Assembly (NCBI RefSeq): GCF_030159955.1
Contig: NZ_BSNK01000002.1
Location: 1,178,001-1,242,000, forward strand
Source: Algimonas ampicilliniresistens
Lineage (GTDB): Bacteria; Pseudomonadota; Alphaproteobacteria; Caulobacterales; Maricaulaceae
DNA length: 64,000 nt
Reading direction: 5' to 3'
Each line of letters starts with the position of its first letter. Position 1 is the stretch's first letter. The notes below the pieces were generated by a model, which had not been told where the DNA came from, searched no databases, and saw only the letters and a program-made list of their open reading frames with translations. The position numbers and the translations under genes were made by a program. Positions 1 to 64,000 of the stretch are shown one piece after another.

Positions 1-521
1 ACCGTACCGATGAAGCCGAGCGACGGGATTAGCCATGTCAGATAGCGGAGGATCGAATAGCGCAAGTCAATCTCGTGCATGTAAAGCTCAAGCGACGCGT
101 TCATCACGCCGAGGGCTTGATCCTCTTTCCCACTGACGCGGTATTGGTCGATCGTTCGGGCGATTAGGCGAGGCAGAAATGCATTCCGGGCGAATTTACG
201 GCTCGCAATACTGTCGCGAATTTTGCCGAGCACGTCCATATCGAGCCGCCGTCCATCGGTTGGGAGGTAACCCCGCGCGAGCTGGCTTTCCTCATCCTTG
301 GCTGCAGACCAGCGCAGCACGAGCTCGCCAAAGCCAATGAACAGTGCAACCCACATGATGTTTTGGATGGTGAACGGCCAGAAGCTGGCGTCGCTATCGA
401 GCAGGATTTCCTGCAGCTGCGGCCCAGTTGTGAAGCGGATAATGCCGATTAGTACGATCGCTGCGACAATGGCCACAATGAACACGAAGGTCCGTTTGAG
501 AAGGGTGTCAGTCTGGTTCAT
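1..521 (-). CDS. MotA/TolQ/ExbB-type proton channel subunit (3' part outside window)
   Basis: Translating the minus strand from the ATG at 521 gives 173 codons without a stop before the window edge, so the gene is partial. The start MNQTDTLLKR is followed by a membrane helix at about residues 10-29, a second at about 48-70 (FWPFTIQNIMWVALF), a cytoplasmic segment of about 90 residues, and then the beginning of a third helix with LIPSLGFIGTV. That last motif matches the pore-lining helix of MotA/TolQ/ExbB proteins (family knowledge). It lies 43 bp downstream of a gene for a MotB/ExbD-like anchored VWA protein, which is the expected partner type. The role is inferred to be the stator or channel half of an ion-driven envelope complex; the substrate or load is unknown. 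Confidence 0.75.
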   Translation of the reverse strand, partial: MNQTDTLLKRTFVFIVAIVAAIVLIGIIRFTTGPQLQEILLDSDASFWPFTIQNIMWVALFIGFGELVLRWSAAKDEESQLARGYLPTDGRRLDMDVLGKIRDSIASRKFARNAFLPRLIARTIDQYRVSGKEDQALGVMNASLELYMHEIDLRYSILRYLTWLIPSLGFIGT

Positions 522-564
522 TGCGTCAGTCCTATTCGGCTGAGTGTATTTTGGGAATGGGGCA

Positions 565-1548
565 TCAATCGCAGACCCCTTTGTCGGAACTGGCCAGCGC
601 CATGAACTGACCGCCATTGCGCGCGGCTAAATCTTCCATGAATTCGACAGTGCCGTCATAATCGAAATAGTTGCCGACGACGACGGTGTGGATTTCTTTC
701 CGCCCGCCATTCATTTGCGTCAGTTCGCGGACCAGACGCGTGGGCGACAGCCCATTATTGGCGCGTGGATTGGGTAACCCGTCTGAGACGAGGAAAATTG
801 CGTCACCCGGACCGGACAGCAATTTTTCAAAAGCATTGAGCATGGAAGCGGAACCACCGAACTGCCCAGTCAGACGTGCAGCAAACTGCTTGGCCTGTCC
901 TTGCGTGCCAGCGGCATTGATGTTGCGCAGGCCGCCGCCGGGCGGCCAGCTTTGCGTGCGTGGGCCACTATCGGTTTGTTGAAAACCCAAAATAGACAGC
1001 GCGTGATTATCTTGGAGACTATCGATGATACGGTCCACGGCGCGACCGACACTACGTTCGTGACCCGCCATGCAGCGGTTCATGTCGAGTGCGATGGTGA
1101 CATCGTCCTGCGCTGTTTTGAGGCCCAAAAAGCGGAACGATACGAGGGCGGGTTTTGGACTGTCCTGCGGGGCAGGTTTGTCTTCCATGGGTTCAGGTAC
1201 GGGTGCAGCGCGAATGACTTCGGCTTGTTTTTCTAACAGGGCCGCTTCCGCTGCGCGTAACTCTGCCAAGAGTTTTTCTGCGTCTGAGCGAATATCTGAG
1301 ACCGCTTGCGTCGACGCTGACCGCTTCGCCTCCAGTGCCTTGCGTTTCTCAACCGTTTCGACCGAACTATCTTCGGCAGCGCGGAGCAGGTCGCTGATCG
1401 CATTCTCAGGCGTGAGTTCGCGGATTTCCTTCTGATAATAAGGCAGCAGGATAATCGCGAGCAGGGCGAACGCCCCCATCGCGGCGGCGAACAAGTCGAC
1501 CGCGCTCATCGAGAAGACGTTCACCTCTCTGTCGGGACGTCTCTTCAT
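565..1548 (-). CDS. Membrane-anchored VWA-like protein with degenerate MIDAS and MotB/ExbD-like helix
   Basis: 327 aa. A short basic N-terminus precedes one helix at about 15-37 (SAVDLFAAAMGAFALLAII) with Asp18 at its cytoplasmic end, the position and context of the proton-carrying Asp in MotB (established family feature, alignment by eye). Residues about 45-115 are Ala/Glu/Lys-rich and look coiled-coil, followed by a Pro-rich linker and a C-terminal VWA-like fold from about 135. The metal site is degraded: the DxSxS motif reads DMNRC at 155-159, while the later Asp (VSDG, D256) remains. It overlaps the upstream VWA gene by four bases (ATGA), suggesting translational coupling. It is a likely non-metal-binding partner of the intact paralogue next door; the function is otherwise unknown. 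Confidence 0.7.
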   Translation of the reverse strand: MKRRPDREVNVFSMSAVDLFAAAMGAFALLAIILLPYYQKEIRELTPENAISDLLRAAEDSSVETVEKRKALEAKRSASTQAVSDIRSDAEKLLAELRAAEAALLEKQAEVIRAAPVPEPMEDKPAPQDSPKPALVSFRFLGLKTAQDDVTIALDMNRCMAGHERSVGRAVDRIIDSLQDNHALSILGFQQTDSGPRTQSWPPGGGLRNINAAGTQGQAKQFAARLTGQFGGSASMLNAFEKLLSGPGDAIFLVSDGLPNPRANNGLSPTRLVRELTQMNGGRKEIHTVVVGNYFDYDGTVEFMEDLAARNGGQFMALASSDKGVCD

Positions 1549-2483
1549 CGGGCTCTCCCGACAAAGTCGCCGCGATTATTATTGGCGAGTTCCTGCAAGA
1601 ACAGAGTGAGCTGCGGGTCGGATGTATAGTCACCAATGGCGACCGTATGGATCTCCGTTCGACCCCGGTTTCGGCGCGTAATGTTGGTGACGATATTGCC
1701 CGGATCGCCATCATCAGGTTGACCGTCGCTAATAAGGATGACCGCGCCGGGTTGTACGTTCAGCGCTCGGACCAGCGCGCTTTGCGTCGGTGTCCCGCCG
1801 CCAAATTGGCGTGGCAATCCCTGCACGAACCGCAGAGCGCCGCGAACTTCACCGGGCGTCGCCCGCGTCAGTGACCCTCCCGGCGGATAGACTGAATAGC
1901 TCGGGCCACCTCGATAGCCGAGAATAGCGAAGCGGTTGTCGGATTGCATCTGGCCGAGAATTTCTTCCAGAGCGGAGACAACATTGCCGGTATGCGACCG
2001 CATTGATCCGGACATATCGACCACGATCATCACATCTTTCCGAGATGTGCCAATACCGAGAATAGAAAACTCGACGCCGCGTCCAGTGGAGCGCGGAGGA
2101 TTAGGTATGGGGTCGGGTTCTGGGACGGGTTTCGGGATTGGGGGCGGGTCAGGAATTTCGATTTCCGCCGTCTGCTGTTGCACTTCGCGGATTTTCGCTT
2201 CGACCTCGGACATATTCTCTTCGGTCGTACGATATTGTCGATCAAGCAGGCGGATTTCAGCTTGGATCGCGCGGATTTCCGCCATTTCCGATTGGGTGGA
2301 CGAGGCAACCAGTCGGCGTTTCTCGACCATTTCCTCTAGCTCTTCCATCGACGTGTCCGTGCCGCCCAGCTTGTAATAGGGAAACAGGACCAGAACGATC
2401 AGAATGAATGCCCCGAGCGCAGCCGCGAACAGGTCCAAAGCTGAGATGGAAAAGACCGTAATGTTGCGGCGGCGTGAGCGCAT
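1545..2483 (-). CDS. Membrane-anchored VWA protein with intact MIDAS and MotB/ExbD-like helix
   Basis: 312 aa. The N-terminal helix at about 14-36 (SALDLFAAALGAFILIVLVL) has Asp17 at its start, closely resembling the neighbouring paralogue and the MotB pattern of Asp followed by small and hydrophobic residues. Residues 45-110 look coiled-coil, 111-130 are a Pro-rich PxP linker, and the rest is a VWA domain. The MIDAS metal site is complete: DMSGS (D156, S158, S160), Thr231 in GGGTPTQ and Asp253 in ISDG. VWA domains bind protein ligands through a divalent cation (family knowledge). The predicted topology puts the VWA domain in the periplasm. Operon position between a secreted protein and the degenerate paralogue supports a shared complex. 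The ligand is not evident. Confidence 0.75.
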   Translation of the reverse strand: MRSRRRNITVFSISALDLFAAALGAFILIVLVLFPYYKLGGTDTSMEELEEMVEKRRLVASSTQSEMAEIRAIQAEIRLLDRQYRTTEENMSEVEAKIREVQQQTAEIEIPDPPPIPKPVPEPDPIPNPPRSTGRGVEFSILGIGTSRKDVMIVVDMSGSMRSHTGNVVSALEEILGQMQSDNRFAILGYRGGPSYSVYPPGGSLTRATPGEVRGALRFVQGLPRQFGGGTPTQSALVRALNVQPGAVILISDGQPDDGDPGNIVTNITRRNRGRTEIHTVAIGDYTSDPQLTLFLQELANNNRGDFVGRAR

Positions 2484-2492
2484 GGCTGCGCG

Positions 2493-3281
2493 TTAGCCCA
2501 CCGAGCCAAGAATGCGAACGAGGGAATAAAGTCTTTCCTGCTGCGCTTTTTCACGCGCCTGCGCATCCATATCGCGCGCCAGCGTGGCGGCGTCCTGAAA
2601 GGCTTCGACGTTGACGCTTTCGTTTACGGCATCGTTGGAACGCGATAATTTAGTATCTAGGTCGCCCATGAACAGCGCTTCCAGTTCATCAACCTCATCA
2701 ACAAAACCAACATATTCAATGTCGTCCCGTTCGGTCACAAGTGACGCGGCATAGGCTTGCGCGGCATTATTATCGCCGCCGCCGAGACGATCCAGCGCCT
2801 CGGACAGAATCTGGCGCAGATAAAGCGCATCTTCCCGGATGACGATATCGGTGTCGGCAAGATCGGGATCAAACGCGAGCAGGCTATCGACTTGCCCTTG
2901 GACAAAGGGGCCGCAAAGCGCATCAAAATAGGCAATATGCGACATGCTGGCGACGGTTTGGGCCGGAGCAGCCTGACGAAGGACCGGGTCGGCGATGTCT
3001 TCGATTACATCGATCATCGGCCAGCCTGCGGGGAGGCGTCGGGTTTCATTCTCGGCCATGTAGCGCGCCATAAGAACGGAAAGTTCTGGCGAGACATCTT
3101 TGGCCAATTCTTGGCTAAGACGGAAGAAAACATAGCGCGACTCTGGGCTGTCATCGGGGAAACCCGACATCATCACTACGCATTGCTCCGTTTGCTCTGC
3201 CGTGAGCGTCACCGCAGGCACATGCGCCATGACGGATGTTGGGAGCAGCAACGCAACAGCGGTCAAAAAGAACTGTTTCAT
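2493..3281 (-). CDS. Secreted protein of unknown function in the VWA/channel operon
   Basis: 262 aa. The N-terminus MKQFFLTAVALLLPTSVMAH is a clear Sec signal peptide with cleavage after VMA predicted. The mature protein is acidic and helical in appearance, with no family I recognise. The C-terminal 60 residues (rich in Asp, Glu and Ala) look alpha-helical. It has two Cys in the mature region (QTEQC and DALC) that might pair. It starts within the stop codon of the upstream lipoprotein gene (ATGA, 3278-3281) and ends 9 bp before the VWA gene start, so it is almost certainly co-translated with them. A periplasmic subunit or ligand of the VWA proteins is an inference from context only. Confidence 0.6.
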   Translation of the reverse strand: MKQFFLTAVALLLPTSVMAHVPAVTLTAEQTEQCVVMMSGFPDDSPESRYVFFRLSQELAKDVSPELSVLMARYMAENETRRLPAGWPMIDVIEDIADPVLRQAAPAQTVASMSHIAYFDALCGPFVQGQVDSLLAFDPDLADTDIVIREDALYLRQILSEALDRLGGGDNNAAQAYAASLVTERDDIEYVGFVDEVDELEALFMGDLDTKLSRSNDAVNESVNVEAFQDAATLARDMDAQAREKAQQERLYSLVRILGSVG

Positions 3282-5158
3282 CCGGTTTGGTCTCCCAATC
3301 TAAAAGGCGAGGCAATCACCGATCCGGCCGGTGCTGCCCCCATATCTCGACCCGCCTTATACCGTCTGAGTGCAACAGAACCTGAACGCTCGACTTGAAC
3401 GGCTCCATTGGCCGATCCGGCCGAAAAGTTACCTTCAATGGAGTAAGAGCCCTCGGCTGCGCGTACGATCCGGTAGCCGGGGCCGTCGGCAAGACCGTTA
3501 CGGGCATAGCCATAATGTTCGACCAGATCTCCGTTTGCGTTACGGAAGACGCCCACGCCCGATCCGTTGGCGAGGCCGTTCTCGCAAGTCCCGAGCCATG
3601 TGCCTGGGTCAGACGGAGCATTATAGGTGCAACGCGTCGCAATCGTATCCAGCGCGCGCTGGTTCTCGGCGTAAAGTTCGCCGAGTTTGCTCTTTAAGTC
3701 CTCAAACCGGATGGCCGTAATCGTCTCGCTACTGTCGATAAGGTCGACTTGGATTTCCGTTTGCGCGGTTAATGCCGGGACGACGGATTGAATATAATTA
3801 TTGCCAACGCCCTTGGAGAGGCGGTTCTTACGCATCGCTTCTGTGGCCGAAAAGATGGCGCCTTGGATCATGGCTTGAGCGGCTAGTTTTTCGCCAAAGC
3901 TGTTATCGTCCTGACTGGCGATGGCAACGCCGCCAATCGCCGCCGCAAAGGCCGCTGCTGTGGCTATGTTTTGCTGGCGTGCGAGTTGGCGACGGCGTTC
4001 CAGAACCCGGTGCTCTTCCTTGAGCATATCCCGAACTTGAGCCCCCATCTCACCATTAATCACCCCGTCATAGAGCCGCAAAGATTGGACCGAGAGGTAG
4101 TTCTGCTCTGCGTCTAGAAGACGATCCGCATAGCGCAGGCGAGCCAGGTAATCGGGGTCGGTACTGCCAACTAGCGTCAGGGCGGCGAGGCTTTCATCAT
4201 AGTCGGCGATAACGTCCGCGCGGCGAAACATGGCCGCTTTGTTCGCGTCGGTTGCGTTGATCAATGTAATGATCTGGTTCGCAAACCCATTCGTGAAGGG
4301 GGCCTCTAAAATGTCGCCACTATCCTTGCTCATTTCGGCAAGCGCTGATCCATCCAACTGGATTTTTTCAATGGGGTAAGCGCGGACAGCGCCTTGCGCC
4401 CGACCTCGAAGTCCGGTGGACGCGGGGGACAGCCTCGGCGTGCCAGAAATATGACTGATGAAATCCAGCTCGGGGACACCCGCTTCAATCCGGCCCTCTT
4501 GCAGCGTCGTCGCATCCGTAATGCCCTGCGCATAGTTTTGACCGGCTGCGGCCCCGATTAAGGGCGCTGAGGCCATAAGAATGCCTTCCGTGCCGACGGC
4601 AGCGCGCGGGTCCGTGCGAACCGTTACGACGGGCGTAACCAGATCGCCGAAGGAGAGCGGCTTATCGCCCATCATCCGCTCCGCATCCGGATAGCTATAG
4701 GCGGTGAAATCAACGGTCACGACGGAGGCGAGGCTTTCTGCCTGCGTCATCGGCTCAGAGGTCAGTGTCCCGTCCGATGCTTTCATGACCTTGTGTGGGC
4801 TGAGCAGGACAGAATGCTCCGGCAAGCGCGCTGCCAGTTCCCGGTAAAGCGACATGGCGAAATAATTGGATTTCAATAAAATCGAGTTGGCCAAGGCTTT
4901 TGTCTCGACCGGGTCTGTATTCACACTCCCGCCGCCAATCGCCATCCCGGCATAGGCTTGGGAGAAATCGTCCTCAGCGTCATCCTCGACGAAAGCGGGA
5001 TATCGAACGATGGCGAGCGCGGTGCCAGATGGTGCGGTCTGCTGCACCGAAATCTCTGGCCCCGTTCCGAGCGCTGACGTTTGGATGCCCGTTGCCGTAG
5101 AGGCGCAGCCCGTCACCAGCATGGAGGCGCCGAGCAGGAAAATTAGGGACATACGCAT
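3278..5158 (-). CDS. Large lipoprotein with MORN-like C-terminal repeats
   Basis: 626 aa from the chosen start. The ATG at 5158 has GGAG seven bases upstream and gives MRMSLIFLLGASMLVTGC, a textbook lipoprotein signal with Cys18 as the lipidated residue; an earlier in-frame ATG at 5197 lacks a convincing ribosome site and would spoil the signal peptide. The central part has no family I recognise. A hydrophobic alanine-rich stretch (NIATAAAFAAAIGGVAIAS) occurs about two thirds along. The last 110 residues contain MORN-like units (GTWLGTCENGLANGSGVG, GYARNGLADGPGYR, GNFSAGSANGAV). It heads the operon with the secreted protein, the two VWA proteins and the channel subunit. An outer-membrane anchor or load for the machine is inferred. 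Confidence 0.65.
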   Translation of the reverse strand: MRMSLIFLLGASMLVTGCASTATGIQTSALGTGPEISVQQTAPSGTALAIVRYPAFVEDDAEDDFSQAYAGMAIGGGSVNTDPVETKALANSILLKSNYFAMSLYRELAARLPEHSVLLSPHKVMKASDGTLTSEPMTQAESLASVVTVDFTAYSYPDAERMMGDKPLSFGDLVTPVVTVRTDPRAAVGTEGILMASAPLIGAAAGQNYAQGITDATTLQEGRIEAGVPELDFISHISGTPRLSPASTGLRGRAQGAVRAYPIEKIQLDGSALAEMSKDSGDILEAPFTNGFANQIITLINATDANKAAMFRRADVIADYDESLAALTLVGSTDPDYLARLRYADRLLDAEQNYLSVQSLRLYDGVINGEMGAQVRDMLKEEHRVLERRRQLARQQNIATAAAFAAAIGGVAIASQDDNSFGEKLAAQAMIQGAIFSATEAMRKNRLSKGVGNNYIQSVVPALTAQTEIQVDLIDSSETITAIRFEDLKSKLGELYAENQRALDTIATRCTYNAPSDPGTWLGTCENGLANGSGVGVFRNANGDLVEHYGYARNGLADGPGYRIVRAAEGSYSIEGNFSAGSANGAVQVERSGSVALRRYKAGRDMGAAPAGSVIASPFRLGDQTG

Positions 5159-5238
5159 GTAGCGGCTCCGGGTGGGGTCATCATAGTTAGCGGGCATACC
5201 GCTACAATTTCAAACCTTAACCGGGTCTGAGTGTGTCG

Positions 5239-7014
5239 TCAGTCGCTTTGTAGTGCCTTTAAGCGCGCGAATACGCCGCGCTTTTGTCGTAGCTCGGCTT
5301 CAGTGCCCTGTTCAGTGACTTGTCCGTCTTCGATGACATAGACGCGGTCTGCACCTTTGATGGTGGCGAGGCGGTGCGCGATGACAAGTGTGGTGCGACC
5401 TTCTGACAAGCGGTCTAATGCAGCCTGCACTTTGGCTTCTGACTCAGCGTCGAGAGCTGACGTCGCTTCATCCAATAGGAGGATCGTTGCGTCCCGAAGG
5501 ATAGCGCGAGCGATGGACAGCCGTTGGCGCTGGCCACCAGATAATGTGTCGCCGGATTCACCCAAGACTGTGTCGTAGCCAGCTGGAAGTGCGTTAATGA
5601 AGTCATGCGCATCTGCGGCTTTCGCAGCGGCGATGATGGCGTCTCGAGGACTCCCGGCGCGACCTAATGCGATATTCTCGGCGATCGTATCAGAGAACAG
5701 CGTGACGTGCTGACTGACGAGCGCGATGTGTTGCCGAAGGCTGGCTAGCGTTAAAGACCGAACATTGTGACCGTCGATCAACACCTCGCCTTCGCTCGCG
5801 TCGAACAGCCGTGGGACAAGATTGAGGATGGTCGACTTGCCGCCGCCGGACGGGCCGACCAGGGCGATCCGCTCGCCGACTTTCGCGCTAATGGATACAC
5901 CCTTAAGGGCCTTCGTGCCGTCAGCATAGGCGAAGGACACATTGCGCAGCTCGACAGAACCTTGAATGTTGTCCAGCGCAATCGCATCCGGCGCCTCTAA
6001 GACGTTCGAGCGTAGATCGGCGAGGGCGAAGACGCGCGACAGGCTGGCGAGCATTTCCTGCACCACATTGTTCATTGTCCCCAAAGCCCGCAGACGAGGC
6101 GCCAAGATTAGCAGCCCGGTCAGCACAGCGACAATCTCACCGGGCGTGACAGCATCTTGCCGGATCATCCAAATGCCAAAGATCAGGACGCCAGCGATGG
6201 CGAGCCCGCCTAGCACTTCGAGGATCGGATCGACCCGGGCCTGTTGGCTAACCAGTTTCAGGAAGAGACGGATGCGCGTCGTAAAGCTTTCGCCCAATCG
6301 CGCGCGTTCCCGGTCTTCTAATCCGTACGCTCGGATCAGTCTTGCCCCGTCGAGGCTTTCTTTTAACTGTGCCGTAATCAGACCGACATGAGCTTGCGCT
6401 TCGGTGGCAGAGCCGCGCATCCGCCGAGACAGCGCGATCAAGGGTGCGAGCGCCAAACCGAACACGGCCATCGCCAGTGAGAGCTGCCAGCTTTGGACCA
6501 GCATCGCCGTGATCACGAAAAGAACAGATAACAGATCGCGCACCAGATTGCCGACGACGCGGATCAAGGCGTTTCCGACCACACCCACGTCAGACACGAA
6601 CCGTGAGATCAAAGTGCCAGTCGGTTCGCGCGACAAGGTTGCCAGATCGACATTCAACGCGGCGTCGAACATGTCCTGCTGCATCGCAGCAACGGCATTG
6701 AGAGAAATCGAGTTCGTTGCAACGCGTTGTAAATAGTTCGTTGCGGCACTGATCAGCGGAATGCCGATAATGAATGGAAGGATCAGGCGCGCATAATCAC
6801 CAACGGATGTGTCCGCTCCGGCATCAATTACAGTTTGGACGACGAACAAATATGCGGCCGTCGCGGCCGCATAGATCGCCATATAGACGAAGGCGAGGAT
6901 CAACCGACCCCGTTGCGGAGCCAGATAGTCACGCCAAAGACGTGTAAGCAGCGCGCGATCCGGATCTACGTCCTTTTGCGGCGCTACTGCCTGTTCCGGG
7001 CTTGGCTCAGCCAA
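5239..7014 (-). CDS. msbA: ABC exporter, fused permease-ATPase, MsbA-like
   Basis: 591 aa, a half-transporter. An N-terminal six-helix permease domain (about 35-320) is followed by a nucleotide-binding domain with Walker A GPSGGGKST (387-395), signature LSGGQ (491-495), Walker B ILLLDE (511-516) and the switch His in VIAHRL. Such proteins act as homodimers in the inner membrane; MsbA flips lipid A-core. The assignment to lipid A rests on length, domain order and position next to pmbA and an IMPase/DUF4170 gene, a block that in many alphaproteobacteria leads into lipid A genes (waaA, lpxK). Another lipid or drug substrate cannot be excluded. It overlaps the upstream IMPase gene by eight bases. 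Confidence 0.75.
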   Translation of the reverse strand: MAEPSPEQAVAPQKDVDPDRALLTRLWRDYLAPQRGRLILAFVYMAIYAAATAAYLFVVQTVIDAGADTSVGDYARLILPFIIGIPLISAATNYLQRVATNSISLNAVAAMQQDMFDAALNVDLATLSREPTGTLISRFVSDVGVVGNALIRVVGNLVRDLLSVLFVITAMLVQSWQLSLAMAVFGLALAPLIALSRRMRGSATEAQAHVGLITAQLKESLDGARLIRAYGLEDRERARLGESFTTRIRLFLKLVSQQARVDPILEVLGGLAIAGVLIFGIWMIRQDAVTPGEIVAVLTGLLILAPRLRALGTMNNVVQEMLASLSRVFALADLRSNVLEAPDAIALDNIQGSVELRNVSFAYADGTKALKGVSISAKVGERIALVGPSGGGKSTILNLVPRLFDASEGEVLIDGHNVRSLTLASLRQHIALVSQHVTLFSDTIAENIALGRAGSPRDAIIAAAKAADAHDFINALPAGYDTVLGESGDTLSGGQRQRLSIARAILRDATILLLDEATSALDAESEAKVQAALDRLSEGRTTLVIAHRLATIKGADRVYVIEDGQVTEQGTEAELRQKRGVFARLKALQSD

Positions 7015-8107
7015 TGACGCCGTCTTTGTCCGGATCGATCAGCTCATGCGCATGCAGGATGAAATAGCGCGCATGGGCATTATCGACGGTGCGTTGGGCC
7101 GCTGACTTCCAAGCATCATGCGCTTCAGCATAATTGGCATAAGCACCGACGAAATCGACAGCTTTTAGATCTTTGAAGGTCGTTTTGTTGGGGTCCACCA
7201 GCTCGCCGCCAATGACGAGGTGGAGAAGTTGTACGGGCGCTGTGTCACGGTCGCTCATGGTGGTTCCTAGATATCGGTAGTCCTGAAGTGTGGCCTCGCC
7301 GCTTGCGAGCTTTGCCATCACGGGTTTCACGCGCTCCAATAGCAAGGCGTGAAGAGCCGGGGAAGCGCAAATCACGCCCATTCCTGAGGTCGTCTCACCA
7401 TCATAGCGGTGTAGCTTACCATTGAGGTCTGTGACGTGCGCGCCAGCTTCGGTCGCGATCAATGTGGCCGCAGCCACATCCCAGTCGGATTTGGGCGTGA
7501 AGGACACGGTTGCATCAGCATGACTGCCGGCGACCATCACCATCCGGTAGGCCATACTATTGCTGATTTTATAGCGCATGTCCGGGAAGTTGAGGCGTTT
7601 GAACTTGCGCGAATAGCCGACCATTATGCAGCCATCGACGGCGCTGCATCCGCCAACCTGCAAGGCTTTCCCGTTCAATGTTGCGCCGCAGCCTTGCCGG
7701 GCGGAATAAAACTCGTCTTTCAGCGGATTGAACACACAGCCTGCAACGGCAAAGCCATTTTCGACAATAGCGACCGACACAGCAAAGCCCGGCTTGCGGT
7801 CGATAAAGGCGCGGGTGCCATCAATCGGGTCCACTACGAATGTTCGACGGCACGTTCGGCGCGACTGATCATCCTTCGTTTCTTCGGACAGCCAGCCATA
7901 ATCCGGGCGTGCGCCCATCAATTCGGCTTGCAGGTAATCGTTTACGGCAATATCGGCGTCGGTGACAGGATGGTTCTCGCATTTGTCCCAAACGCGCGCA
8001 TCATTGCGATGATAGGCGTCGAGACAGATTCGTCCGGCCTCACGCACGGCGCGTTCGATCAGGGCAAGGTCGTCTGCGTCGGTCGGATCAGACCTAACGT
8101 CCGGCAA
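7007..8107 (-). CDS. Inositol-monophosphatase-family phosphatase fused to DUF4170
   Basis: 366 aa. Residues 1-270 form an IMPase/CysQ-type Mg-dependent phosphatase: VTDAD at 48-52, the metal-binding EE at 75-76, DPIDGT at 93-98 and WDVAA at 209-213. CysQ-type members hydrolyse 3'-phosphoadenosine 5'-phosphate and others act on inositol phosphates; the substrate cannot be told here. Residues 284-366 match DUF4170 (QLLHLVIGGELVD, TVDNAHARYFILH), which is normally a separate downstream gene of about 80 aa. The reading frame runs through without a stop, yet the DUF4170 part begins at a Met with its own ribosome site (see 7256-7268). It overlaps both neighbours (14 bp with pmbA, 8 bp with the ABC gene). 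Confidence 0.8.
   Translation of the reverse strand: MPDVRSDPTDADDLALIERAVREAGRICLDAYHRNDARVWDKCENHPVTDADIAVNDYLQAELMGARPDYGWLSEETKDDQSRRTCRRTFVVDPIDGTRAFIDRKPGFAVSVAIVENGFAVAGCVFNPLKDEFYSARQGCGATLNGKALQVGGCSAVDGCIMVGYSRKFKRLNFPDMRYKISNSMAYRMVMVAGSHADATVSFTPKSDWDVAAATLIATEAGAHVTDLNGKLHRYDGETTSGMGVICASPALHALLLERVKPVMAKLASGEATLQDYRYLGTTMSDRDTAPVQLLHLVIGGELVDPNKTTFKDLKAVDFVGAYANYAEAHDAWKSAAQRTVDNAHARYFILHAHELIDPDKDGVIG
7256..7268 (-). promoter_or_regulatory. Internal ribosome binding site and ATG for a stand-alone DUF4170 product
   Basis: On the minus strand AGGA (7265-7268) lies six bases before an in-frame ATG (7256-7258) at codon 284 of the IMPase/DUF4170 gene. Starting here would give an 83-residue protein that coincides exactly with the DUF4170 domain, the usual length of the free-standing family member. 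Both a fusion protein and a free domain may therefore be made; this is inference from spacing. Confidence 0.45.
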
Positions 8108-9458
8108 TCGTCAACCCCTCGACCAAGACAGTCGGCGCATTTGTTTCATGCTCATAATGTAGGTCTGATCCTGGAATGAGGCTGGCAAAAACGTCACGCA
8201 GATTACCGGCAATGGTTACTTCACTAACCGGATGCGAACGCACGCCATTTTCGATCAAAAACCCTGACACGCCGACTGAGTAATCACCTGTCGTCGGATT
8301 AAGCGACGGGCCGAACATTTCGCGCACGAACAGGCCGTGACCAGCCTTCGCGATTAACGCCTCCGGGCTCTCATCACCTGCCATCAGGGCGACGTTGGAT
8401 GTGCTGATCCCCGGCGGACTGCTGAGACCGCGCGCGCCATGACCGGTTGATTCCAAGCCTAGCTGACGTGCCGCGCTGGTATTCATGAGCCAAGAGGACA
8501 GACCCCCATTTTTGATGATCTCAAACTCCCCGGTTTCGATGCCTTCGCCGTCAAATGGGCGTGATGACAGGCCACGTCGACGGAGCGGGTCTTCGATAAT
8601 TTGAATGTTGCTGGGGAACAGCGTCGCGCCGAGATCGTCCTTAAGGAAGGAGACACCGCGCGCGACAGCATTACCGCTAATCGCTCCAATCAAAGCGCCG
8701 ACTAGGCTGGCGGATACCCGCCGATCAAAGATAATGGGTAGGGCCGCTGAACTCATTGAGGTTGCGCCGAGGCGGGCCACGGCCCGTTCGCCGGCTTCAC
8801 GGCCGACATCCTCAGGCGTGCGTAGATCTGACAGCCACCGTGTGCCGTCATGGTCATAGTCGCGTTCCATACTGCCGTCTCGCTCTGCCACAGCAGATAC
8901 GGAGACGCCGTGGCGAGAGGCGGCATAGCCACCGTCAAATCCGGCACTGGTCCGTAAGCGCACGGCGGACCAAGCGAAGCTGGCTTGTGCCCCTTCGGCT
9001 TGTCTGACACCCGGAATAGCCAGAGCTGCGGCTTCGGCTTCCAGCGCTCGGGTTTTTAACTCCGCTGGGAGCAATATTGTCGGGTCGAAAAGATCAAGCC
9101 CGTCACCACTACGCCGGGGTGAAAGTCGGTCTTGCGGCGCAAGACCGCAATAGGGGTCTTCCGGCGCGAGTTTCGCCATGGCGACAGCGCGTTCGGCGAG
9201 CCGCTGAATGGCCCCGCTCGATAAATCTGACGACGAGACACAGGCTTGGCGTTGGCCGACCATGACGCGAAGGCCAATGTCGAACCCTTCTGAATTGTCG
9301 ATGTCTTCGAGCTCGCCGCCGCGCACCGTTATAGAGGCGGCTCGACCATAAAGACCTAGCGCGTCGGCCGCGTCCGCACCAGCCGCGAGGGCATGGTCGA
9401 TCAGCGCCGTCAGTGGCGCATCAAGCGGTTCCAGCGATAGCGGGTCAGCAAGGGCCAA
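8094..9458 (-). CDS. pmbA: TldD/PmbA-family protein, PmbA (TldE) type
   Basis: 454 aa, the usual size of PmbA/TldE. The N-terminal half carries DNSEGFDIGLRVMVG, and the C-terminal part has the family block ARGVSFLKDDLGATLFPSNI and a glycine-rich NPTTGDYSVGVSGFLIENG segment. No HExxH zinc motif is visible, which distinguishes the PmbA/TldE subunit from TldD. In well-studied bacteria the TldD-TldE heterodimer is a cytoplasmic zinc protease that matures modified peptides and degrades some toxins (family knowledge). No tldD is in the window, so the partner must lie elsewhere. It overlaps the IMPase gene by 14 bases and follows the MAPEG gene after only three bases, so all are one transcript. Confidence 0.85.
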   Translation of the reverse strand: MALADPLSLEPLDAPLTALIDHALAAGADAADALGLYGRAASITVRGGELEDIDNSEGFDIGLRVMVGQRQACVSSSDLSSGAIQRLAERAVAMAKLAPEDPYCGLAPQDRLSPRRSGDGLDLFDPTILLPAELKTRALEAEAAALAIPGVRQAEGAQASFAWSAVRLRTSAGFDGGYAASRHGVSVSAVAERDGSMERDYDHDGTRWLSDLRTPEDVGREAGERAVARLGATSMSSAALPIIFDRRVSASLVGALIGAISGNAVARGVSFLKDDLGATLFPSNIQIIEDPLRRRGLSSRPFDGEGIETGEFEIIKNGGLSSWLMNTSAARQLGLESTGHGARGLSSPPGISTSNVALMAGDESPEALIAKAGHGLFVREMFGPSLNPTTGDYSVGVSGFLIENGVRSHPVSEVTIAGNLRDVFASLIPGSDLHYEHETNAPTVLVEGLTIAGR

Positions 9459-9461
9459 GGT

Positions 9462-9860
9462 CTAGACAGGGCCGTGAGCGAAGATGAGATAAAGCAAGTA
9501 CAGACCTTCGCCGAAGAAGACGAACAGCGTCATCAAAGTGCCGAAAAAGCGACCCTGACCAAATCGGCCACTCATGCCGAGGAAGTGCAAGATGCGTCCG
9601 ACGAAGTAAACCGCACCGAACAAATGCAACATTATGGGTGAGCCGTTCATCATCGCGATGGCGATCAAACCGATCAGAGCAAGCGGCGCGACTTCGGTGA
9701 AGTTGCCATGAGTCCGGATCCGCGCCAGCATGTCGGCATCGCCCCCGTCACCGAGGTTGATCTTCTTCTTCTGCCGGACAAGGCCGATGCGGAACATCAG
9801 GACCGGATTTAGAAACAGGCTAAGCGCGATGTAAAACGCGACGATCTGGAAAGTGGTCAT
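9462..9860 (-). CDS. MAPEG-family membrane protein
   Basis: 132 aa with four hydrophobic segments (start at about 5-25, then near 55-75, 75-95 and 105-128). The segment FRIGLVRQKKKINLGDGG followed by MLARIRTHGNFTEVAPLAL is the conserved loop of bacterial MAPEG proteins (membrane-associated eicosanoid/glutathione metabolism family). Bacterial members may be glutathione-dependent enzymes, but their substrates are generally unknown. The gene is ten bases downstream of the DsbA-like gene and three bases before pmbA, within the long minus-strand run. No feature of the sequence identifies a specific reaction. Confidence 0.8.
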   Translation of the reverse strand: MTTFQIVAFYIALSLFLNPVLMFRIGLVRQKKKINLGDGGDADMLARIRTHGNFTEVAPLALIGLIAIAMMNGSPIMLHLFGAVYFVGRILHFLGMSGRFGQGRFFGTLMTLFVFFGEGLYLLYLIFAHGPV

Positions 9861-9870
9861 AAGGATCTAC

Positions 9871-10527
9871 CTATGGGTTGGGTGGATTATTGAGGGCTTC
9901 TTTGAAAGCGCGCTTATGTTTGTCGGGCTCTTGTGCACCCTGAACGGCGAACTGGCCATTATAAATAAACGTCGGCACGCCTGAGACGCCGAGGCCTCGA
10001 AAGAACATAACTTCTTGCTGTATCTCTAATTTGTCTTGATCTTGACTCAGTAAATCCATCACCAAATCACCACCAAGGCCAGCGTCTGACGCGATCGTGA
10101 CGAGCACCTCTGTGTCTCCAATATCGCGACCCTGCTCATGATAAGCACGGAAAATAGCCTCTGCGACCCCATCGCCTTTATCCTGTCCCTGCGCCCATTT
10201 CAGCAGGCGGTGGGCGTTCAGACTATTGGGCCGGCGGGTGATTGCGGAAAAGTCAAAGTCTATGCCGTAGTTTTTACCAGCGCGTTCCAGATGGGCACGA
10301 GATTCTTTGAATCGATCTTTCGAATCAGCCCCGAATTTGGCCGTCATATATTCGCGATAGTCCTGACCTGCGTCTGGTACGGTCGGATCGAGCATATAGG
10401 GTCGGAAGGTCAGCTTTGGCTTAGGGTTTGCGCCCTTGGCGGCGGCAGCAAATTGCTTGTAGCCGAGCCAGCACCACGGGCACACAAAGTCCGAGACCAT
10501 ATCGACCTGAATAGGGGTATCGCTCAT
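9871..10527 (-). CDS. DsbA-family thioredoxin-fold oxidoreductase, FrnE-like
   Basis: 218 aa and no signal peptide, so cytoplasmic. The start IQVDMVSDFVCPWCWLG carries the redox motif CPWC at residues 16-19, and the later GVSGVPTFIYNGQFAVQGAQ contains the cis-Pro loop typical of DsbA-fold enzymes. The helical insert between them is as in FrnE and 2-hydroxychromene-2-carboxylate isomerase relatives. Members are implicated in disulfide exchange and oxidative stress tolerance (family knowledge), and the natural substrate is not predictable. The gene begins 32 bases after the cyclophilin stop codon and is followed closely by the MAPEG gene. Confidence 0.85.
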   Translation of the reverse strand: MSDTPIQVDMVSDFVCPWCWLGYKQFAAAAKGANPKPKLTFRPYMLDPTVPDAGQDYREYMTAKFGADSKDRFKESRAHLERAGKNYGIDFDFSAITRRPNSLNAHRLLKWAQGQDKGDGVAEAIFRAYHEQGRDIGDTEVLVTIASDAGLGGDLVMDLLSQDQDKLEIQQEVMFFRGLGVSGVPTFIYNGQFAVQGAQEPDKHKRAFKEALNNPPNP

Positions 10528-10559
10528 GCCCGGCGCTTAGCGAAGGGCGTCGCTGATGT

Positions 10560-11162
10560 CTAATCCTCGACCCTGTAAGCCCGGCGGATGGTTACGGGTT
10601 TAGTCAGGATTTGGCCTGATGTGACCTCCTCGTCACTATCACCGGAGGCGTCTTGGGCTTGGATCGCTTCAACCACGTCCATGCCGCGCACAACTTGGCC
10701 GAAGCTGGCATAGCCTTCGCCGTCTGGATTGCGTTCGCCGCCCGTGTCGAGAAAGCTATTATCGCCGATATTGATGAAAAAGTAAGCGGCGCTGCCTGTT
10801 CCGGGCGCGTCGCGGGCAATGCTGACTACGCCGCGCGTATTCGACAGGCCAGTCTCCGTCGTCCGCTCATGTGCGATCGGAGTTGTCGCGAGTTCTTGCG
10901 ATAGGATTCCGCCCTGAATCAAGCTCATCCCCATGTCACGCGGATCATTGTCAGCATGGACCACGCGGTAAAAACCCTGATCCTCATAGAGACCCAGATC
11001 AATATGAAGCAGGAAGTCCGCTCCGGATATCGGGGCTGTGTCAGTGTGGACCTCGATTTCGATCTCGCCCAGCTCCGTATCTAGCACGACATTCGGTCGC
11101 GGATCATCGGCAGCAGCGCAGGCAGTTAGAGTGAAGAGGAGGGGAAGGAGATAGTGTTTCAT
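10560..11162 (-). CDS. Cyclophilin-type peptidyl-prolyl isomerase, lipoprotein
   Basis: 200 aa. MKHYLLPLLFTLTAC is a lipoprotein signal with Cys15 as the predicted lipidation site, so the enzyme acts in the periplasm. The cyclophilin core is clear: VVLDTELGEIEIEVHTDTAP, ADFLLHIDLGLYEDQGFYRV, then GVVSIARDAPGTGSAAYFFI and YASFGQVVRGMDVVEAI. Cyclophilins catalyse cis-trans isomerisation of X-Pro bonds. The family FHR motif reads FYRV here, with Arg kept, and the usual IQGGD is IQGGI. It is the first gene of the minus-strand run that reaches the left edge and is divergent from DUF1489. Confidence 0.85.
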   Translation of the reverse strand: MKHYLLPLLFTLTACAAADDPRPNVVLDTELGEIEIEVHTDTAPISGADFLLHIDLGLYEDQGFYRVVHADNDPRDMGMSLIQGGILSQELATTPIAHERTTETGLSNTRGVVSIARDAPGTGSAAYFFINIGDNSFLDTGGERNPDGEGYASFGQVVRGMDVVEAIQAQDASGDSDEEVTSGQILTKPVTIRRAYRVED

Positions 11163-11236
11163 TACGCGACCATAGGCGTGTCGGGCAGACGGCGCTACTC
11201 CCTTGCGGTTCGACGGCTCACCGCTATCTCTGAAGT

Positions 11237-11671
11237 GTGATTCACTTGCAGAAACTTTCCGTCGGATCGAAGTCGATCGAGACGTTGGCCAATTGGCAGA
11301 CGGGTGTTGTGGAGCGGCGCGTGGCCCAAGGGCTTTCTGCGCACCATGAACATGTGACGCGTATGTTCCCGAAACAGAAGGACGCGCTCCTGTCGGGCGG
11401 GTCCATCTATTGGGTCATTAAAGGCATGATCCTGTGCCGCAATCCGATTGCCGACTTGCAGGAGGTGGTGAGGCGTGACGGCGTTAAAGCCTGCGCCATC
11501 TTGATGGAGCCAACGCTTATACCGGTCGTTCCGGTTCCGCGTCGTGCCTTTCAGGGTTGGCGCTACCTCAAGCCCGAGGACGCACCGCAAGATCTCGGCG
11601 AGGCGCTTGGGGACGGCGACGAACTCCCGCCAAAATTGATGCGAAAGCTGGTCGAACTCGGCGCTTGGTAG
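11237..11671 (+). CDS. DUF1489 family protein
   Basis: 144 aa, full length for DUF1489, a family found mainly in alphaproteobacteria. Diagnostic stretches are IHLQKLSVGSKSIETLANWQ, GGSIYWVIKGMILCRNPIAD and the C-terminal FQGWRYLKPEDAPQDL. There is no signal peptide or membrane helix, so it is predicted cytosolic. The biochemical role is unknown. It is transcribed alone, divergent from the cyclophilin gene and convergent with TonB receptor 1, and ends just before a strong two-way terminator. Confidence 0.85.
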   Translation: MIHLQKLSVGSKSIETLANWQTGVVERRVAQGLSAHHEHVTRMFPKQKDALLSGGSIYWVIKGMILCRNPIADLQEVVRRDGVKACAILMEPTLIPVVPVPRRAFQGWRYLKPEDAPQDLGEALGDGDELPPKLMRKLVELGAW

Positions 11672-11676
11672 GTATG

Positions 11677-11718
11677 AAAAAGGCCCGGTCGATCTGACCG
11701 GGCCTTTTCATTTTTGTC
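11677..11718. terminator. Bidirectional intrinsic terminator
   Basis: A GC-rich stem with arms GGCCCGGTC and GACCGGGCC is flanked by an A-run on the left and a T-run on the right. It lies between the convergent DUF1489 and TonB receptor genes and can serve both. Confidence 0.9.
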
Positions 11719-11731
11719 TGGTGTTTAGATC

Positions 11732-14407
11732 CTAGAAATTGATCCGGATCTTGCCGTAATACTGACCACCGGTGAACCCTGTTGGAGCGGCCTCTGGGTA
11801 GAGTTGACCCAGCGATCCTGCATCTGGGTTTTCATCCGGGAAATTGTCGAACAAATTGCTGGCACCAATGACGAAGTTGACACCTGAGACAACTTCATAA
11901 CCGATTTCGGCGTCGACGAGCAGTTCAGACGAACGATCTGGGAAGCCGTTTCCGACATCATCCCACTGACCGTAATAGTTGGCCCGCAGGAGTGTGCGCC
12001 ATTTGCCGTCTTCATGCGACCATTGGACGAAGCCCTTCCAGTTTGGAAGCTGGTCCTCAAGATTGGAGACGCGGGTCGCATTGATCGGATTGATCGTACC
12101 AACATTTGTAACGTCCGTCTTATTATAGTTCGCAGCGACCGTCAGGGCCGATGACCCATTCATGAAGTCGAATGGATAGCGACCTACGACATCGACACCC
12201 TTCGTGCGGGTATCGAACGAGTTGCTGAAGAAGCGATACTCAGACAGATCTTCGAAACCTGTAAAGTCAGATCGGTTGATCGTGCCGTTGTTGGACAATT
12301 CCGTCAGAGCAGCAGAAACAGTCGTTGATGTTGCGCCGGCGTTTTGCAGGGCGGCTAAGAAATCCACGTTGGCACCGAGTGCGATCCGGTCTGCAACGTC
12401 AATGTGATAGAAGTCGATTGTCCAGTTTGTTGGACCCGCATCGAATGCCATACCGGCTGTGAAGACTTCTGCATCCTCAGGGCCGAGTGTTGGGCGATCA
12501 CCAAATGTGGCCTGAATAAAGTCAGCAGCCAACTGACCTGCTGCCGACGATAGTGGGACTGTACCCTGATCGACAAGGACACCGCCGACATTCTGTGTCG
12601 TGACGTTGGTGATGTTAGCCTGGCCAGCTGTTGGAGCGTGGAACGCGGTTGAGTGCGAGCCGCGGAACCGCAGGCTATCATTCACCTTAAACAGGGCTGC
12701 GATCTTATAGTCCAGCGTGTCGCCAAATGCCGTGTAATCTTCGTAACGCAGTGCGCCTTGAACGGTCAGCTGGTCGGTCACATCGGCTTCTAGCTCTGTG
12801 TAAAGCGCGTAGGAATCCTGTGTTGCCGATGAATTGTTGGCGAACCCACCAAATCCGTTCGAGCTGGATGAGAAGCCCTGATCGGCGAGTGGACCGAGTG
12901 CGAACGATGCTGCATCGCCTTGGAACAGATCAAATGTCTCTTCACGATATTCTCCGCCGAAGGCGATTGAGAGATCAGACGCCATGCCTGTTGGCAACAG
13001 ATAGGCGAAATCCGCATTCAAGATGATTTCGGTCTGTTGCTGACCACCCGGATTGAAATCGCGAGGTGTGTTCGGCCCTAGTGAGGCGTTGACTGTATTG
13101 CCGATGAAGAAGTCGGTCTTGTTCCGGCCATGTGTGACTGAGAGATCGTACGTTAGTCCGTCGCCAAGGCCGATTTCACCGCGGAGTCCAAGGGACACGC
13201 CATAATCTTCGTTTTCGCCGCCGAACCTCGGGACGAAACCACCTGGAATGGTCTCAATGAAAGAGAAGCAGTTCGGATCGCCTACGACTTGACCCGTAAT
13301 CGTGGCATCTGGGATCAAACCGTTCAGTGGAATACCGGCTGGGCAAGACCCACCGACACCCAGACCGTCCAGATCGCCGACACGGACTGACGCGCCGCCA
13401 TTTGGATCAAGATTGCCATTCGCGTCCACGAGTGGGCCTGCATAAACGCCGCCGCGGTTCGTTGGGTTGCGGTAGAAGAAGCCCCCTTCGACCGTGCGGG
13501 ATGCATAGTTACCAAAGGCGTAGACTTCAGCATTATCGGAGAGTTCAAGTGCCGAGTTAATGAAGAGTTTGATGTCATCTTTAACGTCAGGCTGTCCCCA
13601 ATATTGAGGCACTTCATCCGTAAATGTGTTGATAGTCAGGAAGTCGCCAGCGGCGTTATTGCCCGCAGCGACGAGTGAGCGGACATCGTCGCGAATGACA
13701 GACCGGACCGTGCCATCGGTTTCGCCATATTCAGCCGAAAGGCTGACGAAACCCTGATCGCCAAGCGGTAGGCCGACATTGCCAGAGACGCGGAAATTGT
13801 CGCCGTCGCCCGCATATGTAGAGCCGTATTTGAATTCGACTGTGCCACCTTCAGGTGAATCTTTCAGAACGAAGTTCAGAACGCCAGCAATCGCATCGGA
13901 ACCATATTGCGAGGATGCACCATCACGCAGAACTTCAACCTGCTTGAGCGCAATCGATGGGATTGCAGAGATGTCCACGCCTTGGGCGCCATCAGAGATG
14001 CCACCGCCAAGGAATGAAATAACAGAACCACGATGACGGCGTTTGCCGTTCAGCAAGACCAGTGTCTGGTCAGGTGAGAGGCCGCGAAGGTTGGCCGGGC
14101 GAACAATCGATGCTGCATCAGAAATCGGTTGTGTGTTGATGTTGAAGGACGGAACCGACGTGCGGAGCAGATCTTGAACATCGTCCGCGGCGTTACGCGT
14201 AAATTCAACACCGGAAATGACATCAACTGGGGCAGGCGTGTCTGCGGCGGACCTTTGCGTCCGTCGCGTACCAATCGTGATGATCTCATCATTATCGGCT
14301 GAATCGTCATTGTCCTGCGCATAGGCTGTGCCAGCGCTCATCGTCGCGGCCAACATTGCGGTCGAGACACTCACCGCGAGTAGTCGTTTCATTTCCTTGG
14401 TATCCAT
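11732..14407 (-). CDS. TonB-dependent outer membrane receptor 1
   Basis: 891 aa. The N-terminus has a basic start, a hydrophobic core and a cleavage site around AYAQ (MKRLLAVSVSTAMLAATMSA), then a TonB-box-like IITIGTRR, a plug domain (QTLVLLNGKRRHRG, VDISAIPSIALKQVEVLRDG, YGSDAIAGVLNFVLKD) and a 22-strand-type barrel ending in GGQYYGKIRINF with a terminal Phe. Such receptors import scarce large nutrients through the outer membrane using TonB energy. The plug resembles the large sugar/oligomer-type receptors of Caulobacter relatives, but the ligand is unknown. A good ribosome site (AAAGGA) precedes the ATG at 14407. No transporter, sigma or anti-sigma gene lies next to it. Confidence 0.9.
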   Translation of the reverse strand: MDTKEMKRLLAVSVSTAMLAATMSAGTAYAQDNDDSADNDEIITIGTRRTQRSAADTPAPVDVISGVEFTRNAADDVQDLLRTSVPSFNINTQPISDAASIVRPANLRGLSPDQTLVLLNGKRRHRGSVISFLGGGISDGAQGVDISAIPSIALKQVEVLRDGASSQYGSDAIAGVLNFVLKDSPEGGTVEFKYGSTYAGDGDNFRVSGNVGLPLGDQGFVSLSAEYGETDGTVRSVIRDDVRSLVAAGNNAAGDFLTINTFTDEVPQYWGQPDVKDDIKLFINSALELSDNAEVYAFGNYASRTVEGGFFYRNPTNRGGVYAGPLVDANGNLDPNGGASVRVGDLDGLGVGGSCPAGIPLNGLIPDATITGQVVGDPNCFSFIETIPGGFVPRFGGENEDYGVSLGLRGEIGLGDGLTYDLSVTHGRNKTDFFIGNTVNASLGPNTPRDFNPGGQQQTEIILNADFAYLLPTGMASDLSIAFGGEYREETFDLFQGDAASFALGPLADQGFSSSSNGFGGFANNSSATQDSYALYTELEADVTDQLTVQGALRYEDYTAFGDTLDYKIAALFKVNDSLRFRGSHSTAFHAPTAGQANITNVTTQNVGGVLVDQGTVPLSSAAGQLAADFIQATFGDRPTLGPEDAEVFTAGMAFDAGPTNWTIDFYHIDVADRIALGANVDFLAALQNAGATSTTVSAALTELSNNGTINRSDFTGFEDLSEYRFFSNSFDTRTKGVDVVGRYPFDFMNGSSALTVAANYNKTDVTNVGTINPINATRVSNLEDQLPNWKGFVQWSHEDGKWRTLLRANYYGQWDDVGNGFPDRSSELLVDAEIGYEVVSGVNFVIGASNLFDNFPDENPDAGSLGQLYPEAAPTGFTGGQYYGKIRINF

Positions 14408-14612
14408 TTTTTTTCCTTTATTTCCCTAGGTCGTTTTTTTCGAAGGCCGCGATCAACAAAAAAATCATTGGTTGATTAGGCTCAATCGGCAAACCTTCCC
14501 GGAGCTATGCAGAAAATGACAGTTCTGCAACAAAGATTACCTAGATTAAGTTGAGTTTGAGCATGTGTTGTGTCTTTCTTGCAACATGAATGAAATCTTA
14601 CGGAATGAGGAA

Positions 14613-15164
14613 ATGGGATTGAGTGATGGCCTAATGCTGCGGGTTGCTGGTTCTGGCGATATCCCCGCCATTCGCACTCTTCAGGCTTTATCAATTGCTA
14701 TTCTACAGCGCGGCTATCTTGATGACGCGCAGATTGAGGCGTCTCGAGTATCTATGGGTCTCGATACGCAATTGATTGATGATGGAACATATTTCTGCGT
14801 ATTCGACGATGAAACCCTGGTTGGGTGTGGGGGGTGGTCCAATCGAGCCACACTCTATGGCGGCGATCATTCCGCAGGCCGGAGCGCTCGGAAGCTCGAT
14901 CCAGCAACGGACCGTGCGAGAATTCGTGCCATGTATACCCATCCGGATCACGCGCGGCGCGGGATTGGTCGGTCTATCTTGATGGCGTCAGAGTTTGCTG
15001 CACGCAACCATGGTTTTAAGGCACTCGAAATGGCGTCCACCGAAGCAGGCCGGCCTTTTTACGAGCGTTGTGGCTACGCTGTTGAGAACAGCTTTTTCGA
15101 TCACAATGGCGGCGTGGCCGTACCACTTTACACAATGGTGAAGGCGCTTACGCCTGTCGACTAG
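14613..15164 (+). CDS. GNAT-family N-acetyltransferase
   Basis: 183 aa from the ATG at 14613; upstream in-frame ATGs at 14565 and 14586 would add residues rich in Cys that are not typical of the family. GGAA seven bases upstream supports 14613. The GNAT fold is shown by LRVAGSGDIPAIRTLQ at the start and the acetyl-CoA binding motif A: IRAMYTHPDHARRGIGRSI, where R-R-G-I-G is the Q/RxxGxG/A loop. The C-terminal FYERCGYAVEN is the beta-bulge/strand of GNAT enzymes. The acceptor substrate is unknown. The stop is shared with the convergent GST gene through a CTAG tetranucleotide. Confidence 0.85.
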   Translation: MGLSDGLMLRVAGSGDIPAIRTLQALSIAILQRGYLDDAQIEASRVSMGLDTQLIDDGTYFCVFDDETLVGCGGWSNRATLYGGDHSAGRSARKLDPATDRARIRAMYTHPDHARRGIGRSILMASEFAARNHGFKALEMASTEAGRPFYERCGYAVENSFFDHNGGVAVPLYTMVKALTPVD

Positions 15165-15832
15165 CTCGGCACACCGACGAATTTTCCGTCCTTGGTCAAT
15201 GCCGCCTGCCAAGCTGGGCGAGCTTCCATCCGTTCAACATAGGCCTGCGTGTGCGGGTAATCTTCGGCTAGATCGCCGCGCATTGCGGCCATCTGCAAGG
15301 TATAACCCATAGCGATGTCAGCTGCGGTAAAGCGTTCCCCGGCCAAAAATGGATGACGCGACAGATCGTCTTCCATTTTGGTCATTACAGCCTTCAAGCG
15401 CGGGCCGTAAAAGACCTGATCCAGCATACCCATCACTTTGCCAATGATGCCACGAACAAGACGCGGAGACCGCTCGACCGCCAAACTGTTGACGAACCGT
15501 CCGGTTTGCAGGGACTGATAGCTGCCTTGGGCGGCGTGGAACCAGAACAGATATTGCGCTCGGTCCGCGTCGCCCGGTGCAGGCCGCAGGTCTTGGATGT
15601 CAGTTTGGTCGAGAATATAGTCGATAATCGCATTGCTCTCAGACAGGGCGACTGCGTCGTCTGTAATCACGGGCGCTGTGCCCAGCGGCGAGAGCGCTTT
15701 ATAATTAGCAGGCGCTAACATCGTCTCTGGATCGCGATCATACATTTTGAAGCCGTATTCTTCGCCCAGCTCTTCGAGCAGCCAAAGAATACGGATGGAT
15801 TGCGAGTTTTCCAGATGGTGCAGCGTGATCAT
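15161..15832 (-). CDS. Glutathione S-transferase family protein
   Basis: 223 aa. The thioredoxin-like N-terminal domain reads ITLHHLENSQSIRILWLLEE, with ALSPLGTAPVITDDAVALSE ending in the glutathione-binding SES-type motif (LSESNAIIDYI), and an all-helical C-terminal domain follows with FTAADIAMGYTLQMA. The Ser in HLENSQS is the probable glutathione-activating residue of the bacterial beta/theta-like group. Substrate is unknown. It follows panC with a four-base overlap and shares its stop tetranucleotide with the convergent GNAT gene. Confidence 0.9.
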   Translation of the reverse strand: MITLHHLENSQSIRILWLLEELGEEYGFKMYDRDPETMLAPANYKALSPLGTAPVITDDAVALSESNAIIDYILDQTDIQDLRPAPGDADRAQYLFWFHAAQGSYQSLQTGRFVNSLAVERSPRLVRGIIGKVMGMLDQVFYGPRLKAVMTKMEDDLSRHPFLAGERFTAADIAMGYTLQMAAMRGDLAEDYPHTQAYVERMEARPAWQAALTKDGKFVGVPS

Positions 15833-16713
15833 AGCGAGGTGTCTTCCGTGGTCGGCGCATTAACAGCGCAATTATCGATGAGGCGGACGCCCCGGCAGTG
15901 CGCAGCGATCAGCAAGCGCGACTTATCAGTCACGACGCCTTCATTTTGAAGGTTAAGTGAGGTCGCATCTGCCAAACTGACATAGTCGACATCTGAGAAA
16001 CCGCTATCTAGAATATTGCGATGGGTATGTTGGAGGGTTGTCGCGACGTCGGCGCCAGTTTGCAAATGATCGCGTGCGTCGAACAGGATGCGATTAAGCT
16101 GACGGGCAACGGCTAAAGCCTCTGCATCGAAGTAGCGATTGCGCGATGATAGGGCGAGGCCCTGCGCATCGCGCGCAATCGGTGCGCCGATGATCTCGAC
16201 GGGCATATCGAGATCGCGAACCATGCGACGAATGACGGCAAGCTGCTGAAAATCTTTCTCACCAAACACGGCTATATCAGGTCGAACACGGTTAAACAGC
16301 TTGTTCACGACAAGGGCGACACCGTGGAAAAATGTCGGGCGGTGATCAGTTTCCAACCCATCTCCGACCCCGCCAATGATCAGGCTCGTACTATGATCGT
16401 CCTGATACATGCTGGGTCTCGATGGCAGGTAGACCAGATCGACACCTTCTTGAGCCAGTAGCTTCAAATCAGCCTGCATGTCGCGCGGATACGCTTCAAA
16501 GTCTTCGCCAGGCGCAAACTGTGTGGGATTGACAAAAATTGACACGATGACCCGGTCGGCGACTCGCTTTGCGATCCGAACGAGTGACAGATGACCTTCA
16601 TGGAGTGCGCCCATCGTTGGGACCAAGGCTGTACGGGCTTGGTCGGCCCCATACCCATCCATGCGCGCGCGCAAGGCCGTGAGCGTTTCGACAGTGGGCA
16701 GGATGAAACTCAT
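15829..16713 (-). CDS. panC: Pantothenate synthetase (pantoate-beta-alanine ligase)
   Basis: 294 aa, normal family length. PanC joins pantoate and beta-alanine with ATP to make pantothenate for coenzyme A. The nucleotidyl-transferase signature is clear: VPTMGALHEGHLSLV with HEGH at 38-41, then SIFVNPTQFAPGEDFEAYPR, GVALVVNKLFNRVRPDIAVF, GEKDFQQLAVIRRMVRD and GLALSSRNRY. The protein is cytosolic. The usual partner panB is not in the window. The gene is first of a two-gene unit with the GST gene, overlapping by ATGA. Confidence 0.95.
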   Translation of the reverse strand: MSFILPTVETLTALRARMDGYGADQARTALVPTMGALHEGHLSLVRIAKRVADRVIVSIFVNPTQFAPGEDFEAYPRDMQADLKLLAQEGVDLVYLPSRPSMYQDDHSTSLIIGGVGDGLETDHRPTFFHGVALVVNKLFNRVRPDIAVFGEKDFQQLAVIRRMVRDLDMPVEIIGAPIARDAQGLALSSRNRYFDAEALAVARQLNRILFDARDHLQTGADVATTLQHTHRNILDSGFSDVDYVSLADATSLNLQNEGVVTDKSRLLIAAHCRGVRLIDNCAVNAPTTEDTSL

Positions 16714-16753
16714 CGAACAGGGAACTCCGGTGCAGACATGTGCGCAGAGGTCC

Positions 16754-17857
16754 CTAGCCGGGATTGATGATGGATAAAACCTTACATTGACGTGCGGCGA
16801 TCTGGAGGATTTTGGGGTGATCTGCGCAAAGACTACGGGCCGTTCGGTTGTCGAGGGCCTCGACTCGGACGCTATGATAGGCTCGGTCGTTGATGCTCAC
16901 CGATCGCATGCCAACTTCGCCAGTTCCGGCATAGCGGATCAGCGCATCGGCGAAAATCGCAGTTTCGGCAGGGCTATCAAAGCCATCGATCTGCAAAGCC
17001 CAATTGCGATTGACAGGTGTCTGAACGGTTGGCGCGCGCGCTGCAATGACGGGCGACGCAACGCTGTCCATGACCTCAAACCCTCGGTCGATCAAGTCCG
17101 ACATGTGACTGTTACGCGATCCGCTCGATGCGCCGCCAAGCACAACGGCGATGATGCGGTGGTCATCCCGCGTTGCGCTGATCACAAGATTGTAGCCCGA
17201 CGCGCGTGTGTAGCCAGTCTTGAACCCGTCGACATCGTCGCGTTCGCTCAACAGCTTATTGGTGCTTTTGCGTCCCCGAAAATGCGTCTGGCCGAAATAA
17301 TGATAGTGCTGCGGATATCGGGTCAATGTGGCCAAGGCGAGTTTGGCCATGTCTCGAGCCGTCGTCACCTGCATATCATCTGGCAGGCCGTGCGGATTAC
17401 GAAAGACAGTTTGACGCATGCCCAGCGACGCCGCTGTCTCGTTCATCCGTGTGACGAAAGCGCCCTCACTGCCGGCGATGGCTTCGGCCAAAACGACGGC
17501 CGCATCGTTGGAGCTGCGGACAGCGACGGCCTGAATGAGGGTGTCGATGGTGACGCTTTGTCCGCGCTTTAATCCCATCTTGACCGCAGGCGTGCGGGCC
17601 GCATGCGCGGAGGTTACGACCGAGCTGCTGAGAGTGATGTCGCCGCGCTCCATAGCTTCGAAGGTGAGGTAGAGTGTCATGATCTTTGTCAGGCTGGCGG
17701 GGTGGCGCTGGGCATCAATCTGACGCGCATGCAGCACATCGAGCGAGTCCGCATCGACGATAATGGAGGCGTAACGGCCTTGGGTCTTGGCGACCGACGC
17801 GGTGGGACTCACCAGACATAGCGCTATTGCAATCGTAAGAAGGCGAACCCAGATCAT
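16754..17857 (-). CDS. D-alanyl-D-alanine carboxypeptidase, S11 family
   Basis: 367 aa. An N-terminal signal peptide (MIWVRLLTIAIALCLVSPTA) is followed by the penicillin-binding catalytic triad motifs: SLTK at 55-58, SSN at 115-117 and KTG at 213-215. These enzymes trim the terminal D-Ala of peptidoglycan stem peptides in the periplasm. The C-terminal 110 residues after the catalytic domain differ from the PBP5 C-terminal domain; an FDSPAETAIFADALIR segment resembles SPOR-type folds, but this is uncertain. No C-terminal amphipathic anchor is obvious. The promoter region shared with clpS carries CtrA-like sites, suggesting cell-cycle control. Confidence 0.9.
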   Translation of the reverse strand: MIWVRLLTIAIALCLVSPTASVAKTQGRYASIIVDADSLDVLHARQIDAQRHPASLTKIMTLYLTFEAMERGDITLSSSVVTSAHAARTPAVKMGLKRGQSVTIDTLIQAVAVRSSNDAAVVLAEAIAGSEGAFVTRMNETAASLGMRQTVFRNPHGLPDDMQVTTARDMAKLALATLTRYPQHYHYFGQTHFRGRKSTNKLLSERDDVDGFKTGYTRASGYNLVISATRDDHRIIAVVLGGASSGSRNSHMSDLIDRGFEVMDSVASPVIAARAPTVQTPVNRNWALQIDGFDSPAETAIFADALIRYAGTGEVGMRSVSINDRAYHSVRVEALDNRTARSLCADHPKILQIAARQCKVLSIINPG

Positions 17858-17880
17858 GGCGAACCGCTAAACTGGCCCGG

Positions 17881-17909
17881 TTAGAGAGGTGTTAACGCCT
17901 CTTAACCAT
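17881..17909. promoter_or_regulatory. Composite CtrA-like binding region between dac and clpS
   Basis: The sequence contains TTAG-N7-TTAAC (17881-17896), one mismatch from the CtrA consensus TTAA-N7-TTAAC, and then the CtrA-associated octamer TTAACCAT (17902-17909). The two also form an imperfect inverted repeat from 17879 to 17907. It lies 24-52 bp upstream of the DD-carboxypeptidase start. CtrA binding is inferred from the motif only. Confidence 0.45.
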
Positions 17910-17998
17910 GATCATCCCCGTTATTGTCCGTGACAAGCATGACATCCTTATGCGGGCGGGGTTTCAATGTCCGGGCAGGACCGTAATAAGACAGGACC

Positions 17999-18412
17999 AT
18001 GTTGGACATTCTGGAATTCATCACATTGACCGAACTTCAAATGACGGGACCCAATAAAGGGCCTGGTAAGGGTGCCGACGGCGTACCGGGCGGCCCCGAT
18101 GATGGATCAGACGATGGGATGGAGCGCGGCGTTGCAACCAAGACCCGCGATAAGACCAAAAAGCCGTCCATGTATCGCGTCCTGCTGATGAATGACGATT
18201 ATACGCCGATGGAATTTGTTGTCTCGATTTTGATGGGTATCTTCAAGAAGACGCAAGAAGAAGCGACACAGGTCATGCTCAATGTCCACCAGACCGGCAT
18301 CGGGACATGTGGTGTTTACACATTTGAAGTGGCCGAGACCAAAGTGGCGCAAGTCATGGACGCGGCGAAGCGCAACCAGCATCCGCTTCAATGCACTTTG
18401 GAGAAAGCGTGA
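17999..18412 (+). CDS. clpS: ATP-dependent Clp protease adaptor ClpS
   Basis: 137 aa. ClpS binds N-degron substrates and the ClpA N-domain and delivers them to ClpAP. The core is canonical: [20 protein letters not shown] with the [10 protein letters not shown] pocket motif, then [20 protein letters not shown] and the C-terminal [10 protein letters not shown]. The first 55 residues are a long flexible Gly/Asp-rich tail; an alternative ATG at 18041 would remove 14 of these, but only the ATG at 17999 has an AGGA upstream, at rather short spacing. clpA follows 142 bp downstream, the usual pairing. Confidence 0.93.
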
Positions 18413-18554
18413 ATCCGGTCACGAACTTGCACAATTCTTGTGCCGGACTACAGGGAATGAGCCGTTCACATCTTCGTGCGGGGCTTGATACAGGGATTAC
18501 ATTGCAAACGCGGTTGCGGCTTCCCAAGTCGGATAGTCGAAAGGAAAGCTAATT

Positions 18555-20867
18555 ATGGCATCATTTTCTCCAGTCTTGGAAGAAACTATCCACCGCGCCC
18601 TGACGCTCGCCAGTGATCGTAAACACGAACTGGCGACGCTTGAGCACCTGCTACTAGCGCTGTTGGATGATAAGGACGCTGCGGCTGTCATCACGGCCTG
18701 CGGCGTCGATATTGAACCTCTGCGCACGGACGTGACGCGATATCTCGATGATGATCTCGCATCGCTTGTGGTCGAGGAATTTGAGGAAGCCCGCCCGACG
18801 GCTGGGTTCCACCGCGTCATCCAACGCGCCGTTATTCATGTGCAATCGTCAGGTCGAGAAGAAGTCACGGGCGCCAATGCGCTAGTCGCACTGTTCGCGG
18901 AACGTGAATCACACGCCGTCTACTTCCTGCAAGAGCGTGACATGACGCGCTATGACGCCGTCAATTATATCAGTCACGGCATCGCCAAAAATGGCGCGGC
19001 CTCATCACCGAAACCGCCCATGGGTGCGGGTGAAGACGGCGAGGAAGCCCAGGGCAAAGATCCGCTGGCCGAATATACGGTCAACCTCAATCAGAAAGCG
19101 CGTGAAGGCGATATTGATCCGCTGATCGGGCGCGCTGACGAAGTTGAGCGTTGCATCATGGTGCTGAGCCGCCGTCGCAAGAATAATCCACTGCTCGTCG
19201 GTGATCCAGGCGTTGGTAAAACGGCCATTGCCGAAGGCATTGCCCGCCGCATCGTCAATGATGATGTGCCGGACGTGCTTGCTGATGCGACAATCTACTC
19301 GCTCGACATGGGCGCGCTGCTCGCGGGCACGCGCTACCGCGGTGATTTTGAAGAGCGTCTGAAGGCGGTCGTGTCGAAGCTACAGGATACGCCTGGTGCG
19401 ATTTTGTTCATTGATGAAATTCATACGATCATCGGCGCTGGCGCAACCAGTGGCGGGGCTATGGATGCGTCCAATCTGCTGAAGCCAGCTCTGCAAAGTG
19501 GTAAGCTGCGCTGTATGGGCTCGACGACCTATAAGGAATATCGTCAGCATTTTGAGAAGGACCGGGCGCTGTCACGTCGCTTCCTGAAGATTGATGTGTC
19601 TGAGCCGACGTCTGATGACGCCATTCTGATCCTTCAAGGTCTGAAGTCCTATTTTGAGGAATTCCATAAGGTCGAATATACGCCGGAAGCCATTACATCG
19701 GCTGTGCAGCTGGCCGTTCGTCACATTACGGATCGCAAACTGCCGGACAAAGCTATCGACATTATCGATGAGGCCGGGGCTCGGACTAAATTGGTGCCCG
19801 AAGATGAACGCAAAAAAATCATCGGCACCAAAGAGATCGAAGCTGTCGTGTCCAAGATCGCGCGCATTCCGCCCAAATCGATTTCTCGCGATGATGAGAA
19901 AGCGCTGAAGAGCCTTGAGCAGGATCTCAAGCGGATGGTGTTCGGTCAGGAAACAGCGATTGAACAGGTCGCGGCGGCGGTGAAACTTGCCCGTGCTGGT
20001 CTGCGTGAACCCAATAAGCCAATCGGTTCTTACTTGTTCGCGGGACCAACCGGCGTCGGTAAAACCGAAGTCGCGCGTCAGCTCGCCATGACCCAAGGTC
20101 TGGAACTGCTGCGGTTTGACATGTCCGAATATATGGAGCGTCATACCGTGTCTCGCCTGATCGGCGCGCCTCCCGGCTATGTCGGCTATGATCAAGGTGG
20201 TCTGCTAACTGATGCAGTTAATCAGAACCCGCATTGTGTTCTGCTGCTGGACGAGATCGAGAAGGCTCATCCAGATATCTACAACATCCTGTTGCAGGTG
20301 ATGGATAATGGCTTCCTGACTGACTCCAATGGTCGCAAGGTCGACTTCCGCAATGTGATTGTCATCATGACGACCAATGCGGGTGCCGCTGATGCCGCCA
20401 AGTCTGAAATTGGCTTTGGTCGCGGGACCAAGGATGATGAGCAAGAGGCGGCCATCAAACGTCGCTTCACGCCGGAATTCCGCAACCGTCTCGACGCCGT
20501 CGTCATGTTCTCCGCTTTGTCCAAGGAGCATATTGCGCGGGTCGTGGACAAATTCATCATCCAGCTCGAAGCCCAATTGGCTGATCGCAAGATTGAGTTT
20601 GAAGTCTCTAAGGCGGCGAACCAGTGGATCGCGGCTAAAGGCTATGACAAACGCTATGGCGCGCGTCCGCTCGGCCGCACGATCCAGGAATATGTCAAGA
20701 AGCCGCTGGCTGATGAGATCCTGTTTGGGAAGCTGAAATATGGCGGTCTGGTCAAGGTTGGCGTGGATCGGAAGAAGGAGAATTTGACGTTCAAATTCGT
20801 CCCGGCACCGAAGCCAAAACTAACCGAAGGCGAATCTCCAACAGAGACGCCTAAAGAAGACGCCTAA
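18555..20867 (+). CDS. clpA: ATP-dependent Clp protease ATP-binding subunit ClpA
   Basis: 770 aa. ClpA is the hexameric AAA+ unfoldase that feeds ClpP. The N-domain (1-145) binds ClpS. The two AAA modules carry Walker A GDPGVGKT (216-223) and GPTGVGKT (497-504), with Walker B LFIDEIH and LLLDEIE. The linker between them is short, as in ClpA rather than ClpB. AGGAAAG lies just ahead of the ATG. A conserved 3-bp loop hairpin GCACAA/TTGTGC (18429-18443) lies in the clpS-clpA gap and may be a processing or pausing element. An intrinsic terminator follows at 20889. Confidence 0.96.
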
Positions 20868-20888
20868 GCGTTACCAAGCTGAATTCTG

Positions 20889-20920
20889 GGCCTCGGCAGA
20901 CATGCCGGGGCTTTTTTTTA
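20889..20920 (+). terminator. Intrinsic terminator of clpA
   Basis: The stem GCCTCGGCA / TGCCGGGGC (one mismatch) is followed by a run of eight T. It sits between clpA and the convergent META-domain gene. Confidence 0.85.
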
Positions 20921-20924
20921 TGGG

Positions 20925-21338
20925 TTAATCCCAGTCGCGACGACGCAGAACCATGAGAACTTGGTTGGCATCGCCGAATAATGTCAGCTCAAGATGGGTC
21001 GCTTCGATGGCACGGACATTGCCGAGCACTGTCATAAACTCGCGTTCTGCGTCCATGATCTCAGGCGGGCACGCCATTTTCGTGCTGGCTAATGGTCCGA
21101 ATGTGACCAGCCGCCCGTTTTGGCTGAAGCTGCCGAAGAAATTATTACAGCCGCCGGACCCCACAACGTCGCCGCCGGTCTTGAAGCCAATAAACTGATC
21201 CAACTCGCCTTGCATCGGTCCCCATTCAGTCCCGGCCAGCGTCGCCAAAGGGCGTTTTGGTGCGTCGTTCAAGACTTTCTGGCATGCCGCTAAAGCCGCC
21301 ATGACTGCCAGCGAGCCGACAATACGAACCCACATCAT
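20925..21338 (-). CDS. META-domain lipoprotein
   Basis: 137 aa. MMWVRIVGSLAVMAALAAC is a lipoprotein signal with Cys19 as the lipidation site. The mature part is one META domain: LAGTEWGPMQ, then FKTGGDVVGSGGCNNFFGSF with the signature GxGGCNxFxG, and STKMACPPEIMDAEREFMTV. META/HslJ proteins are envelope proteins linked to stress or antibiotic tolerance in some species (family knowledge); the molecular role is unclear. The gene begins inside the stop of the TIGR02301 gene (ATGA). Confidence 0.85.
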   Translation of the reverse strand: MMWVRIVGSLAVMAALAACQKVLNDAPKRPLATLAGTEWGPMQGELDQFIGFKTGGDVVGSGGCNNFFGSFSQNGRLVTFGPLASTKMACPPEIMDAEREFMTVLGNVRAIEATHLELTLFGDANQVLMVLRRRDWD

Positions 21339-21781
21339 TCTGTCTCCCGATAAGGATCGCCGAGCATTCTGGCGATAGATCGGCCATTCTCTGCAAGCGC
21401 TGCGACATCAACGCTGACCGATTGATTGCAGTTCGGGTGACGCTCTTCTTCTTGATAATATCCCGCATTGAAGGCGCGGGTTAGGTCACGCTGTAGCGCT
21501 GTGTCGGACGCGGCTTCGATCTCCAGCATTCCGGCCATATATTCTCGCCATTGCTGATCGCCCGCACCGAAACAGAGCGTGCGAAGATAATGCATCTGAC
21601 CAAGATTTTTTGCGAGGGCTTCGGAGAGGCTAGTCATTTTGACCATATCGGCTTCGACGCGCAGCTCTGCCTCTTCGCGGGCTTTCATGGCCGCTTCGCG
21701 GCGCGCGTCATCAATCGCGGAATCCTGAGCTAGGGCCGCGAGCGGTAGCAATAGTAAAATTATGGCGAGCCACAGTCTCAT
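21335..21781 (-). CDS. TIGR02301 family secreted protein
   Basis: 148 aa. A signal peptide (MRLWLAIILLLLPLAALAQD) precedes a helical domain with KNLGQMHYLRTLCFGAGDQQ, WREYMAGMLEIEA and RAFNAGYYQEEERHPNC, the hallmark of TIGR02301, a family restricted to alphaproteobacteria. It is predicted periplasmic, and the paired Cys residues suggest a disulfide. The function is unknown. It lies four bases after the Nudix gene, an arrangement common in that class, and overlaps the META gene by four bases. Confidence 0.85.
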   Translation of the reverse strand: MRLWLAIILLLLPLAALAQDSAIDDARREAAMKAREEAELRVEADMVKMTSLSEALAKNLGQMHYLRTLCFGAGDQQWREYMAGMLEIEAASDTALQRDLTRAFNAGYYQEEERHPNCNQSVSVDVAALAENGRSIARMLGDPYRETE

Positions 21782-21785
21782 AAAC

Positions 21786-22223
21786 TTACGCTAGCGTCCC
21801 TTGTTTCTTGGCGCGAGGCTCGATTGCAGAATAGGCATTCTGAATAACGTCGACAGTTTTGGCCCACATGCCGAGTTCGTCAACCGTGTCGATGGCAACG
21901 AAGCGGGCGTCCAATGCATCGTCAGCGCCTTTCGGTGTTCCGCTATCCCAGAGGGCGACATAGTCATGCAAGCGGTAGCGAACCCCTTCAAATTCAGCAT
22001 CGATCGTCGCAATTTTCGGGCCAAGCGTCGCCGTCACCCCAGTTTCTTCAGCCAGTTCTCGCAGCGCCGCGTCCGGCTCGCTCTCGCCAGGTTCGATCCG
22101 ACCGCCGGGAAGCGACCACTCACCTTGTCGCGGCGCTTTTCCGCGACGGATCAGCAGCACCTCGTCACCGCGAAAACAGATCACGCCGACGCAATCCGTT
22201 CGATCTGTCGTGTTTGTCCTCAT
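21786..22223 (-). CDS. Nudix hydrolase
   Basis: 145 aa from the ATG at 22223; an upstream ATG at 22259 would overlap the divergent HMCES start codon, so the shorter form is preferred although no strong ribosome site is visible. The Nudix box is complete: GGRIEPGESEPDAALRELAE followed by ETGV fits GX5EX7REUXEEXGU. Nudix enzymes cleave nucleoside diphosphates linked to another moiety, and this one resembles the MutT/ADP-ribose type in size. Substrate is not predictable. It is the first gene of a unit with TIGR02301 and META. Confidence 0.9.
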   Translation of the reverse strand: MRTNTTDRTDCVGVICFRGDEVLLIRRGKAPRQGEWSLPGGRIEPGESEPDAALRELAEETGVTATLGPKIATIDAEFEGVRYRLHDYVALWDSGTPKGADDALDARFVAIDTVDELGMWAKTVDVIQNAYSAIEPRAKKQGTLA

Positions 22224-22257
22224 TGCGCCGCTTTTGCCTTGTGCTAGCCCGCTTGTC

Positions 22258-22938
22258 ATGTGCGGTCGTTATGTTTTGGATGCTACCCTCGAAAGTTTGA
22301 AGGCGGCTTATGACGCCGATATTTCTGATGAGGGCTATTGGGAGTACGGTCCCAACTTCAATATCTGTCCGACGGATGTTGTTCCGGTTCTAGCATTTGA
22401 CGGCGATAAACGACGCAAGCTCGTGCCGATGCGCTGGGGTTTGCATCCGCATTGGAGCCAGCAGAGCCCAACGGAGAGCAAATATGCGCCACTGTTTAAT
22501 GCGCGCACGGAAACGGCGAACGAGAAGCCGTCCTTCCGCACGCCGTGGCGGCGTCGGCGCTGTTTGATCCCGGCAACACACTGGTACGAATGGACCGGGG
22601 AGCAGGGCGGTAAAATCCCGTGGTGTATCAAGCCGGAAACGGATGGAGTCTTTGCCTTTGCGGGTTTGTGGGACCTATGGCGGGTGGATGAAGGCATCAA
22701 TTTGCTGAGTTGCACGATCCTGACAACGGAGAGCGATGGACCGCTGCAGCAGCTCCATCACCGTATGCCGGTTCTGTTGCCGGACGCGCAGTGGGACCAT
22801 TGGCTCGACCCGGAGTCTCATCCGGATCGGATCATCGAAACCAAACTGAGCGCTGACGATCTGATTTTCTGGGAGGTCGACCGAGCCGTCAATTCAAACC
22901 GGTCCAGTGGGCCTGAGCTGATCGCACCATCTGCTTAA
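22258..22938 (+). CDS. HMCES/YedK abasic-site DNA-protein crosslinking protein (SRAP family)
   Basis: 226 aa. The start at 22258 gives MCGRYVL; removal of Met exposes Cys2, the residue that crosslinks to abasic sites in single-stranded DNA (family knowledge), so this start is decisive. Other conserved parts are FNARTETANEKPSFR with the catalytic Asn, CLIPATHWYEW, and LHHRMPVLLP with the catalytic His. It protects abasic sites during replication. It is divergent from the Nudix gene and shares its stop TTAA with the convergent yihY-like gene. Confidence 0.95.
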   Translation: MCGRYVLDATLESLKAAYDADISDEGYWEYGPNFNICPTDVVPVLAFDGDKRRKLVPMRWGLHPHWSQQSPTESKYAPLFNARTETANEKPSFRTPWRRRRCLIPATHWYEWTGEQGGKIPWCIKPETDGVFAFAGLWDLWRVDEGINLLSCTILTTESDGPLQQLHHRMPVLLPDAQWDHWLDPESHPDRIIETKLSADDLIFWEVDRAVNSNRSSGPELIAPSA

Positions 22939-24023
22939 GGGTTTTCGGGCTCTCGCTTGGGTGGGTCAATCGCGGGAATCGGCATGTCTGGCGCGCTCGG
23001 ATCGAGGGGTTTGTCCTGTTCCGACAGAGGTTGCGCAGTCGGAAACCGCTCTGGAAACAGACGCCGCATCGCGACCGAGAGGAAGTCCGCCATCCGCGCG
23101 TGCCGCATCCCAATGGGCCGTTCGGGTCCGCGTGTTGTGTCGGCGATTGTTTGGCGCTCCATCTCGGCATTCAGTTCCGCACCGATAATCACGGTCATCG
23201 CCGTGAGCCAAAACCAGAGCAGCAGCACGATCACCGCCGAAAGGCCGCCATAGGTGCTTTCATATTGGCCGAAATTGCGCACGAAGGCCGAGAAGCCCCA
23301 ACTCAGAAACAGCCAGCTAATCGTCGTAAATAGAACGCCCGGCACAACCCAACGTTTGCGGGCGGGTCGTCGTGACGGTCCGAAGCGATAGACGATGAAG
23401 GCCCCCAGCATGAACATTAGGATCAAGAGGAACCAAGGTAGGTTGCCCGACAGGACAGATGCCGTCCGGTCCCAGTCGAAAAAGGCAAAGGCCGCTGGAA
23501 TGCCGATAATGACCATCAGCGAAATATAGACGAAGGCGAACATGCCCAATGTCATGACAAAGGCCACGGCATAGAAACCAAGAATGCTGCGTTTTTCATC
23601 TTCGCCGTAAGCAACATTCATGGCGCGCAGCACTGCACGGATGCCTGCGCCTGCCGTATAAAATGCAAACAGTAGGGAGAAGATGATCCGCATCGATAAC
23701 TCCTTGTCAGGCGCGCTGACGACGGCTGCAATTTGCTCAGATATGATCACCCAGGCGCTTTCCGGCATGAGCGGTCGCAGGAAGTTGGCGAGACCTTGAA
23801 CATCCGAAATATCGGCAAAAAATCCATAGATGGATAGCGAAGCCGAAATCAGCGGGAACACCGATAGGAGTGCAAAAAATGCGACACCGGCGGCTACAAC
23901 TGGGACATTGTCCTTATTGGTCTGCACAAATACGCGCGAGACGATTTGCAGATATTCGACCCCTCGAAAATGAAGCGGACTCTCAACTTTACGCTGGACG
24001 AATTCGAGAGAGGCGAGGTTCAT
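22935..24023 (-). CDS. YihY/virulence factor BrkB family membrane protein
   Basis: 362 aa. The six-helix YihY domain spans about 35-285: VAAGVAFFALLSVFPLISA is the N-terminal signature, FYTAGAGIRAVLRAMNVAYG follows helix 3, and YGGLSAVIVLLLWFWLTAMT and VIIGAELNAEM close the domain. The last 70 residues are a Pro-rich cytoplasmic tail. The family was once annotated as RNase BN, now regarded as incorrect; its role in the inner membrane is unresolved. It follows yaaA by 15 bases on the same strand. Confidence 0.9.
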   Translation of the reverse strand: MNLASLEFVQRKVESPLHFRGVEYLQIVSRVFVQTNKDNVPVVAAGVAFFALLSVFPLISASLSIYGFFADISDVQGLANFLRPLMPESAWVIISEQIAAVVSAPDKELSMRIIFSLLFAFYTAGAGIRAVLRAMNVAYGEDEKRSILGFYAVAFVMTLGMFAFVYISLMVIIGIPAAFAFFDWDRTASVLSGNLPWFLLILMFMLGAFIVYRFGPSRRPARKRWVVPGVLFTTISWLFLSWGFSAFVRNFGQYESTYGGLSAVIVLLLWFWLTAMTVIIGAELNAEMERQTIADTTRGPERPIGMRHARMADFLSVAMRRLFPERFPTAQPLSEQDKPLDPSAPDMPIPAIDPPKREPENP

Positions 24024-24038
24024 CGGAACAGCGCGTTC

Positions 24039-24824
24039 TCAGGATTTTTTGGGCGGTTGCGGACGCTCGAAAATGAGTTCTGATTCTGACGACCGCTCGG
24101 CAGAAAACTTATATCCGTTTTCGTTGAAGTCTTTCAGATCTTCGGCGGCATTGATCCGGTTCTGGATGACCCAGCGTGCAAACAGGCCGCGCCCAAATTT
24201 GGTGTAATATTGAATCGGCCGGGCTTTACCGTCCTTCTCTTCGAGGAACTTCACATTGATCACGGGGCGACCCAACGTCTTCGCATTGACCGCTTTGAAA
24301 TATTCGTTGGAGGCAAGGTTCAAAACCGTTTGATCGTTATGACCATTCATATCCGCGCGAATCTGATCGCCAATTTGCTCGCCCCAGAATTGATAGAGAT
24401 TGGTGCCGCGATCATTCTGCAGCCGCGTGCCCATCTCAAGCCGATAGGGTTGGATTTCATCCATAGGGCGCAACAGACCGTAAAGCCCTGACAGAAGTCG
24501 CAAATGACCCTGCGCATAGTCGAGGTCCGCGTCAGACAGGCTCTTGGCGTCTAGGCCCCAATAGACATCGCCGTCAAAGGCAAGGGCCGCCGGTTTCATA
24601 CCGTCGGCTTTACCGTCCAGATCAAACCGATCGAACCGGTCAACATTGAGTTTGGCGAGATTGTCCGACAGATGCATTAGTCGTTTCAGATCGCCAAGCG
24701 TTTGCGATTTGGCGGTCTTGGCGAGGATTTTTGTATCGTCCAACAGGCGCGGACGGGTAACCGGCACGTCGCCATCATAGGCGTCCATGTTCAATTTTTT
24801 GGCAGGGGAGAGAAGGGTCAGCAT
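24039..24824 (-). CDS. yaaA: YaaA family peroxide-stress protein (DUF328)
   Basis: 261 aa using the ATG at 24824, which gives the canonical start MLTLLSPAKKLNMD; an in-frame ATG 22 codons upstream yields a non-conserved extension. Conserved parts are LKRLMHLSDNLAKLN, ALAFDGDVYWGLDAKSLS, LRLLSGLYGLLRPMDEIQPY and RLEMGTRL. YaaA lowers free iron under peroxide stress in E. coli and has a DNA-binding fold (family knowledge). It precedes the YihY gene by a 15-base gap and forms the last core gene before the accessory island at 24825. Confidence 0.93.
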   Translation of the reverse strand: MLTLLSPAKKLNMDAYDGDVPVTRPRLLDDTKILAKTAKSQTLGDLKRLMHLSDNLAKLNVDRFDRFDLDGKADGMKPAALAFDGDVYWGLDAKSLSDADLDYAQGHLRLLSGLYGLLRPMDEIQPYRLEMGTRLQNDRGTNLYQFWGEQIGDQIRADMNGHNDQTVLNLASNEYFKAVNAKTLGRPVINVKFLEEKDGKARPIQYYTKFGRGLFARWVIQNRINAAEDLKDFNENGYKFSAERSSESELIFERPQPPKKS

Positions 24825-25230
24825 TGATGCGTCCTCATAACAGCGAGCCGGGATAGGCTTGTCCGCGTGGGTGAACACGCGGGGTCGCAAGCTCGGCGCC
24901 CGAAGTCAAGTTCGGGGTGGATGACATTTGCGTGCAAGCGCCCGCGTCCCACCGGGCATCGGGGCCGCGGCTACTATCGCGTGAGTGCCGAAAGGTGACA
25001 CAGGGCGCGGGCTTTCATCCATCGATGGATGAAAAGGGAAACACACCAATTTACGACAGACGAAAGCCCGCGCGAGGCGATCAGCTTGATCCCGCCGCCT
25101 CTGCGCGCTGTCCATCTCTGCGGGGTCCCCGGCCTAACCTGAATTGCCAGACGCGGCGAAGCAGGATGTTTGGCTCTCGGGGTCCGCATCGACCAACAGT
25201 GCACAGAGGCGAGACATCAAAGGGCGCAGC
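24825..25230. other. Non-coding left margin of an accessory island
   Basis: No reading frame here resembles a protein; frames that stay open do so on both strands at once. The segment holds a 12-bp inverted repeat around a 22-bp palindrome (25005-25073) and then runs into direct repeat copy A. No tRNA or integrase remnant was seen that would mark an attachment site. Confidence 0.6.
25005..25073. repeat. Nested inverted repeat with a 22-bp perfect palindrome
   Basis: Arms GCGCGGGCTTTC (25005-25016) and GAAAGCCCGCGC (25062-25073) are perfect complements. A perfect 22-bp palindrome centred on ATCGAT occupies 25013-25034 and overlaps the left arm, so two alternative hairpins compete for the same bases. 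Confidence 0.85.
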
Positions 25231-25445
25231 GCGGGTGCATAAGCCCGCCCGCATCCCGCTTAAGTCTACGCAGTTCTCGTTTGACCGAGCGCCGCCAGAT
25301 CGCTCTGGCGCGGGACGTCCCCCGCACGCAAATCCAAGCCGTCACACCTGCTCGCTACGCCAAGGGTCATGCACCTCCCCGTGTCTGTAGCGAACGCAGT
25401 GAGAGTAAGCGGAGTTGGGAGAGGGGGGATTGGTTTGTTTTTAGG
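25231..25445. repeat. 215-bp direct repeat, copy A
   Basis: It starts GCGGGTGCATAAGCCCGC, itself a small hairpin, and ends at TTGGTTTGTTTTTAGG. Compared by eye with copy B at 26111-26325, it differs at 12 of 215 positions without gaps. An internal hairpin CGCCAGA/TCTGGCG lies at 25293-25310. It also contains AGCGAACGCAGTGAGAG, a motif often seen in dispersed intergenic repeats. It lies downstream of the 3' end of the lipoprotein gene at 25583. Confidence 0.9.
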
Positions 25446-25582
25446 TGCGGATGGAGTCGTGTATAAGAAGGAGTATAATTCTACAATCCATTCTAGCCAG
25501 CAATTTAAATCTAAAAACTTGACAAAGATAATATGCAGATATTGCCTTGCTTAGACTTATCATGTTCAATTTTTATTGAGTC
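25446..25582. other. AT-rich spacer between repeat copy A and lipoprotein gene 1
   Basis: The base composition drops sharply to AT-rich immediately after the repeat. No gene, terminator or conserved site was recognised. Confidence 0.6.
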
Positions 25583-26047
25583 TTAGCACTTAACACGAAG
25601 TTTATGTTTAATATCAGGCTCCTCTGCAATATTGAGATCGAATACTCTCAACCCACGGGAGGTAGTATGTTCTCCAGAATATCCGTCATCCATCACCTGC
25701 GGAAAACCACTGGTCAAAGCTCGGTCCAAGTCACCGCAATCATAAATTTTAATTAGAGGATAATTTGCCTCACAAACATTACCCTCTGCTAGCCAAGGAA
25801 ACTTTAATTCGGAACTCGGTGCCACATGAACATGCAGTTCGACAGCAGATTCTCTATCCAGTAGATCAGATGAACTTTCGGGCTCCACCTCACTCATGCT
25901 AGTGACGAAAAAACAAAAACTCTCGTTCGTAGTATTAAGTGCTACTCCTGTTTTCCCGCCATCAAGCGATTGAATTTCGATAGGCTCAACAACTACCGAG
26001 CATGAGCTTAATAAAAACAGTGAAGTCCAAAAAAATTGTGGCATCAA
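25583..26047 (-). CDS. Small AT-rich lipoprotein of unknown function, island paralogue 1
   Basis: 154 aa. MMPQFFWTSLFLLSSC fits a lipoprotein signal with Cys16 lipidated. The mature domain is acidic and beta-rich in appearance. It shares a pattern with the gene at 26367: NTTNESFCFFV against NPSTEKFCLGQ near residue 40-55, and KIYDCGDLD against DVYDCKVRE further on, so the two look like diverged paralogues with a conserved Cys pair. Base composition is much more AT-rich than flanking genes, indicating horizontal origin. It lies between two 215-bp direct repeats. I recognise no family. Confidence 0.6.
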   Translation of the reverse strand: MMPQFFWTSLFLLSSCSVVVEPIEIQSLDGGKTGVALNTTNESFCFFVTSMSEVEPESSSDLLDRESAVELHVHVAPSSELKFPWLAEGNVCEANYPLIKIYDCGDLDRALTSGFPQVMDDGYSGEHTTSRGLRVFDLNIAEEPDIKHKLRVKC

Positions 26048-26110
26048 TATTTCCTCATCGAGTTAAGAAAGTTCTCCTAAGAGATTCATCATACACTCTA
26101 GTCATATCTT

Positions 26111-26325
26111 GCGGGTGCATAAGCCCGCCCGCATCCCGCTTAGTCCTGCGCGGTTCCCGTTTGACCGAGCGCCGCCAGATCACTCTGGCGCGGGACGTCC
26201 CCCGCACGCAAATCCAAGCCGTCACACCTGCTCGCTACGCCGAGGGTCATGCACCTCCCCGTGTCTGCAGCGAACGCAGTGAGAGTAAGTGGGGTTGGGA
26301 GAGCGGGGATTGGTTTGTTTTTAGG
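26111..26325. repeat. 215-bp direct repeat, copy B
   Basis: About 94 percent identical to copy A and the same length and orientation, 880 bp further on. It ends 41 bp before the stop codon of the second lipoprotein gene at 26367. The stretch 26048-26366 contains nothing else recognisable. Confidence 0.9.
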
Positions 26326-26366
26326 CGGGGGTGAACCGGAAACTTGAAGCCGGACAAATTCCTAAA

Positions 26367-26825
26367 TTAACGCAACTTTCCGGAACCCGCGAAGTTTCCA
26401 AGGAAGTAATAGTGAGGATGACTTTGCTCCATATTTTCGAAAGTCATTTGGCTCAACTCTCTAACTTTACAATCGTATACATCAATATCAAATTTATACT
26501 TGGGATCGTCACCTAGAGTTATATTGCTTCTCAATCTATAAACAAACTTGACTTCGCTTCTAGAAGAAACTTCCGTATAATCAGTATCCCAGTCACCAAA
26601 AGATGTCGACTCCGTTGATCCTGTTTGATAGATGTAAAAGTATGTACGCGCATTCTGCCCCAAGCAGAATTTTTCTGTGCTGGGGTTTTTTATGATGAAC
26701 GTCACATCCTGTTCACTCACCACGATATCGTGTTCTATTTTTAAACTCTGCTTCTGGCTGCAGGCCGTGGAATAAACGCAGAGTGGGGCTAGAAGCGCAC
26801 CCAAAAGCGACAAAGAAAATTTCAT
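26367..26825 (-). CDS. Small AT-rich exported protein of unknown function, island paralogue 2
   Basis: 152 aa. MKFSLSLLGALLAPLCVYST followed by ACSQ is a secretion signal; Cys22 may be lipidated, but the lipobox STAC is weak, so a cleaved secreted form is possible. The mature part (VTFIIKNPSTEKFCLGQ, YKFDIDVYDCKVREL) resembles island paralogue 1 in the spacing of two Cys residues and in the sequence around them. The gene is AT-rich like its neighbour and follows repeat copy B in the same arrangement. The function is unknown. Confidence 0.6.
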   Translation of the reverse strand: MKFSLSLLGALLAPLCVYSTACSQKQSLKIEHDIVVSEQDVTFIIKNPSTEKFCLGQNARTYFYIYQTGSTESTSFGDWDTDYTEVSSRSEVKFVYRLRSNITLGDDPKYKFDIDVYDCKVRELSQMTFENMEQSHPHYYFLGNFAGSGKLR

Positions 26826-26964
26826 ATCTATCGTCCGTAATTATTGGGCGGGATTAGACGCGGCGCATTTTTGTGGGTCAGCGTGGATAATTTTTCAATA
26901 TCCACTTTTATCCTCTATTCAATGCACCTTACCGAAACTGGGTTTTGACGAGGCAGCCGAAGGT

Positions 26965-26982
26965 GGCATGTCCGGACATGCC
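26965..26982. repeat. 18-bp perfect palindrome
   Basis: GGCATGTCCGGACATGCC reads the same on both strands. It lies in the gene-free stretch 26826-27104 at the right margin of the island, 39 bp before another hairpin. Confidence 0.85.
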
Positions 26983-27021
26983 GGATAATGGCGGAGTTGA
27001 TATCGCCAAGACGTCACAAAC

Positions 27022-27039
27022 AGGGCCCTCTCGGGCCCT
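27022..27039. repeat. GC-rich hairpin at right island margin
   Basis: Arms AGGGCCC and GGGCCCT enclose a TCTC loop. There is no T-run, so it is a weak terminator candidate for the minus-strand oxidase gene ending at 27105. A further stem TCGACC/GGTCGA spans about 27059-27095. Confidence 0.6.
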
Positions 27040-27104
27040 CACCCTCCGGGCCAACCAATCGACCTACCGCCTTCGCTAAAGCTCAGAGCGGTCGATTCGT
27101 TGAA

Positions 27105-28526
27105 TTAAACCATAACACGCGGATTCATGATCCCGTCTGGGTCCATCGCTGTTTTGACACGGCGCAGTAGCGCCATTTTGACGGGGTCAGCGCGGGTGGC
27201 GAGCGTGTCGCGCTTCATGATGCCAATACCATGTTCGGCGCTGATCGATCCGCCCAGCGCGTCGACAATATCAAAGACAGCTTCTGAAATATCGTCCCAG
27301 CGGGCGAGGAAGGCGTCGCGGTTTGCGGCCATATCGTCGCTATCGGGTTGGGCGATATTATAGTGGATATTACCGTCGCCAAAATGGCCAAAGCCAACGG
27401 GTCGGCAGCCGGGGACGATGGATTGCACGGCGGCATCGGCTTTGGCGAAGAATTCTGGGATGTGATTGATAGGCACGGTGATGTCTTGCTTGATCGATCC
27501 GCCGAGGAACTTCTGTCCCGCGCTCATATGTTCGCGGATCGACCCCATCGCTAGGAATTGCGTGTCGGATTGAGCCAAGACGGCGTCCCGCACCAAGCCG
27601 GCCGCAAAGGCGTCTTCAAGCAGTGCGGTGACAAGCGCTTCGCCCGCCTCCGCCGTCGCGACCTCGAAATCAGTGAGGACGTACCAAGGGTGGGGCTCAG
27701 AGAAAGGGTCGCGCTCATTCTCAATATTATCGACGACGGCAGCGAAACCGATATGCGGCATCACTTCAAACATGGCGAGTGAGGGGCCGCTCAGTCGCGT
27801 CAGCAGGGCCACCGCATCTTCAACCGAGGCAATCCCCATCATGACGCGCGCAATATAGCTCGGCTTGGGAAAGAGTTTTAGCGTCGCTGCGGTGATGATG
27901 CCCAATGTGCCTTCGGCGCCGAGAAACATTCGCGATAAATCATAACCCGTATTGTCCTTGCGCAGAGAGGTCAGGCCATTGAAAATCTGACCGTCGGGCA
28001 GCACCGCTTCCACGCCAAAGACCAACTCTTTGGTTGTGCCATATTTCAGCACATGATTGCCGCCCGCATTGGTCGAAAGGACCCCCCCGACCGTGCAAGA
28101 TCCTTGCGAGGACAGGGTCAGCGGAAACTTGCGGTCCGCGGCGTCTGCGGCCTCGTGGACGGCATGCAGCGTGGCCCCCGCCTCGACGGTCATGGCGTTG
28201 GCAATGGGATTGACGTCGCGCACCCGTGTCATGCGTTTGAGTGATAGCAGCACTTCGCCCTGCGGGGTCTGTCCGCCGACCAAGCCAGTATTGCCGCCTT
28301 GCGGGACGATGGGCATTTTGTGTTCGGCGCAAATTTTAACGGCGGTCGCGACGTCATCGGTCGTGCCTGGTGTCAATAGGATCGGCGTCTGGCCAAAATA
28401 TTTGTCGCGCCATTCCGTTAAATGCGGAGCGATGATATCGGGGTCCTGGGTCCAAGCTTTGGCGGGCAATGCAGCTTTCAGAGCGCTGATGCCGGGGCTG
28501 TCTTGGGTATGAGGTGTCGAGGCCAT
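27105..28526 (-). CDS. FAD-linked 2-hydroxy-acid oxidase/dehydrogenase (GlcD / D-2-hydroxyglutarate type)
   Basis: 473 aa. The VAO-type FAD-binding half is clear: MPIVPQGGNTGLVGGQTPQG, then PLTLSSQGSCTVGGVLSTNA and GAEGTLGIITAATLKLFPKP. The C-terminal cap has GFGHFGDGNIHYNIAQP, the metal/substrate His motif, and SISAEHGIGIMKRD. Family members oxidise D-lactate, glycolate or D-2-hydroxyglutarate. The absence of neighbouring glcE/glcF suggests a single-subunit enzyme such as D-2-hydroxyglutarate dehydrogenase, but this is inference. It ends at the accessory island and is followed on the same strand after nine bases by no other gene; tsaC lies upstream. Confidence 0.88.
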   Translation of the reverse strand: MASTPHTQDSPGISALKAALPAKAWTQDPDIIAPHLTEWRDKYFGQTPILLTPGTTDDVATAVKICAEHKMPIVPQGGNTGLVGGQTPQGEVLLSLKRMTRVRDVNPIANAMTVEAGATLHAVHEAADAADRKFPLTLSSQGSCTVGGVLSTNAGGNHVLKYGTTKELVFGVEAVLPDGQIFNGLTSLRKDNTGYDLSRMFLGAEGTLGIITAATLKLFPKPSYIARVMMGIASVEDAVALLTRLSGPSLAMFEVMPHIGFAAVVDNIENERDPFSEPHPWYVLTDFEVATAEAGEALVTALLEDAFAAGLVRDAVLAQSDTQFLAMGSIREHMSAGQKFLGGSIKQDITVPINHIPEFFAKADAAVQSIVPGCRPVGFGHFGDGNIHYNIAQPDSDDMAANRDAFLARWDDISEAVFDIVDALGGSISAEHGIGIMKRDTLATRADPVKMALLRRVKTAMDPDGIMNPRVMV

Positions 28527-28535
28527 GAGTGCGCT

Positions 28536-29471
28536 CTAGCGGCCAAGCGCGGCGCGGCGCAAGCGGTCGTTAATCGCCACGCCCAACCCGGTTTCGGGGA
28601 TGGGGACGATAGCCAGTTTTTGCCCTGACCCGTCGAATTCGCGGATCATGCGATAAAGGTTTCGCGCGGCCTCCGACAGGTCGCCTGCCTCTGACAAGTT
28701 TGGCGCGCCATAATCGGGGCCAAAGCCAATCAGGATTTCACCGATAAGGGCCTCTGTCGCGTTCAGCCGCAGCGTAGCCTCCGGGGCGTAATGACGGGCT
28801 AACATGCCGGGTGAGGCGAGGGGTCCCGCCGGGTCTGGCTCGGCTAAGGGTCCGGTGATCGTTTCAATGTCAGCGCGGGCAATCGCCCCGCTGCGCAACA
28901 AGACCGCGCGGGTCTCTTCTACGCGGATAACGGTGGACTCGACCCCTTTTTTGCAGGGGCCGCCATCGATGATCAGGTCGATCCGCTCGCCCAGATCGTG
29001 CATGACATGGGCGGCGGTCGTTGGGCTGACATGGCCGGACAAATTGGCGCTCGGCATGACTAGCGGTCCGGTCCAACCGGCCTGACATAAGCCGTCGACC
29101 CAAGGTGCGTCTGGATTTCGCAGCGCGATGGTTGAGAGCCCCGATGCGGCGCGCAGCGCTAAATCACTGTCACGGCGCGGCACAACGATCGTTAGCGGGC
29201 CGGGCCAAAAATGCTGCATAAGTTTGACGGCGAGATCACTGATATGGGCATAGTCATGGGCTTGGCCGCTCTTCAGAACATGCGTGATGAGCGGATTGTT
29301 CGAGGGTCGACCTTTGGCCGCATAAATAGCCGTAATCGCAACGTCAGACCGGGCATCGCCAGCCAATCCGTAGACGGTTTCAGTCGGGAGCGCGACAAGG
29401 CCGCCTGCGCGCAATATCTCTGCGGCATGGGCATAGGCATCGGGGCCAGCGGTCATAATCCGGGCTGTCAT
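28536..29471 (-). CDS. Threonylcarbamoyl-AMP synthase (Sua5/YrdC family)
   Basis: 311 aa. The N-terminal YrdC domain has GGLVALPTETVYGLAGDA, IYAAKGRPSNNPLITHV and WPGPLTIVVPRR, and the C-terminal Sua5 domain starts after SPGMLARHYAPEATL. The enzyme makes threonylcarbamoyl-AMP from threonine, bicarbonate and ATP for the t6A37 tRNA modification. The length with a second domain marks the Sua5 form rather than the short TsaC. It ends nine bases before the oxidase gene and is divergent from lepB. Confidence 0.93.
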   Translation of the reverse strand: MTARIMTAGPDAYAHAAEILRAGGLVALPTETVYGLAGDARSDVAITAIYAAKGRPSNNPLITHVLKSGQAHDYAHISDLAVKLMQHFWPGPLTIVVPRRDSDLALRAASGLSTIALRNPDAPWVDGLCQAGWTGPLVMPSANLSGHVSPTTAAHVMHDLGERIDLIIDGGPCKKGVESTVIRVEETRAVLLRSGAIARADIETITGPLAEPDPAGPLASPGMLARHYAPEATLRLNATEALIGEILIGFGPDYGAPNLSEAGDLSEAARNLYRMIREFDGSGQKLAIVPIPETGLGVAINDRLRRAALGR

Positions 29472-29565
29472 GGCGTCCGACTATCAATCCGGGCTGTGTA
29501 TTGACAGTTGAAAGCGCGGTCCACCCTTGCCATTGGCGCAGACGATGCGAGGAAATAGCCAGCAT

Positions 29566-30372
29566 ATGACGACCCGGTCGACCAAGCGGGTCAAGCCGTC
29601 AGGGGTTTTCGCGCGCCTGGTCGAAGAACTGCGCTTTTTCATCAAGCTGTCCATCTTCATGCTGGCGATCCTGACACTGGTTTGGGGTCATTACAAAATC
29701 CCCTCAGAATCGATGCAGCCGACCTTGGAAGTGGGCGACCACATTTATGTCTCCAAATTTGCCTATGGCTACTCGCGCCACTCGCTGCCGCTGGGTCTGC
29801 ACAAGCTGCCTCTGCCGGACGGTAAAGTCTTTTCGCGCCTGCCCAACCGTGGCGACATTGTCGTCTTTCGTAATCCGAATAATGGCACGGTGATGATCAA
29901 GCGGGCCGTCGGTTTGCCCGGCGATGAAGTCCAAGTCGTCGAGGGACGGCTGATCATTAATGGCGGGATGGTTCCGCGCGAGTCGCAAGGCGACTTACTC
30001 TACCGGGTCAACGATACGTTCGGGTCGATTTTAGGCGCGTCCCTTTATGCCGAGTCGTTACCGAGCGATGACGAACCCCATTTCATCTTTGAGCAATCAG
30101 ATGACGCGCCACTCGACAATACTGACATTTTCGATGTGCCGCAGGGCCATATCTTTTTCATGGGCGATAATCGGGAACGCTCAACCGATTCGCGTCTGAC
30201 CCGGACGGACCCGTTTGGAAACGACATGCGCGAGAGTGATTTCGGTCCGGGCTTTGTCCCGCTCGATCACCTGATTGGTCGGGCTGATTTTCTCATGTTC
30301 TCGTTCAATCGCTGCGACCGCACAGAAGGATTGCGCTGCCCGGATGTCGGTCGCGCGCCGTCACGGCTATGA
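29566..30372 (+). CDS. lepB: Signal peptidase I
   Basis: 268 aa from the ATG at 29566, chosen because GAGGAA lies eleven bases upstream and because the N-terminus becomes a short basic tail before the membrane anchor (FFIKLSIFMLAILTLVW). The catalytic Ser is in IPSESMQP (S49) and the general-base Lys in MIKRAVGLPGDEV (K112), the standard Ser-Lys dyad. FFMGDNRERSTDSR is the box E substrate-pocket motif. It removes signal peptides in the periplasm. One anchor helix rather than two is usual for this class. The downstream phosphatase gene overlaps the stop by four bases. Confidence 0.95.
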   Translation: MTTRSTKRVKPSGVFARLVEELRFFIKLSIFMLAILTLVWGHYKIPSESMQPTLEVGDHIYVSKFAYGYSRHSLPLGLHKLPLPDGKVFSRLPNRGDIVVFRNPNNGTVMIKRAVGLPGDEVQVVEGRLIINGGMVPRESQGDLLYRVNDTFGSILGASLYAESLPSDDEPHFIFEQSDDAPLDNTDIFDVPQGHIFFMGDNRERSTDSRLTRTDPFGNDMRESDFGPGFVPLDHLIGRADFLMFSFNRCDRTEGLRCPDVGRAPSRL

Positions 30373-31007
30373 CGCGCACCAAGCCGAAAAAGTCGCCGCA
30401 GCAGGACACGATCATCCTCGTGCGGCACGGTAAGCCCGCTTTGTCGCGCAAAGTACGGCTGACATGGCGGGAGTTTCGTGACTGGTGGATCCGCTATGAT
30501 GAAGGCGGGATCAAGCCGGGGCAAAAGCCGCCGAAAAAGGTGATCCAATGGGCGCGCGAAGCTGACACGGTTCTATCGAGCCCGCTGCCCCGGGCCGTTG
30601 AAAGCGCAGCGCTCGCGGCGGGGCGAGAGCCCGACGCGACTTTGCCCGGCTTGGTCGAGGCGGCGTTACCTTCACCGCCGCTGGGCCCGCTGAAAATGCG
30701 CCCAAAGAGCTGGGGCACAATCGCCCGGATTATCTGGTTCATTGGCTATAGTGACGGCATGGAAAGCCATTTTGAAGCGCGGACGCGCGCGAATGATGTT
30801 TGTAGCGACCTGGAACACCATGCCGCAGGTGGCAAAATCGTCTATGTCTCTGGTCATGGATGGTTTAACCGTATGGTGAAGGGCAGTCTGATGGCGCGAG
30901 GTTGGCGCTGCAAGAGCCAGAATGGCGACCTCCATTGGAGCCGTCGCCGCATGGTCAGGCCGACAGACGTTCATGCAATGGGCGTTCATCAAGAGGAGTC
31001 CGCGTGA
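30369..31007 (+). CDS. Histidine phosphatase family protein
   Basis: 212 aa. The N-terminal IILVRHGKPA carries the phospho-acceptor His (H20 in RHG), and KIVYVSGHGWFNRM near residue 160 supplies the second catalytic His of the phosphoglycerate-mutase-like fold. The middle has DTVLSSPLPRAVESA, the usual substrate-loop signature. Substrate is unknown. It overlaps lepB by ATGA and xseB by GTGA, so it belongs to a run with lepB, xseB, ispA and dxs. Confidence 0.85.
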   Translation: MTRTKPKKSPQQDTIILVRHGKPALSRKVRLTWREFRDWWIRYDEGGIKPGQKPPKKVIQWAREADTVLSSPLPRAVESAALAAGREPDATLPGLVEAALPSPPLGPLKMRPKSWGTIARIIWFIGYSDGMESHFEARTRANDVCSDLEHHAAGGKIVYVSGHGWFNRMVKGSLMARGWRCKSQNGDLHWSRRRMVRPTDVHAMGVHQEESA

Positions 31008-31243
31008 GCGACACAGCTATCAAGGATATGAGCTTCGAGGATGCGCTCGCTGAACTCGAAGCAATCGTGCGCCAGCTGGAAGCAGGGGATGCGCCGCTGG
31101 AAGAAAGCATCACCATCTATCAACGCGGCGCGAAGCTGAAGGCGCATTGCGAAGGTAAGCTCAAAAGTGCGCAGTTGAAGGTCGAGAAAATCGTCCTCGC
31201 CCCAGATGGTAGCGCCAGCACGGAAGCGTTCGACGCTGACTAA
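31004..31243 (+). CDS. xseB: Exodeoxyribonuclease VII small subunit
   Basis: 79 aa with a GTG start at 31004 overlapping the phosphatase stop (GTGA); AAGAGGAG just upstream is a strong ribosome site, and no ATG gives a family-like start. MSFEDALAELEAIVRQLEAG and LEESITIYQRGAKLKAHCEG are the standard XseB sequence, two helices forming a coiled hairpin. It is a subunit of exonuclease VII with XseA, whose gene is not in the window. It is the usual neighbour of ispA. Confidence 0.95.
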   Translation: MSDTAIKDMSFEDALAELEAIVRQLEAGDAPLEESITIYQRGAKLKAHCEGKLKSAQLKVEKIVLAPDGSASTEAFDAD

Positions 31244-31247
31244 GGTC

Positions 31248-32153
31248 ATGGACAGAACGTCGTCCCCGACTGGGTTTGTCGATCAGCTGCAGCATGTCGC
31301 GAATGCGGTCGAGTCTGCTCTGGACCGCCTTTTGCCGTCGCCGAACGGGCATCATGCCGTCATTGCCGAGGCTATGCGCTATGCTGCCATGGGCGGGGGC
31401 AAGCGGATGCGGCCTTTCCTCGTTATGGAAACGGCCCGGATGTTGGGCGGTGATCCGGGTAATGCTCTGACAGTAGGGTGCGCGCTGGAATGTCTGCATG
31501 TCTACTCACTGGTCCATGACGATTTGCCCTGTATGGATGATGACGATCTGCGTCGCGGCAAGCCGACCGTGCATAAAGTTTTCGGCGATGCGATGGCGGT
31601 GCTGGCGGGCGACGGCTTGTTGACCCACGCGTTTGAATTTCTAGCGCGCGAGGAAGCCCATCCCGACCCAGCGATCCGAACCCAGCTTATGCTTGAACTG
31701 GCCCGCGCCTCTGGCGCGAACGGCATGATCGGTGGACAGGTGATCGATATCACCGTCGCCGAGGATGCCCGCGATACGGCCCTGATCACTAATTTGCAGG
31801 CGATGAAGACTGGCGCGTTGATCCGCTATGCGACCAAAGCGGGCGGATTAATCTCTGGCGCGCAGCCGCATGACCTTGCCGCGCTCGACCGTTATGCCAC
31901 CGCTCTTGGGTTGGCCTTTCAAATACAGGACGATGTTCTCGACGTTGAAGGCGATGCAGAGCTTGTGGGTAAAGCGGTCGGAAAAGATGCGGGTCTTGGT
32001 AAGGCCACATTCGTGTCTTTGCTGGGTCTTGATGGGGCAAAAGACAAGGCGAGGCAGCTCGGCGATACGGCGCGTGCCGCCCTTGCCCCCTACGGAGAAA
32101 GAGCGCACACGCTGATCGGTGCTGTGGATTTTGTATTGGAGCGTCGTCATTAA
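31248..32153 (+). CDS. ispA: Polyprenyl synthetase (farnesyl/geranyl diphosphate synthase)
   Basis: 301 aa from the ATG at 31248, four bases after the xseB stop. The first Asp-rich motif is DDLPCMDDDD (91-100) and the second DDVLD (228-232), both Mg-diphosphate binding sites. GGGKRMRP is the substrate-binding loop. The enzyme condenses isopentenyl and allylic diphosphates to C15 or C10 products, feeding ubiquinone, undecaprenol and hopanoid synthesis. The chain length cannot be stated with certainty; the residues before the first motif (HVYSL) are like farnesyl synthases. xseB precedes it and dxs follows after 33 bases. Confidence 0.93.
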   Translation: MDRTSSPTGFVDQLQHVANAVESALDRLLPSPNGHHAVIAEAMRYAAMGGGKRMRPFLVMETARMLGGDPGNALTVGCALECLHVYSLVHDDLPCMDDDDLRRGKPTVHKVFGDAMAVLAGDGLLTHAFEFLAREEAHPDPAIRTQLMLELARASGANGMIGGQVIDITVAEDARDTALITNLQAMKTGALIRYATKAGGLISGAQPHDLAALDRYATALGLAFQIQDDVLDVEGDAELVGKAVGKDAGLGKATFVSLLGLDGAKDKARQLGDTARAALAPYGERAHTLIGAVDFVLERRH

Positions 32154-32186
32154 GGGGTTTCCCTTGACGCGAATGGATTTGATTTG

Positions 32187-34091
32187 ATGGTCGATACGCC
32201 CCTGCTAGATACGGTTACTGTACCTGCCGACATGCGCAGTTTTTCGCGCGAGCAAGTCAAACAACTGGCCGAGGAAGTTCGCTCCGAAGTGATCGACGCA
32301 GTCTCAGTAACGGGCGGCCATTTGGGCGCGGGTCTGGGTGTGGTCGAGCTGACTGTCGCGATCCACCATGTTTTCGACACGCCAGACGATAAGCTGATCT
32401 GGGATGTCGGCCACCAATGCTATCCGCACAAAGTTCTGACCGGACGCCGTGAGCGTATACGCACGATCCGCAAAGGCGGCGGCCTGTCGGGCTTCACCAA
32501 GCGCGCGGAGAGCGAATATGACCCGTTCGGCGCGGCGCATAGCTCAACGTCGATCAGTGCGGGTATGGGCTTTGCGGTGGCGCGTGATCTGGATGGCCGG
32601 AATAACAATGTTGTCTCTGTCATCGGCGACGGCTCGATCACAGCAGGCATGGCTTATGAGGCGATGAATAATGCAGGCGCATCAGACAGCCGTCAGATCG
32701 TCATCCTGAACGATAACGACATGTCGATTGCGCCGCCCGTTGGCGCGATGAGCCATCTGCTCAGCCGCACCGTGTCTTCTGGCGGTTATCAAGCGCTGCG
32801 CGGAGCCGCGAAAGCGCTGGTCAAGGACGCGCCGCGACCGATCAAGAACACGGCGAAAAAGGCCGAAGAATATACGCGCGGCATGTTTATGGGCGGTACG
32901 TGGTTCGAAGAGCTGGGCTTTCAATATGTTGGCCCCGTCGATGGCCATGATCTGGATGCGTTGATCCCTGTGCTAGAAAATGTTCGCGATATGAAAACAG
33001 GCCCTGTCCTGATCCATGTCGTTACACAAAAAGGCAAAGGCTACGCGCCGGCTGAAAACTCCGCCGATAAATATCACGGCGTGTCCAAATTCAATGTGGT
33101 CACGGGCGAGCAGTCCAAATCAATCCCGAACGCGCCGTCTTATACCAAAGTGTTCGCCAACAGCCTGATCCATGAGGCCCGAAAAGACGACAAGATTGTC
33201 GGTATAACGGCGGCCATGCCAGGCGGTACCGGGATGAAAGAATTTGGCGAGGTCTTCCCAGATCGCATGTTCGACGTTGGTATTGCCGAACAACATGCTG
33301 TGACCTTTGCGGGCGGGCTCGCGGCCGATGGTTACAAGCCGTTCTGCGCGATCTATTCGACCTTCCTGCAGCGCGGTTATGATCAGGTCGTCCACGATAT
33401 TTGCATCCAAAACCTGCCTGTGCGCTTTGCCATGGACCGGGCTGGCCTAGTCGGGGCTGATGGACCCACCCATGCGGGCGCGTTCGATATTGCCTATCTC
33501 GGCTGCTTGCCAAATATGGTGCTGATGGCGGCTGCGGACGAAGCGGATCTGGCGCGCATGGTCGCGACCGCAGTGGCGCGTGATGATGGCCCAACGGGCT
33601 TCCGCTATGCGCGGGGCGAAGCCACAGGCATTGAAATTCCAGAAGATCCGCAGCCGCTCAAAATCGGTAAAGGTCGCGTTCTACGTGAAGGCTCGCAGGT
33701 CGCGATTTTCTCCTATGGCACCCGTTTAGGTGAAGCCTTGCTGGCGGCAGAAAAGCTCGACAGTCACGGCCTCTCGACCACTGTCGCGGATGCGCGTTTT
33801 GCCAAGCCACTTGATAGTGATTTGTTGCATCAACTGGCCCGTAATCATGAAGTGCTGATCACTATCGAAGAAGGTTCGGTCGGCGGCTTCGGCGCCTTCT
33901 GCCTGCACGATCTGTCCGCTTCTGGCGCGCTTGATACAGGCGTTAAAATCCGCACCATGACGTTGCCCGACACCTTCATTGATCAAGACACGCCGGAGTT
34001 GATGTATCAACAAGCCGGACTTGATGCGGACGCGATAGTTGAGCGCGTCTTCGCAGCGCTAGGGCGTGAGCAGGCCGCGAACCGGGCTTAA
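32187..34091 (+). CDS. dxs: 1-deoxy-D-xylulose-5-phosphate synthase
   Basis: 634 aa from the ATG at 32187; a TTG one codon earlier is also possible. The thiamine diphosphate domain is clear: [20 protein letters not shown], then [16 protein letters not shown] with the GDG-N motif, and the transketolase-type pyrimidine domain with [18 protein letters not shown] and the C-terminal domain [13 protein letters not shown]. It joins pyruvate and glyceraldehyde 3-phosphate to make DXP, the first step of the MEP isoprenoid pathway, supplying ispA next door. It shares its stop TTAA with the convergent LysR gene. Confidence 0.97.
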
Positions 34092-34966
34092 CCGGAGAGA
34101 CCGTCTATCCTGTCTCCTTGAATCAAGGTGCGGGACGCGATCAATTTGTCGCTCAGCGCGGCCATCAAGGCTCTGACTTTGGGTGATCCGCGCAAGTCTG
34201 GATGGGTGAGCGCCCAGAGACCATAAATCGGTGTTGGGGGCCTGTCATCGATACGGACGAGGTCCGGGTGTGCATCGGCCATGAAGCAGGCGGCGCGGGC
34301 CAAGCCTTGACCACTTTCCAGCGCTAAGAAGCGGGACTGTATGTCATGAATGACGACACCCACGGGATAGTCAGGATAGGCGCTCTCGGCGATCCACTCC
34401 GCGCTCCAATCCGCAGCAATCCAGTGTCGGTTTTCCGGCGACGTCTGGGCGAAATAGTCCTTATGCGCATAATCGCTAATCGCCACTGTGCAGAGTTTGC
34501 GTCCGATAAGATGGTCGGGTGGGCTGGCATGACCCCGGATCACGACGTCGGCTTCACCCCGATCTAAATCTGCCAACCTGTCCGTTCCGACCACTGTGAG
34601 TTGAATGGCGGGGTAGCGAGCCACGAACTCTTGGATCGTGTCCAACAGCACATGTTTATAGACAGCAAGCGGAATGGAAAGGCTCAGCGGGCCCGACAGG
34701 CCGTCCCCTGATGACCGTCTGAGGCGTGTTGCCGATGCGTGCAGTGCCTCCATACGTTCGGCGATGGCGACGCGTTCTAACCCATATTCCGTCGCGACAT
34801 AGGCGCGGTTTCGTCTTGTGAATAAAGGGGTGGGTTCACGGTCGGCCAGAGCCGCCAATCGACGCGCGACAGTTGTGTGAGTCACGTCCAGGGCCTCACC
34901 CGTCGCACGCAAGGTCCCATGCCGATGCAAGCTTAAGACAAGTCTGTGATCGTCCCAATCAAACAT
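34088..34966 (-). CDS. LysR-family transcriptional regulator
   Basis: 292 aa from the ATG at 34966, which gives [20 protein letters not shown], the normal start of the winged helix; earlier in-frame ATGs add residues with no family match. The helix-turn-helix is [20 protein letters not shown]. The effector domain follows from about 90 ([13 protein letters not shown]). No ribosome site is obvious. It is divergent from the lipoprotein gene at 35080 across a 113-bp gap that contains a T-N11-A palindrome right next to the start codon, the classical LysR arrangement. Confidence 0.85.
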
Positions 34967-34968
34967 GC

Positions 34969-34983
34969 ATCGTTTGTAACGAT
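34969..34983. promoter_or_regulatory. LysR-type operator candidate (T-N11-A palindrome)
   Basis: ATCGTT-TGT-AACGAT is a perfect inverted repeat and contains T-N11-A (T at 34970, A at 34982), the LysR box. It lies two bases upstream of the LysR ATG and 97 bp ahead of the divergent lipoprotein start, so binding could repress lysR and control the lipoprotein. Confidence 0.5.
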
Positions 34984-35079
34984 TATGCACCATCGTGGCA
35001 AGTATTCTCGCATTTCCGAGTGAGTTCTCGGTGGTTAGGCACATTTTCGAACATATCTACGAATATCAAGGAGACGAGA

Positions 35080-35871
35080 ATGCTAAATCGACCCGGACTG
35101 CTTCTGGCGGGGGCTTGCCTGACTGCCTTACTCACTCTGTCAGCCTGTGCTCCAGGACCGACAATGTCCAAGACCGTCGTGGCCAAGACTGTCACTGCTG
35201 AGGCTGTACAATCGACCATACTCGATTTGAAAGCGGGTGAGGTTTTGCAGTTCGCCCTTGTGCGACCGCGAGAGGGCGATGCGGCTCAGGCCATCCGAAC
35301 CCGATATTTTCAAACCGCGATACCATATGCAGAAAGCCTCGGTGACCGATATTTAGGGACGATGCGCATCCGGGACACGATGCTCGGCGTGAATAAACCC
35401 GTTGCCATGGCTCTCTATGCTTTCCCTGATGAAGCCGCGATGGAAACCTTTCAAGCGTCTCCGGACTGGTCCGACTATCAGCGCATGAGGCGTGAGGGAT
35501 GGGAAGAATTGCACGTTTTTTCTGCGACCCTGTCTGCCGATACACTTCTGAAATTCGATCCGTCCAAGGATTACACTTTGGCTGCGGCTTGGACGCGCCC
35601 AGGTACCATGGCGAATTATCAGCAATATCTCGACGGGATCGAAGCTGATTTTGAACAAATCGGCGCGCGCTATATTGCGCAATTGGGCGAAGTGGATCTG
35701 CAATCGCAGACGGATGACGCAGAGAATCCATCGCAGCTAACGATTGTTGAATGGTCGAACGGTCCAGACCTTGCTGGGTTGGGCCGGACCCAGGGTTACA
35801 AGGACAATGCTGCCGCGTTTCAGTCTGCGATCTCTCGCTTTGATCTGTACTGGTTTCAGACAGCGCAATAG
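35080..35871 (+). CDS. Lipoprotein of unknown function, probable LysR target
   Basis: 263 aa from the ATG at 35080, with AAGGAGA ten bases upstream. MLNRPGLLLAGACLTALLTL followed by SAC gives a lipoprotein signal with Cys23 lipidated. The mature protein appears to have two halves with alternating strands and helices (LQFALVRPREGDAAQ, MALYAFPDEAAMETF, then YTLAAAWTRPGTMANYQQYL and QLTIVEWSNGPDLAGL), which looks like two dimeric alpha/beta-barrel (ferredoxin-like) domains. That fold is inferred by eye. Its divergence from a LysR gene suggests inducible expression. The function is unknown. Confidence 0.6.
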   Translation: MLNRPGLLLAGACLTALLTLSACAPGPTMSKTVVAKTVTAEAVQSTILDLKAGEVLQFALVRPREGDAAQAIRTRYFQTAIPYAESLGDRYLGTMRIRDTMLGVNKPVAMALYAFPDEAAMETFQASPDWSDYQRMRREGWEELHVFSATLSADTLLKFDPSKDYTLAAAWTRPGTMANYQQYLDGIEADFEQIGARYIAQLGEVDLQSQTDDAENPSQLTIVEWSNGPDLAGLGRTQGYKDNAAAFQSAISRFDLYWFQTAQ

Positions 35872-35918
35872 AGGCCGTCGGAGTCCACAACGGGACATTT
35901 AACCGCTAGAACGGCGTC

Positions 35919-36632
35919 ATGCGCGCCGATCTCTATCTTGTTCAACACGGTCACTTTGACAGCCGCGCGCGGGCGCAGGCCGCGATCAAGGCTGGCTTAG
36001 TGTCGGTGAATGGGCGGGTGTTAAAGAAAGCGTCTGTGACGATTGCAGATGGATCGCGGGTCGAGGCGGGGGACGTCCATCCCTATGTCTCGCGCGGCGG
36101 GTTGAAGCTGGTCCATGCGCTCGACACATTTAAGGTAAATCCCGCCGGACGCGTATGCCTCGATATCGGCAGTTCGACGGGGGGATTTACAGATGTGTTG
36201 CTGCGGCGCGGCGCATCATGCGTCTATGCCGTTGATGTCGGGCGCGATCAGCTACACCCAAGCTTGCGGGGTCATAAACAGGTCGTTTCCATGGAAGGAC
36301 AAGATGCGCGCGCCTTGAGCGCGGCCCAATTCCCGGAAATGCTCGACCTGATGGTGTGTGACGCCAGTTTTATTGCGCTGTCCAAAGTCCTCTCTGTGCC
36401 TTTATCGCTGACCCGTGAAGCTGTCATGTTGGTCAAACCGCAATTTGAAGTCGGGCGGGAGAATATCGGGCGCGGCGGGATTGTGCGCGACGGCGCTCAC
36501 GAGGCGCTAGAGGCGGTTAAAATCTGGCTGCGCGGCGAGGGCTGGCGGACGGTCGCGACAGCCGATAGCCCCATTGAGGGCGGGTCCGGTAATGCCGAGT
36601 TTCTCCTGCATGCCCAGCGAATCCAGGACTAG
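35919..36632 (+). CDS. tlyA: TlyA-family rRNA methyltransferase (hemolysin A-like)
   Basis: 237 aa. An N-terminal S4 RNA-binding domain (MRADLYLVQHGHFDSRARAQ, AIKAGLVSVNGRVLKKASV) is followed by an FtsJ-like Rossmann methyltransferase domain with CLDIGSSTGGFTDVLLRRGA, VYAVDVGRDQL and VMLVKPQFEVGRE. TlyA proteins 2'-O-methylate cytidines in 16S and/or 23S rRNA in mycobacteria (family knowledge); the exact target here is unknown. In many alphaproteobacteria tlyA follows dxs; here two genes (LysR and lipoprotein) are inserted between them. Confidence 0.9.
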   Translation: MRADLYLVQHGHFDSRARAQAAIKAGLVSVNGRVLKKASVTIADGSRVEAGDVHPYVSRGGLKLVHALDTFKVNPAGRVCLDIGSSTGGFTDVLLRRGASCVYAVDVGRDQLHPSLRGHKQVVSMEGQDARALSAAQFPEMLDLMVCDASFIALSKVLSVPLSLTREAVMLVKPQFEVGRENIGRGGIVRDGAHEALEAVKIWLRGEGWRTVATADSPIEGGSGNAEFLLHAQRIQD

Positions 36633-36634
36633 CG

Positions 36635-36802
36635 TTAGGGCGATTTGTCCTGAATGCGCGTCAGGATCATCAGCGCAATTGCGGCGATGGCAATGACCAG
36701 GCTGGCGATGTCTAACGTGCCGTCAGCGAGCCAACGTCGGATCACGAGTAAGATCAGAACGGCTGCCAGGCCGGGCAGAGCCCAATTCATCACGCGCATC
36801 AT
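36635..36802 (-). CDS. Small two-helix membrane protein, 55 aa
   Basis: The minus strand from ATG at 36802 to TAA at 36635 encodes MMRVMNWALPGLAAVLILLV then IRRWLADGTLDIAS and a second helix LVIAIAAIALMIL, ending TRIQDKSP. The two hydrophobic segments separated by a short loop and the positive ends fit a small inner-membrane protein. It lies between convergent tlyA and the start of aspS. Support is composition and topology only; no family is recognised. Confidence 0.4.
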   Translation of the reverse strand: MMRVMNWALPGLAAVLILLVIRRWLADGTLDIASLVIAIAAIALMILTRIQDKSP

Positions 36803-36928
36803 AGGGGCAAGCCTAGCGCAAAGCGCGGTATTCGCGAACCGCTAACTCCATAACAACCGCCACCACGGCTTGAAGCGGCGCAGCTCTGGCGTTAAGGCGC
36901 GCGCGACCTCCTTTTAGGACTATTTCAG

Positions 36929-38755
36929 ATGCACGACTTCCGTAGCCATACTTGCAACGACCTACGCGCCGACCATGTCGGACAAACCGCCCGCCTTTCG
37001 GGCTGGGTCCACCGTAAACGCGAACATGCCAATGCGCTCTTCATCGATCTGCGCGACCATTACGGTCTGACCCAAGTCGTGGTCTATCCGAACGTCGACT
37101 TCTACGAAGCCGCCAAACGCGTTCCCGCAGAGTCTGTGATCACCGTGACCGGCGAAGTGCTGGCCCGCGACGCGGACGCGAAGAATGCTGAAATCGCTAC
37201 AGGCGATATTGAACTGCGCGTGGCGGAGTTCGTGATTGAAAGCCAAGCCGATCCGTTGCCACTGCCCGTATTTGGTGAGCCGGACTATCCTGAAGATATC
37301 CGCCTGACGCACCGCTATCTCGATCTGCGCCGCGAGACGCTGCACAAGAACATCTTGCTGCGGGGACAGGTTATTAACTCATTGCGCAGCCGCATGATCG
37401 ACCAAGGCTTTACCGAGTTTCAAACGCCGATCCTGACGGCCAGCTCGCCAGAAGGTGCGCGCGACTTCCTCGTGCCGTCCCGACTCAACCCCGGTAAATT
37501 TTATGCCCTGCCGCAAGCGCCGCAGCAGTTTAAACAGCTGATCATGGTCGCGGGCTTTGACCGCTATTTCCAAATCGCGCCCTGTTTCCGCGACGAAGAT
37601 GCCCGTGCTGATCGCTCACCCGGTGAGTTCTACCAGCTTGATATCGAAATGAGCTTCGTGACGCAGGAAGATGTGTTCAACGCGATTGAACCCGTCATGG
37701 CGGGCGTGTTTGAAGAATTCGCCGATGGCCGTACTGTTGAAACCCCGTTTCCGCGCATTCCCTATCTCGAAGCGATGGATAAATATGGCTCCGACAAGCC
37801 GGACCTCCGCAACCCGATCCTCCTCAAAGATGTGTCGGCTTTCTTCACGGATGAGAGCAAGACGGGTTTCGGAATCTTTGCCAAGATCACCAAAGGCGGC
37901 GGTAAAGTCATCGCTATTCCAGCCCCGGGCGCGACCGATAGCCAATCCCGCAAGTTCTTTGACGAGATGGACAAATGGGCGAAAAAGGAAATGCAGGCTC
38001 CCGGCCTCGGCTATGCCCGCTTAAGAGCAGGAGAGGGCGAAGAAGTCGGCACGGTCGTCTCGCAAGATCCCGCGCTCAAGAATTTCGATCCGGAGCATCT
38101 CAAAGCTCTACTGGCTGAAATGGGTCTCGGCGCGGGCGACGGCGTGTTCTTCTCTGCCGGTAAGAAATCGGATGCCTATAAATTGGCGGGCGCGGCCCGT
38201 GACCGGGTTGGGGCCAATCTGGGTCTGATTGAAGAAGGTATCTTCAAATTCTGCTGGATCGTCGATTTCCCGATGTATGAATGGGATGAAGACAATAAAA
38301 AAGTCGAGTTCTCTCACAACCCGTTCTCCATGCCCCAAGGCGGCATGGCGGCGCTGGAAGCCGCCGACACGGCCGAGAAACAACTCGATCTGCTGGCCTA
38401 CCAATATGATATCGTTTGCAACGGTGTAGAGCTATCATCCGGTGCGATCCGAAACCACAAGCCGGACGTTATGTACAAAGCGTTCGAACTGGCGGGCTAT
38501 GACAAGTCCGTCGTCGACACAGAATTTGCGGGCATGATCAACGCGTTCAAATATGGCGCGCCGCCGCATGGCGGGATTGCACCGGGTGTCGACCGGATCG
38601 TCATGTTGCTGGCGGGCACCAATACAATCCGCGACGTCATCCTGTTTCCAATGAACGGTCAGGCGCAAGATCTGATGATGAACGCGCCAGCGGAAGTCGA
38701 TTCCGCTCAGCTAAAGGAACTTCACCTGAAATTAGTGCCGGTTGAGAAGGACTGA
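36929..38755 (+). CDS. aspS: Aspartate-tRNA ligase
   Basis: 608 aa, full length for the bacterial type. An N-terminal OB-fold anticodon-binding domain ([20 protein letters not shown]) is followed by the class II core with motif 1 and 2 ([20 protein letters not shown]), the GAD insertion domain typical of bacterial AspRS (middle third) and motif 3 ([16 protein letters not shown]). It charges tRNA-Asp; many alphaproteobacteria use a nondiscriminating form that also charges tRNA-Asn, which cannot be judged here. AGGA lies eleven bases before the ATG. It is followed by a T-less hairpin. Confidence 0.97.
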
Positions 38756-38796
38756 CCAGCGAATTGTCGAACGGCGGCGCCGTTCGGCTGCTGGTC
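38754..38796. terminator. Two-step hairpin between convergent aspS and pentapeptide gene, no T-run
   Basis: Outer arms GACCAGC (38754-38760) and GCTGGTC (38790-38796) enclose inner arms CGAACGGC (38768-38775) and GCCGTTCG (38779-38786). It fills the whole gap between the two stop codons. It has no T-run on either side, so factor-independent termination is unsure. Confidence 0.4.
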
Positions 38797-39707
38797 TAAC
38801 GCCGGATCGCTTCGCGCGATTGGGTGAGGTCGCGGTGGACCCGTTGTAGGCGCGAGCGTGTCGGGGCGTCGGTTTCCACGGCGAGTAAGGTTTCAATGTC
38901 CAAAATCGCTCGGTCGAGCCCGTGCATAGCAGCCTGAACGCGACGCGGATGGCGCGGCGGATGGGCGTTTGGTTTCGTACCAATCGCGCCTTCGCAATAG
39001 GACAAGTTCAACCCGTCCGGCAGGCGCGTATTCATGTTACCGCAGGCCTGATCCAACTGTCCCTGCGTTAATCCAACCACATGGGTCATGTCGGCATCTG
39101 ACAGGTTGGTGTCTTTCAGTGAGGCTTCTTCCAGGTTGGCAAACCCAAACCGCACACCTGTAAACTGGCCAGCATCGAGCGTGGCTTTGGTCAAATCAGC
39201 ATTATCGAGGCGCGCCCGGTCGAAATTGGATCGCGTAAAGTCCGCAGACGCCGCGCTCGCGCCAATCAGATTGGCCGACTGAAAATCATTGTCGCTGAAT
39301 GTCCCGCGGGTCAGCTCAGCCCGGTGCAAATTCGCCTGGCGCATAGTGGAGTGCGAAAGACTGGCTTCTGTCAGGGTCGCGTCTTCCATGACGGCGCCGC
39401 GCATAATGACCTGTTCGCCCGTGACGCCGTAGAGCATGGCTTTGCGGAAATGCGCGCCAGTCAGGTCAGACCCATGCAGTTTACCGCCAGACAGGTTTGA
39501 GTTGTTAAAGAGCGATCCCGCGAAATTCGCGTTTTTAAGCGTCATACCATTCATGCGCTTGCCCGATAGATCACACTGCGAGCAGGAGCTGGATGAAGCA
39601 ACGATCCGCGTGTCCACGCGCAACTGCCCGCTTGCCGATACGGGCAAAGCGAGCAGCGCGGCGCCTAGCATGACGCGGAAGGTTGTGGCTTGGGAGTGAT
39701 AGCGCAC
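38796..39707 (-). CDS. Secreted pentapeptide-repeat protein
   Basis: 303 aa. An N-terminal signal peptide (MLGAALLALPVSASGQ region) and then about 20 A(D/N)LXX pentapeptides from residue about 47 to 195 (ANFAGSLFNNSNLSGGKLHG, ADFTRSNFDRARLDNADLTK) predict a right-handed quadrilateral beta-helix. The block MTHVVGLTQGQLDQACG with a later Cys is the common end cap of this group. The C-terminal 80 residues are helical and basic. It is exported, unlike Qnr-type pentapeptide proteins that protect gyrase; its role is unknown. It is divergent from the NDUFA12 gene. Confidence 0.8.
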   Translation of the reverse strand: MRYHSQATTFRVMLGAALLALPVSASGQLRVDTRIVASSSSCSQCDLSGKRMNGMTLKNANFAGSLFNNSNLSGGKLHGSDLTGAHFRKAMLYGVTGEQVIMRGAVMEDATLTEASLSHSTMRQANLHRAELTRGTFSDNDFQSANLIGASAASADFTRSNFDRARLDNADLTKATLDAGQFTGVRFGFANLEEASLKDTNLSDADMTHVVGLTQGQLDQACGNMNTRLPDGLNLSYCEGAIGTKPNAHPPRHPRRVQAAMHGLDRAILDIETLLAVETDAPTRSRLQRVHRDLTQSREAIRR

Positions 39708-39903
39708 GAGGGGGTTATAGATGGGCCAATGGCCAAAGCTCCACTTACGGAGTCGTAAGAAAGTAAGATTTTGTCAGTAATGGTTGATAGAGTGTTTACG
39801 GCGAAAACAGGCCCAAACTGACCATATTCCTGTCACCCTTGCGCTTTACGCGCGTTGCCTGCGCGGGCATAAGCTGCCCGAACCGAAGACGGATCCGACT
39901 CAC

Positions 39904-40308
39904 ATGGCTTTTTTCAAACGGCTTTTTACTTGGTGGAACGGCGCAACGCTGGGCACGCTATTCTCCGTTAAGCGCGGATTCGTGACCGTCGGTGAGGACG
40001 CGTCCGGCAATACCTACCATGAGGCCAAGACGGCCAGCCCTGAATTTGAAGGCCGAAAACGCCGCTGGGTCATTTATAAGGGCTATGCCGATCCGACGAC
40101 TGTGCCCGCCGAATGGCATGGTTGGCTGCACCATACCTATGACGAAAAGCCGGATGAGTTGGGTATTCGTCGCCATGACTGGCAATTGCCACATCAGAAG
40201 AACCTGACCGGGACACCGGGGGCTTACAAGCCAAAAGGGTCACTCGACAGGGGCGCTAACCGTGATGAGGTTGCGTCCGATTACGAAGCCTGGACACCCG
40301 GGGACTAA
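39904..40308 (+). CDS. NADH:ubiquinone oxidoreductase accessory subunit NDUFA12 family
   Basis: 134 aa from ATG 39904 giving MAFFKRLFTWWNGATLGTLF, the normal start; a longer frame upstream is not family-like. Diagnostic parts are RRWVIYKGYADPTTVPAEWH, GWLHHTYDEKP and the C-terminal Pro-rich KNLTGTPGAYKPKG. It is a supernumerary subunit of respiratory complex I on the cytoplasmic arm, shared by alphaproteobacteria and mitochondria. The main nuo genes are not in the window. It overlaps the DUF2155 gene by one base (TAATG). Confidence 0.92.
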   Translation: MAFFKRLFTWWNGATLGTLFSVKRGFVTVGEDASGNTYHEAKTASPEFEGRKRRWVIYKGYADPTTVPAEWHGWLHHTYDEKPDELGIRRHDWQLPHQKNLTGTPGAYKPKGSLDRGANRDEVASDYEAWTPGD

Positions 40309-40760
40309 TGCCCGCACTGCGCCGCATATCGATCCTGATAGCGATGGCTCTGCCTGTTCTGGCGAGTGCCGCTACGCCGCCGCCCAATTTGATGGGCGAG
40401 GCGGTTGAGCTACGGGCGCTGGATAAAGTAACGGCGCGGACCTTTGATTACACGGTGCCGATTGGTGACTCGCTCGAGTTTGGGAGCCTGACCATTCATG
40501 CACGCCACTGTGAAAAAACGCCGCCGACCGAACTGCCAGAAACTTATGCCTTTCTGCAGATTGATGATCGGCTGTTGGAAGAGACAGGCGAAGCCGCAGA
40601 AGAGGGCGCACGGGTGTTCTCGGGTTGGATGTTCGCGTCGCGCCCCGCCATTAGTGCGCTGGATCACCGCGTCTACGACGTTTGGGTGATTGGCTGCGTC
40701 GCGCCCGAGCGTAATGAGAGCCTGCGCCGCGCTGACGACTACCGCCCGGACCGGCTCTAG
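40308..40760 (+). CDS. DUF2155 domain secreted protein
   Basis: 150 aa. A signal peptide (LRRISILIAMALPVLASAAT) precedes a DUF2155 domain with VELRALDKVTARTFDYTVPI, FGSLTIHARHCEKTPP and the signature FSGWMFASRPAISALDHRVY plus DVWVIGC. The two conserved Cys probably form a disulfide. The family is alphaproteobacterial, periplasmic and of unknown role. Its position directly after the NDUFA12 gene is conserved in many species, so the genes are co-transcribed. Confidence 0.88.
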   Translation: MPALRRISILIAMALPVLASAATPPPNLMGEAVELRALDKVTARTFDYTVPIGDSLEFGSLTIHARHCEKTPPTELPETYAFLQIDDRLLEETGEAAEEGARVFSGWMFASRPAISALDHRVYDVWVIGCVAPERNESLRRADDYRPDRL

Positions 40761-40772
40761 CGCCGTTCAACG

Positions 40773-41894
40773 ATGGTTTCGTCCCGCCAAGGTGCGCTCA
40801 CCGATCTGAAAGTTATCGAGGTCGCGCAGCTGATCGCGGGGCCGTTTTGCGGCCAAATGCTGGCCGATCACGGCGCGCACGTCATCAAAGTCGAGCAGCC
40901 GGGTGTCGGCGATCCGATGCGGGTCTGGGGCCGCGAGGGCTATCCGCTGTCTTGGGAAATATTGGGCCGCAATAAAGAGAGCGTGTTTCTGAACCTGCGT
41001 GAAGCTGACGGGCAGGCGGCGCTCAAGGCGCTTGTCGCAGATGCCGATATTCTGATTGAAAACTTCCGACCCGGCACGATGGAAAAGTGGGGGCTCGGCT
41101 ATGACACGCTGTCCGCGATCAATCCCGGTCTCATTATGGTGCGCGTTTCTGGCTATGGTCAAACCGGACCTTATTCGAAACGTGCGGGCTATGCCTCGGT
41201 CGGTGAAGCGATGGGCGGATTGCGCGCGCTGATTGGGGAGCCAGACCGCAAACCGGCGCGGGCGGGCATTTCTCTGGGCGACAGTCTGGCGGCTCTGTTT
41301 GCGACGATTGGCACGCTGACGGCGCTGCACCACCGCGACAAGACGGGTGAGGGGCAGGTGGTCGATGCCTCAATCTACGAATCCGTCTTATCGTTGATGG
41401 AGGCGACGATTCCAGAACACGCGATTGAGGGGTTCATCCGCCAACGTACGGGGAGCTATCTACCCGGTATCGCGCCGTCCAACATCTATGAATGCGCCAA
41501 CGGGCAAGTTGTCATCGGGGCCAATCAAGACACAGTGTTTGGGCGGTTGGCGGACGCGATGGGCGCGCCGACACTAGCCAGCGATCCGCGCTATGCGGAC
41601 CATGTTGCGCGCGGCGCCAACCAAGCGGAGTTGGACGCGCGGATTACAGAGTGGACTTCCCAACATCCAGCGGACGCCGTGCAGCGCATCATGGATGAAC
41701 ATGGCGTGCCCTGCAGCAAGCTCTACCGGGCAGCGGATATGCTGAACGATCCGCATTATGCGGCGCGCGATGCGATCGTGACCGTGGAGAGCGACCGTTA
41801 CGGCCAAGTGCCGATGCAGGGTGTGTTTCCGAAATTAAGCAAGACGCCCGGTGCAGTCAGACATGCGGGCAAAGACATACCGAGTGGCGATTGA
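40773..41894 (+). CDS. CaiB/BaiF family CoA-transferase (class III)
   Basis: 373 aa. The start ALTDLKVIEVAQLIAGPFCG and the stretch HVIKVEQPGVGDPMR are typical, followed by ILIENFRPGTMEKWGLGYD, VRVSGYGQTGPYSKRAGYAS and GISLGDSLAALFATIG with the conserved Asp that forms the acyl-anhydride in this class. Class III enzymes move CoA between carboxylic acids (formyl-, carnitinyl-, mesaconyl-type substrates), but the substrates here cannot be told. It is monomer-like in sequence but functions as interlocked dimers. It follows DUF2155 by 12 bases. Confidence 0.88.
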   Translation: MVSSRQGALTDLKVIEVAQLIAGPFCGQMLADHGAHVIKVEQPGVGDPMRVWGREGYPLSWEILGRNKESVFLNLREADGQAALKALVADADILIENFRPGTMEKWGLGYDTLSAINPGLIMVRVSGYGQTGPYSKRAGYASVGEAMGGLRALIGEPDRKPARAGISLGDSLAALFATIGTLTALHHRDKTGEGQVVDASIYESVLSLMEATIPEHAIEGFIRQRTGSYLPGIAPSNIYECANGQVVIGANQDTVFGRLADAMGAPTLASDPRYADHVARGANQAELDARITEWTSQHPADAVQRIMDEHGVPCSKLYRAADMLNDPHYAARDAIVTVESDRYGQVPMQGVFPKLSKTPGAVRHAGKDIPSGD

Positions 41895-41899
41895 TCGCT

Positions 41900-43039
41900 C
41901 TATCGCTGGGTCAGGACGCGGTTGGCCGCGCCTGAATTGGCGATAATAATATCCGATCGGTTGTCCCCATTCATATCCGCGACGCTGACGCCGTAAGTGT
42001 CGTCTGTGTCATCAGACAGTGGGTGTGGAGCAAACGTCCCGTCGCCCCGGTTGAGCAGGATATAATTGGTCCCATCATTCCCCTCGATAAGGTCCAGCCG
42101 ACCATCAGCATTTAGGTCCGCCGCTGCCATCGCCTGCGTGGCGTGCCCGTCCCGGTTGATCGATAGGGGGCCGCCAAAACCGTCCGAGTTCGTCTCAGTG
42201 TAGAGTTTGTGGTCGCCATCCGTGCTGACCAGCAAAATGTCTGGGGTTGCGTCGCCGTTGAAATCTCCGACAACCGCCTTGCGGTGATCGCCAACACTAC
42301 CGTTCAAGGGCACGGCGCCGAACTTGGCATCGCCTCTATTCATCATCACCACACTGGCGGAGCCATCACGGCGCGCGACGACGATGTCAGTACGGCCATC
42401 ACCGTTGAAGTCTCCGGTCGCAAGCCCCGTCGATCCTTTGCCGTCACCCGGCAAATCAATCGGCGCAGAAAAGCTGCCTAGACCGTCGCTGAGCAGGATC
42501 ACATCGGCGCCACGACGTGTCGCAATGGCGATATCCGGCTGGCCGTCGCTATTGGCATCCAGCACGGTCCCGGAGCGCACATGGCCGTCCGTATTTGCCA
42601 AGCGAAGCGCCGCGCCAAACTGGCCCGATCCGTCATTCAGTCGCAGCATGGCGGGGATCTGATCGCCAAGCGTGACTATGTCAGGGTGACCATCGGCATT
42701 AAAATCGGCGACCAAATGCGCGTAGCTGGCCGCGAGACCATCGCCCAAACGTCTGGCTTCCAGAAAGCGCCCAGAGCCCGCATTGAGAAACACGAAATCC
42801 TGCTGCGCCCAGTGCCTGCCATTGGCCACGAGCGCATCCAGATCACCGTCACCGTCCACATCGGCGAGCGCAATATCCGCCGTCCGGCCATCACCAGCAT
42901 CGAATTGCAAGAACGGGTGAGCCCGAAAGTTTGGTGCGGATGGGGCGTCCTGAGCCGTGGCAGACCCCGCGATCAACATGACCGTCAGAAGGAGGGCTGA
43001 CGGAGTGACCGTTTGCGTGTTGTAGCCCTGTTTAGTCAT
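41900..43039 (-). CDS. Secreted FG-GAP/VCBS beta-propeller protein
   Basis: 379 aa. A signal peptide (LLLTVMLIAGSATAQD) is followed by seven FG-GAP-like repeats, each with a Ca-binding DxNxDGxxD loop: ADVDGDGDLDALVANG, ADFNADGHPDIVTLGD, DANSDGQPDIAIATR, GDFNGDGRTDIVVARRD, GDFNGDATPDILLV, ADLNADGRLDLIEGND and ADMNGDNRSDIIIANSG. Seven repeats predict a seven-bladed propeller like the integrin alpha domain. It would be exported; its ligand is unknown. It lies 12 bp downstream of ileS and is probably expressed from the same transcript. Confidence 0.85.
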   Translation of the reverse strand: MTKQGYNTQTVTPSALLLTVMLIAGSATAQDAPSAPNFRAHPFLQFDAGDGRTADIALADVDGDGDLDALVANGRHWAQQDFVFLNAGSGRFLEARRLGDGLAASYAHLVADFNADGHPDIVTLGDQIPAMLRLNDGSGQFGAALRLANTDGHVRSGTVLDANSDGQPDIAIATRRGADVILLSDGLGSFSAPIDLPGDGKGSTGLATGDFNGDGRTDIVVARRDGSASVVMMNRGDAKFGAVPLNGSVGDHRKAVVGDFNGDATPDILLVSTDGDHKLYTETNSDGFGGPLSINRDGHATQAMAAADLNADGRLDLIEGNDGTNYILLNRGDGTFAPHPLSDDTDDTYGVSVADMNGDNRSDIIIANSGAANRVLTQR

Positions 43040-43051
43040 GCCGATTTTCGC

Positions 43052-46105
<3,054 letters not shown>

Positions 46106-46259
46106 GATGATGTCTTCAGGTATAAAATTGTCGGGGAGTTCGGATGTGCCGACACGCGCAGGCCACTCTGCCTAGAGGGCGCGTATCGGGGTGATAATTC
46201 GAATGGTCGACATAGGAGCGGGTTAACCGGGCCAGCGGTCGATGGCAAGGCGGCAGGGC

Positions 46260-46805
46260 TTAGTCGCTTTGCATCTCATCAATGTCTTCAAGCCCGAAAT
46301 AGATGCCGCGCTCCGCCGCGGTCAGATCGATCAGATGACGAATATCCCGGGCCTGATTCAGACAAGCCACGGCGTAGATGAGAACAGCCAGGAGCCATGA
46401 CAGAGTGAGAAACATGACTCCCAATTGTATCATCAAAAACTGCTGACTCACTTCGAACGTTGATAGAAAGATGCGGCCAAGGCTGCCCGGAAACAACAGG
46501 TTGATAACGGTCAACAATAAGATCGGAACCGACACATTGGCGATAATAGAAATCCGGAAGGCCGCGGTGGCTTGTTCCAGATTGACGGCCGCGAAGGTGC
46601 GCAGGGCTTTGATACGCATATTGCTGCGTTGATCGAGCATCAGGGCGAGCTTGGCTGCGGCTTGGGTCTGCATCAGCCGGTCTATCCGCGTGCGCGGCAG
46701 GCGACCGCTGAACCCAAAGGTCCAGCTTTTTGATGTTATGCTATTCTGCGCTGGAAACAGCGCCTGAACTTGCTCCCAATCTTCGGCTGCGCTTGTGTCG
46801 TCCAT
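46260..46805 (-). CDS. Two-helix membrane protein of unknown function
   Basis: 181 aa from the ATG at 46805; an upstream frame extension overlaps the divergent lipoprotein and is not credible. The first 90 residues are soluble and basic with an amphipathic stretch (MQTQAAAKLALMLDQRSNMR). Two membrane helices follow (FRISIIANVSVPILLLTVIN and LGVMFLTLSWLLAVLIYAV), then an acidic tail. No family recognised. It is upstream of ileS on the same strand by 154 bp and divergent from the VOC lipoprotein. Confidence 0.6.
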   Translation of the reverse strand: MDDTSAAEDWEQVQALFPAQNSITSKSWTFGFSGRLPRTRIDRLMQTQAAAKLALMLDQRSNMRIKALRTFAAVNLEQATAAFRISIIANVSVPILLLTVINLLFPGSLGRIFLSTFEVSQQFLMIQLGVMFLTLSWLLAVLIYAVACLNQARDIRHLIDLTAAERGIYFGLEDIDEMQSD

Positions 46806-46873
46806 GATGGTCCGCTGCCACAGCGTTGAACACAGGTCAAAGCGTCCTTGTGTCGAGCCGCTATGGGGCGAGC

Positions 46874-47410
46874 ATGAAAAAGCTTCTTCTCCCCCTCCTT
46901 CTAATCCTTCCAGCCTGCGCGACGAGTGTGACAACCACCACCTTGTCAGCTGAACCGGCCAAACAGACCAGCTTCGTCTATCCGCATGTTAAGCGCCCAA
47001 ATCTGCTGGTCGCCGACATAGACCGGTCGCTGAAAATCTATCGCGATATTTTGGGGTTTGAAGGCGCGCCCGTTAGCGAGAGTTCGCTCGACAGCTATTC
47101 CTACCCTGTCTTCAACATCCCGCGCGAAGGCCGGATGCGTTACACCTATTTGGGTGAACCGGGGGAAGATCGCGTGCTTGGCCTGACCGAGGTCAAGAAT
47201 GTCGATTTGCCGCGCCCCGCTGACCGTCCCTATATGAGCACGGTCGTGATTGGTGTGACGGGCTTAGCCGACAAGATGGATCAACTGGCGAAAATGGGGC
47301 TTGAGATGACAGAGCCTAAAACGACGGGCGGCACGGAGTTCATCTTCACCGAAGTCGCTTTCATTGATCCGGACGGCCATATGATCGTGCTGTATGAGGT
47401 GGAGGATTAA
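46874..47410 (+). CDS. VOC-fold (glyoxalase-like) lipoprotein
   Basis: 178 aa from the ATG at 46874. MKKLLLPLLLILPAC is a lipoprotein signal with Cys15 lipidated. The mature part is one vicinal-oxygen-chelate domain: RPNLLVADIDRSLKIYRDIL, YMSTVVIGVTGLADKMDQLA and VAFIDPDGHMIVLYEVED. Such folds bind metals and act on glyoxal adducts, dioxygenase substrates or antibiotics; here the periplasmic location is unusual and no substrate can be assigned. It shares a TTAA stop with the convergent membrane-protein gene. Confidence 0.8.
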   Translation: MKKLLLPLLLILPACATSVTTTTLSAEPAKQTSFVYPHVKRPNLLVADIDRSLKIYRDILGFEGAPVSESSLDSYSYPVFNIPREGRMRYTYLGEPGEDRVLGLTEVKNVDLPRPADRPYMSTVVIGVTGLADKMDQLAKMGLEMTEPKTTGGTEFIFTEVAFIDPDGHMIVLYEVED

Positions 47411-47772
47411 TCCTCGCCGCGGCTTTTCACGAGGATATCCCGCTTTATGCGGGCCAAGGTGAAGCCGAGGTTGGCGCGCCGCAGCTCGCCTTGCGATAAC
47501 TGGGCGAGCGCCTCTCGATAGGCTTCCTCATGGTGGCGCATCATGTCACGGTGCAAGCTTCGAATCATCAGCATGTGACCGCCGCGAAATATGGTAAAAT
47601 AGAGCGCCGCAAAACCGACCATGACCGCCGTGTGATCTAAGGTTCTCTCATCGGGGCCGATGAGTTTGAGCAGCGCCAAGACAGCTAATAGGGTGAGGGC
47701 CGCAGGCAAGACCGTGAGGACGAGCCAGCACCGCAGACTCAACCAGCGTTGGGATAGGCGTTCCGGGCTCAT
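47407..47772 (-). CDS. Small membrane protein of unknown function
   Basis: 121 aa with two predicted helices near the N-terminus (WLVLTVLPAALTLLAVLALL and TAVMVGFAALYFTIFRGGHM), then a basic, helical cytoplasmic tail (RDMMRHHEEAYREALAQLSQ) that could form a coiled coil. It has no family I recognise. It ends inside the stop codon of the VOC lipoprotein gene and is divergent from the dihydroorotase gene 69 bp away. Confidence 0.55.
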   Translation of the reverse strand: MSPERLSQRWLSLRCWLVLTVLPAALTLLAVLALLKLIGPDERTLDHTAVMVGFAALYFTIFRGGHMLMIRSLHRDMMRHHEEAYREALAQLSQGELRRANLGFTLARIKRDILVKSRGED

Positions 47773-47841
47773 ACAGCTTTATACGGAATTCTGTGACGAA
47801 CGGGAGTCGCGAGCCCGCCCAGACTTGGCTAAGGTGACATT

Positions 47842-49197
47842 ATGACCCAGACCCCAGCTATGACTTTTGATCTTCTTATTCGCGGCGGCACCATCGTCAA
47901 TCATTCCGGGCGCAGCGTCACCGATGTCGGCGTGAGGGACGGAAAGATCGTCGCCATCGGATCGCTCGGCCAAGCCAGCGCGGGCGAGGTGATCGATGCT
48001 ACTGGCTTGCACGTGCTGCCCGGCGTGATCGATAGCCAAGTTCATTTCCGGGAGCCTGGACCCACGCATAAGGAAGATTTGCGCGCGGGATCGATGGGCG
48101 CGGTGCTCGGCGGCGTGACGGGCGTGTTCGAAATGCCCAATACCAATCCGACAACCTCGACGGCGGCGATGTTACAGGACAAGCTCGACCGCGCGGCGGG
48201 CAAGGTCGATCATGGCGGCATGTTTTGCAATCATGCCTTCTATGTCGGGGGCACTCACGCCAATGCCGATCATTTGAATGAGCTAGAGCGTTTGCCCGGC
48301 TGTTGCGGGGTGAAAGTGTTTATGGGAGCGTCGACGGGTGACTTGCTGATCGCCGATGATGAGGGGCTTCGGCGCGTGCTGAAATCCATCAATCGCCGCG
48401 CCAGTTTCCATAGCGAGGACGAGGCCCGCATGGCGGAGCGGCGTCATTTGGCCCGCGAAGGCGACTGGACCTCACATACGGATGTGCGCGACAAACAATC
48501 GGCTATCATCTCGACCGAACGCCTGATCCGCATGGCGCGCGAAGCCAATAAGCGCATTCATGTGCTACACATTTCGACGGCCGAGGAAGTGCCGATACTG
48601 GCCGCGAACAAGGATCTCGTGACCTGCGAAATCCTGCCGAACCATCTCTCGATCTACGGGCCAGAGGCTTATGAGCAGCTTGAAGGTCGGGTGCAGCAAA
48701 ACCCACCAATCCGCGATTATGAAAACGCTCAGGGGCTTTGGGAAGGCGTGCGTAATGGCACATTCGATGTGATGGGGACCGACCATGCGCCGCATACGCT
48801 GGAAGAAAAATCCATGCCCTATCCCGCCAGCCCGTCCGGCATGCCGGGCGTTCAGACCTTCGTTCCGCTGATGCTAGACTGGGTCAATAAAGGCGCGCTG
48901 AGCTTGGAACGCTTTGTCGATTTGACCAGCCACGGCGTGAACAGAGTTTGGGGTGTTGTCGGCAAAGGCCGACTGGCCGCAGGCTATGATGCTGACATCA
49001 CAATTGTTGATATGAAAGCAACCCGAACCTTGCGCGATGAAGATCAAGCGAACCGATCCGGTTGGACGCCTTATCATGGCCGAGAGGTTCAGGGCTGGCC
49101 GACTCATACGATCATTGATGGTCGGATCGTGATGCAAGAGGACGAGATTATAGGCGAGGCACAGGGCAAACCATACCGCTTCGCGGAATGCCTCTGA
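47842..49197 (+). CDS. pyrC: Dihydroorotase, class I type
   Basis: 451 aa. Amidohydrolase fold: DLLIRGGTIVNHSGRSVTDV start, VIDSQVHFREPGPTHKEDLR, EMPNTNPTTS, GVKVFMGASTGDLLI with the carboxylated Lys, FHSEDEARM, IHVLHISTAEEVP and GTDHAPHTLEEK. The HxH metal site reads QVH (Q66), not HVH; other ligands are kept. Dihydroorotase closes carbamoyl-aspartate to dihydroorotate in pyrimidine synthesis. The variant might be a normal state in this lineage or reflect another amidohydrolase activity. No other pyrimidine gene is nearby. Confidence 0.85.
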   Translation: MTQTPAMTFDLLIRGGTIVNHSGRSVTDVGVRDGKIVAIGSLGQASAGEVIDATGLHVLPGVIDSQVHFREPGPTHKEDLRAGSMGAVLGGVTGVFEMPNTNPTTSTAAMLQDKLDRAAGKVDHGGMFCNHAFYVGGTHANADHLNELERLPGCCGVKVFMGASTGDLLIADDEGLRRVLKSINRRASFHSEDEARMAERRHLAREGDWTSHTDVRDKQSAIISTERLIRMAREANKRIHVLHISTAEEVPILAANKDLVTCEILPNHLSIYGPEAYEQLEGRVQQNPPIRDYENAQGLWEGVRNGTFDVMGTDHAPHTLEEKSMPYPASPSGMPGVQTFVPLMLDWVNKGALSLERFVDLTSHGVNRVWGVVGKGRLAAGYDADITIVDMKATRTLRDEDQANRSGWTPYHGREVQGWPTHTIIDGRIVMQEDEIIGEAQGKPYRFAECL

Positions 49198-49242
49198 GAT
49201 ATCTATGAGTCACTATCGACGAGTCAGAGATGAATATCTAGG

Positions 49243-49271
49243 TTGACACGACACTTGTCGTTTATTATCGT
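49243..49271 (+). promoter_or_regulatory. Sigma70-like promoter with palindrome in the spacer, upstream of GIN protein 1
   Basis: TTGACA (49243-49248), 17 bases, TATCGT (49266-49271). The spacer contains ACGACA-CT-TGTCGT (49248-49261), a perfect inverted repeat that would sit between the -35 and -10 boxes and could serve as an operator. GGAGA precedes the ATG at 49301. Confidence 0.5.
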
Positions 49272-49300
49272 TTTTCAATAAGGATCGAGAGGAGACCCTG

Positions 49301-49966
49301 ATGAAAACTTTATTGAGCGGCGTGATAGCCGCGGCCCTGTTGGCCAGTCCGGTTATGGCTCATGGCGACGATGATGATGTAAAGCGCGACGTCAAACAGA
49401 CTCACGACCTCAAGGATTTCGACAAGATCGAAGTCGTTGGTGTCTATAAGCTCGACATCCGTTCCGGCGACAAATTTTCAGTCCGCACAGAGGCGCGCAA
49501 AAAAGACGCGAAATGGATGAAGGTTCGCCAAGAGGGCGATACGCTCGTTCTGGGCGCAGAAGATGATGAAGGTCACAAGACCAGAGGTCGCCATAATAAA
49601 GGCATATTGGCCATCGTCACGATGCCTAGATTATCGAGCCTAGAGGTTGCCGGCATTGCGACAGGCGAAGTGAGCGCGTTTACGGGCGGCGATGTCGATG
49701 TCGATATCGCCGGGATTAGCGATCTGGCTTTAAGCGGAACATGCGATCGGCTCGATATTCAGCTCGCGGGTATGGGTGACCTCGACGCACACGATCTGAA
49801 ATGTGCCGATGTAAATGCTGAACTCGGCGGCATGGGGTCGATGGATGTCTATGCCTCAGAGCGTATCGACGCGACCGTCGGCGGTATGGGCAGTATCGAC
49901 GTTCATGGCGGTCCGACAGATGTTTCGACGGATAAGTCGATGTTCTCGTCGATCAAAATTCGCTGA
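49301..49966 (+). CDS. GIN-domain (DUF2807) secreted protein 1
   Basis: 221 aa. MKTLLSGVIAAALLASPVMA is a Sec signal peptide, followed by an acidic start (HGDDDDVKRD) and a GIN domain: DFDKIEVVGVYKLDIRSGDK, TMPRLSSLEVAGIATGEVSA and repeating right-handed strands such as DVDIAGISDLALSG and VGGMGSIDVHGG. The domain is a DUF2807 beta-solenoid found in envelope proteins; ligands are unknown. The tandem copy at 50043 is related in nearly every block, so the pair arose by duplication. Promoter features lie at 49243. Confidence 0.85.
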   Translation: MKTLLSGVIAAALLASPVMAHGDDDDVKRDVKQTHDLKDFDKIEVVGVYKLDIRSGDKFSVRTEARKKDAKWMKVRQEGDTLVLGAEDDEGHKTRGRHNKGILAIVTMPRLSSLEVAGIATGEVSAFTGGDVDVDIAGISDLALSGTCDRLDIQLAGMGDLDAHDLKCADVNAELGGMGSMDVYASERIDATVGGMGSIDVHGGPTDVSTDKSMFSSIKIR

Positions 49967-50042
49967 TCCACTTAACGGGGGTGCGACGTTCCACGTCGCG
50001 TCTCATAGTTCTCATCAGTTATAGTCCCCTAAGGAGGACAGT

Positions 50043-50711
50043 ATGAAATATCTTCTGGCTGCGGCCGCAACGACACTTTTGATTGCTGGAACAGCGGTCG
50101 CGCATGATGGCGATAATATTGAACGCGACGTCATCGCCGATTACGATTTTCGCGGGTTTGACAGCATCGATGTAAGTGGCGTTTACGAACTGGATGTCCG
50201 GTCCGGAAAACGTTTCTCAGTCAGGACTGAGGCGACAGAGGACAGTGCAGAATGGCTTGAAGTGAAGCTGAAGGGCGACACGCTTTATCTGAGTAAGAAA
50301 AACAACCATAAATTCTTTGATCGGGACGATGATCGTCACGATCACGCGGTTCGAGTCATTGTAACGATGCCTAAGTTGACGGATTTAGATGTTTCCGGTG
50401 TCGCGTCGGGAGAGATTTCAGCCTTTACTGGCGGTCGTATCAGTATCGATGTGGGCGGCGTGAGTGATCTGACGTTATCGGGTGCCTGTTCACGGTTGAA
50501 TATTGATATGGGCGGTGTTGGCAAAGTCGATGCCGAGGCGCTGAAATGTGATCATGTCTATGCCGATATGGGCGGGGTCGGAAAAATGTCCGTTTATGCA
50601 GCAAAAAGTATCAAAGCTGACTCGGGCGGTATGAGTAAGATCGATGTTTATGGCAATCCATCAGACAGGGATGTTGAGAGCAGTCGAATGGCCAAAGTGA
50701 ACATACGCTAG
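50043..50711 (+). CDS. GIN-domain (DUF2807) secreted protein 2
   Basis: 222 aa, paralogue of the upstream gene. MKYLLAAAATTLLIAGTAVA is the signal peptide, then FDSIDVSGVYELDVRSGKRF, FSVRTEATED, TMPKLTDLDVSGVASGEISA and DVGGVSDLTLSGACSRLNI, each matching paralogue 1 with changes. AAGGAGG is placed just ahead of the ATG, a strong ribosome site, and the 76-bp gap has no terminator, so both are probably in one transcript. It may be targeted to the outer surface. The terminator at 50735 ends the unit. Confidence 0.85.
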   Translation: MKYLLAAAATTLLIAGTAVAHDGDNIERDVIADYDFRGFDSIDVSGVYELDVRSGKRFSVRTEATEDSAEWLEVKLKGDTLYLSKKNNHKFFDRDDDRHDHAVRVIVTMPKLTDLDVSGVASGEISAFTGGRISIDVGGVSDLTLSGACSRLNIDMGGVGKVDAEALKCDHVYADMGGVGKMSVYAAKSIKADSGGMSKIDVYGNPSDRDVESSRMAKVNIR

Positions 50712-50734
50712 GTCGGCGAGAGACCTCGAATGAA

Positions 50735-50772
50735 ATAAAAAAGGCCCGGCAATCGCCGGGCCTTTTGATTTT
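50735..50772. terminator. Bidirectional intrinsic terminator
   Basis: Stem GGCCCGGC / GCCGGGCC with AATC loop, flanked by a run of A on the left and TTTT on the right, between the convergent GIN and glycine-zipper genes. Confidence 0.9.
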
Positions 50773-50805
50773 GGGGTGTGATCATTTTTCACAAGCGCGT
50801 CTTCG

Positions 50806-51414
50806 CTAGTGCGTGGAATAGCAGATCGTCCGACCATGATAGTGGCCGCGACGTGCGGGCCGCGGACGATAATGTGTGCGGGGCTGCTGATAGATCACGC
50901 GCGGCTGATGGTAAGTCCGCGGCTGCTGATAATAGGTCCGAGGTTGCTGATAGTAAGTGCGCGTTTGGTAATGCGTCCGCGGTTGATGATAAGTACGCGG
51001 TTGTTGGTAATGCGTCCGCGGCTGCTGATAATAGGTCCGCGGTTGTTGATAATGCGTGCGCGGCTGTTGGTAATATGTTCGCGGCTGGTGGTAATAAGTT
51101 GACCGAGGCTGCTGATAATAGTGGCCACCGGAGTAACTATGGTTCCGATTACCGCTTCCAGCAATCGTTGCTCCGGCTAGACCGCCCACGACAGCGCCGA
51201 TCACGGATCCTTCAGTGCGCGCACCGCTGCCGGCGATTTGGCTGCCAAGTACGGCGCCGACGCCAGCGCCAACGAGCCCCCCGACGACTTGATTATTGTT
51301 AGAGCTAGAACCCTGATGGTAGTGCTGATAGCTCGTATTATGAGCCTGAGCGCTCAACGGTGAAAGGGCCAATGCGCCCACGGCCGCCAAGGCCGTTGCA
51401 AGTCTCTTCATCAT
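50806..51414 (-). CDS. Glycine-zipper envelope protein with Tyr-Gln-Pro-Arg tandem repeats, paralogue 1
   Basis: 202 aa from ATG 51414 with AAAGGA eight bases upstream. Signal peptide MMKRLATALAAVGALALSPL, then a glycine-zipper 2TM domain (VVGGLVGAGVGAVLGSQIAG, SVIGAVVGGLAGATIAG), a low-complexity region of repeats of the form YYQQPRT/HYQQPRT, and a short tail GHYHGRTICYSTH. Glycine-zipper domains insert in membranes; related proteins are small outer-membrane factors. The repeats are coding and follow a 21- or 24-base pattern. A palindrome fitting CtrA (51473-51487) lies upstream. It belongs to a trio with the genes at 51555 and 52466. Confidence 0.75.
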   Translation of the reverse strand: MMKRLATALAAVGALALSPLSAQAHNTSYQHYHQGSSSNNNQVVGGLVGAGVGAVLGSQIAGSGARTEGSVIGAVVGGLAGATIAGSGNRNHSYSGGHYYQQPRSTYYHQPRTYYQQPRTHYQQPRTYYQQPRTHYQQPRTYHQPRTHYQTRTYYQQPRTYYQQPRTYHQPRVIYQQPRTHYRPRPARRGHYHGRTICYSTH

Positions 51415-51472
51415 GGGTCGTGTCCTTTTGCATGGCAAAGCGCCCGTCCCGGCACCTCGGTGGATTCGAGTC

Positions 51473-51487
51473 TTAACAAAGAGTTAA
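51473..51487. promoter_or_regulatory. CtrA full-site candidate, TTAA-N7-TTAA
   Basis: TTAA at 51473-51476 and at 51484-51487 are seven bases apart, matching the CtrA consensus. The site lies inside a perfect inverted repeat GTCTTAAC-AAAGA-GTTAAGAC (51470-51490), 59-73 bp upstream of the glycine-zipper start. Binding is inferred from motif only. Confidence 0.5.
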
Positions 51488-51554
51488 GACCGTGCAGCGT
51501 TCCATAAACCTACCGAAGCTGAATGAAGGCTGAACCCAATATTAAGGGTCGCCA

Positions 51555-52271
51555 CTACCAAACACGGCGTCGGCAAACTCCGTCTGAACAACCAGATGTC
51601 GTAGGCTGGCTGTAATAGGTCGGCGTTGATGGCCATGCTGGCGCGGGGGCGATTTGGCCATGATAGACCGACGGGTAATAGGCCTGGGTTGTATAATGGC
51701 TTTGATAGTAGGGCTGATAATGCGGTTGCGCGCGAGCGTATGTCACGCGCGGCTGATGTGGGTGGCCATAGGATGGCCCATAACTAGGTCCATAAGACGA
51801 ATATTGTGGCATGCTACCGTATCGCATTGGTCGCTGAGCTGTCCGGTTAGCGATCGTGTAACCTGCGAGACCGCCGAGCGCAGCCCCGATGGCCGTGCCT
51901 TCTTGCCGCTGTCCGGAGCCGGCAATGTTTGAACCGATGACACCGCCCAGGCCGGCACCGATCCCAGTGCCGATCAGGTTGCGCTGATTAAAACCGGGAT
52001 TGAACTGTCCAGCATAAGGGTTTCCGTAATAGGTCGATTGAGAGTTACCATAGGCTGCGCCCAAAAGCCCGCCTGTGACCGCACCGATCGCAGCGCCTTC
52101 TGTTCGATTGCCGGACGGGGCGATCTGTGAGCCCGCAAAGGCCCCGAGCCCAGCCCCGGCACCGCCATAAAGTAGCGTGTTATTATCCACGCTGCCAAAA
52201 AGCTGCGCATTCGCGGCCATCGGTGCGCCGAACCCCGCCAGCGTTACAGCGCCTAATAGAAATAGTTTCAT
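51555..52271 (-). CDS. Glycine-zipper envelope protein, paralogue 2
   Basis: 238 aa. MKLFLLGAVTLAGFGAPMAA is a signal peptide. Two pairs of glycine-zipper segments follow: LYGGAGAGLGAFAGSQIAPS and AAIGAVTGGLLGAAYG, then LIGTGIGAGLGGVIGSNIAG and TAIGAALGGLAGYTIA. The C-terminal third is rich in Tyr, Pro, Gln and His and ends SGCSDGVCRRRVW. The doubled glycine zipper suggests an internal duplication. Related to both flanking proteins. Predicted envelope location; role unknown. AGGAGT precedes the ATG. Confidence 0.75.
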   Translation of the reverse strand: MKLFLLGAVTLAGFGAPMAANAQLFGSVDNNTLLYGGAGAGLGAFAGSQIAPSGNRTEGAAIGAVTGGLLGAAYGNSQSTYYGNPYAGQFNPGFNQRNLIGTGIGAGLGGVIGSNIAGSGQRQEGTAIGAALGGLAGYTIANRTAQRPMRYGSMPQYSSYGPSYGPSYGHPHQPRVTYARAQPHYQPYYQSHYTTQAYYPSVYHGQIAPAPAWPSTPTYYSQPTTSGCSDGVCRRRVW

Positions 52272-52370
52272 GTCGAACTCCTGCTATCTATTTTGTCCGT
52301 CGCTTTGTCGAAGTGAAGCGCCGGGTTCCCCTGAGGAGATGCAAGCGTCGGGCCATTTCTCTTTTTAGAC

Positions 52371-52406
52371 GAAAAAAGCCCCGATCCTTTCGGACCGGGG
52401 TTCCTT
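52371..52406 (-). terminator. Intrinsic terminator of the third glycine-zipper gene
   Basis: Stem CCCCGATCC / GGACCGGGG (one bulge) with A-run on its left, which is a T-run when read on the minus strand. It lies 60-95 bp downstream of the gene ending at 52466 and upstream of the paralogue at 51555. Confidence 0.75.
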
Positions 52407-52465
52407 CAGCTCTTCAGTAGGTCGGCTAGATGGGACGGACCGTCCACCGATGAGACCGAATAGGG

Positions 52466-53185
52466 CTAGTGATCTGAGTAACAGACCGTCTGACCGTGAT
52501 AGTGGCCGCGGCGGTTGCGGGGGCGATAATCCCGACGGTCGCGACGATTATCATAGGCGCGCTTCACCCGGCGACGCTCATCCTTCAGATGATCCAGCTC
52601 ATAGCTGATCTCGTTCAGACGCCGCTGGATCCAGCGGCCGCGACGCTCATAGCGTTGACGCTGCTTCAGATCGCGGCGTTCATCGCGTAACCGGTCAATG
52701 CGGCGGTCGATGCGGCGCAAGTCGCGATCGTGCTGACGGGACGAATAGCCGTAGCTGGATTGACGCTGGCGGTCATCATAGCCGCGATGGTGCGGACGAT
52801 GACCGCGAGACCGTGTTTGATGTCCATTATGGCCGACTGTCTGATAGGCAGGCTGACGATAATTGGCATTCTGATAGGTGCTGATGACCCGGCCATTGCG
52901 GTAGATGCGGCCATCTTTCTCGCAATCACTCGCGCCGTCACCAATAGCCGCGCCGATGATGCCGCCGATGACGGCTCCGGCGATTGCGCCTTCGGTCTTG
53001 TCACCGTGACCTGCGATTTCTTCGCCAAGGACGGTGCCGAGCGAACCACCGATTAGGCCGCCGGCAATTGTAGCTTCAGTGTCTTTGCATTTGCGGTAAT
53101 CGCCAGCCGACGCAACTGTCGGAAGGGCGAGGGCAGCTGCGGCCAGGGAGACGGCAGCCAGGGATTTTGTAAAAGTATTTCGCAT
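52466..53185 (-). CDS. Glycine-zipper envelope protein with basic coiled-coil tail, paralogue 3
   Basis: 239 aa. Signal peptide (SLAAVSLAAAALALPTVASA), then the glycine-zipper domain (GGLIGGSLGTVLGEEIAGHG, AIAGAVIGGIIGAAIGDGAS), a Cys-containing DCEKDGRIYRNGRVIST, a His/Gln/Arg/Tyr-rich linker and a strongly charged helix (IDRRIDRLRDERRDLKQRQR) resembling a coiled coil. It ends RGHYHGQTVCYSDH, nearly the same as paralogue 1. The tail appears to be a conserved anchor. A TTAA-N6-TTAA site (53289-53302) lies in the upstream gap. Confidence 0.75.
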   Translation of the reverse strand: MRNTFTKSLAAVSLAAAALALPTVASAGDYRKCKDTEATIAGGLIGGSLGTVLGEEIAGHGDKTEGAIAGAVIGGIIGAAIGDGASDCEKDGRIYRNGRVISTYQNANYRQPAYQTVGHNGHQTRSRGHRPHHRGYDDRQRQSSYGYSSRQHDRDLRRIDRRIDRLRDERRDLKQRQRYERRGRWIQRRLNEISYELDHLKDERRRVKRAYDNRRDRRDYRPRNRRGHYHGQTVCYSDH

Positions 53186-53288
53186 GGAAACATCTCCTGG
53201 TTGGCTCGGGCTGGGGGAAGTCCCGCCGATGAGATGTAACTAGGGGATGCTCTTTGAAGCCACTCTGAGCCGTGCGTTCATGCGCGGT

Positions 53289-53302
53289 TTAAGAATGGTT
53301 AA
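53289..53302. promoter_or_regulatory. CtrA-like half-sites upstream of glycine-zipper paralogue 3
   Basis: On the minus strand the sequence is TTAACCAT followed by TCTTAA, giving the octamer TTAACCAT plus a second TTAA six bases away instead of the usual seven. It lies about 104-117 bp upstream of the ATG at 53185. Weak evidence. Confidence 0.3.
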
Positions 53303-53311
53303 TGGTCGCCG

Positions 53312-53815
53312 TCAGCTCAGACGGGTGACCCGTGTGCCCGCCAATCTGTCATAGGGCGGGCGTCCATCGCCAATGAAAAGCGAGATCAGATAGAGACCCG
53401 AAAGACCCATAGAGACCGCAAAGAGGGACCAGCCCAAAGCGGTCGGGGCGCTACCGAACGGCACATCCATGCCGTGCCAGATGCCGGTGTGCGCCATTTC
53501 CCATGGCGCAAATTTCAAAATGTTGCGCAGGATGACCTTCGCCGGACGCCCATCAACGGTCAGCTTCATCACCCGTTTGCCTAACGTCGCTTTCCGCCCC
53601 GCCATCTCGCAGAGGATGAAATATAGGCAGACAGGCAGTGTCACCATCAGAAAGGCTTGCCCTTGGGCGATCCACCGGGCTTTCGTCGAAAAGACCTCTG
53701 GTATGCTGATTGTTAGCCAGCCTAGGCTGGCCATTGCAAACAGCGCGGCTAACCAGACAAGGATCACGCCATAGTCGACCAGATAGGCCCCGATACGTCG
53801 AAACGGATGCTTCAT
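53312..53815 (-). CDS. RDD family membrane protein
   Basis: 167 aa. The N-terminal FRRIGAYLVDYGVILVWLAA is the RDD motif (Arg, Asp and Asp in the first helix), followed by two further helices and GRKATLGKRVMKLTVDGRPA, the conserved loop. RDD proteins are membrane proteins of mostly unknown role, some linked to Na+/H+ exchange or lipid-modification genes. It overlaps the esterase gene by four bases and is the last gene of the unit aroC-esterase-RDD. Confidence 0.85.
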   Translation of the reverse strand: MKHPFRRIGAYLVDYGVILVWLAALFAMASLGWLTISIPEVFSTKARWIAQGQAFLMVTLPVCLYFILCEMAGRKATLGKRVMKLTVDGRPAKVILRNILKFAPWEMAHTGIWHGMDVPFGSAPTALGWSLFAVSMGLSGLYLISLFIGDGRPPYDRLAGTRVTRLS

Positions 53816-54912
53816 GGTTTGGCGACTCCGTGTTTGCGGAAGAACGTCCCAGCTTCATCGAGTGCGTCGCGAGCTTCGGGCAGCACATCGTCAAAGATTT
53901 GGAACACATGCGGCATATGCGACCAAGCCTGTAGCTCGATGGGCGATCCGGCGGCCTTGGCTTTATTCACATAACGCACGGCGTCGCCATACAGCATCTC
54001 TTCTTGGCTGGCTTGCACAAGGGTGGGTGGCAGGTCGCTAAGGTCATTGAAGATTGGGCTGACGTCCGGGTCTGACGGGTTGATTTTGGCCGTGTAACGC
54101 ATCCCCGCAAGTAGAAGCGGACGCGGCAGTTTAAGCAATGGGCGTAACAAGGGCTGCAGCATCAGATCGGTTTCGATGTTCTCTTTGAACGTTGGTGATG
54201 CGGCGGTGGCGTCTGACGACGGGGACAGCGCGTAGGCCGCATCAGGCTGGCGCAATCCATGATCACGCGCATAATTGATCATCATTAGGGTCAGGTTGCC
54301 ACCAGCGCTGTCGCCCGCCACGCCGAGCGCTTCGACGGGCGCTGGACCATCCGGCCCATTGTCCAAAATCCAATGATAGGCTGCGCGGCTATCCTCAATC
54401 GTATTACGGCGCGAGTTTTCTGGCATCAGCCGATAATTCGGCGTGAATACAGCGCATCCCGTTCGCTTGGCGAGGTTCCATGTGATCGGACGGTGCGAGA
54501 TGTCAGACCCGACAGTGAACGCTCCGCCGTGTAGATAGAGAATGCGTCGGTCCGGGTCGTAACCCGGCAACAAGGTCCAACGACCATGCACGGTCTGGCC
54601 GTTCATTTCGACAGTGGCGTCACGATATTCAGCCACCAGATCGGTCCGTGCTAGGCCCGCTTGCTCAAAACGTTCACGCTTATTCTCCCAGCCGGTTTTG
54701 GCATTGGCAGCTTGGGCCGGTTTGATGAAGTTCTCGACCAGATAGTCGTTCACGACTTTGAGCCCGTCACTATTCGGGTCCGTGTCGCGGTGGAGTGGCG
54801 GCGCTTGATCAAAGGCCTTGAGGTCTTTCCCAGACAGACGTTTGGTTACACCCCAAGCGACAAGACCGACAAGACCCGCAAAAGCCGGGGGGATAAGGAG
54901 AAGGTGGAGCAT
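53812..54912 (-). CDS. Alpha/beta-hydrolase esterase, HSL (family IV) type
   Basis: 366 aa. The oxyanion-hole motif LYLHGGAFTVG and nucleophile elbow GVAGDSAGGN with catalytic Ser are typical of the hormone-sensitive-lipase group. An Asp near DLPPTLVQASQEEMLYGDAV and His in SHMPHVFQ complete the triad. An N-terminal hydrophobic helix (LLLIPPAFAGLVGLVAWGV) may anchor or export it. It hydrolyses carboxyl esters; the substrate is unknown. It follows aroC after five bases and precedes the RDD gene with a four-base overlap. Confidence 0.88.
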   Translation of the reverse strand: MLHLLLIPPAFAGLVGLVAWGVTKRLSGKDLKAFDQAPPLHRDTDPNSDGLKVVNDYLVENFIKPAQAANAKTGWENKRERFEQAGLARTDLVAEYRDATVEMNGQTVHGRWTLLPGYDPDRRILYLHGGAFTVGSDISHRPITWNLAKRTGCAVFTPNYRLMPENSRRNTIEDSRAAYHWILDNGPDGPAPVEALGVAGDSAGGNLTLMMINYARDHGLRQPDAAYALSPSSDATAASPTFKENIETDLMLQPLLRPLLKLPRPLLLAGMRYTAKINPSDPDVSPIFNDLSDLPPTLVQASQEEMLYGDAVRYVNKAKAAGSPIELQAWSHMPHVFQIFDDVLPEARDALDEAGTFFRKHGVAKP

Positions 54913-54917
54913 AGAGA

Positions 54918-55988
54918 CTATCCGATTTGGGCGCGGTGCATCAGGAAGGCGTCGGCGAGGGCGCAGGCCATCATCGCTTCAGCAACAGGAACTGCGCGAA
55001 TGCCGACGCAGGGGTCATGGCGGCCTTTAGTAACAACGTCGACCTCTTCGCCCTTCGCATTCACTGAGCGAGTCGGGGCGAGCATGGAGGAGGTGGGTTT
55101 GATGGCGAGGCGTGCGACGACCGTGTTACCGCTGCTGATCCCACCCAGAACGCCGCCGGAGTGGTTGGCGAGGAATTCAATCTGGCCGTCTTCGCCGATC
55201 CTCATTTCGTCGGCATTATCTGTGCCTTTGGCGCGTCCGGCGGCGAAGCCGTCGCCGATCTCTACGCCTTTGACAGCATTGATGCTCATCAGGCCTGCCG
55301 CGATCTCTGTATCGAGCTTGGCATAGACGGGGGAGCCCCAGCCGACGGGCACGCCGTCCGCTTGGACTTCAACGATGGCGCCCACCGAGTTTCCCGATTT
55401 GCGAATACCGTCGAGATAGTCTTCCCACTGTTTAGCAGCGGCGGCATCTGGGCACCAAAAGGGATTGTTGCCAGTCTCGTCCCAATTCCATTGTGAGCGA
55501 TCAATGTCTTGATCTCCGATTGAAATGACCGCGCCGCGCACGGTGACGTCGCCGACTATCTTGCGGGCGATGGCCCCAGCGGCAACCCGGGTCGCCGTTT
55601 CGCGGGCGCTGGACCGTCCGCCGCCGCGATAGTCGCGATGGCCATATTTGGCATCATAAGTGTAGTCGGCATGGCCGGGGCGGTACCGGTCTTTGATCTC
55701 AGAATAGTCTTTAGATCGCTGATCCTGGTTTTCGATCATCAGGCTGATCGGCGTTCCGGTCGTCATCCCTTCGAACACGCCAGACAGGATACGCACCTGA
55801 TCGGGTTCACGGCGTTGGGTGACGAAGCGCGACGTGCCGGGACGGCGCGCATCAAGGAAAGGTTGGATGTCGGATTCTGTCAGGGGAATGCGCGGCGGGC
55901 AGCCGTCGACGACGCAACCAATGGCGGGGCCATGCGACTCCCCCCAGCTCGTGACGCGGAACAAATGACCATAGGAATTAAACGACAT
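54918..55988 (-). CDS. aroC: Chorismate synthase
   Basis: 356 aa. The enzyme removes phosphate from EPSP to give chorismate, using reduced FMN, last step of the shikimate path. Signatures are the start [60 protein letters not shown] followed by [10 protein letters not shown], and the C-terminal [17 protein letters not shown]. Normal length. No other aro gene is near. It is the first gene of a minus-strand unit with the esterase and RDD genes and divergent from the TM2 gene. Confidence 0.97.
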
Positions 55989-56134
55989 GGCCGCTGACTT
56001 AGCGGCTTAAGTATTGTGATGCCAGCGGCTTGGTCGACTGTATCTGTTGGCATCACAAATGCGCGTTTGCTTGCGGGCGCTCCCATTGTAGAGAAGACGG
56101 GAAACGCCAAACCGTGTGCAAGACCGAGACAATA

Positions 56135-56425
56135 ATGAATAGCCTCGCTGATCCATCTATCCGCAGAGATATGCAAGCAAACCTAGCGTTCGAAGCTAGA
56201 AAGAAATCTGTCGCAGGCGCTTATGTACTTTGGCTCTTTTTGGGTTTGCTGGGGGCTCACCGATTCTATCTCGGGCGTACGGGGTCAGCCGTGATTATGT
56301 TTTTGCTATCGCTCAGCGTCGTGGGGCTTGTCGTAACGGTGGTCTGGTTTGTTGTCGATGCGTTCTTAATTCCGCGCTTGACCGAGGATCGAAACGAAGA
56401 AATTCGCTACTTGATCTCTATCTAG
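56135..56425 (+). CDS. TM2-domain membrane protein
   Basis: 96 aa from the ATG at 56135; longer frames upstream are not family-like. After a soluble, charged N-terminal 25 residues the TM2 pair follows: AGAYVLWLFLGLLGAHRFYL then GRTGSAVIMFLLSL and VVTVVWFVVDAFLIPRLTED. The GAHRFYLGR-type turn is the family signature. TM2 proteins are small two-helix membrane proteins of unknown role. It is divergent from aroC and convergent with the mini J-domain gene. Confidence 0.85.
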   Translation: MNSLADPSIRRDMQANLAFEARKKSVAGAYVLWLFLGLLGAHRFYLGRTGSAVIMFLLSLSVVGLVVTVVWFVVDAFLIPRLTEDRNEEIRYLISI

Positions 56426-56441
56426 GGGAAATCTGTAAGGC

Positions 56442-56678
56442 CTAGAACCGACGTGCGCCCGCGCGAACCCGCATCGTTTGCGGTGCGGGAGGGATGAGCG
56501 TTTCGAAGGCAGATTTGGCCTGCATGAACGCGCCAATATTGGCGTAGGGGCTGTCCGGGTGAAAGAACTTCGCCTTTTTACGCCAAGCGCCGCGAATATC
56601 GGCTTCGCGAGCATTCATCGGGCAACCGAGGATCAGAAGCGCTTTTTGGCGAGTCATTGAGGCGGGCATCCTATTCAA
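56442..56678 (-). CDS. Minimal J-domain protein
   Basis: 78 aa. Helix-HPD-helix layout: ALLILGCPMNAREADIRGAW, RKKAKFFHPDSPYANIGAFM with HPD at 40-42, then QAKSAFETLI. J-domains stimulate Hsp70 ATPase, and here nothing but the J-domain is present, so it may recruit DnaK to a partner. It lacks the Lys/Arg-rich helix II of classical DnaJ in part but keeps WRKKAK. It is divergent from pdxH; this gene pair recurs in alphaproteobacteria as I recall. The start at 56678 is one of two close ATGs (the other at 56669). Confidence 0.7.
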   Translation of the reverse strand: MNRMPASMTRQKALLILGCPMNAREADIRGAWRKKAKFFHPDSPYANIGAFMQAKSAFETLIPPAPQTMRVRAGARRF

Positions 56679-56782
56679 TATGTGCGGGACATTGTACTTA
56701 ACTAATCCTAAATTGCGCTACAGAGAGTCAACGTCCCCCTAACGGACGTAGTTAACGGATCATAATTCGAGAAAAATATCGC

Positions 56783-57439
56783 ATGACCCAGTCCATTCCA
56801 TCCTCTCCATCGGCGACAGATTACCTGTCCGATACAAGCGAGCGAGATCTGTCTTGGATTGACGCCGCCGACCCCATGGCTTTGTTCGATCAATGGCTGT
56901 CACATGCGATGACCACGGAAGCGAATGATCCAAACGCCATGTCTTTGGCCACAGTTGATGGATCCGGACAGCCCGATGTGCGGATCGTCTTGCTAAAGGG
57001 ACTCAGCGATGAAGGATTTGATTTTTATACTAATTCTCGCTCAGCCAAGGGGCAGCAATTGGGTGAGGTCGCCAAGGCCGCGCTTGGTTTCCATTGGAAA
57101 ACGCAACGCAGGCAAGTGCGGGTGCGTGGATCGGTGATCGAAGTGGGGGCTGACGCGTCGGACGCCTATTATCGCAACCGCGCGCGGGGGTCGCGATTAT
57201 CCGCTTGGGCCTCCCAACAATCACAGCCGGTTGCAGACCGGGACGCTTTGATCACTGCAATGGAAGAAACCGAAGCGCGGTTTGAGGATGCCGATGTTCC
57301 ACGCCCCGATCATTGGTTTGGTTACCGCGTGGTCCCAGATTCTATCGAGTTCTGGCAGGACGGTGCGTTTCGCCTGCATGACCGCATCTTGTTCACGCGG
57401 TCCGGTGATGCGTGGGAGAAGACTCGTCTTTATCCCTAA
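56783..57439 (+). CDS. pdxH: Pyridoxamine 5'-phosphate oxidase
   Basis: 218 aa. FMN-dependent oxidase that makes pyridoxal 5'-phosphate from its pyridoxine or pyridoxamine forms. Family signatures: DPMALFDQWLSHAMTTEAND, NAMSLATVDGSGQPDVRIVL, LLKGLSDEGFDFYTNSRSAK and the end SIEFWQDGAFRLHDRILFTR. The dimeric FMN-binding split barrel spans most of the chain. Normal length. The start at 56783 is preceded by only a weak AGAAAAA stretch. The DUF1499 gene follows after 19 bases and may share the transcript. Confidence 0.95.
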   Translation: MTQSIPSSPSATDYLSDTSERDLSWIDAADPMALFDQWLSHAMTTEANDPNAMSLATVDGSGQPDVRIVLLKGLSDEGFDFYTNSRSAKGQQLGEVAKAALGFHWKTQRRQVRVRGSVIEVGADASDAYYRNRARGSRLSAWASQQSQPVADRDALITAMEETEARFEDADVPRPDHWFGYRVVPDSIEFWQDGAFRLHDRILFTRSGDAWEKTRLYP

Positions 57440-57458
57440 GCCCAGCTAAAGCGCGCCC

Positions 57459-58361
57459 ATGACTGATCCAACTCCCGAGCCGACTGACAACCCTGATCAC
57501 AATCCGGTTGTGACCGAAACGCCTGAGCCGAAGGTTTTCGATCTCGACACAAGCGAGAAGAAGCGGATGATTGCGCGGCGCTGGGTGCTGCGAATTACGC
57601 TGGGTCTCACCATTCTATCACCGCTGGTGTTTATCCTTGCCGGATTTGGCGCGAAGTTTGGCCTCTGGTCTTGGCAATTCGGGCTCGGCACTCTGACACG
57701 GGAAGTCGGCCCGGTCTTGCTGATCGCGACGCTGGTGGCCGGATTGATCGCGCTGGCTTTCGCATTGCTGATCAAACCTCGCAAAGGCATCGTTATTGCG
57801 GTGTTCGCAATCATCATCCCAATCGCAGGATTTGCTAACCTCAAAGCGACGCAAGCTAAAGTCGCAAGCTTGCCGCTGATCCACGATATTACGACGGACA
57901 CGCAAGACCCGCCCGTGTTTGGGGCAACGATTATGGCCGAACGCAACGCCGTCAAAGGCGTAAATACAATCGATTATGCGGGTAAGCGAGCCCCCACGCG
58001 GCAACGCGATGCGAATGGCGAACCCGTGACAAAGCTAGTGTCAGCCCTGCAAACGCAGGCCTATCCAGAAATTCGTACGCTGGTCCTGAGTGAAGCGCCA
58101 GATGTAGTCTTTGGTCGGGTTGAACAGGTGGCGCGCGATATGGGCTGGGCCATCAAGGACTCAGACAGTGCAGCTGGCAGTATCGAAGCGACGGCGACCA
58201 CCTTCTGGTATGGCTTTGAAGATGATATTTCGATCCGCCTGCGCCCAGCGCAAGGGGATGGAACCCGGGTTGATGTCCGGTCGGTCAGCCGCGTCGGACT
58301 GTCTGACATTGGCGCCAATGCGGCGCGGGTCAAAAAATTCTTGGATGCGTTGGCAGATTAG
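57459..58361 (+). CDS. DUF1499 family membrane protein
   Basis: 300 aa. A hydrophilic N-terminus of about 40 residues precedes three to four membrane helices (RWVLRITLGLTILSPLVFIL, VGPVLLIATLVAGLIALAFA, LLIKPRKGIVIAVFAIIIPI), and the C-terminal half is a DUF1499 domain: LIHDITTDTQDPPVFG, VARDMGWAIKDSDSAAGSIE, FEDDISIRLRP and TRVDVRSVSRVGLSDIGANA. DUF1499 domains are soluble and of unknown function. It lies directly behind pdxH. Confidence 0.85.
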   Translation: MTDPTPEPTDNPDHNPVVTETPEPKVFDLDTSEKKRMIARRWVLRITLGLTILSPLVFILAGFGAKFGLWSWQFGLGTLTREVGPVLLIATLVAGLIALAFALLIKPRKGIVIAVFAIIIPIAGFANLKATQAKVASLPLIHDITTDTQDPPVFGATIMAERNAVKGVNTIDYAGKRAPTRQRDANGEPVTKLVSALQTQAYPEIRTLVLSEAPDVVFGRVEQVARDMGWAIKDSDSAAGSIEATATTFWYGFEDDISIRLRPAQGDGTRVDVRSVSRVGLSDIGANAARVKKFLDALAD

Positions 58362-58398
58362 CGCACTTGCGCTCGCCCGCGTGGTGATCTGAGGCGAC

Positions 58399-59301
58399 CT
58401 AAGCCGCTATCTGGTATTCTTGGCGCAGACCGTCCGGGCCTGTCGCCACGACGCGGCCGGTTTTCCGCATATGGATCAGATGCGATAAAACACTGTGCGC
58501 CGCCGCCGGATGCAAACGCTTGTCGACGTCTTTATAAAGGCTGGCGACAATGTCCCCAATGCAGGTCAGACCAGAGTCAATCGCATTGATGATCTGGGCC
58601 TCTCGCGCCAAACGGTGGTCAATATAGGCCTGAACAAACGTTCTGACCTCTGTGATTGCTGGACCATGGGTCGGACGGATGATGTCGAAGTCCATGTCCA
58701 AGACGCGGTTCAGCGACGCCAGATAGTCGCCCATATCCCCATCGGGCGGTGAGACGACTGAGGTCGACCAGCCCATAATATGATCGCCGGAGAATAAGGT
58801 GTTTTCTTCTGTCAAAGCGAAGCACAGATGGTTGGACGTATGACCCGGCGTGTGGACTGCCGTGATCGTCCAATCCGGCCCTTCGAACCGATGGCCGTCG
58901 CGGATCTCGACATCCGGTTTAAAAGAGAGATCATCGCCCGCCTCCAGCCGGATTTCTCCGCCTTGTGGCGCGACGGGTTGCGTGCCGTAGCCATAAACAT
59001 TGCAACCATGCTTGGCTGCCAGAGGCGCGGCGAGGGGGCTATGGTCAATATGATGGTGAGTGACCAGAACATGGCTGACGGACTTGCCTTCTAGGGCCTT
59101 ATCGATGGCCGTCACATGGTTGGGGGTCGTCGGGCCGGGATCGATCACGCAGACGCTGTCACCGGCGCCGACGATATATACGCCCGTGCCTGTATAGGTG
59201 AAGGGCCCGGGATTGTCGGCGATAACACGGACGATCAGGGGGCTGAGCTGCTCTGCAACCCCATAATCGAAGGTGAAATCTTTGATGAATGGAATGCTCA
59301 A
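58399..59301 (-). CDS. Metallo-beta-lactamase-fold hydrolase, LACTB2-like
   Basis: 300 aa. The zinc-binding motif THHHIDHS (HxHxDH at 82-87) and the later His in PTHGPAI mark the fold. Length and the C-terminal helical domain (winged-helix-like HLIHMRKTGRVVATGPDG) are like the LACTB2 family of nucleases/hydrolases, whose substrates are debated. No signal peptide, so cytosolic. It is transcribed alone between DUF1499 (convergent) and the CYD-motif gene upstream. No substrate can be assigned. Confidence 0.85.
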   Translation of the reverse strand: MSIPFIKDFTFDYGVAEQLSPLIVRVIADNPGPFTYTGTGVYIVGAGDSVCVIDPGPTTPNHVTAIDKALEGKSVSHVLVTHHHIDHSPLAAPLAAKHGCNVYGYGTQPVAPQGGEIRLEAGDDLSFKPDVEIRDGHRFEGPDWTITAVHTPGHTSNHLCFALTEENTLFSGDHIMGWSTSVVSPPDGDMGDYLASLNRVLDMDFDIIRPTHGPAITEVRTFVQAYIDHRLAREAQIINAIDSGLTCIGDIVASLYKDVDKRLHPAAAHSVLSHLIHMRKTGRVVATGPDGLRQEYQIAA

Positions 59302-59405
59302 CGTCCTAAGCCTTATCGTCCTGGGTGACTGTGATAAGTCGCTTCGTATCGACTAAAGCGCCGGCTTAGCTCCGTCCAGCCCGCCTCAGTGACAGTTCCG
59401 TGAGA

Positions 59406-60095
59406 TCAGCGGACCCGGCGGACCCGGATTGCGGCGCCTTCGCCATTGACCCTCAGAAGGTATGACCCCAACGACGCCTTGCGGATTTCAACCGTGTTGG
59501 TCCGGCCCGCTTTATCCTTTGGAATTCGGACGCGGCGCGTATCCTGTTGATCCCATACTTGACCATTATCGAGATAGAAGCGGATCTTTTTTGATCCGCC
59601 AAATTCTTTGGTCGACCGTAGACCCAGTGTAATGTTCCGTATGTCCTCGATTTCCCGGGCAGGTCGCAATACGGCTTCTGAAAGACTTTGGTTAGCGTCG
59701 ACTTCACGGGTCAGTGCGGCGCTCTCTGATCTGATGACGGGCGCGGTCAAGGCGTCACGCTCAGACGGTTTAGCGGTTTTGGATGATTTATCGCCGCCAC
59801 CGAATAAGCCCTTAAGTCGCGGCAAAGCGGGAAGATTGAATCCGAACGCATCCCGCTCCACAGCTTCAACTTCTGATCGGAGAACGGTCGTCAACTCACC
59901 GCTCGCTTCAGCCTGCTGAAGTCGACCGACGGCCGCGTCGTAACAGGCCAGGCGGGCTGTTGAATCCTCAACCTCCGCACACGCGTAGACTGGGTCGAGA
60001 GGCGCGGCCCATGCCGGCGTCATAATAATCGCCGCCAATGATATATAGACAGCCGCCTGAGTGATTGACCGTTTATATTCTACTGCAGCCATCAT
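59406..60095 (-). CDS. Secreted protein with CYD motif, function unknown
   Basis: 229 aa. Signal peptide (KRSITQAAVYISLAAIIMTP then AWA) and a mature start with VYACAEVEDSTARLACYDAA, a Cys pair eleven residues apart around RLxCYD that occurs in several exported Gram-negative proteins. A middle region rich in Ser/Lys/Glu is followed by a beta-rich domain (KKIRFYLDNGQVWDQQD, VEIRKASLGSYLLRVNGEGA). The combination resembles other alphaproteobacterial exported proteins, but I do not know a function. The gene stands alone; the promoter region upstream has no clear motif. Confidence 0.65.
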   Translation of the reverse strand: MMAAVEYKRSITQAAVYISLAAIIMTPAWAAPLDPVYACAEVEDSTARLACYDAAVGRLQQAEASGELTTVLRSEVEAVERDAFGFNLPALPRLKGLFGGGDKSSKTAKPSERDALTAPVIRSESAALTREVDANQSLSEAVLRPAREIEDIRNITLGLRSTKEFGGSKKIRFYLDNGQVWDQQDTRRVRIPKDKAGRTNTVEIRKASLGSYLLRVNGEGAAIRVRRVR

Positions 60096-60387
60096 GATCG
60101 AGTCCCGAAACGACGCGTTTAACGCGTTTGAATTGTTTTAAAGGTGTAGCAATCAATCGCAGGGATTGGAAAGAGCAAAGGGCAGGGCGCCTATTATTAC
60201 CATAGACTTAAGATAGAACGAGTTCCGACCGACTAAGGTGACAAATTTGCAACAGTTTGGTCAAAAGGGAAAATTTTCTGTATTTTTATCCATATAGGGA
60301 CTTGCTCGACTCGCCTTTCTAATTTTTAACGGAAACCAAGTGCGCAGGGGAGGTCCCGCGCCCAAATCACATTCGAAGGGTACAAGA
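60096..60387. other. Divergent intergenic region before TonB receptor 2
   Basis: This 292-bp gap separates the divergent CYD-motif gene and the TonB receptor gene. It is AT-rich and contains TTTAAC steps at 60117 and several poly-T and poly-A tracts, as promoters often do, but no clear -35/-10 pair, riboswitch or operator was found. GAAGGG lies eight bases ahead of the receptor ATG as a ribosome site. Confidence 0.5.
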
Positions 60388-63300
60388 ATGACATTTCTTG
60401 ACAAGGCGCGTCTCCTGCAGACGTCTATACTTGGAGGGCTTCTGTTCGCTGCCGCTCCAGTTTACGCACAGGACAATCAGCCAGTAGACGAAGTCGAAGA
60501 GACAACAGCTGCTGAAGAGCTGGACGATTTTGCCGAAGACGAAGATACGATCGTCGTAACCGGTTCGCGTCTGCGCCGGAATGAGTTCACATCCGTTTCG
60601 CCTTTGCAGGTTGTTGATGGCGAGCTGGCTCGTGATCTTGGTCTTGTCGACGCTGCTGATCTTCTTCAGCAAACAACAGTTGTTCAGGGTCAGCAAATCA
60701 CGACCGGTGTTTCGACATCTGCGGGTCTTGCTACGGATAACGGTCCTGGCGCATCAAACGCAGCGCTGCGCGGCCTCACCGCCGACCGGACGCTGGTTCT
60801 TGTCAATGGTCGTCGCCTCGCCCCAGCGGGTGTTCGCGGAGCGCCATCCAATCCAGATTTGAACTTGATCCCAGGTACGCTCGTTGAGCGCGTTGATATC
60901 CTGCTGGACGGCGCGTCGTCCATCTATGGTTCTGACGCCGTTGCCGGTGTTATCAACTACCAACTGCAACGCGGTTTTGAAGGCTTGGAATTTGACGTCT
61001 TCGCAACATTGCCTGAATTTGCTGGCAATGCCGGACATCAGGAAGTCTACTCCGCCAAAGCGGGTCTTGTTAATGACAATGGCTTTATCAGTGTCGCTGT
61101 TGAGCACAATGAAGTCGATGGCTTCAACGAAACTGCTCTGACTGATTTCTACGAGCCGTATGCCAATGGTTGTCGCGCATCCGTATCTATCGGTGCAAGT
61201 GGTACGATCTATAACCCTGATACTTGCCGCAACGGTCAATTTGCTGGTGGTTCTGCCGGTTTCGGTCCCGCAGGCTTCATTGCTTATGAGCCAGGGGCTA
61301 ATATTCCTGGGCTTCCGGTAAACTGGTCGCCAGTTGGTATCACCGGTGATCTTCTACAACCCGACAGTGTCGGTGGTCAGCGTCTGCTTAACTTCCCAGA
61401 AGAATTTAATGCGGCGTTCGCACCGGACTTTGAGCGTACATCTATCTTCGCCTTTGGTGAATATGACACCGGTCTATATGGTGACATGACAGCCTATTTC
61501 GAAGCGTCTTACGGTGAGCGCCGGACTTACACAGAAGGTCCAAACCAGGTCGGTCTTCAGATCCCAACGACTTATGGGCCAAGCAACTTCGGCGATCCTC
61601 TTAACTTAGGTCGTCCAACAACTCTGTTCTTCGAAACGCGCCTAGTCGCAGATACGTCTGTTGCGCAATCGCGCTTGATCGGTGGTTTCAAGGGCGATCT
61701 CCCGTTCCTTGACAACGACTTTATGAGCAACTTCGGTTACGACGTTTACGGAAGCTATTCCCGCTCAAGCGGTCAAGACTCTGTTAGTGGCCTGCCATAT
61801 GTGCCGCGTTTGGAGCAGACGTTGACGAACACACGCTTCGACGCTGCAACTGGTGAGTTTGTCTGTGATTCTCGGACAATCCCGAATGAAGGACAAACGG
61901 TCGATTGTCGTCCATTGAACTTCTTTGAGCCGACCTTCCTGTTCGGTGGTCAATTTACCGATCCTGATGATACAGCTTACCTGTTCCCGAACCGTCTGAC
62001 GGACACGGAAGTGTTCCAGACTGTCTTTGCGGGTTACATTTCAGGTGACCTCTTTGACATCCCGTTTGGTGATACTGTCCTTATTGGTATTGGTGCTGAA
62101 TATCGTCAGGATGAAATCGAAACGCGCACTTCTCTGTCAGGTGAGTTTTTGGGCTTCACAAGCGATCCGGGCGCCAATGGCGAACGTGACTTTAAGGAAA
62201 TCTTTGGTGAACTCGAGATTCCTCTGGTTAAAGACAAGCCACTTATCGAGTCTCTGACAGTCAACCTTGCTGGCCGTTATACAGAAGAGAGCAACTTCGG
62301 TGGTGCTGAGACTTACTCTGTTAAGGGTCAGTATCAGCCAACAGATTGGCTTTCATTCCAGTCGACATACGGTACATCATTCCGTGCGCCGTCCGTTGGT
62401 GACCAGTTTGGCGGTCGTGTCGTTAGCTTCCAAAGCCCTCAAGACCCTTGCCGGGTCCCGGGTTTTGCGATCCAGTTCATTGATGCCGATAACGATCCAT
62501 CAACACCGGATACACGGGAATATATCCCTGCAAATGATCAACGCGCTGCAGATCTGATTGCACGTTGTGTCAATGGTGGTGGACCCTTCAACATTCCTGG
62601 AACGGACCCCTTCTCTTTGGGTACAACAGGTCTTGGCACGCCAAGTGCGGGCTTCATCGGTGCACCGACACGTATCGCGAGTGGTTCCAACCCCGATCTA
62701 GAGCCTGAAACTTCAACAGCCTTCTCGGCGGGTTTCACGTTTGATCAACCATGGATGGACGATTTCGACTTCCGCGTCGCGGTGACCTATTTCGAACTGA
62801 AAGTTCGGGATGAAATCGATCAATTGACAGGTGTCACGATCGTAAACCGTTGTTACAACTCGACTAACCTCGATGATCCGACATGTGGGTTCTTTACACG
62901 TGACCCACGCGTTGCAGGTAACGACTCCTCGGGTGAAGTCAGCTTCGTCTCGGCGACGAACCAAAACCTTGGTGAGCAAATCGTCGAAGGTATCGATTAC
63001 AACCTCGAATTTGGTTTCGATGTTGAGCCTTCCTTCCTTGACGCTCCGATTGATTATCGTTTGATCGGTCGTGCAACTCAGATGCTGACACAGACTGAAG
63101 AGTTGTTCCTGGCTAACGGGACGATCCTCGACAATGATCTTGGTGAGTTTGGTAACCCGGAATGGCGCATGAATCTGACGAACGTCTTTGGTTACAAAGA
63201 CTTCCAGTTCCTGTTCCAGTCACGTTACATCGACAGCCAAATCGAAAACTTCGTCAACGAAGATAACCCTGCAACGGGTCAGCGAGCTGGTGATGTTGAT

Positions 63301-63576
63301 ACGGAAATCCTGACGTCAGGCTTCGGTCGTTGTGTGCAAGCTAATGATCGCACGGCTGATGTTCCATGTATCCAGTATGATGGCTTGGACGAGTATTGGG
63401 TTCACGACATGTCACTGACATTCAACCGGGACACATATGCAGTCCGCGTTGGCGTCAACAACATCTTCAACGATGCGCCTCCAATCACGGACAACAACGA
63501 TCTCGCTAACCTTGGCGGTATTGGTTACGATATCGGTGGTCGTACATTCTTCGCGAATGTCACGAAGCGCTTCTAG
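60388..63576 (+). CDS. TonB-dependent outer membrane receptor 2
   Basis: 1062 aa from the ATG at 60388; upstream frame codes for a non-conserved basic tail. Signal peptide TSILGGLLFAAAPVYAQD, then an acidic segment (VDEVEETTAAEELDDFAEDE), a TonB-box-like DTIVVTGSR, a plug (LRGLTADRTLVLVNGRRLAP, LNLIPGTLVERVDILLDG, YGSDAVAGVINYQL) and a barrel ending with the aromatic C-terminal GRTFFANVTKRF. Such very long receptors in Caulobacter relatives commonly take up oligosaccharides or other large ligands. The ligand here is unknown, and no partner transport gene is next to it. A terminator follows at 63623. Confidence 0.9.
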   Translation: MTFLDKARLLQTSILGGLLFAAAPVYAQDNQPVDEVEETTAAEELDDFAEDEDTIVVTGSRLRRNEFTSVSPLQVVDGELARDLGLVDAADLLQQTTVVQGQQITTGVSTSAGLATDNGPGASNAALRGLTADRTLVLVNGRRLAPAGVRGAPSNPDLNLIPGTLVERVDILLDGASSIYGSDAVAGVINYQLQRGFEGLEFDVFATLPEFAGNAGHQEVYSAKAGLVNDNGFISVAVEHNEVDGFNETALTDFYEPYANGCRASVSIGASGTIYNPDTCRNGQFAGGSAGFGPAGFIAYEPGANIPGLPVNWSPVGITGDLLQPDSVGGQRLLNFPEEFNAAFAPDFERTSIFAFGEYDTGLYGDMTAYFEASYGERRTYTEGPNQVGLQIPTTYGPSNFGDPLNLGRPTTLFFETRLVADTSVAQSRLIGGFKGDLPFLDNDFMSNFGYDVYGSYSRSSGQDSVSGLPYVPRLEQTLTNTRFDAATGEFVCDSRTIPNEGQTVDCRPLNFFEPTFLFGGQFTDPDDTAYLFPNRLTDTEVFQTVFAGYISGDLFDIPFGDTVLIGIGAEYRQDEIETRTSLSGEFLGFTSDPGANGERDFKEIFGELEIPLVKDKPLIESLTVNLAGRYTEESNFGGAETYSVKGQYQPTDWLSFQSTYGTSFRAPSVGDQFGGRVVSFQSPQDPCRVPGFAIQFIDADNDPSTPDTREYIPANDQRAADLIARCVNGGGPFNIPGTDPFSLGTTGLGTPSAGFIGAPTRIASGSNPDLEPETSTAFSAGFTFDQPWMDDFDFRVAVTYFELKVRDEIDQLTGVTIVNRCYNSTNLDDPTCGFFTRDPRVAGNDSSGEVSFVSATNQNLGEQIVEGIDYNLEFGFDVEPSFLDAPIDYRLIGRATQMLTQTEELFLANGTILDNDLGEFGNPEWRMNLTNVFGYKDFQFLFQSRYIDSQIENFVNEDNPATGQRAGDVDTEILTSGFGRCVQANDRTADVPCIQYDGLDEYWVHDMSLTFNRDTYAVRVGVNNIFNDAPPITDNNDLANLGGIGYDIGGRTFFANVTKRF

Positions 63577-64000
63577 AAAGCCCGGAACAGCCGGTTTGAT
63601 CCGGCTGAACTGATCTCAAATTGAAAGCGCGCTCTTCGGAGCGCGCTTTTTTTATGGAAGACTTGCAGAGTGAGCCCGGACAATCTCTGCTGACGACATA
63701 GTTCGAATGAGCGACGACTGACTGTAAACGCTTTCCTCAGTGGTTAGCGCTGGGCCGGTCGGGCATCGGCAATACAGTTAGGCCATCAACGATCAGGCGT
63801 GTCTAAAGGGCTGGAAGGGGCCGAGATCAGAGGGGCTTCGCCGCGCACGTATCGCCTATGCCAAGATCATCTTAGTTTGAAAGCCGGGACGATCAAACTT
63901 GATCATCTACTGGCGATTATTACCGCGGAAGGTCGAGCCTCTGGGCCAAGCGCCCTCACTAACCGACACTGTCATCGCTAATAGAAGGTGTCACCGCTAA
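63577..64000. other. 3' region after TonB receptor 2, no supported gene
   Basis: The region contains a hairpin CAGCCGG-TTTGAT-CCGGCTG at 63588-63607 and the terminator at 63623. The remaining 340 bases to the window end have only a short open frame (63799-63981) of odd composition and no similarity I recognise. No tRNA was seen. Confidence 0.55.
63623..63654 (+). terminator. Intrinsic terminator of TonB receptor 2
   Basis: Stem AAAGCGCGCTC / GAGCGCGCTTT with a TTCG loop, followed by a run of T. Very stable and well placed 47 bp after the stop codon. Confidence 0.93.

Follow-up and report, generated by a model that had tools for sequence, protein, structure and literature searches.

The stretch of Algimonas ampicilliniresistens DNA analysed here (64,000 nucleotides, hereafter the window) carries part of a seven-gene operon which, with a probability that we put at about two in three, encodes the inner-membrane motor of a trans-envelope force machine, in which a heterodimer of two VWA proteins, V1 and V2, would be held in a pentamer of a MotA-family channel protein, A, and would drive an FGE-fold protein and a lipoprotein, LP639. 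The operon extends past the edge of the window, and the part beyond that edge, which was out of sight of the initial annotation, is the most informative new evidence. The genes follow one another in the order LP639, periplasmic protein P262, V1, V2, A, FGE-fold protein and a low-complexity protein (acid protein). The motor had been put forward as undescribed; a two-VWA motor has in fact already been predicted, in the form of paired 'TPH-vWA' proteins of unknown function inside TolQ-like pentamers (Williams-Jones et al., Mol Biol Evol 2025, PMC12204202). The core idea is consequently in print, and the conserved partner proteins and the lopsided arms look new. What sequence comparison adds to the published prediction is the asymmetry of the V1 and V2 metal sites, the separate duplications of the pair and the FGE-fold neighbour of A.

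The channel gene and the two VWA genes of the initial annotation were all found again at the same place on the minus strand, among the following features of the window:

1..521, minus strand: 5' part of the A subunit (Pfam, hydropathy), the gene continuing outside the window to G000:C2:1177736
3..5, minus strand: codon of the first conserved pore Thr of A (T205, in GFIGTV)
565..1548, minus strand: V2, with a B-type helix, a linker and a VWA domain with a degenerate metal site
1072..1086, minus strand: degenerate MIDAS motif of V2, Asp-Met-Asn-Arg-Cys
1495..1497, minus strand: codon of V2 Asp18, the proposed ion-binding Asp
1545..2483, minus strand: V1, with a B-type helix, a coiled-coil-like linker, a Pro-rich stretch and a VWA domain with an intact MIDAS
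2004..2018, minus strand: MIDAS motif of V1, Asp-Met-Ser-Gly-Ser (residues 156-160), further ligands being Thr231 and Asp253
2433..2435, minus strand: codon of V1 Asp17, the proposed ion-binding Asp
2493..3281, minus strand: P262, conserved, with a signal-peptide-like N-terminus and without a Pfam match or known family
3278..5197, minus strand: LP639, a lipoprotein (lipobox Cys31) without a Pfam match

The genes neighbouring the operon are ABC transporter, inositol monophosphatase and DUF3108/helicase genes.

The assignment of A to the MotA/TolQ/ExbB-type channels, made from its 5' part, is borne out by the full-length protein, whose gene was read to its 3' end at C2:1177736 (locus L002). Indeed, A matches the Pfam family MotA_ExbB over residues 151-267 of a 293-aa ORF (E=5.9e-11; 42.6 bits, for a curated cut-off of 22.9), and the objection that the channel might prove unrelated to MotA once its 3' part was read falls because of this match. 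Hydropathy analysis gave four hydrophobic segments, and the start probably lies at window position 521, i.e. at residue 33 of the ORF, because the ORFs of relatives are of about that length. Pore Thr residues serve ion passage in MotA/TolQ/ExbB proteins, as described in PMC12204202; in A, T205 and T242, which belong to the two C-terminal helices, the latter being encoded beyond the window edge, are invariant in 11 of 11 aligned rows, including E. coli ExbB. A phmmer search of A against the PDB gave no match at E<=0.1.

The N-terminal helix motif of V1 and V2 is present as first described, with Asp17 and Asp18, respectively. This Asp is invariant in a 16-row alignment of V proteins and in a 28-row alignment of helices, six rows of which are B proteins of loci in which no VWA domain was matched. 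A pattern search recovered the motif with its Asp in 85 of 87 candidates, a count which shows only that no member failed the pattern, because the pattern itself included the Asp. The 86th candidate (L037 8533-9561) has a variant form of the motif that falls outside the search pattern, the 87th (L039 14364-16343) turned out to be a secreted VWA protein outside the family, and four of the 86 motif carriers are repeats (L124 = L051, L127 = L052).

The likeness of this helix to MotB and ExbD, which the initial annotation had proposed to examine by profile search, was seen for MotB only, weakly and by one method. In a profile-profile comparison, MotB scored 11.46 against 79 V helices (E=0.028), with the helix Asp falling on the MotB proton Asp; this score is higher than that of the best of 60 column-shuffled MotB controls (8.61) and than those of five further profiles of membrane helices (5.0 at most). 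However, the HHalign probability of the same match was only 0.88%, and the method is noisy because one of 60 ExbD shuffles scored 20.6, MotB against ExbD itself giving only 2.2. ExbD homology gained no support (score 1.8), a PDB profile search with the V helix alone returned seven weak chains with no motor among them, and no motor protein was found for 28 V helices in Pfam. The objection that the helix might show no likeness in profile searches is answered in part only, and kinship with MotB is no more than suggested.

The reading of the operon as a MotA-family channel whose B subunits are the two VWA proteins is nevertheless well supported. That V1 and V2 fill this role for A is probable, because in three of eight relatives no ExbD is left over for A: in G666, G670 and G915, where V1, V2 and A occur together, the ExbD genes number exactly three, one beside a TolQ-type gene and two beside ExbB-type genes. 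The other five V-pair genomes examined (G000, G741, G801, G885 and G711; 5/8) each have one ExbD gene that lies apart from all MotA_ExbB genes, and none of six examined genomes without the V pair has such a gene, an association that could mean that ExbD partners A where it is present. It favours an arrangement in which V1 and V2 lie outside the pore as TolA/TonB-like side-binding transducers while A is paired with an ExbD from another part of the genome; vWA transducers of this type, with an SHLS motif and a His, form the first vWA family described by Williams-Jones et al. (PMC12204202). We regard this arrangement as quite unlikely, given the three genomes in which the V pair and A occur without a spare ExbD, the invariance of the helix Asp and its weak alignment to the MotB helix; furthermore, the SHLS motif and His described for the transducer family are not visible in the V helix.

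If V1 and V2 are B subunits of A, they could share one pore or serve two. The survey of genomes keeping the gene trio found V1 in 13 of 300 genomes of the order and V2 in every one of these 13, and Algimonas arctica KCTC 32513 also carries the operon. Five of the 21 survey matches, which hit the VWA part only, were left uncounted, and among 15 surveyed genomes two (G278, G126) had no family member and three (G007, G087, G123) had only B proteins without a VWA match. A single duplication of the V pair was rejected by the AU test (p-AU 0.0029 and 0.019, on 39 of 75 tree rows, with groups named after the 75-row tree), indicating that two lineages each gained their pair by a duplication of their own; the own-genome rows L129 and L130 are identical and the genome's own MotA was not in the sample, the split of clade I being unaffected. 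Separate homodimeric motors (A5V1_2 and A5V2_2) with different tasks would be compatible with the presence of an Asp in each V helix, and AglRQ and AglRS of Myxococcus have been discussed in this way, heterodimers being unsettled there (PMC9389320). Such motors are nonetheless an unlikely solution here, as the V1 and V2 genes occur together in 13 of 13 genomes and overlap by four bases in the window, and as pairs regenerated by separate duplications better fit an obligate pair. The predicted V1/V2 heterodimer is strengthened as a hypothesis.

Both V proteins had been described as ending in a VWA domain behind a coiled coil. The domain is clear in V1 (VWA_3, 1.2e-11) and weak in V2 (VWA_3, 2.5e-4, under the cut-off), and the coiled coil is weakly supported by models matching V1 residues 43-109 (E 0.01-0.08). 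The five metal ligands of V1 (D-S-S-T-D) are all kept in 17 of 17 loci, whereas the corresponding positions of V2 are occupied by D, N (15 loci) or S (2 loci), C, A and D, the full VWA ligand set thus being found in 0 of 17; these counts were made after the repeats L124 (= L051) and L127 (= L052) had been dropped, and include several loci from closely related MAGs, which are hence not independent. With a complete site in V1 and no intact site in V2, the pair is therefore lopsided.

An FGE-fold gene is the next one downstream of A in 16 of the 17 window-type loci (the exception, L045, ends inside A, and in L053 the FGE-fold gene is cut) and the next one upstream in 17 of the 18 loci of clade I (the exception, L110, lies on a 6.2-kb contig, and the copy of L109 is short and 1.2 kb off). 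Two distant motor groups thus share this neighbour, a placement like that of GldK next to GldLM. Only two FGE-fold genes are present in the A. ampicilliniresistens genome, and none of the seven other loci on the V1/V2 side of the tree (L028-L030, L033-L035 and L039; contigs of 5.8 to 17 kb) has such a partner. The protein has an N-terminal membrane helix and a PEGA repeat stalk. The catalytic Cys pair in the C-terminal motif, which we take to be the mark of a formylglycine-generating enzyme, is found in 0 of 15 partners of the window's kind and 0 of 17 of clade I, and in 6 of 31 background proteins; a role as formylglycine-generating enzyme was accordingly rejected, and the partner, being devoid of the catalytic cysteines, would therefore be a binding module. 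Among NCBIfam models, GldK came second to PvdO (4e-21), and PorK/GldK structures are matched as well. One origin of the two FGE partners was not rejected by the AU test (p-AU 0.077); the starred branches of the tree part the two groups, yet at this value separate recruitment is not claimed as shown.

LP639 and P262 are each present in 16 of 17 loci, the window's own locus counted, and Cys31 of LP639 is invariant in 14 of 14 rows. By eye, the C-terminal glycine-rich repeats of LP639 are MORN-like. Clade-I operons also encode a lipoprotein, c4, in 16 of 18 loci (visual inspection shows a lipobox in L036 and L118), a lipoprotein gene thus being common to both operon types. LP639 and c4 match over 74 columns only (E=2.9e-4, probability 40%), nearly equal to the values for the FGE-fold protein and c3 (4.8e-4, 32%), a pair not claimed to be related. 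Kinship of P262 or the acid protein with clade-I c3 or c5 was without support in profile comparison, the match between the acid protein and c5 covering nine columns at the signal peptide.

The genes flanking the operon in the window were seen in 5 of 16 other loci, different flanks being present in 11; given this and the patchy occurrence of the operon (13/300), it may move between genomes or chromosomes. A phage or plasmid origin was rejected, V1 having no match in either collection. One clade-I V protein likewise had no match in the plasmid collection, the FGE-fold query returned 173 plasmid records, none of which covers 80% of the query (the ten listed cover 36-55%), and in PHROGs the acid protein weakly matched a family of unknown function (0.003) and nothing else was matched. 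Patchy distribution and differing flanks would also suit an anti-phage system of the Zorya kind, and PADLOC models gave weak matches of ZorA to A (best 3.8e-4) and of ZorB1 to V1 (0.004) and V2 (0.025). Such a system is highly improbable, since P262, LP639, the FGE-fold protein and the acid protein match no PADLOC model at E<=0.1, so that no ZorC, ZorD or ZorE is found among them, V1 is absent from the phage and plasmid collections, and the neighbouring genes are those named above. Membership of Zorya was thus rejected for the seven operon proteins: ZorAB shares a MotA/MotB-type pair with the operon, which differs in its two VWA B proteins.

The motor proposed here takes gene content, gene linkage and the conservation of Asp, Thr and MIDAS residues directly from the sequences, and from these we infer its stoichiometry, rotation and contacts. 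Five copies of A would form a pentamer, and its pore would be occupied by a heterodimeric rotor to which V1 and V2 each contribute one N-terminal helix. Ions, probably protons, would pass between V1 D17 or V2 D18 and two Thr rings of A and cause rotation, a mechanism carried over from MotAB, ExbBD and TolQR. Rods would carry both VWA domains into the periplasm, where V1, with its complete metal site, would probably grip an acidic residue of a partner and V2, its site lost, would probably be a fixed scaffold, the pair therefore working asymmetrically. The likely receivers would be the FGE-fold protein, membrane-anchored with a repeat stalk, and LP639, presumably on the outer membrane, in a layout comparable to that of GldLM acting on the GldK ring. 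The final task could be force at the outer membrane, secretion or surface movement.

The operon bears on how PMF motors came to drive varied tasks at an outer membrane that lacks an energy supply: it would offer a motor with a naturally asymmetric rotor and a conserved set of partners, each open to deletion in a named strain such as A. arctica KCTC 32513. Should the FGE-fold protein be the receiver, in the way that GldK is for GldM, a class of machines that exists only by computation would be linked to a solved secretion motor, and a direct route to its function would be given. A wider reading is tentative and less probable than its opposite: a new trans-envelope machine, with an obligate lopsided heterodimeric rotor (a live metal site on one VWA arm, a dead one on the other) acting on an FGE-fold pseudo-enzyme and a lipoprotein of the outer membrane, its plan put together independently in two or more lineages of proteobacteria and resembling GldLM-GldK, with the general rule that PMF motors act via FGE-fold partners.

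Among the closest known systems is TPH-vWA, its definition (a vWA domain with a transpore helix bearing a conserved Asp, proteins mostly in pairs and a tolQ-like gene without tolR) describing the operon as well (PMC12204202). The FGE-fold partner, the PEGA stalk and the metal site go unmentioned in the main text of that article, which contains no occurrence of FGE, sulfatase, SUMF, PEGA, formylglycine or MIDAS; its clusters, sampled from Idiomarina homologues, may correspond to clade I. AglR-AglQ-AglS of Myxococcus is a precedent for two different B proteins beside one A, with an Asp in each helix, but AglQ and AglS carry ExbD/TolR domains where V1 and V2 carry VWA domains (PMC3169522, PMC9389320). 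The operon was rejected as a GldKLMN system of type IX secretion, as its FGE-fold protein reaches 75.8 bits with the GldK model for a cut-off of 350 and no match to the GldL, GldM or GldN models is listed for the seven operon proteins at E<=0.1. GldM is presumably not a VWA protein, and is a single B subunit as against two here. The likeness to GldKLMN lies in a PMF motor, GldLM (5:2), whose periplasmic part touches GldK, an outer-membrane lipoprotein related to the FGE fold, as is the partner described here (PMC8986121). In the operon, by contrast, two proteins share these features: the FGE-fold protein starts with a membrane helix, and the lipoprotein is encoded by a gene apart.

The genes lie in an operon on the minus strand that is cut by the left edge of the window, in which adjacent genes overlap or are separated by at most about 45 bases. 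The window spans G000:C2:1178001-1242000, G000 being the source genome and C2 its contig. In transcription order, the operon comprises:

window 3278-5197, minus, LP639, a lipoprotein (first gene)
window 2493-3281, minus, P262, a periplasmic protein without known family (second)
window 1545-2483, minus, V1, a VWA protein with a MotB-like helix (third)
window 565-1548, minus, V2, a second such VWA protein (fourth)
window 521 to C2:1177736, minus, A, a MotA/TolQ/ExbB-type channel subunit crossing the window edge (fifth)
C2:1176186-1177736, minus, an FGE-fold protein (sixth)
C2:1175203-1176168, minus, acid, a low-complexity protein (seventh)

The source genome is close to Algimonas, its V1 sharing 90% identity with that of the nearest named locus and 92% with that of G741. 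The assignment of A to the MotA channel family in the initial annotation is confirmed by a Pfam MotA_ExbB score of 42.6 bits against a cut-off of 22.9. A has four hydrophobic segments, and T205 and T242, which align with the pore-lining Thr of ExbB, are invariant in an alignment of 11 rows (A itself, nine relatives and E. coli ExbB). A Thr ring in the motor pore is also stated by Williams-Jones et al. 2025 (accessible part of PMC12204202). The genome encodes four further MotA_ExbB genes, which we assign by position and neighbouring genes to TolQ, two ExbB-type proteins and MotA.

The helix Asp of the V proteins (Asp17 in V1, Asp18 in V2) is invariant in both alignments made, and no V-family member fails the helix motif, but the search pattern itself contained the Asp. 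HHalign placed this Asp on that of the MotB profile, with a score of 11.46 (E 0.028), above 60 shuffles, at a stated probability of only 0.88%, and single-profile searches of PDB and Pfam with the V helix found no motor proteins. Homology between the V helix and MotB is suggested by these results and not proven. A stronger argument that V1 and V2 are probably B subunits comes from ExbD bookkeeping in three of the eight examined genomes that have the V pair. G666, G670 and G915 encode V1, V2 and A together with only three ExbD genes per genome, and since every one of these adjoins a TolQ- or ExbB-type gene, A is left there with no other B protein. Against it, a fourth ExbD lies far from any MotA_ExbB gene in the other five of the eight, and none of the six genomes examined that lack the pair has an ExbD placed in this way. 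The bookkeeping argument therefore rests on three genomes of eight. In an improbable alternative, A would work with an ExbD encoded elsewhere, V1 and V2 being outside the pore. In the source genome, the unplaced ExbD is located at G000:C1:1560875-1561243, far from any MotA_ExbB gene. G751, without the V pair, has five ExbD genes, of which the two extra ones adjoin an extra MotA_ExbB gene. Including the unplaced ExbD counts lowered our confidence in the motor reading as a whole from about 0.70 to about 0.67 and made the ExbD alternative slightly less improbable than before. The motor mechanism is likely up to the rotor.

The two VWA domains are asymmetric. V1 retains all five MIDAS (VWA metal site) positions (D, S, S, T, D) at 17/17 loci, whereas those of V2 read D, N (15 loci) or S (2), C, A, D and are intact in 0/17; V1 and V2 were sorted by this motif, with which gene order and profile labels agree, V1 being the upstream gene in each locus. 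In clade I, a distant motor group, DxSxS is kept in both partners (Va 17/17, Vb 17/17; the L037 Vb escaped the search pattern, and the L120 contig lacks a Va), and Ser replaces Thr in the Va MIDAS. The V tree sets {Va,Vb} apart from {V1,V2}, and the AU test, run on 39 of 75 rows with groups picked after the tree was seen, rejects Va held with V1 or with V2 (p-AU 0.0029 and 0.019). The L035 pair falls in a third group with L033, and two further loci, L032 and L034, encode paired B proteins without a MIDAS-like motif, with no VWA match in the one member scanned per pair. This repeated origin of a two-B design argues for V1/V2 being a heterodimer.

The same Asp-motif helix is also fused to other periplasmic parts without a MIDAS-like motif; the three that were scanned gave no VWA match:

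L032 9975-11331, B-type helix with another periplasmic part (pair)
L034 3094-4643, the same (pair)
L031 6218-6958, the same
L039 7554-8474, the same

The B-type helix apparently serves to carry output domains that can be swapped.

Two kinds of loci were distinguished. In the A tree, clade I forms 18 rows on a long branch (support 100/100), and the remaining family members (L028, L030, L034, L035, L039 and the window's relatives) are drawn unresolved, with long branches flagged; the window's A shares 40-47% identity with L028, L030, L035 and L039, and 19-22% with clade I. The V tree splits the same two sides (99/98). The window's kind comprises LP639, P262, V1, V2, A, FGE and acid; among its 17 loci, LP639 and P262 occur in 16, FGE in 16 and acid in 15, every missing gene falling where a contig ends, and the acid match in a few loci is kilobases off and may reflect low complexity. 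In L051, A begins 1.3 kb past V2. Clade I has the fixed order c5, c4, c3, FGE, A, Vb, Va, with c3 and c4 in 16 of 18 loci, c5 in 15 and FGE in 17; by eye, c4 is a lipoprotein and c3 has a membrane helix, with a weak TPR match, and both FGE proteins scanned (n=2) bear PEGA repeats. In L118 and L119 (clade I; same phylum, other class), an extra ORF, c20 (434-451 aa), lies between A and Vb, and three more common genes, c17-c19, lipoprotein-like by eye, follow Va. The FGE gene, whole in relatives, is apparently shortened or missing in the clade-I contigs L109 (45-3056) and L110 (4570-6202), possibly through decay or an assembly fault.

On the V1/V2 side, the seven loci not of the window's kind gave no FGE match. 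In five of them, all from genomes of the window's class, the A/V genes have a Ser/Thr kinase, PP2C phosphatase, FHA or trypsin-FHA gene nearby:

L028 1892-7802, kinase/PP2C/FHA-linked A and V relatives
L029 992-4521, the same, phosphatase assigned by eye only
L030 2276-11671, the same
L034 6-7121, the same
L035 5923-9553, the same

This adjacency suggests that these five motors are switched by protein phosphorylation. One trypsin-FHA protein beside A/V relatives bears a peptidoglycan-binding domain.

V1 was found in 13 of 300 genomes of the order (E<=1e-8), V2 in 13/13 of those; the genus includes eight genomes with V1/V2 and at least two without (G662, G751). In the class, 15/289 genomes matched (E<=0.001), 13 with a family locus, three of these having only B proteins without VWA match. 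The phylum profile survey matched 21/398 (E<=1e-12), of which five were dropped because the match was confined to the VWA part of some other protein, leaving 16, the window's own included and G396 cut by a contig end. From these counts, this kind of locus is sparse yet spread across several families. The initial description of the motor as a candidate undescribed one does not hold, as one of this kind was predicted in 2025 (Williams-Jones et al., accessible part of PMC12204202), and the present one is a real, probably functional PMF motor of that kind. Neither VWA nor von Willebrand occurs in the accessible parts of PMC12505986 and PMC9389320, and among the open-licence papers listed by the searches, preprints excluded, none tied FGE/SUMF/PEGA proteins or kinase/PP2C/FHA genes to VWA motors. 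As far as searches of the open-licence literature reach, the seven-gene setting with an asymmetric VWA pair is unreported.

The closest solved relative of the FGE-fold protein is PvdO (7e-37), followed by formylglycine-generating enzymes and PorK/GldK; the Cys pair of true FGE is absent in both partner groups. When 31 background domains from Alphaproteobacteria are included in the tree, the two partner groups (each 100/100) sit on opposite sides of 99/96 branches, which suggests two recruitments, although the AU test does not reject a single origin (p 0.077). LP639 may be distantly related to c4, with 74 C-terminal columns aligned at E=2.9e-4 and 40% probability, compared with 4.8e-4 and 32% for FGE and c3, a pair not claimed as related. 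In type IX secretion, the periplasmic part of GldM touches GldK, an outer-membrane lipoprotein (accessible part of PMC8986121). Mainly by analogy with this contact, the operon's FGE-fold protein is proposed as a putative receiver of force.
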